From Deltaproteobacteria bacterium (GTDB lineage Bacteria > Myxococcota_A > Polyangia > JAAYKL01), in contig JAFGQN010000249.1 of the NCBI GenBank assembly GCA_016935665.1, positions 1-39,968 of the forward strand: 39,968 nt of DNA, given 5' to 3'. This document shows, in pieces, positions 1 to 39,968 of the stretch. The notes beneath the pieces are model-generated. The model had not been told where the DNA came from, searched no databases, and saw only the letters and a list, made by a program, of their open reading frames with translations. The translations under genes and the position numbers were made by a program. Every line of letters begins with the position of its first letter. The stretch's first letter is position 1.

Positions 1-78
1 AAAATGAGCAAATTCAGACGAAATCCGGGCCACCCAGTCCGCAAACACCTTGAATCTCGAGAAAATCACCTTAAGTGA
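1..78 (+). CDS. Possible 3' end of an upstream gene (partial)
   Basis: Frame 1 is open from the window edge to a TGA at 76-78 and encodes a basic tail rich in Arg, Lys and His. Its stop overlaps the GTG start of the CotH-like gene in a GTGA arrangement, which is typical of translational coupling. That overlap is the only reason to call it. In other bacteria CotH-like genes often follow a VTC-type polyphosphate polymerase gene, but 25 residues are too few to test that. It could equally be a chance open frame. Confidence 0.35.
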   Translation, partial: KMSKFRRNPGHPVRKHLESRENHLK

Positions 79-1424
79 TCGGCATTGATGTTAAAAGGGA
101 AGAGATCGGTAACGATGTATTCGATGACAGCCAGATAAAATCCTATTATCTGACCTTTTCAGATGAAGAATATGAAAAATTGATGGATTTTTCCACGCTG
201 CTATTAGATCAAATGACGATGAACAAAGATCGATATGTGGAAGCATCACTGAAAGTCGATGATGTCGAATTTCCGTCCATTGGCGTTCGATTCAAGGGGG
301 ATCACTCCGTCTGGAACTGTTTTGATTTTGGCAACCCCGAGCGCAAAGTATTGGTTCAATCGATTTGGGGGGATGTGGACGTTTGCCAGCGTTTCTCGCT
401 CAAAATCGATCTCGATCGCTTTGGTGACAATCGTCGTCTCGATGGCTTAAAAAAAATAAATCTGCACTCCATGTCCTCCGACCCGAGCAAGCTGCGAGAG
501 CGTCTGGGATATTCACTGTTTAGAGACATGGACATTGTGGCCCCCCGTATGGCGCATGCCAGGGTCTATATCAACGGGGAGTATCACGGTCTTTTTGCGG
601 TGGTGGAGCAGATAGATGGCCGATTCACCGCCAATCGCTTTTTGGAATCCGGTGACGGCAATCTGTACAAAGAGGTATGGCCATCAGAATTTGAAAGCAA
701 TGCCGATGTGAAGAAGGCGCTTAAAACCAATGATGACGAAGATATCATGGACGTCTCCGATTTCATCGATTTTCAGGCGGACGTCCTTTCGAGCGACGAA
801 ACCAATTTCGAATCAAACATGGCGCCCTATCTCGATTTCGACTATCTGGCCCGCTATTTTGTGGTTGACAGGGCGATTAACAACTTCGACGGCCCACTTC
901 TGTTCTGGCTCCCCGGCGAATACCGTCCAATCAACCACAATTATTACTGGTATCACAACAGCGAAGATGGAAAATTCGTTCTTATCCCATGGGATCTCGA
1001 CAAATCCCTCTGGTATCCGGAGCCGCTTTTCTGGACGAACAATGCACCATTCGAGGACTTTGATGTTCCCAACTGGAATGTGGTCTCCAGCAGCTGCGAC
1101 TATCATGTAACGACTTTCGATTTTCGCTTCGGATCATGGGCGGTCTTGCCTGTGGACTGCGACCTGTTTGTGAAAAACCTGCGCTCGGTCATATACGACC
1201 GACAGCAAGCCATCGCCAGCGAATTCATCGCCGGTCCCTTCTCGCAAGAGAGCGTGGGACAAAAAATCCAACTGTGGCGCGACCAGATAAAAGACGCCAT
1301 TGATGAGGATCCGCTGGTGGATAGCACAAAATGGTCGGATGCAGTAGACGAACTGCTGACCAATATGCCCAACTACCAGGAAAACCTGACTCTGATGATG
1401 AGTGGAATCATTAACGAGGAGTAA
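75..1424 (+). CDS. CotH-like kinase family protein
   Basis: A 449-residue protein of the CotH family, which are atypical protein kinases first known from spore coats and common as secreted proteins in deltaproteobacteria. Family marks seen: the N-terminal FDDSQIKSYYLTFSDEEYEKL segment, VVEQIDGRFTANRF near residues 176-190, and FVLIPWDLDKSLW near residues 301-313, where the Asp residues correspond to the metal-binding Asp motif of the fold. The start is the GTG at 75, because a TAA directly precedes it in frame. Unlike most relatives it shows no signal peptide or lipobox before the domain. The N-terminus may have been lost by frameshift, or the protein may be cytoplasmic. It faces the minus-strand gene at 1473 tail to tail. 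Confidence 0.8.
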   Translation: MIGIDVKREEIGNDVFDDSQIKSYYLTFSDEEYEKLMDFSTLLLDQMTMNKDRYVEASLKVDDVEFPSIGVRFKGDHSVWNCFDFGNPERKVLVQSIWGDVDVCQRFSLKIDLDRFGDNRRLDGLKKINLHSMSSDPSKLRERLGYSLFRDMDIVAPRMAHARVYINGEYHGLFAVVEQIDGRFTANRFLESGDGNLYKEVWPSEFESNADVKKALKTNDDEDIMDVSDFIDFQADVLSSDETNFESNMAPYLDFDYLARYFVVDRAINNFDGPLLFWLPGEYRPINHNYYWYHNSEDGKFVLIPWDLDKSLWYPEPLFWTNNAPFEDFDVPNWNVVSSSCDYHVTTFDFRFGSWAVLPVDCDLFVKNLRSVIYDRQQAIASEFIAGPFSQESVGQKIQLWRDQIKDAIDEDPLVDSTKWSDAVDELLTNMPNYQENLTLMMSGIINEE

Positions 1425-1472
1425 GTCTGACCCATTCAGATGCTCCGACAATACGCTCATATACGGATACAT

Positions 1473-2597
1473 TCAATAATCAGGTTCAATGGGAAATAAC
1501 CCCACGCCATGTTGAACCGTACTGCCCAGATAAAGATACCGCTGATGTTCCACAACACTGCTGACAGGAGAAAAAGCCCCTGTGGGATCCTGATAATTGT
1601 AAGTGACCGTTCCATCTTCCGCCAGGCCCAGAACAAATCCGTACGGTTTGCTTTTTGGTCGAAACATGGATGGAATTCGAAACAGCATTTCTCTAAAAAT
1701 GGGATGCGGATACAGCAGACTGTCCAGAGCAGGAGACCTTGTTGTATACAGTGCCACCCAGAACGTATCTTTTTTATTAAAAGAAACGCCATCGGGCATG
1801 CCAGGCAGGTTTTCTTTAAATATATCGCTGTAATCTTTTTTGGGGCCTTTGAGCCAATATCGTCTGATTCTGTATCGCGTCATCTCACTTACCAGCAGAT
1901 ACGCGTCATTCGGCCCCAGCGCGACCCCGTTTGCAAAATGAAGGCCATCCTGCAACAGCGTTGTTTGATTCGTTTGTTCATCATACTTGAGCAATCGACC
2001 GTTGGGTCCGGCTTCCATGATTTCATTGTAAATCCGTTCATGTCCAAATTTGCAGGAACTGTCCGTAAAATAGACCGAACCGTCTGCGGCAACATCCACA
2101 TCATTGACGATGCCAAAACGTATTCCCCCTTCCTTTGCGCTCAACAGCTTTGTCTCCAGGGTTGGGGCAATTCGCATAAGCCCCATCTTAGGCGCGGCAA
2201 TATATAGATTGTTTTCACTATCGAACGCCATTCCAAAAATGGGCCCCTTGAGCGTGAGCATCATTTGAGGTCTATTATCGTTGAGCGACCATCGCCATAT
2301 GGACCCGTCTTTCAGTCCGAACCAGGCGCTGCTGTGGGAATCAAATGCAATATCTTCAGAGCCAGGTAAATATTTTTGACCAATTCGGGATATGTTTGTC
2401 AGCGCATGATTCTGCTCATACACACCGGTCAGCGCGGGGGCCCTGAGGGGAATCCACTTTTGGGGCGAAATCTGTACTGGCCATAAAAGCAGATAGAGTG
2501 CAGCAGGAGCCAGACAACCAGTCAGTACACACAACAGCGAGTGGCGTCTCCAGAAGCCCAAAAGTTGATTTTTCACAGACTTTTCTTTGCTCAACAC
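1473..2597 (-). CDS. Strictosidine synthase/SMP-30-like beta-propeller protein
   Basis: A 374-residue protein with one N-terminal membrane anchor (about residues 18-38) followed by a six-bladed propeller of the strictosidine-synthase-like/APMAP type. Blade motifs include IAFDSHSSAWFGLKDGSIWRW, MAFDSENNLYIA, DGSVYFTDSSCKFG, NGRLLKYDEQTNQTTLL and the family hallmark HFANGVALGPNDAYLLVSE followed by LPGMPDGVSF. Relatives are esterase/lactonase-like or of unknown substrate, so no reaction is assigned. It is the last gene of a three-gene operon, 4 bp after the preceding membrane protein, and should be under the TetR-type operators at 4345-4372. Confidence 0.8.
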   Translation of the reverse strand: MLSKEKSVKNQLLGFWRRHSLLCVLTGCLAPAALYLLLWPVQISPQKWIPLRAPALTGVYEQNHALTNISRIGQKYLPGSEDIAFDSHSSAWFGLKDGSIWRWSLNDNRPQMMLTLKGPIFGMAFDSENNLYIAAPKMGLMRIAPTLETKLLSAKEGGIRFGIVNDVDVAADGSVYFTDSSCKFGHERIYNEIMEAGPNGRLLKYDEQTNQTTLLQDGLHFANGVALGPNDAYLLVSEMTRYRIRRYWLKGPKKDYSDIFKENLPGMPDGVSFNKKDTFWVALYTTRSPALDSLLYPHPIFREMLFRIPSMFRPKSKPYGFVLGLAEDGTVTYNYQDPTGAFSPVSSVVEHQRYLYLGSTVQHGVGLFPIEPDY

Positions 2598-2601
2598 TGC
2601 G

Positions 2602-3324
2602 TCACCGCACCGTTTGCTGAAGCACTCGCGGATATTGCTTCATGGAAAATCGAATGATAGTAATGCCCAAAAAAATAAGCCAAACACCGGAGAGTTTTGA
2701 GGCCAGCCGGTTGACTGAAAACGCATAGGGAACATCGAACAGTTCAAAGTTCCCATAAAAAAGCAACACAGCAGTAGCAATGCCAAAGATGGCCGTCCAC
2801 CTGCCCAATCGACCCGTCTTCAGTAATGCGACAGAGAAGAAAACAAGCATCAGACTCAGGAAAAAGAACATGGCATGTTCGGTGACGCAAACACCCACGT
2901 GATATTGAAAGGACTGGAACACCAGAATAAGGGTCTCCTTTTCCGAATTGCCGTTCATATACTGGTCCGCCAGGTATGGAAACAAAACCACATACCTCAA
3001 AATTCCGGTAAACAGCAATACCCCCACAATGACGCCGCTGACGCGCCCCATAACGCTGAAAATGCTCCCTCCAAAAATGCGTATGGATTCGTGAATCAAT
3101 AACGCGGTAAACACAATGAGCACACCGGCAATTCCGAGACCGTAATACAGATACGGCACAATGTGTCGCTGCTCATACAGACGCGTCAGCAACACCTGTG
3201 GGGTTTCTCTGATGATTTCCGGATATCCAAAAAATGCGCCCAGCATACCAAAGCAGGTTCCCATGAGCAATGCAGTGACGATGGACATGACAGCGGTAAC
3301 GATAAGTGTTTGTTTTTCTGACAT
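2602..3324 (-). CDS. Polytopic membrane protein of unknown function
   Basis: 240 residues with about six hydrophobic segments: near residues 8-32, 52-76, 88-112, 146-168, 175-196 and 211-228. Charged loops are short and no catalytic motif was recognised. The second gene of the minus-strand operon, 14 bp after the barrel-like protein and 4 bp before the propeller gene, so it is almost certainly co-transcribed with both. A transport or membrane-scaffold role together with a propeller hydrolase is possible, but nothing in the sequence proves it. Confidence 0.7.
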   Translation of the reverse strand: MSEKQTLIVTAVMSIVTALLMGTCFGMLGAFFGYPEIIRETPQVLLTRLYEQRHIVPYLYYGLGIAGVLIVFTALLIHESIRIFGGSIFSVMGRVSGVIVGVLLFTGILRYVVLFPYLADQYMNGNSEKETLILVFQSFQYHVGVCVTEHAMFFFLSLMLVFFSVALLKTGRLGRWTAIFGIATAVLLFYGNFELFDVPYAFSVNRLASKLSGVWLIFLGITIIRFSMKQYPRVLQQTVR

Positions 3325-3338
3325 GAAAGCTCCTTTTT

Positions 3339-4310
3339 CTAATTGAGGAAATCAAGTTCAAAACCATAAACCAACAGCGCCTCCATTGGCGTTTTGGGAA
3401 TAAATGTGCCATCCTGATAATCGTTGTGGAGCCACGCCCCCACATGAATAAGGGCGAATGCATTGGCCTTTCCAAAAAAGGGAAGACCACTGAAGATGCC
3501 CATCACTCCCAACGCATTCTGACTTCGTCCATTGTCGGAGGTGTAAAGAAATTCGCTTGATAACCCAAGCATGCACTCAACCTGATTTTGGGGGCCCAGC
3601 GGGAAGTAATAAAAAAGCATGGCTTCATTTTTGTAATTGAGACCATCTGCAACCAACATGCTGGTAATATGATTGTAGTAAATCGCCCCGCCAAAAAACC
3701 ACCAATGAAATGTTCCAACATTTCTAAAACGAATCCCTGTGTCTTCAGTAATGGAAAATTCCATTTGAAGCGCCGGTGCGACGGATATGCCCTGCCCCCA
3801 TTTTGTTCTATCGGATTGATCATCCAGCCTGTCGGTGATATTCGATGCCGTGTAATCTTCGTTCACACTGTCCACGTCAATGAAAAACCACTCAGCGGCC
3901 AGGGAATATCGCAGCTCCACATCAAAGAAAGACGTTGGCGCCACAAGCATTGAGGCGGATGTCACACTGTTGGATGGTGTTAGCTCCTCGACTATCCCCA
4001 TCTGAAAAAAGTTTTGGGAAAACGCCTCGTTGTCTGAGTGATAGAGTCTGGTGCGATGATTCAGGCTCATGCCGTACATGGCCCCCAGATTGTTGAACAC
4101 CCCGGCAAGAAAACTGGTTAAAACGAGACTGTGTCGGGGCGCTGTTTTTGTTTCCGCTTCATTGGACACAGGAGCGCGTTCATCGTTACCGCCAGGAGAT
4201 TCCCCGAACGAGGGAACTGGCATGCTCATCATCGCGGCCAGCGCAATGCACGATCCAAAAAAGAAATGGATGTTACTGAACTGTCGTATGGATGTGGTTT
4301 TCCGTTGCAT
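3339..4310 (-). CDS. Secreted, probably outer-membrane beta-barrel-like protein
   Basis: 323 residues. The N-terminus has a basic stretch and a hydrophobic segment ending around SMPVPSFG, consistent with a signal peptide of about 36 residues. The remainder alternates aromatic/hydrophobic and polar residues and ends in strand-like segments (MLFYYFPLGPQNQVECMLGL, EALLVYGFELDFLN), which suggests an outer-membrane barrel. No known family was recognised. First gene of the TetR-controlled operon; its start lies 34 bp from the pair of palindromic operators. With the two downstream genes it forms an envelope module with outer-membrane-like, inner-membrane and propeller parts. Confidence 0.7.
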   Translation of the reverse strand: MQRKTTSIRQFSNIHFFFGSCIALAAMMSMPVPSFGESPGGNDERAPVSNEAETKTAPRHSLVLTSFLAGVFNNLGAMYGMSLNHRTRLYHSDNEAFSQNFFQMGIVEELTPSNSVTSASMLVAPTSFFDVELRYSLAAEWFFIDVDSVNEDYTASNITDRLDDQSDRTKWGQGISVAPALQMEFSITEDTGIRFRNVGTFHWWFFGGAIYYNHITSMLVADGLNYKNEAMLFYYFPLGPQNQVECMLGLSSEFLYTSDNGRSQNALGVMGIFSGLPFFGKANAFALIHVGAWLHNDYQDGTFIPKTPMEALLVYGFELDFLN

Positions 4311-4344
4311 TCTGATTCTCCAATTCGCTGATTACGCACTCGCA

Positions 4345-4372
4345 ATAACACTTGTTATATAACACATGTTAT
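4345..4372. promoter_or_regulatory. Paired palindromic operators on the operon promoter
   Basis: Two perfect 14-bp palindromes lie back to back: ATAACA-CT-TGTTAT (4345-4358) and ATAACA-CA-TGTTAT (4359-4372). On the minus strand a sigma-70-like promoter can be read as TTGAAT (4385-4380), an 18-bp spacer and TATATA (4361-4356). The palindromes therefore cover the spacer, the -10 box and the probable start site. This is where a repressor would act, and the divergent TetR gene is the obvious candidate. Confidence 0.8.
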
Positions 4373-4419
4373 CTAAGCCATTCAACCAATATTATTGAAA
4401 TTCCACTTCCCTAAAGGGA

Positions 4420-4449
4420 TTGACAATTCAGAGCGCAAAGCCCTATATA
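4420..4449 (+). promoter_or_regulatory. Sigma-70-type promoter of the TetR gene
   Basis: A consensus -35 box TTGACA at 4420-4425 is followed after 18 bp by TATATA at 4444-4449. The gene starts at 4492, which leaves a leader of roughly 35 bases. The third palindromic operator begins at the end of the -10 box, as expected for self-repression. Confidence 0.65.
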
Positions 4450-4462
4450 TAACAACTGTTAT
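4449..4462. promoter_or_regulatory. Third palindromic operator, on the TetR promoter
   Basis: ATAACA-AC-TGTTAT, the same 14-bp palindrome as at 4345 and 4359 with only the two central bases changed. It overlaps the edge of the -10 box and the predicted start site of the regulator's own promoter, which indicates autoregulation. Confidence 0.8.
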
Positions 4463-4491
4463 AAATCACTATTCCACCGTAGAGTGACTAG

Positions 4492-5073
4492 ATGCCACCC
4501 AAAACAACCATTAACAAAGAAGATGTCATCAAAGCCGCTTTTGAACTGATGCGAAAAGAAGGGCTAAATGGGTTTTCTGCCCGCAATGTGGGAAAACAGC
4601 TCGGCTGTTCCACCCAGCCAATTTACAGCCTATTTAAAAACATGCGTCTGCTTGAAAATGAAGCCATCGAATATGCGGCAAAGTACACGACACAAAAATA
4701 CCTGGCACTGAACGGCGAAAAGCAAACATTTCTCGACACGGGTGTGGGGTATGTGCAAATGGCTCTCGAAGAGAAGGCGTTGTTCAATCTCCTTTATAAT
4801 TCCGGCAAAGTTCATGTGGACATGCGCAGGAACATTTATCCGGTCAATGCCGTGCAACTGATTGAGGATATGAAAAAATACGACCGCCTCAAAGGGCTGA
4901 ACGAAGAAGTGTTATATGATTTGCTTAACGACATGTGGGTGTTCACACACGGACTGGCGGTATTGCTCTGCAACTGCAACGACGCATTCAACGAGAATTA
5001 TATCCGTGCGAGAATTCAACGTGTGGGAGACAGTATTATCGAAAGGATTTTAAAAGAAGCAATAGAAACCTGA
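4492..5073 (+). CDS. TetR family transcriptional repressor
   Basis: 193 residues. The N-terminal helix-turn-helix (about residues 8-52) is typical of TetR proteins: INKEDVIKAAFELMRKEGLNGFSARNVGKQLGCS followed by QPIYSLFKNM. The rest is a helical ligand-binding and dimerisation domain without recognisable ligand residues. It is divergent from the 4310-1473 operon, and both promoters carry the same palindrome, so it most likely represses itself and that operon until a small molecule releases it. The inducer is unknown; the membrane genes suggest something lipophilic or exported. Confidence 0.9.
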   Translation: MPPKTTINKEDVIKAAFELMRKEGLNGFSARNVGKQLGCSTQPIYSLFKNMRLLENEAIEYAAKYTTQKYLALNGEKQTFLDTGVGYVQMALEEKALFNLLYNSGKVHVDMRRNIYPVNAVQLIEDMKKYDRLKGLNEEVLYDLLNDMWVFTHGLAVLLCNCNDAFNENYIRARIQRVGDSIIERILKEAIET

Positions 5074-5085
5074 AATCTCCGTTTT

Positions 5086-6669
5086 TCATATGCATCTTGA
5101 ATCGCACGTTTTCGATGCGTCGATTGTCCATACATCAGCGGGGACACACGCGCCGTTGCCGTCAAAGCTGCCCTGCCAGCCATCGCTGCATTCAAACTTC
5201 ACAATCCGGAATCCACCATCTTCGCACTCGTCGTATATGTCGATGTATGCGAGGCGAGCACACTGTGTCGGGTCATCGCTGTCCACTACGTCTGTATCCT
5301 CCGCAGAAGATGTGTCTTTGCAGCCTGCTTCACACTCCTTGTACACAATGTCTTTCCAATCGCCCTGTGACAAACATGTTGCCCCATCGCCTATGCCGCC
5401 ACCGCTACCATCAGTACAACTGTATCTAACATATAGATAGCCTCCATCGCATTCTTCAGCCACATCGTAGTATTCAAGTCCACACCACTCAATTACTTCT
5501 GTATCTTCTTCGGTGTCCATATCACAACTGGCCCAACATGCTTTATACATCATTTCCCGCCATTGTTCCTCTGTGAAGCAGTTCTTGTCGTCCCACATGT
5601 CATCGGCGAATCCATCATTGCAAACGAATTGAACGCCGCTGTAACCACCACCTTCACATTCACCCAACAGAGCATATTTATCAACACCGCACAGCGTTGT
5701 GCTATCCGTATCCACACCCTCTGTATCCACATCCGTCGACGTATCTTTGCAGTTCATGGCGCACTCCTCATAAATGTATTTCACCCAGACGTCCTCGGGT
5801 TTGCAGCTGCTATCGCCGCCCATGGTACCGCTGCGGCCATCCCCACAGGTAAATCGGGCAAACACAAATCCATCATCGCACCGCTCGTATACGTCGTAAT
5901 AAATGGGTTCACAAAAAGCCGAGTCATCGGTATCCACCACAATCTCGGTATCCACATCTGAATCCACCGCATTGTCTGTATCAACGCAGTTGTTCTCACA
6001 CTCGTCGGACACATACTTTTTCCATGTATCAGCGGTCTCACAAGCTTCAGGACTTCCCAGAGTGCCGCCGCGACCATCACTGCACTGGTACTTCACATAA
6101 CGGAATCCCCAACCATCCGGGTCACCGCCATCGCACGCTACAGACACATCGTACGCATCAAGAAAGCATTCGCCGATGTCATCGGTATCTTCAACAATAT
6201 CCGAATCGGGGCCGCAAAGACTGCGGCATTGGTCAGTGGCAAAGTTTAACAGATCGGTAGATTGATAGCATTTACGCATATCCGGAAAATCGTTTTCAGG
6301 AAAATTGTATTCAAAAACGTTTCCGTGGGCATCAACGCAACTATAATACGATGATAAAAATCCCCCCTCTGGACATGCGTCAAAAGGCCTGAAAACAGCC
6401 ACCACGCAGGGGTCGTCCACCCATATCGTATCACTGTCTCTCTCAACATCCGATGCCGTTTCAATGGGAACACATTTATCATTCACCATTTCAAATCCCT
6501 TGTCGCATTTGTCATTCACGTCGACGTCATCGGTGTCTCTGTCGGTGTCATCGTTAGAAAACAAATCATCGTCCAGCACCGGACATCCCGCGATGAACAG
6601 TGTTGACATCATCGCGGCCAGAGCCCCAATCAAATGAGATCTTGTTTTAACATAATACTTTCCAGTCAT
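5086..6669 (-). CDS. Asp-rich lipoprotein with six Cys-rich repeats
   Basis: 527 residues. A signal peptide ends in the lipobox FIAGC (Cys29), followed by an Asp/Thr-rich tether. Six tandem units of about 70-80 residues follow, separated by stalk-like linkers such as DTDD or VDTDS. Each unit carries a similar set of about six cysteines: one at its start, one in an ECDGG-like motif, one in a VRYSCSDGxGG-like motif, one in a GxxxC motif, and a closing pair around YKECEAGC. An extracytoplasmic, disulphide-stabilised repeat protein is likely. I recognise no named domain. It starts at an ATG with a GGGAGG ribosome-binding site and lies 74 bp after the sigma/FecR operon on the same strand. Confidence 0.8.
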   Translation of the reverse strand: MTGKYYVKTRSHLIGALAAMMSTLFIAGCPVLDDDLFSNDDTDRDTDDVDVNDKCDKGFEMVNDKCVPIETASDVERDSDTIWVDDPCVVAVFRPFDACPEGGFLSSYYSCVDAHGNVFEYNFPENDFPDMRKCYQSTDLLNFATDQCRSLCGPDSDIVEDTDDIGECFLDAYDVSVACDGGDPDGWGFRYVKYQCSDGRGGTLGSPEACETADTWKKYVSDECENNCVDTDNAVDSDVDTEIVVDTDDSAFCEPIYYDVYERCDDGFVFARFTCGDGRSGTMGGDSSCKPEDVWVKYIYEECAMNCKDTSTDVDTEGVDTDSTTLCGVDKYALLGECEGGGYSGVQFVCNDGFADDMWDDKNCFTEEQWREMMYKACWASCDMDTEEDTEVIEWCGLEYYDVAEECDGGYLYVRYSCTDGSGGGIGDGATCLSQGDWKDIVYKECEAGCKDTSSAEDTDVVDSDDPTQCARLAYIDIYDECEDGGFRIVKFECSDGWQGSFDGNGACVPADVWTIDASKTCDSRCI

Positions 6670-6705
6670 GTTTCATCCTCCCATGGTTGCAAAAACAGTT
6701 TGTTT

Positions 6706-6738
6706 GCACCTTAGGTGCGGCATTTTTTTTGTTTCGGC
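6706..6738 (-). promoter_or_regulatory. Candidate ECF promoter element before the Cys-rich lipoprotein
   Basis: Read on the minus strand, GCCG (6738-6735), an A-rich spacer and CGCACCTAAGG (6719-6709) match the 30-bp stretch directly before the ECF sigma gene at 19 of 30 positions without gaps. The two-box layout with an A tract between the boxes resembles ECF promoters. The site also holds an inverted repeat, GCACC-TTA-GGTGC (6706-6718). The assignment is inferred from two sites only. Confidence 0.4.
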
Positions 6739-6743
6739 TCATC

Positions 6744-7736
6744 CTAAAATTTAAAGCCTGAAAAAAAAGTTGGTCGAATCCAACGGGCGTCAACGGCAAT
6801 GTCTTTATCCGGAGCATGCCCCAGCACCGCCGCAAAGGAATAGCCCAGTTCAAGCCCCAAAGACAGGTGGAGCCGATGCAGCACCAAAGCTGCATCCACC
6901 ATCACCAGGGGCCCGCCAAAGACACCGGAAAGCGCATTGCCTGCCATGGATGAATTCTGCGCCGGCACCCCCTCCATCTGCACCATTCCCATCCGCCCTC
7001 CCATTCCCAGCCGCCACACAAACCGTTTGTGATTCCATGACATAAACGGCAAGATACCGGCGGATGCAATCATTGTCTTCACGGTACCCGCCGACGTATC
7101 ATCTCTGCCAAACAGCAGCGATGATGAAATCTGCCAGCCCAGTCCCACCGGATACGCGCGAATGAATCCAACCTCTGGTCCCAAAGCGTCCATTCGTGCC
7201 ATGTGCTGCCATGCCACTGCGGCCCCAAGACTTCGCAATGCCCGCCCATTGTCCTTCCATCGCCGTTTCCCCCCAAACAACGTCCCGTGTGCCTTTCCTG
7301 ATGGCGCCAGACGCGGTGATTGCGCTTTTACGGTCAACTGATGCGTTTCCCATTCTCTGGCTTCCCGCACCATTTCAGCAATGGACAACGCCAGTACCCG
7401 TTCCCGTTCATCTGTATCGTATTCGTTTAAATACAGCATACGACGCACTGAAAACCCCGTCACCGCGACCAGATGCACAGATACTTTCCTGTGCCTGAAG
7501 CACGACACGGTGATGCTGCGAATTTCAAAAGGAGGATCGCCAGGCATTTCGATTTGCAGCAAACGCTGCACATTGCCATCTCTGAGAAAGCGGCAATCGT
7601 AAAATACAACCGATGCGTCCGATTGGGCACAAAGGCAAGGCCGCGCAAACAGCCACGCAGCCACAACCACTAAAGCTGACAGAAACCGGATTCGCTGCGT
7701 ATTTATAAAAGTCGCCTGCGTATTTTCTGTTGTCAC
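6744..7736 (-). CDS. Secreted protein of the sigma/FecR operon, unknown function
   Basis: 330 residues. An N-terminal hydrophobic segment (about residues 18-36) ending ARPCLCAQ gives a signal peptide. The first half contains a short domain with the DTDERERVLALSIAEMVREAREWE helix; the second half has glycine-rich, strand-like segments (GLGWQISSSLLFG, WRLGMGGRMGMVQM, LSLGLELGYSFAAVLG) and ends in Phe-Lys-Phe, which suggests an outer-membrane barrel. The GTG start overlaps the FecR stop as GTGA, and a GGGAG site lies upstream, so the two are translationally coupled. It may be the envelope partner or cargo of the sigma/FecR pathway. Confidence 0.7.
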   Translation of the reverse strand: MTTENTQATFINTQRIRFLSALVVVAAWLFARPCLCAQSDASVVFYDCRFLRDGNVQRLLQIEMPGDPPFEIRSITVSCFRHRKVSVHLVAVTGFSVRRMLYLNEYDTDERERVLALSIAEMVREAREWETHQLTVKAQSPRLAPSGKAHGTLFGGKRRWKDNGRALRSLGAAVAWQHMARMDALGPEVGFIRAYPVGLGWQISSSLLFGRDDTSAGTVKTMIASAGILPFMSWNHKRFVWRLGMGGRMGMVQMEGVPAQNSSMAGNALSGVFGGPLVMVDAALVLHRLHLSLGLELGYSFAAVLGHAPDKDIAVDARWIRPTFFSGFKF

Positions 7737-9043
7737 TCAATGCTCCCAAATCGACGAACGGATTTTATACGTGCGCCTTTGGGATACAGTTCCAGGTATT
7801 TTATTGCAAGTCGCTTCGCCTGTTGTTTATCACCCGCCTTTTGCCACGCTTCCACTTCCCTGGCCAATGCGTCCTCCGCAAGGGCGCCAAAAGGCCTTTT
7901 GCTGCGCGCATTGAAAAATGCCAGCGCAGCTTCTTTGGGGAGTTGGCACTCCTCCAAAAGAACGCGCCCCAGCGTAAATGACGCCGTGGCCGCCTGCGGA
8001 GAATTGGGAAACCGCAACAAACCGTCCTGCAACAGTTTGGCCGCTGCGATGGAGTGCCCTTTGAGTCGTTGGGCATCCGCTGCCCGCAGGACATCCGCCA
8101 TGGTCATGGTCCCCGGGACAGTTACCGCATCACTCCGGTTTCCAGAAGTGCGCGGTATTCGTTCATCTCGCCCTTTGCGCAGCGGACTATCTTCGCCATC
8201 ATACGAAATCATGGGTGTCTGCAGTTTTTGCGGCACCTGCGGCAGGACCACCACGGGAGAATGACCGGATGCACGTGAAAAGAGGACTTGTCCCTGACCA
8301 GGGCGAATCTCTCTGGAGCCGCCCGTCCACTGAGCCCGCACTACTCCGCGATGAACTGTCACGCTCACATCTTCCAAACTTCGGTTCACGGTAAACGATG
8401 TCCCTAAAACAACAACATCAACAAATCCCACGTCCACCTGGAATCGTCTCTTCGCATTGGGAGTGACGTCAAACCGCGCCCTGCCGTGTTGCAAAGCCAA
8501 CACCACCTGTGCATCACTAACCGATTTCACAACCATCCGGGTCGCGGACTGAAGCGGCGTGGCGCTGGACCCATCTTCAAAGCGAAGCGGCGCGCCATTC
8601 TCACTGACAGTATCCGCGATCTCCGGTGATGATAATGCGGTTTCCGGCGCAACCCGCACCGATCCATTTCCCCGGGCGTGTCCAATCAACGATGGTGTAT
8701 CATTTCTTAATGAAGACTGCGCCGTATCTGACACCGGTGTGCTGATTTGTGGCGAATGCGCAACACCGTGTTGGCGAACACTTTCCACCACCTGCGCCTT
8801 CACCTGATTCGGCAATATCGATTTCCGTTGCAAAAACGCGTTTGCCCCCCAGCATAAAGCGACAACGCCAATGACCGCCGCTGCAGCGACAAGTAGTCTT
8901 CGCTGACGCCTCCGTTTCGATTGCTGCAATAAACGCAGACGGGTATGAACCGCGCCCAGATTCTGTTTGGCTTTGGCGGACGACCATTCCACTTGTGTAA
9001 ACGGTGCAATGCGCTCTATTTTTTTTGCAAACCTACTCATCAT
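7733..9043 (-). CDS. FecR-domain membrane protein with C-terminal TPR-like region
   Basis: 436 residues: a cytoplasmic N-terminus with a basic patch before one membrane helix (about residues 50-68), a FecR domain at about 150-255 (FEVD-type strands, VVVLGTSFTVN, VTVHRGVVRAQW, PGQGQVLF), a low-complexity linker, and helical repeats at about 325-425 (FPNSPQAATASFTLGRVLLEE) like the tetratricopeptide region of YbgF-type proteins. FecR-type proteins control a partner ECF sigma factor across the inner membrane. The gene overlaps the end of the sigma gene by 11 bp, so this is probably its regulator or anti-sigma factor. A TPR tail on FecR suggests a periplasmic protein partner. Confidence 0.85.
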   Translation of the reverse strand: MMSRFAKKIERIAPFTQVEWSSAKAKQNLGAVHTRLRLLQQSKRRRQRRLLVAAAAVIGVVALCWGANAFLQRKSILPNQVKAQVVESVRQHGVAHSPQISTPVSDTAQSSLRNDTPSLIGHARGNGSVRVAPETALSSPEIADTVSENGAPLRFEDGSSATPLQSATRMVVKSVSDAQVVLALQHGRARFDVTPNAKRRFQVDVGFVDVVVLGTSFTVNRSLEDVSVTVHRGVVRAQWTGGSREIRPGQGQVLFSRASGHSPVVVLPQVPQKLQTPMISYDGEDSPLRKGRDERIPRTSGNRSDAVTVPGTMTMADVLRAADAQRLKGHSIAAAKLLQDGLLRFPNSPQAATASFTLGRVLLEECQLPKEAALAFFNARSKRPFGALAEDALAREVEAWQKAGDKQQAKRLAIKYLELYPKGARIKSVRRFGSIE

Positions 9044-9596
9044 CCACCCCCCGGCGAATCAGCGCATGGGCTTTGGCCACCCGACGTTTGGCTGTGGCCA
9101 GCGAGCAGCCGCATATTTTCGCCACCGTTGCCAGCCGTTCTCCCTGCAAATATCGCAATGTCCACGCCACTCGCAGAGGCACAGACATGGCATCAAGAAC
9201 GCAGTATACGTTCTTCAGCCAAACTTGTTCTTCCGGAGATAATCCATCCTGCGGAATATCAAACTCATCCATATCCGTCAGCGACAGCCACCCCGGAGAC
9301 AACAAACGCTGAAACTTTCTGGAACGCAACCGTTTGGCGCAAATACGCACCGTAATGGTGGCCACCCAGCCTTTGATGCGATGCGTTGAAGAAAGCAGAT
9401 GAATCCCCTTGTGCACTTCAATAAATACATCCTGCACAATATCATCCACGTCATCAGAACTGCCCATGATACGAAATGCAACAGCAGCCGCATATGGAGA
9501 ATAACGCATAAACAGCGCATCAAAATCCACAGACGCTTCTCCATCTGGCGGTAAATCAGTCTCAACAAGACACAATTGGACGGTCGGGCGCTTCAT
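9033..9596 (-). CDS. ECF-type RNA polymerase sigma factor
   Basis: 187 residues with region 2 (DALFMRYSPYAAAVAFRIMG, then DDVDDIVQDVFIEVHKGI, then HRIKGWVATITVRICAKRLR) and region 4 (VLDAMSVPLRVAWTLRYLQGERLATVAKICGCSLATAKRRVAKA). The length and the absence of region 3 are typical of ECF sigma factors that answer envelope signals. The ATG at 9596 has an AAGGG site 5 bases upstream. It heads the sigma-FecR-secreted protein operon. The conserved element at 9601-9630 could be its own promoter, giving positive feedback. Confidence 0.9.
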   Translation of the reverse strand: MKRPTVQLCLVETDLPPDGEASVDFDALFMRYSPYAAAVAFRIMGSSDDVDDIVQDVFIEVHKGIHLLSSTHRIKGWVATITVRICAKRLRSRKFQRLLSPGWLSLTDMDEFDIPQDGLSPEEQVWLKNVYCVLDAMSVPLRVAWTLRYLQGERLATVAKICGCSLATAKRRVAKAHALIRRGVDDE

Positions 9597-9600
9597 GGTC

Positions 9601-9630
9601 CCTTAGGTGCGCTGATTTTTGCAAAGCGGC
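9601..9630 (-). promoter_or_regulatory. Candidate self-promoter of the ECF sigma gene
   Basis: On the minus strand GCCG (9630-9627), an AAAAA tract and CGCACCTAAGG (9611-9601) match the element before the Cys-rich lipoprotein at 6709-6738. If the right-hand box is a -10 element, the transcript would start only a few bases from the ATG, giving a nearly leaderless message. Alternatively the shared AAGG is just the ribosome-binding site and the similarity is coincidental. Confidence 0.35.
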
Positions 9631-9815
9631 TCAAATTATTTCAATATTTTTTTACAATCCACCCATTCAGCTGAACGTCATCGACACCCGTTTTGGAGAA
9701 ATCTTCGACACTTCACCATAGAGAGTCCAGTTCACCCAAACGATAGCCGGGAGATACCAGGCAGGCCAGGCAATCCCAGTCTGTTCATGATATTTCGACA
9801 GGAAAGGAAAAATGG

Positions 9816-11693
9816 ATGACGAACCCAAACGGCGCACTCATGATTTTGCTGCTGATGTATACGGTAATGGCGGGCTGCTCGCACGGCGGCGATGCCCCGA
9901 AGGATGGCGAACAGTCCAGTTCGGATGCAGATAGTGATGCGGACAGCGACAGTGATGGCGATACGGACGCGGATGGGGATAGTGATACAGACGGCGACAC
10001 AGATACGGATACGGATACGGATACGGACAGCGATTCGGATGCAGACAGCGATACCTATGGGGACACCGATACAGATGCGGATGGCGACAGCGACACGGTC
10101 AGCGACACCGAAAAAGGTACGGATTCTGAAACGGAAATCGATACGGTGGATTACGCCGACACCGATCCGGATGCCCCACAGATTCATGGGCCGAATATTG
10201 TCGGCTCCCTTACGGGCAGTCCTTTCATGTACGCTGTGCCAGTGACTGGAAAGGCAAACATTGAATTTAGTGCAGACGCTCTGCCTGCGGGGTTGACCCT
10301 ATCGGAAACGACAGGCGTGATTTCCGGAACCACGCCGTCTGCAGGTGCGTATCCGATGCGTATGACCGCGTCCAATGATGCGGGTTTCAGTCGTCGCACC
10401 ATTACACTGATTTCGGGCGACACCCTCGCGTTGACGCCGCCTTTGGGCTGGAACAGCTACGACTCTTTTGGTGGCAGCGTCAACGAGCAGGAGACCCTGG
10501 CGGCCGCCAAAGCCATGAAAACCCACCTTGCCCCATACGGATGGAATACAATGGTCATCGACTATCTGTGGTACGACAATGAGCAGGTGATTGATGAAAA
10601 TGGGCGTTACCAGCCATCGCCCGACAGATTCCCGTCTTCGGTCGATGGAAAAGGATTCAAACCCATTGCCGACCAGATTCACGACATGGGTCTGCTTTTC
10701 GGGATACACATCATGCGCGGCATCCCCAGAAAAACAGTGACCGCCAACTCCCCCATCGCCAATTCTTCGTTCAAAGCGGCAGATGCGGCCAATACTTCCG
10801 ACGCCTGTCCCTGGGACAAGCACATGTGGGGCGTTCGCGGTGACACGGCAGCGGGAAAGGCCTGGTATGATTCCATCATCAGCCAATACGCCCAGTGGGG
10901 GGTGGATTTCATTAAAGTTGATGATATCGTCAATCCGTATTCAGGCCGTTTCGAATACCATGCCGCAGAGGTGAGCGCCATTGCCGCCGCCATTAAAAAA
11001 ACGGGGCGTTCAATCGTGCTCAGCCTGTCGCCTGGTCCCATGCAAACCCGGGATGTGGCACAGATGAACGCGGACGCCAACATGTGGCGGATGGTCAACG
11101 ACTTCTGGGACACCAATGGTCTCAGCTCACTGGATGAGGAATTCAGCACCGCCTACGACTGGTCCATCACAGATGGCATCACACAGGGGCACTGGCCCGA
11201 CGCCGACATGCTGCCGCTCGGATATCTGGGCCCCCGCTGTCCGGCACATGGCGCCGGGCAGAACGCCCTCAGTCACAATCAGCAGTACACCGTGATGTCG
11301 CTGTGGAGTATCCTGCCGTCGCCGCTGATGTTTGGCGGCAATCCCACCCGATTGGCCAACGATCCATGGACAGTGGCGCTGCTAAGCAATCCGGAAGTGC
11401 TGGCGGTAAATCAGGATGCGGCGGGCCATCGCAGCAAACGGATTTCAAAACAGGGCAGCACCGAAATCTGGGCCAGAGAGTTACAGGACGGCGGTGTGGC
11501 GGTGGCGCTGTTTAACAAGGGGCAATCCGATACCCAAATATCCGTTTCATTTGAGCAGCTCGACCTGTCGGGCGCCCTCACTGTCCGGGACCTGTGGCAA
11601 CACGAAGATGTGGCGGCAACCAACAACGGCATCACCGCGTCTGTGCCGGCAGAAGGCGCAATGATGTACAGAATATCCGACGCTACAGATTGA
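9816..11693 (+). CDS. GH27 alpha-galactosidase lipoprotein on an Asp-rich stalk
   Basis: 625 residues. A signal peptide ends in the lipobox VMAGC (Cys21). Residues about 36-125 are an almost pure Asp/Ser/Thr/Gly stalk. A putative Ig-like domain (He_PIG type, ALPAGLTLSETTGVISGTP-like) follows at about 128-200, then a GH27 catalytic domain from PPLGWNSYDSFGG onward. The nucleophile is expected in FIKVDD (about residue 369) and the acid/base in WRMVNDFWD (about residue 429). The enzyme would release terminal alpha-galactose from glycans while tethered outside the cell. The ATG at 9816 has a GGAAAGGAAA site. The repetitive stalk DNA (9930-10150) is prone to slippage. Confidence 0.9.
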   Translation: MTNPNGALMILLLMYTVMAGCSHGGDAPKDGEQSSSDADSDADSDSDGDTDADGDSDTDGDTDTDTDTDTDSDSDADSDTYGDTDTDADGDSDTVSDTEKGTDSETEIDTVDYADTDPDAPQIHGPNIVGSLTGSPFMYAVPVTGKANIEFSADALPAGLTLSETTGVISGTTPSAGAYPMRMTASNDAGFSRRTITLISGDTLALTPPLGWNSYDSFGGSVNEQETLAAAKAMKTHLAPYGWNTMVIDYLWYDNEQVIDENGRYQPSPDRFPSSVDGKGFKPIADQIHDMGLLFGIHIMRGIPRKTVTANSPIANSSFKAADAANTSDACPWDKHMWGVRGDTAAGKAWYDSIISQYAQWGVDFIKVDDIVNPYSGRFEYHAAEVSAIAAAIKKTGRSIVLSLSPGPMQTRDVAQMNADANMWRMVNDFWDTNGLSSLDEEFSTAYDWSITDGITQGHWPDADMLPLGYLGPRCPAHGAGQNALSHNQQYTVMSLWSILPSPLMFGGNPTRLANDPWTVALLSNPEVLAVNQDAAGHRSKRISKQGSTEIWARELQDGGVAVALFNKGQSDTQISVSFEQLDLSGALTVRDLWQHEDVAATNNGITASVPAEGAMMYRISDATD

Positions 11694-11893
11694 ATCACCA
11701 ACAGTTTTAAAAGAAGTCGCGCCTTATCGCAATATAACAGTGCGGCCGACAGATAGTCTTGAATGCAACAATCAAATCAATAAGGGAGTGCGCTTCGAAT
11801 ATATAACGCAAAAAAATACTACACCACATTAACAACAGCGTCACAGTCTGCCTGGCAGCAACATTACAGATGAACAGAAGATTTGGCTGGATA

Positions 11894-12616
11894 CTACTCG
11901 GTGGCGATGTCGTCGTAGAATTTGGCGACGCTGATGTAAATGTAGGGAACAAGCCATAAGAACCCGATTCCCAGCGTCAGGATGCAAAGGAGCGCCCAAC
12001 CGATGAATCTACATCCCAGGCAAAACAGCTTCCCCTTCTTGCCATCCATGATTTCCCGACTTTTGGTGATGGCTTCGGCAGGGCCCAGATTGGGATTGTC
12101 CACCAGGATGAAGAACGTCATTGAATACGAGTATGCCTTAATGATACCAGGAACAATCAGCAGCAGGGTCCACAGGAAAATGAACAATCCCTGCAAAAGG
12201 TACGCCCCCAACGCACGCCCAAAATCATTGAAGCCACTGAAAATCAGACCCAAATCCGGGTTTTCCTGCCGCGAGAACTTTAAGCTGAATGTGGCCAGCC
12301 CCAACGTGAATGGTCCGCCCACTATGAGCATCGCCAGTCCGCCAAGGTACGGCACGCTCTGAATTACACCGGTTACCAATCCATACACCAGATATGTTCC
12401 AATCGCCAACCCCCACGCTCCCGACAGGACCTGGCGCGCCATGGCCATGAGCTCGGCGTTGGGTGTTCTGCCTCCCGTTCCTCGTGGGCCCGGAGTTGCG
12501 GGCGCCAGATTGTTTTCCAAATCGGCGGGAGGTGCATAGGCCGCATTGTAGCCACAATGTTGACAATGGATTGCGCCATCTTCCATCAATTGATTGCATT
12601 TAGGACAGTTTGCCAC
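11894..12616 (-). CDS. Zinc-ribbon membrane protein, DUF975-type
   Basis: 240 residues. The N-terminus holds a zinc ribbon with CPKC (Cys4, Cys7) and CQHC (Cys18, Cys21). A Pro/Gly linker follows, then a polytopic domain with four or five membrane segments. The stretch LLIVPGIIKAYSYSMTFFIL followed by AITKSREIMDGKKGKLF is the hallmark of DUF975-type proteins, whose function is unknown. It starts at a GTG with a weak AAAGGA site. It stands alone, tail to tail with the GH27 gene. The 200 bp between them hold no recognisable element. Confidence 0.75.
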   Translation of the reverse strand: MANCPKCNQLMEDGAIHCQHCGYNAAYAPPADLENNLAPATPGPRGTGGRTPNAELMAMARQVLSGAWGLAIGTYLVYGLVTGVIQSVPYLGGLAMLIVGGPFTLGLATFSLKFSRQENPDLGLIFSGFNDFGRALGAYLLQGLFIFLWTLLLIVPGIIKAYSYSMTFFILVDNPNLGPAEAITKSREIMDGKKGKLFCLGCRFIGWALLCILTLGIGFLWLVPYIYISVAKFYDDIATE

Positions 12617-12839
12617 AGCGATTCCTTTCTTTTGTCGACTGTTAAATCGTGAAATTTTCTGTCATAACTTTAAATTCAGTAACCGTTTGTGTCCAATTTA
12701 AAAATACATCGGCACTCAGGAGAGAAAAGAATGGTCCTGCAGGTAATCCCACTCATCTGCCGTCTCTTCCCTGGTGTCTTAAGTACCTTATGGTTGGCCG
12801 AACGCGTTTCGTGATTACGTTTGCGGCATAGGAGGCTTT

Positions 12840-14108
12840 ATGCAAAAAATCACAATCGTGTTGCTGGCAATCAGCGCACTGGGAACGGGAGGGTGTCTGC
12901 CCTATCTGACGCAGAATCGCCAGGAGGTGCTGGTAAAACACCTGGATGTGGCGCAGACGCTCGTAATTGCCGAACGGGAGCTGGCAGATGGCGGTACTGG
13001 AAGCGTGCTAACGCTGTGGGCCATTCGAGACCAGCCCATAAAGGCGTTGGAAGCGCAAAAAATCGCGTCACTCTACTTCAAGTACATCGACCATCTGGAT
13101 AGTCGCTTTAACGAGTGGCACCTCACCTGGGCAATGGCCAACATGTATCGGCTGGGCGACGCTGAAGTAAAAAAAGCGTTGCAGCAGGCGTACGACGACG
13201 CCACCTCTCGGGCCCCAAATATTAGCCGGGTCGCCAACCTGCACGCCAACGGCGAAACGCTCTACATGGGGGATGCCCACGCCGGTGGCCGCGCCTATGC
13301 CAAACGACATTTGGTCGCTCCGGGCAACGAGGCGTACCTGCAATCGTTAAAAGACGACGCATATCTGCGCCACGAAACCCAAAATCCCGACCCGTTCTGG
13401 GGTCCGCCGGGTATCCGGGACTTCACCCCCAAAGGCTGGGTGCGCCAGCCGTCATTTGTATCCCACGCGGGAATTCTAAACAAAAACGAGCACGCCGCCG
13501 TGCTCACGGTGGACGGAGAACTGTTGCCCCCGGCAATACTGGCAGGCTATCGCTATGGCCTGTTTTACTGGTGGGAGGCGGGTTTCGATGTGGGTGGCGA
13601 TTACGGCGTTTTCGAAGCGCTGGCCCATATGAAAATGGAATACTTCAAAACCGCCAAATCCGAACGGTTCTACTGGGGCGGTACGTACAAAACCGGCTAT
13701 AAACATCATAAAGTCGATTTTAAAGAAGACGTGCTGGAATTCGACGACCGGTCATGGATTGTATCCCTGGAAAACAGCTTTGCACTGCGCTTTGGAAAAA
13801 CACGACAAAAGTCACTGTATCTGGCCACCCAGTTTTACATCGACTACGACCTGCACGCCAAACACCGTCAAACCGACTACTACGTGGCCCCTGCCCTCCT
13901 TGGCTGGGAAAACACCATTGGCAATCACGGCAACTTCTTCATCCACGCCGGAATGGTCTACGCCATCAACGGAATGGAAATGCCATCCGACCGCATCCTG
14001 TACGAAGGCGACTGGTTCCCAATTGTCCAGTTTGGCTTTGGATTGCGCAGCGGGGACAAAACCGCCATTTACTATGCGCCCCAAACCCGTCATATGGCGA
14101 AGCGGTAA
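12840..14108 (+). CDS. Barrel-like lipoprotein of unknown function
   Basis: 422 residues. A signal peptide ends in LGTGGC (Cys19). The first third is helical (EVLVKHLDVAQTLVIAERELADGG, and a helix around YFKYIDHLDSRFNEWHL), while the C-terminal half has amphipathic, aromatic-rich strands (LFYWWEAGFDVGGDYGVF, SLYLATQFYIDYDLHAKH, FPIVQFGFGLRSG) like an outer-membrane barrel. No family was recognised. GGAGG precedes the ATG by 5 bases. Immediately after its TAA the group II intron fragment begins, so the gene marks the left border of the accessory island; whether its true C-terminus was cut by that event cannot be told. Confidence 0.7.
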   Translation: MQKITIVLLAISALGTGGCLPYLTQNRQEVLVKHLDVAQTLVIAERELADGGTGSVLTLWAIRDQPIKALEAQKIASLYFKYIDHLDSRFNEWHLTWAMANMYRLGDAEVKKALQQAYDDATSRAPNISRVANLHANGETLYMGDAHAGGRAYAKRHLVAPGNEAYLQSLKDDAYLRHETQNPDPFWGPPGIRDFTPKGWVRQPSFVSHAGILNKNEHAAVLTVDGELLPPAILAGYRYGLFYWWEAGFDVGGDYGVFEALAHMKMEYFKTAKSERFYWGGTYKTGYKHHKVDFKEDVLEFDDRSWIVSLENSFALRFGKTRQKSLYLATQFYIDYDLHAKHRQTDYYVAPALLGWENTIGNHGNFFIHAGMVYAINGMEMPSDRILYEGDWFPIVQFGFGLRSGDKTAIYYAPQTRHMAKR

Positions 14109-14111
14109 AAT

Positions 14112-14234
14112 GCGGATGCAAATCCCTTCGGTCCGATGTATAAAGAGTACTTCATTATTCGCAGGAAAAGCAGTAATATAAACCCATTTCCTGCCAGTTT
14201 TAAACCGCCGGTCTTCAATGACATGAAGGCTTAA
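14112..14234 (+). pseudogene. C-terminal remnant of a group II intron maturase (copy A)
   Basis: Forty codons ending in TAA read ADANPFGPMYKEYFIIRRK and then NPFPASFKPPVFNDMKA. The ANPFDPxYxEYFxxRR pattern is the C-terminal end typical of group II intron reverse transcriptases. Nothing of the polymerase or maturase domains remains upstream, where the barrel-like lipoprotein gene ends. Copy B at 17133 has about 90% the same DNA over this stretch. The stop is followed directly by intron RNA domains, as in complete introns. Confidence 0.75.
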
Positions 14235-14323
14235 AGGGGCCCCTGCGGATGACGGGAAACTGTCTCGTACAGTTCTTAGGGGGCGACAGGGGCGAAAAGC
14301 CCCCTGATCTACCCGGAGTGCGA
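14235..14323 (+). ncRNA. Degenerate group II intron 3' end, domains V/VI (copy A)
   Basis: The sequence downstream of the maturase remnant matches copy B through CTGATCTACCCGGAG. The distal part of domain V (GAAA tetraloop region, CTGTC, GTACAGTTC) is kept. The 5' arm at 14242-14250 is changed and no longer pairs with GTACAGTTC, and the catalytic AGC triad is missing. Domain VI (GGGGGCGACAGGGGCGAAAAGCCCCC) can still form. The copy should be catalytically dead. Confidence 0.65.
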
Positions 14324-14344
14324 GCAGGAAATGTACACAAACAG

Positions 14345-14809
14345 ATGACAATCATCAAACAAATTTCGGAAAAAGAAGTGCCGATGAGTATGTTGCTTCA
14401 TGCCGACCCATCAGAAAAATGTATTGAGCTATATCTTCATGGATCCAAATGCTTTGGCGCATTTGTTGAAGACTCTTTAGTTGGCGTGTGTGTAACAAAT
14501 TCGAATGGTGCTGATGCATGGGAAATATATAATATTGTAGTTATTCCGGAAAAACAGAAACAAGGGTTTGGGAAAAAACTTCTTGAATTTGTAATCAATT
14601 ATTTTGAAGAGACAGGTGCAAAATCGCTTGAATTGGGAACTGGCACATTTGGTTATCAATTGTTGTTTTATCAACGGTTTGGATTCAGAGTTGAAAGTGT
14701 TCGTAGAAATTTCTTTGTCGATAATTATTCCGAACCTATTTACGAAGAAGGCATACAACTCAAAGATATGCTCAGACTAAGCATAAAATATGACCGGCCA
14801 GGCACATAA
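14345..14809 (+). CDS. GNAT family N-acetyltransferase
   Basis: 154 residues from the ATG at 14345. The GNAT acetyl-CoA-binding motif is clear: IYNIVVIPEKQKQGFGKKLLEF, with the QxxGxG pyrophosphate loop, followed by the GYQLLFYQRFGFRVESVRRNFF motif near the C-terminus. The substrate is not evident. The open frame extends upstream to 14249, but that part is intron DNA and is rejected as coding. The gene is much more AT-rich than its surroundings and sits about 20 bp after the intron 3' end, so it looks acquired. It has no clear ribosome-binding site at standard spacing. Confidence 0.85.
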   Translation: MTIIKQISEKEVPMSMLLHADPSEKCIELYLHGSKCFGAFVEDSLVGVCVTNSNGADAWEIYNIVVIPEKQKQGFGKKLLEFVINYFEETGAKSLELGTGTFGYQLLFYQRFGFRVESVRRNFFVDNYSEPIYEEGIQLKDMLRLSIKYDRPGT

Positions 14810-14811
14810 CA

Positions 14812-14958
14812 ATGAAAGAGAGGGAAACAGGTGGAAACCGGGACGTAGTAAAGTTGATCCGCACTGAGAAGAAACCCCTCCTCAAAAGTTTGATCAGGAA
14901 GCTATCCGCAATCGATCAGGAATGGGCATCACGGATTGAAATAATATGCGATAGTTGA
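14812..14958 (+). CDS. Small ORF just before the IS1182-type transposase
   Basis: A 48-codon frame encodes a basic helical peptide (RDVVKLIRTEKKPLLKSLIR, then KLSAIDQEWASRIEII). Its TGA overlaps a possible TTG start of the transposase and precedes the ATG at 14961 by 2 bp. The ribosome-binding site is weak. The DNA just before the relic transposase at 19407 is similar to the end of this ORF, so the stretch belongs to the element, but coding is uncertain. Confidence 0.3.
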   Translation: MKERETGGNRDVVKLIRTEKKPLLKSLIRKLSAIDQEWASRIEIICDS

Positions 14959-14960
14959 GC

Positions 14961-16838
14961 ATGTTCAAAGAAACCGATCCTCAAAGAGCGATATTTGAAG
15001 TGGACCACCGGCTTCCCGAAAACATACGGAGGATGCTTCGGGGCACTTGGGCTGAAGGGTTTGTCTCTAGAATTTTTCCGGTTCTGCTGCAAATGGAATC
15101 AGAACTCAGCAGCCTTTACTGTGCGAACAACGGACGTCCCAACTGGAGCGTGGCGCGAATGCTGGGTCTGAGTATTCTTCAGGAAATGCATAATCTGCCG
15201 GACCAGGACGCACTGCACTGTTTTTCGTTTGATGTACGCTGGCAATACGCACTGGGTGTGGAACCGGAACACGCCTACCTGTCGCGGCGTTCGCTGGTTG
15301 ACTTTCGCAGTCGCATTGTGCAGCAGGATCCGGAGATGAGCATGCTGCAGTCGGTGTTTAATCGCATCGGCGATGCGGCGATAGCGGACTTGAAAATAAG
15401 CACCGATGAACAGCGACTGGATTCCACCCGCATTCAGTCGAATATTTTCACCTGCGGTCGCATTGACCTGTTCAGCAAAACACTTTTTAAATTTGTGAGA
15501 TGGCTGAGGCAGAATTGTCCTGAAAAAACTGACACTCTCAGCGCTGGAATCCATGAGTGGTTTGCAAAGTATGATGATGATGGCTGGTTTGGTCACAACT
15601 TCCGTCTCACCCCGGAAAAAAAGCGGGTCAGGCTGCAGCAGCTTGCGGAGTATCTGTATGAAACAAGGGTGACATTTGAATCGGACGATGAGGTGAAAGG
15701 GGAGGAAGCGTACGGGCTTGTATGCAGACTTCTGGATGAACAGTGCGAAGTGAAATCCACCAGTGATGACACTGCCAACAATGAGGATAGGCCCAACGAC
15801 TCTGATGGCGGAAACATTGAGTCCAGCGATCTTGGCGATGTGCCCAAATCAAAAATACAGGTGCTGAAAAAGGTTAAGAATGCATCCACTTCCCTGCAGT
15901 CACCATATGATCCCGATGCGGGATACTCCGGCCACAAAGGCGAAGGATACTTTGTACATGTGACTGAGACGTGTAACAATGATACCAGGGAAATCATCAC
16001 CGATTATTTTGTGGTGCACGCCGGAATAGATATGAACCAGGATCAGACGGCCATTGAAAATCTTATCAAGGCGGGTCGGCAACCGAAGCGGCTGTACGAA
16101 GATGGTGGCTACATTTCATCGACCGGCCTTTTGGCTGCCCTCGAAAAAGGGACAGAACTCGTCGCGCCCATTGCGGTAAAGAACCAGCGCGAAGATGCTA
16201 TCTGCAGAGACCGGTTTCGGTATGATGAAGAAGGCAACTGCACCGCATGTCCAGCGGGCCATGCCCCGATCCGTCACGGAATGCGCACCAGCTCAGGCAA
16301 ACCGGAGCCGGCGCTGCACGCTTTCTTTGATGGGAATATTTGCAGTCAATGCGAACTGGGCGAGCGATGCATGGTGCGTCCGCCAAACAATAAAACAGGC
16401 AAAGAGTTTCATCTCGAAATCGACCCGGCCCTGATATTGAAGGACCGGGTGAAAGCGGAACAAAGCAGCAGCGAATGGTGGGAGCGATACAAAATCAGGG
16501 CGGGCATTGAAGCCACCATGTCGGAACTGGCAAGGGTGAACGGAATTAAACATTTGCGCGTACGGCGAAAGCCGAGGGTCTCACTCGCCGTGTCGCTGAA
16601 AATCACCGCATGCAACGCCAAACGGTGGATAGCTGCGTCCGAAATTGCCAAACGCGGCAACGGCGAGGCACCACATCCAAGCCCGGAAGGCGACCCAACT
16701 CGTATTTGTATGATTTTTGCCATCACAGCGCTCTGTCGCGTCTTCTGTCAGCAATTCGCATTGCAAATACAGGAGCAGAATCTGCGTATCATGGCGCTTA
16801 TGACATGCGCCCATACAGCTCTCAGCGCGAAACAATGA
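14961..16838 (+). mobile_element. IS1182-type transposase, apparently intact
   Basis: About 625 residues. The N-terminal domain (GTWAEGFVSRIFPVLLQME, GRPNWSVARMLGLSILQEM, DALHCFSFDVRWQYALGV) is typical of IS1182/DUF772 transposases. The DDE residues fit DSTRIQSN (first Asp), YEDGGYIS (second Asp) and RAGIEATMSEL (Glu). A Cys-rich zinc-binding segment (CTACPAGH, CSQCELGERC) lies before the Glu, as in the family. The ATG at 14961 is preferred; a TTG at 14955 is also in frame. The last ~65 residues after NAKRWIAASEIA are unlike the family end and may be read-through. Clear terminal inverted repeats were not found by eye. Confidence 0.85.
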
Positions 16839-17130
16839 ATTCAAGTACCTTAAAAACACGGATTAATTCGCAGGGATCAAGTCGGTAAAGTTATCATCCA
16901 TATCTGTCATACTTTGGTATCATCATTTTCATGAATGACAGACTCACAGTGCATATGTGTGTGAACCAGTATGATAATCTCACCTGTAGCGCCTCAGTCG
17001 TGCGGACCGGGAGGTCCGCGGTCCCAGGTATTCGGCAACAACTGGAACTATCCAGTTTCACCGCGCATCTGAAATCGTTGAAAATTTGTTGCTGTGCCCG
17101 TTTGCGCTCACAAAAAAAACAGAAATATTA
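16839..17130. other. Non-coding stretch with two hairpins
   Basis: No gene is recognised. There are two perfect inverted repeats: CTGTCAT (16904-16910) with ATGACAG (16935-16941), and GCGGACC-GGGA-GGTCCGC (17002-17019), a 7-bp stem with a four-base loop. They may belong to the right end of the IS element or to the 5' side of the intron remnant. Confidence 0.5.
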
Positions 17131-17132
17131 AA

Positions 17133-17255
17133 GCAAATGCAAATCCATTTGATCCGCGGTATAAAGAGTACTTCATTATGCGCAGGAAAAGCAGAAACAT
17201 AAAACCATTTCCTGCCAGTATTAAACCGCCGGTCTTCAGCGACATGAAGGCTTAA
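17133..17255 (+). pseudogene. C-terminal remnant of a group II intron maturase (copy B)
   Basis: Forty codons ending in TAA read ANANPFDPRYKEYFIMRRK and then KPFPASIKPPVFSDMKA, matching the C-terminal end of group II intron reverse transcriptases. The frame continues only a few codons upstream with any likeness (KKNRNIK). It is about 90% identical in DNA to copy A, in the same orientation, 3.02 kb away. Confidence 0.75.
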
Positions 17256-17263
17256 AGGGGCTT

Positions 17264-17297
17264 GAGCTGTGTGATGGGAAACTGTCTCGCACAGTTC
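17264..17297 (+). ncRNA. Group II intron domain V (intact fold, copy B)
   Basis: This 34-base segment folds exactly like a catalytic domain V: a 9-bp lower stem (GAGCTGTGT with GCACAGTTC) containing the AGC triad, a two-base bulge (TC) on the 3' side, a 5-bp upper stem (GATGG with CTGTC) and a GAAA tetraloop. It lies 8 bases after the maturase stop, as in complete introns. No other catalytic domains were found, so it cannot splice alone. Confidence 0.8.
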
Positions 17298-17338
17298 TTA
17301 AGGGGGCGATAAAAGTCCCCCTGATCTACCCGGAGCGC
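17298..17338 (+). ncRNA. Group II intron domain VI and 3' end (copy B)
   Basis: A stem GGGGG-CGATAAAAGT-CCCCC is followed by CTGATCTACCCGGAG, the expected position of the branch-point helix and the 3' splice region. The A of CTGAT is a candidate branch point. Copy A shares the sequence through CCCGGAG, so the exact intron end cannot be fixed from two copies. Confidence 0.6.
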
Positions 17339-17351
17339 AACACAAAGAGAA

Positions 17352-18017
17352 ATGAAACATATAGTAATAATAGCGACATTAACGATGATGTCATGTCATC
17401 CAGTAAAGGTAAGCAAGACAAATCCCTTACCTGTGGATACAGGTAATCAATCCATTGTAGAAATCGAAAATATAGAAGAATCAGAAGTTAATGAAGTGTC
17501 AAATCCACAGATCGATTCTGACGAAAATGATTCAGAAGCAGACACGCAGGAATCTCTAAAAAAAAAGTATGACATGTTTTGTATGGACCCTGCGCTCGAC
17601 GACCATTTCGAAATATACTCTTCTCCTGTAAAAAAGTTGAAAGGAAGAATGGTATTGTTTAAATGGCGTCAGTTTGAGATTGCGTTGCTCGCCGAAGACA
17701 TTTTTCCTGTATTGAAAGAGTTTTTGGGGAGAGTAAGGCAAGACCTGTTTCCACAGACTGTAGTTCTTTTCGATAAACTATCTGAAGAAAGCGAAGCTGT
17801 TGTAAAAGTAGATGGTTTTCCTGATCAAGGTGAGTTTATACATTCTATTTCCGAGTTGATGAGAACAAAGCCATTTTACATTCGTGATACCAAGACCGGT
17901 CAAAAATATTTTAAGATAAAATATGGCGAATTTTCGAATGGAATGCTCGCTTTTGCTGAAGTATGTACACTGAAACGCGAAACAATATTTTGGATTGAAT
18001 TGTGGCACATAATCTAA
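17352..18017 (+). CDS. AT-rich lipoprotein of unknown function
   Basis: 221 residues. A short signal peptide ends in the lipobox TMMSC (Cys15). An acidic low-complexity stretch follows (about residues 35-70, rich in Glu, Asp, Asn and Ser), then a globular domain (LFKWRQFEIALLAEDIFPVL, EFSNGMLAFAEVCTLKRETI). No family was recognised. Codon use is clearly more AT-rich than in the flanking core genes. It begins about 14 bp after the intron 3' end, in the same position that the GNAT gene has after copy A, which suggests both arrived by related events. Confidence 0.7.
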   Translation: MKHIVIIATLTMMSCHPVKVSKTNPLPVDTGNQSIVEIENIEESEVNEVSNPQIDSDENDSEADTQESLKKKYDMFCMDPALDDHFEIYSSPVKKLKGRMVLFKWRQFEIALLAEDIFPVLKEFLGRVRQDLFPQTVVLFDKLSEESEAVVKVDGFPDQGEFIHSISELMRTKPFYIRDTKTGQKYFKIKYGEFSNGMLAFAEVCTLKRETIFWIELWHII

Positions 18018-18467
18018 ACAAAACAGCGCAGAACAACCGCTTGCTCGTGCCGTGGAAAGCTCAGTGACGCAGGAATAGGGAGTGACGTCCCTTGAAATCG
18101 TCTGTGTGCCCCGTTTCCTCTCACTCTCTCAATCATTTTATTTACACAAAATGATTTGTCGTGCACTGCTCATTTTGCATTGCAAAATAAGTTGTCGGGG
18201 TCGCGAGCGAGTCGCGACTGGTGGGTGAGCTGAGAAGTGAGTCCCACCGGAATAAGGATTGGTCATCTGGTTCGCAGTGGAGCTGAGAGGCGATCTTTGA
18301 GAGGAGATGTCTGAAGCGAAAGTGAAGCGAAAACGCAGGCTGCGTAATTGAATCCCGAATTGTTAAACTGCACATATGACGACACAAAGCGTCTCGTGGA
18401 ATCCGCAGATTCCTCCTGTGTCCTGGATTCGGAACATGTCTATCTCTCTCCAAATGCGTCACACGTA
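18018..18467. other. Gene-free stretch with a cluster of inverted repeats
   Basis: No gene is recognised over 450 bp. Between 18131 and 18248 four inverted repeats follow one another: AATCATTTT/AAAATGATT (18131-18156), ATTTTGCA-T-TGCAAAAT (18172-18188), GTCGCGA-GCGAG-TCGCGAC (18200-18218) and GGTGGG/CCCACC (18220-18248). The first three have perfect arms. None is followed by a T tract, so they are not ordinary terminators. They could be recombination or protein-binding sites. Confidence 0.55.
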
Positions 18468-18791
18468 GTTTTAACCGCTCATTATTTAATTCGAACTATT
18501 CGAAACTCAGTCGTCACTGACCTTTAACTCTCGAAACTATTTATTCGGCCGGTTTTAACCGCTGATTGGTTTAGTTAGACGGGCTGAAAGTCGGTTGTTA
18601 CTGGGTTTTGACCGTCCTGAACTAATTTTTGGGTCGGTTTTAACCGGGGTTTGTTTAATTGGGCGGGTTTTGAGGGCGGTTTGGACCGGGGTAAATATAT
18701 TATGAACTAATTGAAAACCGGTTTTAACCGGCAGAGATTTAGTTTTGTGGGCTTTTTGGGCGGTTAACACCGGTGGGGGTTGTTTTTGAAG
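18468..18791. repeat. Four tandem copies of an 84-bp degenerate repeat
   Basis: The decamer GTTTTAACCG recurs at 18468, 18552, 18637 and 18721, spacing 84, 85 and 84 bp. The following sequence is also shared in a degenerate way: TTTAATT or TTTAGTT about 10 bases on, a GGGCGG or CGGTT motif near the middle, then GAACTAATT. The last three copies are closest. The unit contains the inverted repeat CGGTT-TT-AACCG. It lies directly downstream of the small gene at 18792. Confidence 0.7.
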
Positions 18792-19175
18792 CTAGCCGAC
18801 AGAGGGAATCGCGTCGTCATCTTCGCTGTCGGTGTCGGTATCGGTATCGGTGTCGGTGATGGATTTTTTGCGGGAATAGCGTTCCTCGGCTTTTTTTAGC
18901 GGCTGGAGAATTTGAACCTGGATTTCCTCGGGGATATTGGGGTCGAGTTCGATGAGGGTCGTAAGAACACTCATGGTGCGCACCCAAAGGAACCTTGACC
19001 GTTGCACGTCGCCAAGGGTGATGGCATTTTCGTCGGCTTTTTCGCTGATGCGGATGCGTTGGCGCTCCACGTCGCCAAGGGCGATACCGGCCTCAACCCA
19101 TTGGGAGTAGATTTGACACAGATTTTTGCCCTCGACAATAGTTTCTTTTAAAACATTTTCAATCTCGGGGGTCAT
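18792..19175 (-). CDS. Small protein with Asp-Thr repeat tail
   Basis: 127 residues from the ATG at 19175. The body is helical, with an internal repeat (ALGDVERQRIRI and TLGDVQRSRFLW). It ends in an acidic tail of alternating Asp and Thr followed by EDDD. No signal peptide or known family was found. The frame is open upstream to 19307, but that part overlaps transposase DNA in another frame and is rejected. There is no good ribosome-binding site. The Asp-Thr tail resembles the surface-protein stalks elsewhere in the window although this product looks cytoplasmic. It may be a relic. Confidence 0.4.
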   Translation of the reverse strand: MTPEIENVLKETIVEGKNLCQIYSQWVEAGIALGDVERQRIRISEKADENAITLGDVQRSRFLWVRTMSVLTTLIELDPNIPEEIQVQILQPLKKAEERYSRKKSITDTDTDTDTDSEDDDAIPSVG

Positions 19176-19219
19176 GCGGGATTGACATGAAAAAATATGG
19201 AAGAGAATCAGAGAATTTT

Positions 19220-19407
19220 CCCCAGTTGGGACGGCCATTGGCAGCACAATACAGTCTGCTGAATTCAGGTTCCACTGCCAAAAGAACCGGAAACACCTTT
19301 TGAGCAAAACCTTCCGCCCACGTCCCTTTGTGCTCTTTCGCTATCCGCTCGGGAAGACGGTGCTCAACTTCAAATAGTGTTCGTTGTCAATTGGTTGGAC
19401 GGTACAT
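19220..19407 (-). pseudogene. N-terminal relic of an IS1182-type transposase
   Basis: After a start-like ATG at 19407 and an in-frame TGA at 19389-19387, the minus strand reads QRTLFEVEHRLPERIA, then GTWAEGFAQKVFPVLLAVEP, then LYCAANGRPNW. This matches the first ~70 residues of the transposase at 14961 closely but not identically. The likeness stops at 19220. The DNA just upstream of the ATG is also similar in the two copies. It is a dead, truncated second element in opposite orientation. Confidence 0.8.
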
Positions 19408-19688
19408 GCCTTACTTTCGCATTTTCCGCAGCAATTCCCAGGTCATTTCTGATTCCATGAAGATAACTTTTTGCTCAGCTTTCCAAGGGGTTTCTTCGTC
19501 GGGGTCTTTTTAAATCCGTCCCTTTCTGTCTCCAAATCAACTGGAGATGATGCGGCGGTCGTTGGGCGAAGGGTTCGCGCCTTCTGGGCTCATAAGGGGT
19601 ATGCACCCTTTAAGTCACTTCCAGCTTCGCTTTCGCTTCACGGCTATCAGGCGCCAGTCAGGACGCTTCGTGCCATGCATGGTGCCAC
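19408..19688. other. Gene-free stretch between the IS relic and the terminator
   Basis: About 280 bp without a convincing gene. The first 20-30 bases continue the similarity to the region upstream of the intact transposase. Short open frames exist but show no family likeness. It is probably decayed mobile DNA. Confidence 0.4.
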
Positions 19689-19725
19689 AAAAAAAACCGC
19701 CGGCTGGCAGAACCAACCGGCGGTT
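19689..19725 (-). terminator. Rho-independent terminator of the CxGxC lipoprotein gene
   Basis: On the minus strand AACCGCCGG (19725-19717), a 13-base loop and CCGGCGGTT (19703-19695) form a perfect 9-bp stem followed by a run of eight Ts if those at the stem end are excluded from the count by two. It lies about 30 bp after the stop at 19752. Confidence 0.85.
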
Positions 19726-19751
19726 AATCAGATACGTCGATGACAGAAACC

Positions 19752-21200
19752 TTACTTGCCAATAATAGCCATCATATCAGCCTGTCCCTGAATAGTGGCA
19801 GAGAGGTCCGTTTTGATTCCATTAACAATTGCAATACCATCGGCAAACGCAGCAATCGCACAGTTAATACGGAACACAGGAATATCTATTTCCAAACTAT
19901 TATTTTTAATGGCATTGCCAATACTCTGAAGCGACGCAGCAATTGCAACAGTGGGAGGTTGGATTCCCAGCTCAGCGTCACCAGTTACCAGTGTTTTCAG
20001 TTTGAACGTTCCCTGAGCAATGTTCATCATGCTTGTTTTGAAAATTTCCATTCTGGCTTTGAACTCAGCTGCTGCTTTAGCGTTTGCGGAAGCACTGCCG
20101 GTCGCGCTCAGGTTGTAAGAAATCTCCAGAGAAGGAGGTGTACATTCCACGCTGGCGTTGGCCTGAGCAGACGCTGACGCATCGCATTGAGCAGAAGCTT
20201 CACATTGCGCATCGGCGGAGCAGGAAGGAGGTGTTACGCTGCCTTGACAGGATGCAGAACAGGACCCTTCACATTTACCTTCGCACTTGGGCGCTTCACC
20301 GGTGCAGCCTGCTTCCGCAGTGGTTGCTACACGACATTCGCCCTTACAGGTGGCATTGCAGCCGCCAGAGGTAACTTCGCAGGTACCGTTACAGGTACCT
20401 TCACAATGCGCTTCGCCGGAAACTTCACATTTACCGGAGCAGGTACCGCTGCAGGTACCATCTGCGCCCAATGCAACAGAACAGGTTCCATCACATTTGC
20501 CTTCACAGGTACCGTTTACATCAACGGAACAGGTACCACTGCAGGTACCGGCACAAGCCACAGAGGGGCCTTCGCAGGAACCTTCACAGGTGCCTTCACA
20601 AACACCCGTGGCAGACAGCTCGGCTTTACAGGAAAGCGACCCCGAGCAGGAACCGGAACATCCACCGGAACATTCGCCTGAACATTTTACATCAACATCG
20701 GGCCCCTGACACTCCGCACTCACTTCACAGTTGGCATCCGCTTTACATTCAGCAGATGCTTGAACAGCTACGCTGGCGCTGGCGGAGCATTTGGGTTTTT
20801 GAAAATTCACTTTCAGCCCGGCAGCCACACCACCTTCAATATTGGCGTTAATATCTGCTTCAATCGCTGTTTTCACTGCCGCAACCATACCTGCCGTACC
20901 GGTAACATTGGAAAGATCCACACCATACGCGTCGGCCAGCACTTTAAGTTCACCCTCAAAACTGGCGTTGATTGAACCTGTCGATGCTTTCAAAGTTCCG
21001 ATAGCCTTAAACAGGCCGTCCACACGGGCATCACCGGTGAAATTAACGCCACCTTCCGCAACTGAGGCACACTCGCCGCAAAGTTTATCTGCGCCCTCGC
21101 TTACAGGATTGTCGTCACAAGCGCCGCCAGTCAGCAAGCTTGCCATCAGCACAGTCACCAGGATTAGCAATGTCTGTTTAATTCTTTTCTGCGTTTTCAT
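19752..21200 (-). CDS. Lipoprotein-like protein with CxGxC Cys-rich repeats
   Basis: 482 residues from the ATG at 21200, which has GGAGGAAG 7 bases upstream; the longer frame to 21248 lacks this. A hydrophobic leader ends SLLTGGAC (Cys28), a slightly unusual lipobox. Residues about 138-353 hold dozens of cysteines in repeats of the type CxGTCxGxC, interrupted by short Ala/Ser-rich segments. Helical, Ala-rich domains flank this core (GMVAAVKTAIEADINANIEGG before it; ASANAKAAAEFKARMEIFKTSM after it). Similar CSGTC proteins occur in myxobacterial-type genomes without known function. A rigid disulphide rod or metal-binding role is possible. A terminator follows it. Confidence 0.8.
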   Translation of the reverse strand: MKTQKRIKQTLLILVTVLMASLLTGGACDDNPVSEGADKLCGECASVAEGGVNFTGDARVDGLFKAIGTLKASTGSINASFEGELKVLADAYGVDLSNVTGTAGMVAAVKTAIEADINANIEGGVAAGLKVNFQKPKCSASASVAVQASAECKADANCEVSAECQGPDVDVKCSGECSGGCSGSCSGSLSCKAELSATGVCEGTCEGSCEGPSVACAGTCSGTCSVDVNGTCEGKCDGTCSVALGADGTCSGTCSGKCEVSGEAHCEGTCNGTCEVTSGGCNATCKGECRVATTAEAGCTGEAPKCEGKCEGSCSASCQGSVTPPSCSADAQCEASAQCDASASAQANASVECTPPSLEISYNLSATGSASANAKAAAEFKARMEIFKTSMMNIAQGTFKLKTLVTGDAELGIQPPTVAIAASLQSIGNAIKNNSLEIDIPVFRINCAIAAFADGIAIVNGIKTDLSATIQGQADMMAIIGK

Positions 21201-21766
21201 GAATACTTCCTCCTTAAGGAAAGTTTTTAGCCAACGGCACCTTTGCACTCAATTGGCTTTGCTTGCAGTTACCTTTTCAATTGTTTGAAAGTTGTAACCC
21301 CGTTATTTGGTCTGTTCAAGTATACTTCCCAATTTTGTTTTAAATATGTAAAATTCTGTAGTTTTCTTCCACACATGATCTGGTTCTGTCATATCGTAAT
21401 TGTCAACTGAACGTTTGTTATTGCAACTTAGAGTACGACGCATTGAAATATTGCGAATTACTCGTTTTTTCTTCACCGAAATTGTCCTGATTTTGGGATG
21501 GCACCAGGCGCTGCAATGGACTCGATTTTGGTCCCTTGCCACTCCAAGCGCCATTTTTTTGGCCAAATACATATCTTTATCTATAATAGTGTGGTTAAAA
21601 AACAGAACCATTTTACTGACACTTTTCAATGATTAAAAATGGCGGTTAGACGCCATCTGAACAGGCAAATTCAAAAACTCGATGTGTAAAGTGCCATAAA
21701 AGGGAAATAGCAACCGTTCCGTCAGCAAAGGCGACCGTTCTTACGCGGAACAAAAGGGGTTGAAAA
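21201..21766. other. Divergent intergenic region, AT-rich
   Basis: 566 bp separate the divergent CxGxC lipoprotein and OmpA-type genes and must hold both promoters. Open frames exist on both strands (for instance 21303-21629 minus and 21400-21636 plus), but they overlap each other, lack ribosome-binding sites and resemble nothing known. No clear promoter consensus was identified. Confidence 0.5.
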
Positions 21767-23815
21767 ATGGGTTCAAATCACGGGAGCTTTCGTTCAGTTC
21801 TCATCAGTATGTTCACCGGTTTACTGCTAATTGGCGCAGTGGCTCAGGCAGACAAAGCGCTCCTTAGGAAGCAGGATGGCTACGGCGCCGACCTCCGATT
21901 ATTCAGGTCGGCAATTGATACCAAGGGGCACTTTACGGTGGACGGCAGTGAAGTGCTCCCCCACCATGCGCTATCTCTTTCACTCACACTGGATTTTGGT
22001 TTCAACGGATGGATTGCCCCGGAACTGAAAACCAATATGGCCTACAAGCGAACCACCACCAATGTTTACCTGTATTCGGTACTCATTGCCAACTGGGGGG
22101 TCAAGGACATGTTCGTATTCGGTGCGGGTATTCCCATCGCCCTGCCCTCCGGGTATGTTTTTGACGGACGGGACAACCGGAACGACCCAACGAAATCAGC
22201 CTGGTCGACATCGGGAAAAATCGGAGACATCAGTTTTCATACCAAATTGCGCTGGATTCGTGCAGATAGGCATCCAATCGGACTGGCGACGATTTTTCAA
22301 TACAACTTGCCCACCGGAGACGCGGAATACCTGATGGGCTCTCCCCGAGGTGGTGTGTTTCGCGCGAAATTGATTGTTGACATGGAGAGTCGGAACAGGC
22401 GCTATCGTGGTGCAATTAACCTGGGCGCACATCTTCCATTAGGGGCGCTGAAAACAGAAAACAATTTCGCGTCAAACCAGTTTGCACTCGACAACACCAC
22501 TGGACGCATACTGTTTAAAAATGGTCCCAAAGCCAATTTTGGGATTGGCAACAGTTTTTCACTTTGGCAGGGCGTAATGGATTTCGTGTTGGAAGTGTAC
22601 GGCAACCAGTTGATTTCTCAATTGGGACGAATGGAATATTTGTCGGTGGAAGCCAATGCGGGCGTTAAAATGTACATCGAAGAAAGTTCTTACCTGCTGG
22701 CCGGATACGCGCATGGTCTGCCATTATCGGGCAAACGATCCGATAATCCGGGATACGGTCATCAGGCCATGGAACATCGGGTCTTTTTGGGATTCGCCTA
22801 CGAGCCATCCATTGGAGACAAAGATCGCGATGGCATTAAAGACGATATTGATCAATGCCCATTGGATCCCGAGGATTATGACGAGTTTCTGGATTCTGAC
22901 GGTTGCCCTGAACCCGACAACGACATGGATGGCCTGCTGGATCCGGACGACGCCTGCCCGTTAATTCCCGAGGACGCGGATGGCGTGGAGGACGAGGATG
23001 GCTGTCCGGAGCGCAACGAGCGGGATCGGGATGGCGACGGCATTCTGGATGAAAAGGACAAATGCCCGGACAATCCGGAAGATCACGACGATTTTGAAGA
23101 CAAAGATGGGTGTCCGGATGTGGATAACGACAAGGATGGCATCCTGGATATTCACGATGAGTGCCCCAATGATCCTGAAGATATTGACGGCTTTGAAGAT
23201 AAAAACGGATGTCCCGATCCCGATAACGACAGAGACCGGATTCTCGATGTGGACGACAAGTGCCCGGACAATCCGGAGGTCTATAATGGCAAAGAAGATA
23301 CGGATGGGTGTCCGGATCAGGGAGATGTGATTCTGCAGGGCGACAGCATTCGCATCCTTAAAAAGGTGTACTTCGAATACGATTCAGCGAACATCAAGAA
23401 AGTCTCTTACGATATTCTCAATGCGGTGGCGGAAACCATCAAGAACAATCCCCAGATTGAACTGGTCGAAATTGGTGGTCACGCGGATCAGAACGGTAGC
23501 GACACTTACAATCTGAAGCTCACCAAAGATCGGGCGGCATCCGTGAAACGGTATCTGCTAAGCAAGGGCGTCAAGGAAAAGAGCGTCATTTCTCAGGGAT
23601 ACGGCGAATACTGCCCGGTGGAAGAAGGTAGCACCGAAGCTATTAACGAGAAAAACAGGCGTGTGGAATTCAAGGTTCTAGTCAGTGCAGGCATGCCCAC
23701 CGGCGCCAGAAGAGGATGCGAACTGTCTGAGAAAAACGGAATTAACCCTCCCCCCATCACCATGGGACAGGATGGGCCGGTCGCCGGGCCAACACCCACA
23801 GACGCTGAAAAATAG
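21767..23815 (+). CDS. OmpA-family outer-membrane protein with TSP3 repeats
   Basis: 682 residues: a signal peptide (about 1-29, ending AVAQA), an N-terminal barrel-like region to about residue 345, a calcium-binding thrombospondin type 3 region at about 350-520 (DKDRDGIKDDIDQCP and similar units, each with DxDxDG and one Cys), and a C-terminal OmpA peptidoglycan-binding domain at about 530-645 (VYFEYDSANIKK, NLKLTKDRAASVKRYLLSKGV, NRRVEFKVL). It would link the outer membrane to the cell wall, with the Ca-stabilised rod spanning the periplasm. AAAAGGGG precedes the ATG. The neighbouring TonB-like gene suggests a shared envelope role. Confidence 0.92.
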   Translation: MGSNHGSFRSVLISMFTGLLLIGAVAQADKALLRKQDGYGADLRLFRSAIDTKGHFTVDGSEVLPHHALSLSLTLDFGFNGWIAPELKTNMAYKRTTTNVYLYSVLIANWGVKDMFVFGAGIPIALPSGYVFDGRDNRNDPTKSAWSTSGKIGDISFHTKLRWIRADRHPIGLATIFQYNLPTGDAEYLMGSPRGGVFRAKLIVDMESRNRRYRGAINLGAHLPLGALKTENNFASNQFALDNTTGRILFKNGPKANFGIGNSFSLWQGVMDFVLEVYGNQLISQLGRMEYLSVEANAGVKMYIEESSYLLAGYAHGLPLSGKRSDNPGYGHQAMEHRVFLGFAYEPSIGDKDRDGIKDDIDQCPLDPEDYDEFLDSDGCPEPDNDMDGLLDPDDACPLIPEDADGVEDEDGCPERNERDRDGDGILDEKDKCPDNPEDHDDFEDKDGCPDVDNDKDGILDIHDECPNDPEDIDGFEDKNGCPDPDNDRDRILDVDDKCPDNPEVYNGKEDTDGCPDQGDVILQGDSIRILKKVYFEYDSANIKKVSYDILNAVAETIKNNPQIELVEIGGHADQNGSDTYNLKLTKDRAASVKRYLLSKGVKEKSVISQGYGEYCPVEEGSTEAINEKNRRVEFKVLVSAGMPTGARRGCELSEKNGINPPPITMGQDGPVAGPTPTDAEK

Positions 23816-23989
23816 TTCCCAACATTCTGACCCGCTTCGGGGCCACTTCTTCTATTTCCGCAAACAATTCACACAATTTCCGATATATTGGAAATAGACA
23901 GGCATCACCGACTGTTTGGCGAAGAGTTGTCGATTCGCCACAGACTGTCTTTACATCAGTCCCACAACGTACAATATTGGTAGCCACGA

Positions 23990-24994
23990 ATGAATGGACG
24001 TACCCCCGAAAAATCAACATCCCCCAAAGCGCTTTCTCAGCTGCTGAGACAATCGCCACTTGGCCGTTTGCCTTTTTTTTTAGCGGTCGCCATTCTATTT
24101 CACCTGATTTTGTTGCCACTTCTGTATCATTTGATACTCAAAGAACCGAACGAGGCAACGCAGGCATCTCCACTGAGAATTGACTTATTCAACAGTCCGG
24201 TTTCGAAATCAGCAAAGGAGCGCCCATCCGACAACGCCACTGTCGTTGAGACCTCAAACGATAATGGGACTTCCCCAGAGCCATCCGCCACACGTTACCT
24301 CTCGGAATCCGGATCTCGCGCGGACAAAGAAACCAAACAAAAAGGCCTTGGAAAGCCCATCCCAAAACTGAAAGTAGCCAGGACTCCCAAAGAGGATACT
24401 CCCAAAGACGCCCGGGAAGATTCCACTCCGGAAATAACGTCGTCTTCTGCAAACGGCGCCTCCTCTGCTGCCTCAGGGGAAAGTGGCACTGTTGCGATGC
24501 CGCAACAAACAGAACCGCCCAAACAACTAAAACTTCACCCCGACCACTCCACGCTGGCAACCGCAGTCGCTGGTAGCGGTCTGGCGGATTTGGACGATCT
24601 CATGGAGGGGGAGAAGACATCGGTAAATTCAAAGGCCTTTAAGCATGCCGCCTTTTTCACGCGTGTGCAAAAAATGGTGGAACAGTTCTGGCGTCCGGAT
24701 GTGGCTATAAGTCGAAATGATCCGGATGCCAAAGTGATTGGCGCCAAAGACAGAGTGACCACGGTGCTCGTTGTGTTGAAACAGAACGGAGAGATACACA
24801 GTCTTTATACCCGTTCACCAAGTGGTGCCGGTTTCCTCGACGACGAGGCCATCAATGCCATCGAGACAGCGGGACCATTTCCCAATGTGCCGGAGGGACT
24901 CATGAATCAGAGCGATGGTCTGGTGAAATTCCTGTTTCAATTTACTGTGGTAATCAACCGAAAACCCGCAATCCGTATCCGGCGGTATCAGTAG
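23990..24994 (+). CDS. TonB/TolA-like energy transducer family protein
   Basis: 334 residues. A short cytoplasmic N-terminus is followed by one membrane helix (about residues 28-50, FFLAVAILFHLILLPLLYHL), a long Ser/Pro/Lys/Glu-rich linker (about 60-190), and a C-terminal TonB-type domain (about 215-325: VQKMVEQFWRPD, VTTVLVVLKQNGEIHSL, FLDDEAINAIETAGPFPNVP, LVKFLFQFTVVI). This is the layout of TonB or TolA proteins that pass inner-membrane proton energy to the outer membrane. No ExbB/ExbD genes are nearby. It lies 174 bp after the OmpA-type gene on the same strand and ends 7 bp from the convergent ArsA-type gene. Confidence 0.85.
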   Translation: MNGRTPEKSTSPKALSQLLRQSPLGRLPFFLAVAILFHLILLPLLYHLILKEPNEATQASPLRIDLFNSPVSKSAKERPSDNATVVETSNDNGTSPEPSATRYLSESGSRADKETKQKGLGKPIPKLKVARTPKEDTPKDAREDSTPEITSSSANGASSAASGESGTVAMPQQTEPPKQLKLHPDHSTLATAVAGSGLADLDDLMEGEKTSVNSKAFKHAAFFTRVQKMVEQFWRPDVAISRNDPDAKVIGAKDRVTTVLVVLKQNGEIHSLYTRSPSGAGFLDDEAINAIETAGPFPNVPEGLMNQSDGLVKFLFQFTVVINRKPAIRIRRYQ

Positions 24995-25001
24995 AATCGA
25001 A

Positions 25002-26147
25002 TCATCCGACAGTAGCGGCAACGGGGACCATGGACTGCCAAATACTCTGCAAAATATCCAAACGACTGCTATCCAGCGGCAACATGGGAACGAGACAGAT
25101 GCATTGGAGTGACGGGTTTTCCAAAACGACTTTGGCAACAACCTCTTGTTCGCGCTGATACAAATCGTTCCAGTTGCTGTTTATTTTGACGATGTCCCCT
25201 CGACAGGGTTCGCAAACCGCGTCGGGTACATCCTTCGATACAGCTGGGTAGGTGCACTGATTAAACACCAGTCCGTCCACATGAAATCCACTGCGTTCCA
25301 GGACTTTCTGCAGGTCGGCCGTTTCCCTTGCAGATGCGTTGTCGGGACGGGTAATCATCAGCACTTCCACATCGTTTCCCTTAAGCATGTTTTCAATCTG
25401 GCTGGCGCGATCGGAAAAATTTCCAAACAAATCGGACAAAGCATCTACAAACTCAATCATTTCGTCAAGAAGTCTGGCGCCTGTAATTCTGGACAATACA
25501 TTAAAAACACTTAACGCCCACTTTCCGATAAAGTCGACACCGTGATTATTGCCGCCGCCATACACTCTTCTCATCATACGAACCAGCGGACCATCCAGCG
25601 CATTGCGCATGCGTTCAGGCGCAGAAAAGAAGTCGACCACATTGTCTGATGGTGGAGTGTCCAGGACGACGAAATCATATGCATCGTTCTCCTGCAACTG
25701 ACACAGACGCTCCAGCGCCATGTATTCCTGCATGCCACTGAGCGAGCCCGATACATACCGATACAATCGATTGCGTAAAATTTTTTCGGCCCGTTGAGGT
25801 GTTGAGGACTTGCGACGCACGACTCCGTCAAATGTACTCTGCGCATTGAGCATTCCCACGTGAAGCGATCCTGTGAAATTGGGTCCCAGCAGGTTGGTGA
25901 CATCATGCAACGCGTTGTCGCTCCCCGAAGCACTCACATCGTCTCCCATTGAGCCAGAGGATACGATTCCCAGCAAATCCCCCAGGCGCCTTGCCGGATC
26001 AATTGTCAGGCAGGCCACTCGTTTTCCGAGCTGGGCCGCACGTACGGCCAGCGCCGCCGAGAATGTTGTCTTTCCCACTCCGCCGGGGCCGACACACACA
26101 ATCATTCTGTTTTGGGCCAGTTTCTGTTCCAATCGATCGGATATCAT
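25002..26147 (-). CDS. ArsA/Get3-type P-loop ATPase
   Basis: 381 residues with a Walker A loop at residues 20-28 (GPGGVGKTT), switch I-like TIDPARRLGDLLGI and switch II-like VVLDTPPSDNVVDF, then a helical C-terminal part. The family is the ArsA/Get3 deviant Walker ATPases. The signature lysine at the second loop position (GKGGVGKT) is a proline here, as in some ArsA-like paralogues of actinobacteria and deltaproteobacteria, so dimer activation may differ. No arsenite genes are near, which argues against arsenic efflux. It starts 2 bp after the LpoA-like gene in the pil operon. Confidence 0.85.
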   Translation of the reverse strand: MISDRLEQKLAQNRMIVCVGPGGVGKTTFSAALAVRAAQLGKRVACLTIDPARRLGDLLGIVSSGSMGDDVSASGSDNALHDVTNLLGPNFTGSLHVGMLNAQSTFDGVVRRKSSTPQRAEKILRNRLYRYVSGSLSGMQEYMALERLCQLQENDAYDFVVLDTPPSDNVVDFFSAPERMRNALDGPLVRMMRRVYGGGNNHGVDFIGKWALSVFNVLSRITGARLLDEMIEFVDALSDLFGNFSDRASQIENMLKGNDVEVLMITRPDNASARETADLQKVLERSGFHVDGLVFNQCTYPAVSKDVPDAVCEPCRGDIVKINSNWNDLYQREQEVVAKVVLENPSLQCICLVPMLPLDSSRLDILQSIWQSMVPVAATVG

Positions 26148-26149
26148 TT

Positions 26150-28060
26150 TTACTGTTCCTGCAAATCCTGCAAATCACTTCCCGTCAGCGAATATACCGC
26201 TGGTAATGCGATGGATTCACCTGTCTCATCAAATCCAGCAAAAGGATATACCAAACGGGGGGAAGACGCTGTCTCGGCAAGCCACGTCCGAAGCTCGCTG
26301 CGCGTCGTCACTCCCGAATTAATCGCATTTGAAACAAGCATTGTCGCATCGTAACCGTAACCGGCAAAGGGAGAGGGTGATGTTTTATATTCGTTTTGAA
26401 AATTTCGAATGAAATTCTGAATAGATGAGGGGCCCGCCACAAAAAAATCCAGAGCAAACTTCGCCCCCTGCAGGTAGCGTCCTGAACGGCTGACAAGCGA
26501 GGGAGAATAACCAACGGAAGGCACCAGGTATGTGGCCACGCGGACATCTTCACGTGTCTCATCCGGAGACGCAGGCCATATATCTGCCGCAGCCAGAGCG
26601 GGTGCTGCCAATGCCAGCTGCGCACTGGTCATTGGAAGAAAAAGAACATTAAACTCTTTTTGGGCCAGAGTCTTTGCCAGCTTCCCAAAATCCCTTGTCT
26701 CAGGATCGAATGAAATAGTGACAGCCGAAAGACCCCTGGCATCGAGTTGTTGCTGCAGTAGTGTATTCATGAGTTTGCCGTATCCATTTTCTGGAAAAAG
26801 TGAGGCATACTGCAGTGTTGAACCATATTCATCCGACATCCGGGACGTTTCTTCTGCAGCATTCAGCAGTGCGTCCACCTCTTTTAGGTTGGACGCGAAT
26901 TTCCGAAACACAAAATTTCCAACCGAAGTCAGCGTTTCATCCGCAGACAGTACAATAATGGGAACGCCCAACTGCTGTGCCCGCAGCACAGCCCTTTTTG
27001 CAATATGCGCATCCATTGGTCCCACAATCGCCGAAACCTTATGATTCATCACCAGCTCTTCCACCATTTTTTCAGGAGACACATCGCCGCCTCCCGTGTC
27101 GCGCATTACAATGGTCAATGGCGATGCCTCTCTGCCAAAACGATTTTGACGGGAAGCGAGCATCACCCCTTTTAAAACATCCTGTCCCACCAACCGCATT
27201 TTTCCCGAAAGGGGGAGCAAACAGCCCACAGTCCGTATATCCACTCTATTCCTGCGCTCAATGAGCTCAATCAAATCAGATAGCAATACAGCATTCTTCT
27301 CATTAGCCTGCTGAATTTCGGTCACAGTTTTGTCTGCCTCAGCAAACTGTCCGTTTTCAAACTGAACTCGTGCAATCTGCGCGCTCACAATTGCCCACAC
27401 CATCTCTTTTGGGTTCAACGTCTTTTGCGCATCAGCAAGGTCTTCTATACTCATCTGGACAATCAGCTTTTGAACTTCGGACAGGGCAGCCTGCCGTTCG
27501 TCTTCTCCCGGCTGGGCATTCAAATACGCGTCTATCCAGACAATCTCCTGTTTCCAATCGTTCAGTGCCGCATAGGAGCGCCAGACCGTTTTGAGGACAT
27601 TCAAATTTTCTTCCCCGTCAGAAAACCGACCCGCCACAGGTAAAAGAAACGCCACAGCTTCTTTGTACTCCGCCCTGTCGTGGGACATCAGCCCCAGATA
27701 CATTGCGGCATATTCATACAGAGGTTCGGATTCGCCCCTATCATAGACCTTCCTGAAAAAATCATTGGCAGCGGTCAATCTATCCTGTTTCCACGCAATC
27801 CGACCTCGATATAAATACACCTGTGAAACAAGCGGGTCATCGCCAAACCGCGTCAGAAAAAGCGAGAACTTTTCGTCCGCCTCATCCAATGCAGCGTCGT
27901 CGAACAATGCAACCCCTTCTTTAAACAGGCTTTCCGCTTCCGGATTCGAGGACTGCTGGGAGACGGGGGCGATCAACGGCGCTTTCGTCTCCGACGGACA
28001 GCCGGAAATAAAAACAAACAGAAGGAGTAAAATCGGCAACAAATATCCGGTTCTCATCAT
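26150..28060 (-). CDS. LpoA-like lipoprotein: TPR plus periplasmic-binding domain
   Basis: 636 residues. A signal peptide ends in FISGC (about Cys21). Helical TPR-like repeats fill about residues 40-270 (AESLFKEGVALFDDAALDEAD, YEYAAMYLGLMSHD). A type 1 periplasmic-binding fold follows from about 285 to 620 (VGCLLPLSGKMRLVGQDVLKGVML, VSAIVGPMDAHIAKRAV, VPIIVLSADETL). This is the layout of LpoA-type penicillin-binding-protein activators, but amino-acid-binding relatives look similar. Two ATG codons at 28060 and 28057 are possible, with AGGA upstream. It lies 18 bp after the histidine kinase gene and is probably co-transcribed with the pil genes; a role in wall remodelling at pilus sites is inference. 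Confidence 0.8.
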   Translation of the reverse strand: MMRTGYLLPILLLLFVFISGCPSETKAPLIAPVSQQSSNPEAESLFKEGVALFDDAALDEADEKFSLFLTRFGDDPLVSQVYLYRGRIAWKQDRLTAANDFFRKVYDRGESEPLYEYAAMYLGLMSHDRAEYKEAVAFLLPVAGRFSDGEENLNVLKTVWRSYAALNDWKQEIVWIDAYLNAQPGEDERQAALSEVQKLIVQMSIEDLADAQKTLNPKEMVWAIVSAQIARVQFENGQFAEADKTVTEIQQANEKNAVLLSDLIELIERRNRVDIRTVGCLLPLSGKMRLVGQDVLKGVMLASRQNRFGREASPLTIVMRDTGGGDVSPEKMVEELVMNHKVSAIVGPMDAHIAKRAVLRAQQLGVPIIVLSADETLTSVGNFVFRKFASNLKEVDALLNAAEETSRMSDEYGSTLQYASLFPENGYGKLMNTLLQQQLDARGLSAVTISFDPETRDFGKLAKTLAQKEFNVLFLPMTSAQLALAAPALAAADIWPASPDETREDVRVATYLVPSVGYSPSLVSRSGRYLQGAKFALDFFVAGPSSIQNFIRNFQNEYKTSPSPFAGYGYDATMLVSNAINSGVTTRSELRTWLAETASSPRLVYPFAGFDETGESIALPAVYSLTGSDLQDLQEQ

Positions 28061-28078
28061 ATCGAAATCCTGGTCACG

Positions 28079-29431
28079 CTATTTTCCATCAATCATTTTT
28101 GCAGCTGTTGCCGCATTTTTTGGCAATGTCAACCTAAACGTAGCGCCACTGTCTTCGGTATCCAACACGTCAACCTGCCCCCCATGGTCTGTCATAATCC
28201 GCTTACACAGTGCCAGACCAAGTCCCATCCCGCGCTCTCGGGTACTGAAAAACGCATCGAAAATTTTATTCCGAATTTCGCGTGACACTCCAGGTCCATT
28301 GTCAGTCACATCAAGATACACCCATTGCGCTTCTGACTTTAATGACACATGTATGCGCCCTGTGTCATCAGAAACCACCTGGGACGCATTCACCAGCAAA
28401 TTCCAGAGCACCTGCCGCAATTGATTGGCATCTCCGGTACAGTGTATCTCTTCGCCAATATTCAGCTCAAAGTCAATCCCTCGCTGCCGGCTGCTGGATG
28501 CAAACAATTGAGATGTCTCAGCAACCAGCAGCGACAGATTCAAGGGGCTCAATTCAGCGGCACGCGGACGGGCGAATTCCAGAATATCCTCCACCAGCCG
28601 CCCCATTCTTTCCAGCTCACGCTCAATAATCAATGCAAGAATCGCGTCTTCGTCTCCCAGTTGCACGCCACTTTTCAACATCTGAAACGAGCCGGACACC
28701 GCACTGAGCGGATTGCGAATTTCGTGTGCCAATGTCGCTGCCAATTCACCGAGTGCCGCCAACCGCTTGGCCTGCTCCAGTTTTCTGGCCAATTCTTCTT
28801 TCTGTTCTCTTTCCTTTTGCAGACCTTCTCCGGCAGATTCCAGACGCGCCGCAAGCACATTCACCAAAAAAGCCACAATATACAAACTAATAATATTTAC
28901 AGATAGTGCGTATAACGTTGTACCGATTCCGTCCTGGGAGGATGCCACATCGGATAATGGTACAAGCACCTTCAGTTCCATAAGCACGACTATCAATCCG
29001 ATTAATGCGGCAGAAACGGTTGCCTGAATAAACCCTGCCCGTTTTCCCATCGATACCACCGCCACAATCACCCACAGATGGAAAAGAAATGTGAATCCAG
29101 ACGTAACGCCGCCGGTGGCATAGGAAAGCGCAGCAAAAAGCAGCGCATCAGAAAAAACCTGAATGTATCCCAGCAATATCAATCGTCTGCCAATCCGATA
29201 CCAGATAGCATATGCGATGGTAAGCACATAAGTGGATACGATGAGCGATAGAAGGAATCGCGTGGATGAATCCAACATTCGCGGTGTATCCCGATTCATC
29301 ATTATGGTCGCACCGAGCAACACGGAAATAATGACTACGCGAAGTACCATTACCCAGGACAACCTGGATAAATCCCGTTGAATAGTGGTGGATGTGTGGC
29401 TGGTCACGTATGGACGGATTTTTGCCATCAC
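28079..29431 (-). CDS. pilS: PilS-like membrane sensor histidine kinase
   Basis: 450 residues with about six membrane segments up to residue 195, a coiled linker rich in Glu and Lys, a HisKA domain with the phosphorylated His236 in LAATLAHEIRNPLSAVSGSF, and a HATPase domain with N-box WNLLVNASQVV, G1 VTDNGPGVS and G2 GMGLGLALCKRI. Six helices and position directly after pilC match PilS, the sensor that controls pilin expression with PilR. No pilR gene follows, so the partner must be elsewhere; the symbol rests on context. It can start at GTG 29431 or the adjacent ATG at 29428. The gap to pilC is 5 bp. Confidence 0.75.
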   Translation of the reverse strand: MMAKIRPYVTSHTSTTIQRDLSRLSWVMVLRVVIISVLLGATIMMNRDTPRMLDSSTRFLLSLIVSTYVLTIAYAIWYRIGRRLILLGYIQVFSDALLFAALSYATGGVTSGFTFLFHLWVIVAVVSMGKRAGFIQATVSAALIGLIVVLMELKVLVPLSDVASSQDGIGTTLYALSVNIISLYIVAFLVNVLAARLESAGEGLQKEREQKEELARKLEQAKRLAALGELAATLAHEIRNPLSAVSGSFQMLKSGVQLGDEDAILALIIERELERMGRLVEDILEFARPRAAELSPLNLSLLVAETSQLFASSSRQRGIDFELNIGEEIHCTGDANQLRQVLWNLLVNASQVVSDDTGRIHVSLKSEAQWVYLDVTDNGPGVSREIRNKIFDAFFSTRERGMGLGLALCKRIMTDHGGQVDVLDTEDSGATFRLTLPKNAATAAKMIDGK

Positions 29432-29436
29432 GGCTG

Positions 29437-30648
29437 TTATTCAACGGTTCCGGCGATTGAGAATATAGGCAGATACATGGCAATAACCATTCCACCCACC
29501 AATGGACCAATCACCATCATCATCAGCGGTTCGAGCATGCTGGTCAGCGCTGCCACCGCCACGTCCACCTCTTCATCATAGAAATCAGCAATCTTATTAC
29601 ACATGATATCCAGGGCGCCGGTCTGTTCGCCCACTGCAATCATTTGTACCACCATACCTGGAAATATCTTTGCTTCCATTAATGGTTCAGACATATTGCG
29701 TCCCTCAGAGATCCGGTCACGGGCAAACAACACCGCTTTTTCAACGACTGCATTTCCCGCTGCCTTGGCCACAGTATTCAGTGCTTCAATAATGGGTACA
29801 CCGGATGACAACAATGTGCCCAGTGTGCGGGTGAACCGTGCAACTGCAATTTTCTGAACAACAGGTCCGGCGACAGGCAAATGCAAAAACAGTTTATCCA
29901 TGAAAACCCGCCCATAATCACTTCGAACAAACGCCCTGTATCCAATTATCAGCGCCACTATGACACCCAAAATAATATACCACCACTCCTGGAATGCTCG
30001 ACTGATACCAATTACAAACTGGGTGGGTGCGGGAAGCTCCCCTGCTTTTCCAAAATCGGCGAACATTTTTTCAAACGTGGGAATCACCCACTTTAAAAGA
30101 ACAAAAATGATGATCATCGTTACGATCAAAATGGCCGTAGGATAGACCATCGCACCTTTCACTTTTCGCTGCAGGCGCTCTTTTTTTTCAATGTATTCGG
30201 CCAACCGTTTCATAATCGTGTCGAGAATACCGCCCAACTCACCGGCCGCTACCAGATTTACAAACAACTGATCAAAAATTTTAGGATATTTGGCCAACGC
30301 ATCGGAAAACGTGGCCCCACCTTCCACATACCCCTTAATTTCCAACAGGACGTTCCCAAAATGCTTATTTTCCGATTGAGATCCGAGAATATCGAGACAC
30401 TGAACCAGCGGGAGTCCGGCATCCACCATGGTTGAAAACTGCTGAGTAAACGTTTTCAAATCCTTGGCGGTCACTTTGTTCCCAAAGGGCAGGGAGATAT
30501 TGATTTCCATGGGCTTCTTTTTCACATTTATCGAGGAAAGACCATTGGACTTGAGCCTGGATTCCACATCCGCTGCGGAATCCGCTTCCATCTCCCCGGA
30601 GATATTCCTTCCAGATTTGTCCCTCGCTTCGTATAAAAATTTTGCCAT
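29437..30648 (-). CDS. pilC: Type IV pilus inner-membrane platform protein PilC
   Basis: 403 residues with two GspF/T2SF domains, each with its membrane segments: FTQQFSTMVDAGLPLVQCLDIL and FTRTLGTLLSSGVPIIEALNTV mark the two repeats, and MYLPIFSIAGTV is the usual end. The N-terminal KFLYEARDKSGRNISGEMEADS motif is characteristic of PilC. It anchors the assembly and retraction ATPases at the inner membrane. It follows pilT with an intergenic terminator-like hairpin at 30717-30748, so it may be partly uncoupled from pilT. The ATG lacks a clear ribosome-binding site. Confidence 0.95.
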   Translation of the reverse strand: MAKFLYEARDKSGRNISGEMEADSAADVESRLKSNGLSSINVKKKPMEINISLPFGNKVTAKDLKTFTQQFSTMVDAGLPLVQCLDILGSQSENKHFGNVLLEIKGYVEGGATFSDALAKYPKIFDQLFVNLVAAGELGGILDTIMKRLAEYIEKKERLQRKVKGAMVYPTAILIVTMIIIFVLLKWVIPTFEKMFADFGKAGELPAPTQFVIGISRAFQEWWYIILGVIVALIIGYRAFVRSDYGRVFMDKLFLHLPVAGPVVQKIAVARFTRTLGTLLSSGVPIIEALNTVAKAAGNAVVEKAVLFARDRISEGRNMSEPLMEAKIFPGMVVQMIAVGEQTGALDIMCNKIADFYDEEVDVAVAALTSMLEPLMMMVIGPLVGGMVIAMYLPIFSIAGTVE

Positions 30649-30716
30649 TTATGTTTTGCCAGTCCTGTTCCGAAAAGATTTCCTTAAAATGTTAGCCCGA
30701 AAGCAACCGCCAGGTC

Positions 30717-30748
30717 AAAAAGCCGGTCCTTATCTCGCGGCTTTTTTT
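30717..30748 (-). terminator. Terminator-like hairpin containing the pilT stop codon
   Basis: On the minus strand AAAAAGCC (30746-30739 with flanking A's), a loop that contains the pilT TAA, and GGCTTTTT (30724-30717) form an 8-bp stem ending in Ts. The low GC content makes it a weak or attenuating terminator between pilT and pilC. The A and T runs on both sides make it potentially bidirectional. Confidence 0.5.
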
Positions 30749-31812
30749 GTGGCATCGGCAATCATGTTCTTCAGTTCATCCACATCCTGACTTCTGCCCA
30801 ATGCTTCATCCAGGGTAATCAGGCGTCGTTGCAATAAGTTTAAAAGAGACTGATTAAACGTCAACATCCCATGCTGTCCCTGCCCGACCTGCATCTGTGC
30901 ATACATCTGATGGACCTTATCTTCGCGAATCAGATTTCGCATCGCCGCAGTTGGAATCATCACCTCCGCGGCCAGTACCCGTCCTGGCCCCCCCGCTCGT
31001 GGCAACAATTGTTGCGTCAAAATCCCCTGCAACACAAAGGACAATTGCGCACGAATCTGCCCCTGTTGATGCGGTGGAAAGAGGTCGATGATTCGATTAA
31101 CCGTTTGTACCGCGCTGTTGGTATGCAGCGTGGTGAACACCAGGTGTCCGGTTTCCGAAATCGTTAATGCGGCTTCCACTGTTTCCCTGTCACGCATTTC
31201 TCCTACAAGAACCACATCCGGATCCTGACGCAGCACATATTTCAACGCGTCTTTAAATCCGTATGTATCTGCTCCCACTTCTCTCTGGTTCACAAGGCTT
31301 CGCTTATGCGGATGCAGATATTCAATGGGATCCTCAATAGTGATGATGTGATATCGTTTGTTGGAATTGAGGTAATCGATTATTGCGGCAAGCGTGGTGG
31401 ATTTGCCCGCTCCTGTCGGACCGGTAATACATACCAGCCCTTTGGGACGATGCGCCAGATCCACTGCCACTGGCGGCAACCCAAGTTCATCCATGCTTAA
31501 AATCTTAAACGGAATGGATCGAAATGCACCTGCAACCGCGCCTCTTTGAACAAAGATATTGGCGCGAAACCGTGCCAGATTTTTAACACCAAAAGACAAA
31601 TCCAGTTCATTGTCTTTTTCGAACTTCACTTTTTGTTCTTCGGTCAAAATCGAATAACACAGGCGTTTGGTATCCTGCGGCGCAAGCGGTTCGGTTTTCA
31701 ACGGCACCAGAGAACCGTCTATCCGAAGCTGAGGTGCTGACCCTGTAGTGATATGGAGATCGGACGCCCCTTTTTCTATCATCGCCTTTAAAAGCTGATG
31801 TAAATTCGCCAC
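30730..31812 (-). CDS. pilT: Type IV pilus retraction ATPase PilT
   Basis: 360 residues. An N-terminal PAS-like domain (DLHITTGSAPQLRIDG) is followed by a RecA-like core with Walker A GPTGAGKST (residues 131-139), Asp box TIEDPIEYLH, Walker B VLVGEMRD and His box GHLVFTTLHTNSA. The C-terminal AMRNLIREDKVHQMYAQMQ is the AIRNLIRE motif needed for retraction, with Ile replaced by Met. It powers pilus depolymerisation and twitching. It starts at GTG with AAGGAG 6 bases upstream; the nearby ATG is out of frame. It follows pilB by 75 bp. Confidence 0.95.
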   Translation of the reverse strand: MANLHQLLKAMIEKGASDLHITTGSAPQLRIDGSLVPLKTEPLAPQDTKRLCYSILTEEQKVKFEKDNELDLSFGVKNLARFRANIFVQRGAVAGAFRSIPFKILSMDELGLPPVAVDLAHRPKGLVCITGPTGAGKSTTLAAIIDYLNSNKRYHIITIEDPIEYLHPHKRSLVNQREVGADTYGFKDALKYVLRQDPDVVLVGEMRDRETVEAALTISETGHLVFTTLHTNSAVQTVNRIIDLFPPHQQGQIRAQLSFVLQGILTQQLLPRAGGPGRVLAAEVMIPTAAMRNLIREDKVHQMYAQMQVGQGQHGMLTFNQSLLNLLQRRLITLDEALGRSQDVDELKNMIADATKKAAR

Positions 31813-31887
31813 ATTTAACTCCTTGGCAACTGCACTGACAATGTCAGCTGAATTTCAAAGCACGGAGAAATCGGCTCCGGATATCTG

Positions 31888-33600
31888 CTAATCATGCGCT
31901 GTCACGCGCAACACCTCTGCCATCGAGGTAACGCCCTCTCCCACTTTTTTCAACCCGGCCATTCGCAGGGACTGCATTCCTCGCCGGATAGCTTCCATCT
32001 TGAGTTCTGCGGTGGAACAGCCCTGCAAAACGAGATCTTTCAATACCTCGTCAAAAACCATTACCTCGTAAAGCGCCACACGTCCTTTGAATCCGGTATC
32101 CCCGCATTTGGCACATCCGTTGCCAATCAACGGCTGAAACCCGGCCCGAATCTGTTCTTCGGTAACACCGGCATCCAGCATGGACTCCGGTGTGGCGGAC
32201 GGATCGACCACCTTACACTCCGTGCACAGCTTTCTGCCCAGTCGCTGCGCCAGCACCAGATTTACCGACGCGGTGACCAGGAACGGCTCCACACCCATAT
32301 TCAGAAGGCGGCTAATGGTGGACGGTGCGTCGTTGGTATGCAATGTGGAAAGCACCATATGTCCTGTAAGCGCCGCCTTAACCGCAATTTCGGCTGTCTC
32401 GAAGTCACGAATCTCCCCCACCATGATAATATCCGGATCCTGTCGCAGAAAAGATCGCAAACTGGCTGCGAAATTCAACCCAATATCCTCGTGCATCTGC
32501 ACCTGGTTAATGCCGTACAGGTTGAATTCCACCGGATCCTCGGCGGTTGAAATATTCACATCGGTCTGGTTCAACTCGGAAAGAGCCGAATACAGCGTAG
32601 TGGTTTTACCGGAACCCGTAGGGCCGGTCACCAATACCATTCCGTATGGATTATGAATGGCTTTTTTAAAATTCGACAGAGGTGCGGGATCAAATCCCAG
32701 TTTCGTCATATCCAGCTGCAAATTGGACTTGTCCAAAAGTCGCAACACCACTTTTTCACCAAACAAAGTGGGCAGCACAGACACGCGAAAGTCCATCTCA
32801 CGTCCTTTGCCCAATTTCAGTTTGATACGACCGTCCTGTGGCAATCGCCGTTCGGCAATATCGAGCTTACTCATAATCTTCAGACGTGATGTCAGTGCGT
32901 TTTTCAATTTTAGCGGTGGGCGCATCTCTTCGTGCAACACGCCATCCACACGGTATCGAACCCGAAAGGCTTTCTCATACGGCTCGATATGGATATCGGA
33001 TGCATTTTTTTTAATGGCGTTTACAAGAACCAGATTCACCAGACGAACCACCGGCGCATCCTCGCTGAGTTTCTCCAGTTCCAGCACATTCTCGCCGGCG
33101 TCCCCGTCCGTTTCGAAATCGAATTCTTCGGCATCAAAGCCGTCCATCACCTCGTCATACGAGGCCAACGGTGCAGCATAATGCCTCTCCATAGCTGCTT
33201 CAATCGCCGTCTCCGAGGCCACCACCGGCTCCACATTGTATCCCGTTAAAAACTTCACATCATCGATGGCATGCAGATTTGTGGGATCGGCCATGGCCAC
33301 AACCAGTGATGTCCCAGCTCGGGACACCGGCAGGATTTTATGTCGTTCCGCCACTTCTTTGGGGACCAAATCCAGTATTTCCTGCTCAATTTCATATTCA
33401 TCAAGATTGATGGAGGGAACATTATACTGACTCGCGATAAACTCCGTTACTTCATCATCTGAAATAAAACCCAGTTTCGCCAGACTCTTACCAAGATTGT
33501 CTCCACTTTGTTTCTGCAGCTCCTGCGCTTTACGAAGCTCAACAAGAGATATCATTTTCTCTCTTACCAGCAGTTCACCAAGTCTGTTATCCGATGCCAT
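31888..33600 (-). CDS. pilB: Type IV pilus extension ATPase PilB
   Basis: 570 residues from the ATG at 33600, chosen because GGAGG lies 4 bases upstream and the product then begins MASDNRLGELLVREKMISL, as in PilB proteins; an upstream frame reaches 33648. Domains: MshEN/GspE N-terminal domain, then RecA-like ATPase with Walker A GPTGSGKTTT (about residue 325), Asp box STAEDPVEFNL, Walker B IIMVGEIRD, His box GHMVLSTLHTNDA, and a zinc site from CTEC and CAKC. It drives pilus assembly. It is the first gene of the pil run, with mla genes upstream on the same strand. Confidence 0.95.
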   Translation of the reverse strand: MASDNRLGELLVREKMISLVELRKAQELQKQSGDNLGKSLAKLGFISDDEVTEFIASQYNVPSINLDEYEIEQEILDLVPKEVAERHKILPVSRAGTSLVVAMADPTNLHAIDDVKFLTGYNVEPVVASETAIEAAMERHYAAPLASYDEVMDGFDAEEFDFETDGDAGENVLELEKLSEDAPVVRLVNLVLVNAIKKNASDIHIEPYEKAFRVRYRVDGVLHEEMRPPLKLKNALTSRLKIMSKLDIAERRLPQDGRIKLKLGKGREMDFRVSVLPTLFGEKVVLRLLDKSNLQLDMTKLGFDPAPLSNFKKAIHNPYGMVLVTGPTGSGKTTTLYSALSELNQTDVNISTAEDPVEFNLYGINQVQMHEDIGLNFAASLRSFLRQDPDIIMVGEIRDFETAEIAVKAALTGHMVLSTLHTNDAPSTISRLLNMGVEPFLVTASVNLVLAQRLGRKLCTECKVVDPSATPESMLDAGVTEEQIRAGFQPLIGNGCAKCGDTGFKGRVALYEVMVFDEVLKDLVLQGCSTAELKMEAIRRGMQSLRMAGLKKVGEGVTSMAEVLRVTAHD

Positions 33601-33735
33601 CTCTCCTCCAGGGGCTCTAAACATTAAATTGACAAAGATATTATACACACAAAACGGCGATCAACTAGAAAGCCGCAAAAACAGGTCGCCGATTATACTC
33701 AATTTATCCTTTATTTTTAACCACTTCAAAGAAAA

Positions 33736-34788
33736 TTAATCTTCCCAGATCAATTTCCAGGGATGGTGTTTTATATCGCGAAGCAATTCTTTGAGGTCAT
33801 CGTAAATTTCCTCATCCTGCAACAATTGTCCAACTGTACCTTTGCCCTGCTGCAGTCGCGCGATCATCGCATCAACGCGGACCAGAGCGGCATCTGCACG
33901 TTGTGTCACGCTCACCAGTCGCATAAGTGAATCACGAATCGCCTTTTGTTCTTCCGGCCCAAGTGTTTCGCCCACCCGATTCAATATCGCCAAAGTGCTT
34001 CTGACGTCCGACATTAACGGATCGAGTTCCCTGTTTAACTTTCCGGACAACGACTTCAGATTTTCAATGGTGCGCAATACATCGGGATTATCTACATATT
34101 TTTCATTTACATTTTTAACAAGCGAATGAGTCTCGTTGGTTATTTGTTCAACATTTTCCAGGATTCGGGCAAATTTTGCTTTATTGCCTGTTTCATCATC
34201 ACCGGATTGAACGAATGCGTCTGCAAAGGTAACCAGGTTTGCGGTTCCTTTAATCAGCTGATCAAGGCTGTCCGCGTTGGTTACCAGGAGCCGGTTCAGC
34301 GCACGCACCAGTTCAGCGGCATCTGCCAGAAACAAATCCAGTCGGGGCGGATCTGTTCCGAAAAGTTTTCGGGATTTCGCCACCGGTTTATCCGATACCC
34401 CCGGATCTATCTCCAGAAACGGGTCCCCCAACACACCTTTGGTGGTAATGTAGAAATGGGCGTCATCCCGCAATGTTTCAAATACCATTGTTTCAATTTC
34501 AGCCTGAACACGAACAAGCGTGGGTCGTCCAGTCACGGGATTTACAGGGCCATTCAATCCCATATACGTCATTTCAGTTACTTTGCCCACTTTACGACCG
34601 GCCACTTTTACCGCCACTCCAGGAGACAACCCACCTGGATTCTGAAAATAAATACTGAACTGCGCCTTTTTCGCGAAAGATATGTCACTGACAACCAGAA
34701 CAAACACCACAAGAATTACGAGCGCCGCCAAAATCATGGCACCCACTTTAAGTTCCAACCGTCTTTCGTCTCTGTTACCAGCCGCCAT
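33736..34788 (-). CDS. mlaD: MlaD-type MCE lipid-transport protein
   Basis: 350 residues. One N-terminal membrane helix (about residues 16-36) is followed by an MCE domain (AQFSIYFQNPGGLSPGVAVKVAGRKVGKVTEM-type strand pattern, then FEIDPGVS-like end near residue 130) and a long helical C-terminal part (about 140-345) longer than in E. coli MlaD. It would form the periplasmic ring that carries phospholipids between the membranes. It lies 2 bp after the ATPase gene. The E. coli partners MlaB and MlaC are not present here. Confidence 0.85.
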   Translation of the reverse strand: MAAGNRDERRLELKVGAMILAALVILVVFVLVVSDISFAKKAQFSIYFQNPGGLSPGVAVKVAGRKVGKVTEMTYMGLNGPVNPVTGRPTLVRVQAEIETMVFETLRDDAHFYITTKGVLGDPFLEIDPGVSDKPVAKSRKLFGTDPPRLDLFLADAAELVRALNRLLVTNADSLDQLIKGTANLVTFADAFVQSGDDETGNKAKFARILENVEQITNETHSLVKNVNEKYVDNPDVLRTIENLKSLSGKLNRELDPLMSDVRSTLAILNRVGETLGPEEQKAIRDSLMRLVSVTQRADAALVRVDAMIARLQQGKGTVGQLLQDEEIYDDLKELLRDIKHHPWKLIWED

Positions 34789-34790
34789 GG

Positions 34791-35564
34791 CTACTCCTCA
34801 CCGGGTTGCCCCAGAATAAAATTTCGCACTACCGCGTCGTTGCTCGTTTCCAATTCACCTGGAGTCCCCAGAAATCTTAACCTGCCCTCATGCAGCATGG
34901 CAATTTTATTGGCAATGTCAAAAATAGATCGCACATCGTGAGACACCACCACCTGAGTCATATTGGCTCCTGCCAGTGTCCCGGTCACCAGCTCATCAAA
35001 CTTTCGCGCCGCCAGCGGGTCGAGACCGGTGGTGGGTTCATCAAATAAAATCGCCCTGGGCTCCATGGTCAATGTCCGTGCAATGGCCACCAGTTTTCGA
35101 AGGCCTGGTCCCAATGTGGCAGGGTCCTTTTCAGCCAGATGTTCAATCCCCACTTCCGCCATGTACATCAATGCGCGTTCTCTGGCGTGGTGCGGTTTCA
35201 ACCGTTGATGCCTGCGAATGGGCAGCGCCACATTTTCAATGCAGGACATGGAATCAAACAGCGTTGCATGCTGAAATACCATTCCGCACTCTTTGCGTAA
35301 ATTCTGTAATGCCGCATCATCCATTCCCACCACTTCGCGACCTTTGAATCGTATCGATCCTTCATCGGGATGCAGCAGGCCAACCAGTTGCTTTATCATG
35401 ACGCTTTTCCCCACACCTGAACGGCCCACAATGCAGAATATCTCACCTTCGCCGATGGATATGGACACATCTCTCAGAATCGGACGTCCGCCCAATGTAA
35501 TGGATATATTTTCAAATTCAATAACAGGCGCTGGAAGCCCCTTTGCATGTTCGACCACACTCAT
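34791..35564 (-). CDS. mlaF: MlaF-type ABC transporter ATPase
   Basis: 257 residues from the ATG at 35564, which overlaps the permease stop as ATGA; a longer frame to 35732 lies within the permease gene and is rejected. Walker A is GRSGVGKS, the Q-loop lies in GMVFQHATLF, Walker B is AILFDEPTTGLDP and the H-loop is VVSHD. The ABC signature, normally LSGGM, reads LGPGLRKLVAIARTL, so the Ser is replaced and the second Gly displaced. It energises phospholipid trafficking with the adjacent permease. The altered signature could weaken ATP hydrolysis. Confidence 0.88.
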   Translation of the reverse strand: MSVVEHAKGLPAPVIEFENISITLGGRPILRDVSISIGEGEIFCIVGRSGVGKSVMIKQLVGLLHPDEGSIRFKGREVVGMDDAALQNLRKECGMVFQHATLFDSMSCIENVALPIRRHQRLKPHHARERALMYMAEVGIEHLAEKDPATLGPGLRKLVAIARTLTMEPRAILFDEPTTGLDPLAARKFDELVTGTLAGANMTQVVVSHDVRSIFDIANKIAMLHEGRLRFLGTPGELETSNDAVVRNFILGQPGEE

Positions 35565-36460
35565 TGCCCCACCAGCATGTGAGAAATCATTGAAATCAGA
35601 GAATCCAGCAACACAATGGTGAACGATGACCCCACAACCGCATCTGTCGTGGCCTGCCCCACGCCCCGTGCGCCACCATGTGCCGCAAGTCCGCACGCAC
35701 CAGAGACAATGGGCACCGTCACGCCGTAGCAAAACGCCTTTACCAGCCCCTGGACAATATCCCCGGACGACACCAGAGAAAAATTAAGGTATGTGGACGG
35801 CGCCATCGAAAACCAGGCCAGACCGGTTATCAACCCCGCAAACAGGGATGCACCACAGCCAATGGCACAAAGGCTGAGTGATGCCACGATGCCACCGCGC
35901 AGTCGGGGTACAATCAGTGTTTCAACAGGTTCCGCGGCGCACATGCGCATGGCATCCAGCTGACTGGTCACACTCATGGCGCCTATTTCCGCAGCAATAC
36001 CGGCTCCCACACGGCACGCCAGAAGCATTCCGATGACCGTGGGCCCAAGTACACGCACCAGAAGCTTAAAAAAAGATGCGCCCACCAACGTGGTGTCCCC
36101 AACCGCCCGGTCCAGCTGAATGGAAGACTGGTACACCATAATCATCCCCACAAACGCCATCGCGATGACCACGAACCAGAACGACCCGTTGGTAAATCGA
36201 TATGCCACTTTCAAGGACTCGCCTTTGTCGGAACGGGCGGTAAACAGCAATCTGACTGCCCGCCCGAGTAATACACCGCTGCGTCCAATCCCGCGAAGCA
36301 ATTGTTCCAGCGGTTTTTGCGGCTGTGCCACACGGGAGCCCTGCCCAGCATCCGCAAGGGTATCCCGCCCAAGGGGGGACCATGCCGCGGCTTTCGATTT
36401 TTTTAAAAAACCGCTGAATTTGGACATCAGGCCCATATTTTTAAGTTTCTTTTTTTCCAT
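35561..36460 (-). CDS. mlaE: MlaE-type ABC transporter permease
   Basis: 299 residues. After a basic, disordered N-terminus of about 70 residues comes the MlaE permease domain with five or so membrane helices: FWFVVIAMAFVGMIMVYQSS, VLGPTVIGMLLACRVGAGIAAEIG (the family signature with EIGAM), and VKAFCYGVTVPIVSGACGL. It forms the inner-membrane core of the MCE lipid transporter. First gene of the three-gene mlaEFD operon; the stop overlaps the mlaF start by 4 bp. The long N-terminus is unusual and the start codon is not certain. Confidence 0.88.
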   Translation of the reverse strand: MEKKKLKNMGLMSKFSGFLKKSKAAAWSPLGRDTLADAGQGSRVAQPQKPLEQLLRGIGRSGVLLGRAVRLLFTARSDKGESLKVAYRFTNGSFWFVVIAMAFVGMIMVYQSSIQLDRAVGDTTLVGASFFKLLVRVLGPTVIGMLLACRVGAGIAAEIGAMSVTSQLDAMRMCAAEPVETLIVPRLRGGIVASLSLCAIGCGASLFAGLITGLAWFSMAPSTYLNFSLVSSGDIVQGLVKAFCYGVTVPIVSGACGLAAHGGARGVGQATTDAVVGSSFTIVLLDSLISMISHMLVGQ

Positions 36461-36722
36461 CTCAGCTCAGCAAGCACCCGATTCCCATAATACATAACAA
36501 CTGCGAAGTCCCGGCATCCAATCGCTCTTTGGTATTGGGGCCCCTTCGCTGCTCTTCGCAGATGACTGTATTGCCTTTTCACAAAAATACAGCAAATGCA
36601 AAGAATTCAAAAACTTATAAAGAATACCATACCCCATCGACAATCACCAATTTGCAGGGATGCGGCCACCTCAGACTGGCAAATTATTGATTATTGTCAT
36701 ACAAACGTTGTACAGCCCATGT

Positions 36723-38087
36723 ATGCACAAAAGCCTCTACGAAACACTACGTATCGCCATGCAACCCACTTCACTGGCGATGCTGTTTCTGGGATTCTCC
36801 GCTGGTTTGCCGTATATTCTCATATTTTCCACATTGTCCCTCTGGCTCACCCGGGCGGGGGTGAATGTCAGCGATATCACCATGCTATACTGGGTGGGGC
36901 TTTTGTTTGCCACAAAGTTTGCATGGGCGCCCCTTGTGGACCAGGTCAAACTGCCAATACTATTCAAACTGCTGGGCCGTCGTCGAAGCTGGATGATGCT
37001 CTCTCAAACAGGCATTCTCGCCAGTCTCGCCGGAATGGGACTGCAGAATCCCCAAAATGGACTCTTTGCATTTGCCTGTTGCGCCATCGTACTGGCATTC
37101 TGTGCCGCCACCCAGGACATCGTTATCGACGCCTATCGCATTGAGTCGGCGCCAAAGGACGACCAGGGAATTCTCGCTGCCACATATATGGGTGGATATC
37201 GAACCGCGATGTTGCTTTGCCGCTGGGGCGCACCGGTGCTGGCCACTGTATTTAATCCATATACCACCAGCTGCAGCGGGAACGAATCAACGTGTGAACA
37301 GGTGTATCACCTGGCAGCGTGGCAACAGACATACTGCACAATGGCCGCCTTTGCATTAGTGGGGATTATCACCTGTCTGCTTATTAAAGAGCCGCAACAT
37401 GTTGCACCACTCAAATCGTATGCGTCCATCGCCGTTTTTTTCAGTCGCGCGGTTGTCCAGCCCTTCAGCGAATTTTTTAAACGCTTTGGTCGGCAAAGTG
37501 CGCTCTTACTCGGTATCATTGCAATATATCGCATTTCCGACATCGTGATGGGTGTGATTGCCAACCCTTTTTACGTGGAAATGGGATTTTCCGATGTGGA
37601 AATTGCCAATATTACCGGCGCATTTGGCATGGCCACCACCTTGCTTGGTGCGGCACTGGGAGGGTTCCTGGTATCTCGCTTTGGTATCACTCTCATTTTG
37701 TTTATCGGGGCCATTCTGGCATCGGCGACCAATGTTCTGTTTGCCGTACTGGCGGAGTCGGGGCACAACATAATGGGGCTGGCAATGGTCATTGTCGCTG
37801 ACAATCTGAGCGCGGGCATCGCCACTGCCGCATTTATCGCGTTCCTTTCAAGTCTCACCAACATCGCCTTTTCCGCCACCCAATACGCGCTGTTCAGTTC
37901 GCTCATGGGGCTGCTTCCAAAAACGGTGGCCGGGTACTCGGGGGCCCTGGTTGAGCAATGGGGATACACCACCTTTTTTGTCTTTACCGCTCTGCTTGGT
38001 ATTCCAACGTTGGCACTTCTGTTTTTTTACCTCAAAAAACAGCCAAATATTGAAAAGCGATATAACCTCTCCCAAAACCAGCATTAA
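36723..38087 (+). CDS. AmpG-like muropeptide permease (MFS)
   Basis: 454 residues from the ATG at 36723 (the frame is open from ATG 36660, but the protein then gains 21 unusual residues; neither start has a strong ribosome-binding site). About 12 membrane helices. AmpG-type marks are MLFLGFSAGLPYIL, FATKFAWAPLVDQV, GRRRSWMMLSQ and FCAATQDIVIDAYRIE. AmpG imports anhydromuropeptides for cell-wall recycling and can feed beta-lactamase induction. No ampR or beta-lactamase is nearby. It is transcribed away from the mla operon across a 200-262 bp gap. Confidence 0.85.
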   Translation: MHKSLYETLRIAMQPTSLAMLFLGFSAGLPYILIFSTLSLWLTRAGVNVSDITMLYWVGLLFATKFAWAPLVDQVKLPILFKLLGRRRSWMMLSQTGILASLAGMGLQNPQNGLFAFACCAIVLAFCAATQDIVIDAYRIESAPKDDQGILAATYMGGYRTAMLLCRWGAPVLATVFNPYTTSCSGNESTCEQVYHLAAWQQTYCTMAAFALVGIITCLLIKEPQHVAPLKSYASIAVFFSRAVVQPFSEFFKRFGRQSALLLGIIAIYRISDIVMGVIANPFYVEMGFSDVEIANITGAFGMATTLLGAALGGFLVSRFGITLILFIGAILASATNVLFAVLAESGHNIMGLAMVIVADNLSAGIATAAFIAFLSSLTNIAFSATQYALFSSLMGLLPKTVAGYSGALVEQWGYTTFFVFTALLGIPTLALLFFYLKKQPNIEKRYNLSQNQH

Positions 38088-38131
38088 ATCGCATGTTCAA
38101 ACGGACCAGTATTGACATTTTGATGAATTGA

Positions 38132-39118
38132 TTAGAGTGGATGCGCTTTAATAAAATCAATGAGTTCAGTCACTGTGGTAAAAGCGATGGCACAATACGA
38201 ATCTGCGGCACCGTAAAAAACAGCTATCCGACCGGTATCCGCGTCCTGCACACTGGCGCAGGGGAAACACACATTCGGAACAAACCCCGTTTCTTCGTAG
38301 GGCATCTCTGGCGTCAATATGTAGTCAGCGGCATCGGCAATGACTTTGTGAGGTTCATCAATATCCAGAAGCGCAGCTCCCATACTGTAAACAAAACCGT
38401 TACAGGTATCGCATACACCATGATAAATCAGCAGCCACCCTTCCGATGTTTCCACAGGTGCTGGACCCGCACCAATTTTTGTCGCTTTCCACCAGTTATC
38501 GGAGCGGGACATAACATGCCGATGCTTCCCCCAATACACCATATCGGGACTCTCGGACAAAAAAATATCACCAAACCGCGTGTGCTGATTATCGCTGGGG
38601 CGGCTGAGCATCATATACCGGCCATTGATTTTTCGGGGAAAAAGCACCCCATTGCGATTGAATGGCAAAAACGCGTTTTCCATGAGCACAAATGTTTTGA
38701 AATCGGACGTGCGCGCCAGACCAATGGTGGGACCATGAAAATCATTACACCAGGTGATATAGTACACGCCTTCGATTTCAACAAGACGAGGATCATATCC
38801 ATAGGTAATGGGCGGCGCATCCGTTCCGTTTTCATTTGTAAAATGAATTATATTTTCTTCCAGCTCCCAGCGAATTCCGTCCAACGACCGTCCCAGATGC
38901 AGATTGGGCATGCCATCTTTATGATCCGCCCTGAAAACACCAATAAAGCCGTCGTTAAAGGGCAACAGAGCACTGTTAAACACACGACTGCTGCACTGTA
39001 TCGGGTTTCTGCCGATGACGGGATTTCCATCAAAGCGCCAGACCGGTTCCATACAATTGGCGGGTTTGGACTGCCAGGGCATGTGCGCAAGAGATTTTCC
39101 AATAATTTCATACGTCAT
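38132..39118 (-). CDS. GH130-type glycoside phosphorylase
   Basis: 328 residues from the ATG at 39118 with GGGAGG about 10 bases upstream; a longer frame to 39163 is less likely. The five-bladed GH130 fold is indicated by GNPVIGRNPIQCSSRVFNSAL, then VFRADHKDGMPNLHLGRSLDGI, YGYDPRLVEIEGVYYITW (the catalytic Asp region, usually EDPR) and FLPFNRNGVLFPRKINGRYMML. Relatives phosphorolyse beta-mannosides such as mannosyl-glucose or mannooligosaccharides, in the cytoplasm. No signal peptide, consistent with this. It lies behind a LacI regulator, so it is probably substrate-induced. Confidence 0.88.
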   Translation of the reverse strand: MTYEIIGKSLAHMPWQSKPANCMEPVWRFDGNPVIGRNPIQCSSRVFNSALLPFNDGFIGVFRADHKDGMPNLHLGRSLDGIRWELEENIIHFTNENGTDAPPITYGYDPRLVEIEGVYYITWCNDFHGPTIGLARTSDFKTFVLMENAFLPFNRNGVLFPRKINGRYMMLSRPSDNQHTRFGDIFLSESPDMVYWGKHRHVMSRSDNWWKATKIGAGPAPVETSEGWLLIYHGVCDTCNGFVYSMGAALLDIDEPHKVIADAADYILTPEMPYEETGFVPNVCFPCASVQDADTGRIAVFYGAADSYCAIAFTTVTELIDFIKAHPL

Positions 39119-39197
39119 CGGCCAGATTCCTCCCTTCGGTCCGAAGGGGCTGCAGTCAGGCACAACGGACGGGTGTCAACCAATTGTTATTACAGCA

Positions 39198-39213
39198 GCT
39201 AAAACGGTTTAAC
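39198..39213. promoter_or_regulatory. Possible LacI-type operator before the GH130 gene
   Basis: GCTAAAACGGTTTAAC is an imperfect 16-bp palindrome with six of eight pairs matching and a central CG, the form typical of LacI-family operators. It lies between the LacI-type gene and the phosphorylase gene, in the promoter position for the latter. Confidence 0.4.
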
Positions 39214-39262
39214 AATAAAACTTTTACAGCGACAGTCCGTGACGAAGTGGGTATCGATGTGC

Positions 39263-39968
39263 TCAATGGGGAGCCGGACCGGTTGAACCGCGAACAATAA
39301 GCTCCACCGGCAATACTTCCAAATGGACGTTGCTCCTGTCGCGTTCGTGGACCGCACTCACCAAACGCCGGACGGCTCGGGCGCCCAACCCTTCCTTATC
39401 GCCGCCCACCGTGGTCAAGGCCGGTTCGGTGTAGTATCCCATTGTAATATTGTCAAATCCCACCACACTCAGTTCATCCGGCACTTTGATATTTAAACGC
39501 TGCGCAGCGCGAAGCACCCCACCGGCCAATTCGTCGTTGGCACAGGCAATGGCAGTGGGGCGATTTTTAATTCTCAACTTCTCCATGGCCAAATCCCTGG
39601 CCGCATAAAACGTAAACGCATCACATTCCCAAAGCTGCCTTTGGGGCGAAAAAGATAGTCCCGCCTCTTTTATTGCCGACACAAATCCATCGACACGCCC
39701 GCGGATACTGGGCCTTTCTGCATTGGCGTACACGTAGGCCAACCTGGTGTGACCAAGGCTGACCAGATGTTCCACGGGAAGCTGTCCACCGCGAAAATTG
39801 TCAATTTCAACTGAATTTACATTTGCCATATGAGGATAGTAATCCACAAGCACCACGGGGATACCCCGTCGCTCAATATCGCGAACCATATCCGGATGGG
39901 TCTCCGTAATAAATATGACACCGGCCGTGCTGCCATCGCGAACCACCCTGGGAAGGGTTTGGCATGTC
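39263..39968 (-). CDS. LacI-family transcriptional regulator (partial)
   Basis: The frame stays open to the window edge, so the N-terminal DNA-binding domain is missing. The visible ~235 residues are the periplasmic-binding-like effector domain: TAGVIFITETHPDM, RRGIPVVLVDYY, VEIDNFRGGQLPVEHLVSLGH, TAIACANDELAGGVLRAAQ, VPDELSVVGFDNI and the end LIVRGSTGPAPH. These proteins bind a sugar and release an operator. The GH130 gene follows on the same strand, so it probably controls mannoside use. Confidence 0.88.
   Translation of the reverse strand, partial: TCQTLPRVVRDGSTAGVIFITETHPDMVRDIERRGIPVVLVDYYPHMANVNSVEIDNFRGGQLPVEHLVSLGHTRLAYVYANAERPSIRGRVDGFVSAIKEAGLSFSPQRQLWECDAFTFYAARDLAMEKLRIKNRPTAIACANDELAGGVLRAAQRLNIKVPDELSVVGFDNITMGYYTEPALTTVGGDKEGLGARAVRRLVSAVHERDRSNVHLEVLPVELIVRGSTGPAPH

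Follow-up and report, generated by a model that had tools for sequence, protein, structure and literature searches.

The window analysed here, 39,968 nt in length, is contig C88 of the source genome G000, an 8.16-Mb draft. Between positions 14109 and 18391 it carries two 5′-truncated group II intron tails (copies A and B) oriented in the same direction, each followed by an AT-rich gene, with an IS1182-like transposase in between (Table 1). The earlier note had described A and B as direct repeats of a maturase tail plus domains V and VI, with AT-rich genes close behind, and both descriptions hold: the copies agree at 89% over 132 nt without gaps and at 85% over ~208 nt, and the GNAT and lipoprotein-like reading frames are real. 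Upstream of copy A lies an ordinary gene and no attC, and the attC remnant of cassette A is interrupted by the IS region. An empty-site comparison with the sister species showed that synteny is not kept across 14109-18525. The segment is best read as a degraded two-cassette cluster without an integrase, similar to a CALIN, which is disrupted further by small repeats and an element of the IS1182 type.

Table 1 Features of the intron-cassette cluster, in window coordinates.
Feature	Position	Strand	Details
Copy A, 5′-truncated group II intron tail	14109..14317	+	Last ~39 maturase codons, domains V and VI, 3′ end CTACCCGGA
GNAT acetyltransferase gene, cassette-like	14318..14809	+	ATG at 14345, in-frame GTG at 14318; Pfam Acetyltransf_1, 2e-11; GC 0.37 vs 0.50 for the window
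TAACAATGAAAGAGAGG, attC remnant of cassette A	14807..14823	+	Matches the beginning of a repeated attC-like site in G005 C507 (L053 2638 ff) at 16/17 positions
IS1182-like transposase, between both cassettes	14955..16838	+	
Copy B, 5′-truncated group II intron tail	17115..17334	+	AGC triad intact; domains V-VI match Intron_gpII at 17262-17335
Lipoprotein-like gene, cassette-like	17352..18017	+	GC 0.36; without Pfam or NCBIfam match
GCAGAACAACCGCTTGC, attC-like R″-L″	18028..18044	+	Integrase-side attC C85a has CTATAACAACCGCTTGC
5′ part (domain I onward) of next intron copy	18045..18391	+	Probable start GTGCC at 18047; RF02005 at 18238-18391

Repeated elements of other kinds accompany the cluster. 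The intron 5′ part behind gene B is interrupted at about 18112-18220 by a ~110-bp repeat (CTCTCAC..TTTTGCAAAGCAAAATAAGTTGCCGGGTGTCGCGAACAAGTCGCGAC), which is also present at L054 86-298, C111:29925-29978 and C111:30789-30843. Both 5′ and 3′ intron parts contain insertions of this repeat, which occurs in tandem in G005 C407 and has a MITE- or REP-like look. Another recurring segment (GTCAGGACGGTAAAGTTATCA ... ACAGACTCACCGTTGC), located at 16860-16960 and in C102 and C107 near 29270, adjoins intron remnants and IS genes and is perhaps an IS end or a small non-autonomous element. Farther upstream in the window, at 9920-10146, lie coding repeats that are rich in Asp/Thr (DSDTDTD) and belong to lipoproteins, with dozens of recurrences in the three genomes of the genus.

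Domains V and VI of copy B match the Rfam family Intron_gpII (RF00029) with 50 bits (E 4e-7), and copy C507a matches it with 49 bits. Copy A carries GGGGCCCCTG instead of GGGGCTTGAGC in the 5′ strand of domain V, a change that puts it under the Rfam cut-off and removes the AGC catalytic triad. Copies C and E have the same triad-less form of domain V. In copy D (C231), 89 maturase codons remain, with a PF08388 match of 48 bits nearby, and in tblastn comparisons the tail is 32-40% identical to group II intron reverse transcriptases/maturases of the ltrA type. The RT domain is absent from the surviving members of this family, which retain the C-terminal tail only. The tail motif KIKADANPFDPRYKEYF and the lack of an HNH domain may point to a resemblance to chloroplast-like (CL-type) proteins; a tail of 89 aa is too short to be placed in a tree. 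The copies are best read as remains of a degraded group IIB-like lineage whose maturase would lack an endonuclease domain.

The tails end on their 3′ side at CTACCCGGA or a close variant, beyond which the sequences diverge, while their 5′ ends are ragged. A full-length copy was not found in any genome searched, and we read the intron boundaries provisionally as GTGCC at the 5′ end and GGA(N) at the 3′ end, compared with GUGYG...AY. Candidates for EBS1/IBS pairing to attC were selected by eye, and none rose above chance.

The genus was sampled with three species, G000, its sister species G005 and a third species, G004, and all copy counts rest on searches of these genomes. In G000, copy A as the query matched two places in C111 as well as C231, B and C102, plus fragments. 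A covariance model built from nine tails was run on all three genomes: at least six strong copies of the tail exist in G000, G005 has three, and the intron family was not found in G004. Degenerate 3′ ends exist additionally at C224 and C111:31737, and two weak matches (C157 and a C221 fragment) were left out of the counts. In total, 11 intron 3′ ends were counted (A, B, C, D, E, G, C224, C111:31737, C507a, C507b and C407). Searches of 378 further genomes from the phylum gave no match to the maturase tail; in one genome each of 84,980 species, a search that reaches close relatives only, all matches were within the genus. The pattern that the earlier note had named as support, many copies with one shared, sharp junction base and different genes behind it, was borne out. 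A larger duplication including the flanking genes is ruled out: the flanks have nothing but the tail in common, apart from the intron 5′ half behind genes B and C.

The earlier note had also stated that no 5′ intron half exists at either site. This is correct for the regions upstream of A and B, but one such half lies downstream of gene B, where it matches the domain I-IV family group-II-D1D4-6 (RF02005) with an E-value of 1e-3. Gene B is therefore flanked by remnants of two introns, a 3′ end before it and a 5′ part after it. This 5′ half recurs behind gene C, in C507 and in C15, where the E-value is 3e-7; both the C15 and the window match remain under the gathering score of 49 bits. In C507, a single intron reduced to about 370 nt stands between two cassettes. 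The 5′ halves after genes B, C and C507-1 and in C15 are each preceded by AAC-NNNN-GYTTGC, the R″-L″ motif of attC sites in this genus. No relatives of the intron 5′ half were found in plasmid DNA. Just past the 5′ half behind cassette C, at C111:29524-29721, GCGTGAGTGCAAAATGCCCGGTTTTTTGGGGTTAAAACGCC repeats follow each other in tandem at a spacing of ~82 bp.

All 11 intron 3′ ends are followed by an AT-rich open reading frame on the same strand, which starts 0-67 nt downstream and is a different gene each time. These reading frames are at least 84 aa long and have a GC content of 0.32-0.42 versus 0.50. Only 0.7% of random positions meet the corresponding criterion (≤67 nt, ≥84 aa, GC ≤0.42), with thresholds that were set after inspection of the data. 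The products are GNAT proteins (twice), Phd/YefM-ParE, HigBA, lipoproteins, and membrane and unknown proteins; behind one intron end a VOC-like product was recognised by eye alone. The cargo types GNAT, Phd/ParE and HigBA are typical of integrons. GC occupies position 2-3 or 3-4 of the 3′ exon in nine of 11 cases, against a background of 14.5% (p about 1e-6, post hoc), and the three cassette starts that can be read after GTT also carry GC at these positions. Searching for homologous cassettes that would reveal the IntI boundary gave weak HigBA matches only.

An integron integrase is encoded in G000 at C85:1838-2779 (TIGR02249; 390 bits, cut-off 265) in an open frame. TIGR02249 matches were obtained in all three genus members and in none of 11 other members of the family. 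G004 carries its integrase on C134 (L068) and no intron of this family, so integrase and intron do not always occur together. Adjoining the C85 integrase are two attC hairpins, C85a and C85b, and shuffled sequences fold far less well than the bottom strands of these sites (z -4.9 and -7.1). With C85b as the query, three strong places were found in G000, namely C85a, C85b itself and C111:31684-31732. The last of these is the second half of an attC and lies directly behind the degenerate intron end at C111:31737-31836; it is identical to the integrase-side attC in 40 of 49 positions, and none of 2000 shuffles matched as well. In G005 C407, an intron tail, a GNAT gene, an attC (84% match) and further cassettes follow one another. 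The attC arms recognised are those of C85a, C85b, C407-1 and the half site at C111:31684, while the window holds R″-L″-like remnants only. A simple attC finder run over all loci performed at noise level except for a few sites with other support, which were kept.

From the intron end at C111:31737 and the R″-L″ motif in front of the 5′ halves we deduce one type of insertion, inside attC and just after L″. We consider it quite probable that attC sites of a chromosomal integron were the target of group IIB-like introns, which inserted in cassette orientation and have since become degraded. The introns would have inserted on the attC top strand, in the same direction as the cassettes, where the intron RNP probably reverse-spliced at cassette junctions, and we infer a retrohoming route. 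Incomplete target-primed reverse transcription and later deletions would have produced 5′-truncated tails with sharp 3′ and ragged 5′ ends; the truncation by abortive reverse transcription and the order of these events in time are likewise inferred. The captured genes are best interpreted as cassettes of the genus's own integron, which IntI might recombine. The earlier note had raised the idea of a new cassette system using the intron end as its joining point. The genus does have a cassette system; it is, however, an integron with IntI and attC and not a new one. The junction at C111:31737 keeps an attC half and fits an intron inserted into attC, an arrangement directly visible at this one junction. 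At the other ten junctions, the L′-R′ half of attC is absent after the intron, which the invasion of attC sites does not account for.

These ten junctions, which lack the second attC half yet have a cassette-like start, speak for an alternative in which the intron end has replaced attC as the joint and units of tail and gene are shuffled by recombination at the intron sequence, even with a dead ribozyme. Such shuffling might proceed between intron copies by homologous recombination or by IntI acting at an intron-borne hairpin. The genes behind the triad-less copies A, C and E differ; E instead shares an upstream insertion with G, so that the characters conflict, and C507b and C407 have another insertion in common with different genes behind. 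The altered tails hence came to stand before different genes, for which cassette exchange at the intron sequence, gene conversion or repeated change could be responsible. However, the PHI test detected no significant recombination along the tails (p 0.47), the intron end lacks the GTT cleavage triplet, a normal half attC is present at one junction, and no two loci were found that differ only in a swapped gene. We regard this alternative as unlikely. A still more doubtful possibility is that introns inserted anywhere and decayed, leaving 3′ ends in front of small AT-rich genes by chance. The genome is full of IS elements and small repeats, and the fragments F (C95), C107 and C221 lie away from cassettes, but the contrast between 11 of 11 complete 3′ ends and the 0.7% expected disfavours coincidence, as do the attC sequence at one end and the R″-L″-like sequence at four 5′ ends. 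Finally, introns joining the 5′ ends of mRNAs, with reverse transcription turning tail plus gene into a new cassette, might explain a sharp 3′ junction immediately before the gene leader next to ragged 5′ ends, but is very improbable, because cassettes D and E keep apparent promoters of their own between intron end and ATG (TTGACG/TATCAT and TTGACC/TATTAT, by eye), which an mRNA would lack, and the cassettes end in attC-like DNA.

The proposed insertion of group IIB-like introns into attC has its closest precedent in the group IIB introns UHB.I2, H.ha.F1 and H.ha.F2, which reside in integrons or CALINs (Sonbol & Siam 2021, PMC7923331). UHB.I2 is positioned directly after attC in cassette orientation, and H.ha.F1 and H.ha.F2 are endonuclease-free, 5′-truncated IIB tails in a CALIN with toxin-antitoxin cassettes nearby (PMC7923331). 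Like these, the introns described here are non-IIC introns in cassette arrays. They differ in forming a multi-copy family with 11 3′ ends in two genomes, in having one end inside attC and not after it, in derived tails common to unrelated cassettes, and in sharing their genomes with an integron integrase. Group IIC-attC introns also target attC, but insert at TTGT/T in its bottom strand and in the direction opposite to that of the cassettes (PMC7923331). Membership in that class was rejected, since each of the 11 ends has the orientation of the cassette gene that follows it; the 5′ half, moreover, matches group-II-D1D4-6. With chromosomal integrons and CALINs the system shares IntI, attC hairpins and small AT-rich and toxin-antitoxin cassettes. 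It deviates from them in that intron sequence occupies the place of a complete attC at most junctions and in that the array is spread across contigs.

The origin of integron cassettes is debated, with group II introns as one proposed link. Here, most of the recognised cassette junctions are marked by intron copies, which run in cassette orientation and in one case end inside an attC. Such a genome family is a natural record, rich in cases, of interaction between introns and integrons beyond the IIC-attC class. The intron-marked junctions also show a possible route of attC loss and cassette freezing.

A second group II intron-like 3′ end (GAACCGCC...GGTGGTGTGGG...CCGAT) was noticed by eye at C231:115-277, C102:55788-55954 and C45:66537-66623. 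Its orientation behind cassettes D and G is antisense, as expected for an insertion into the bottom strand.
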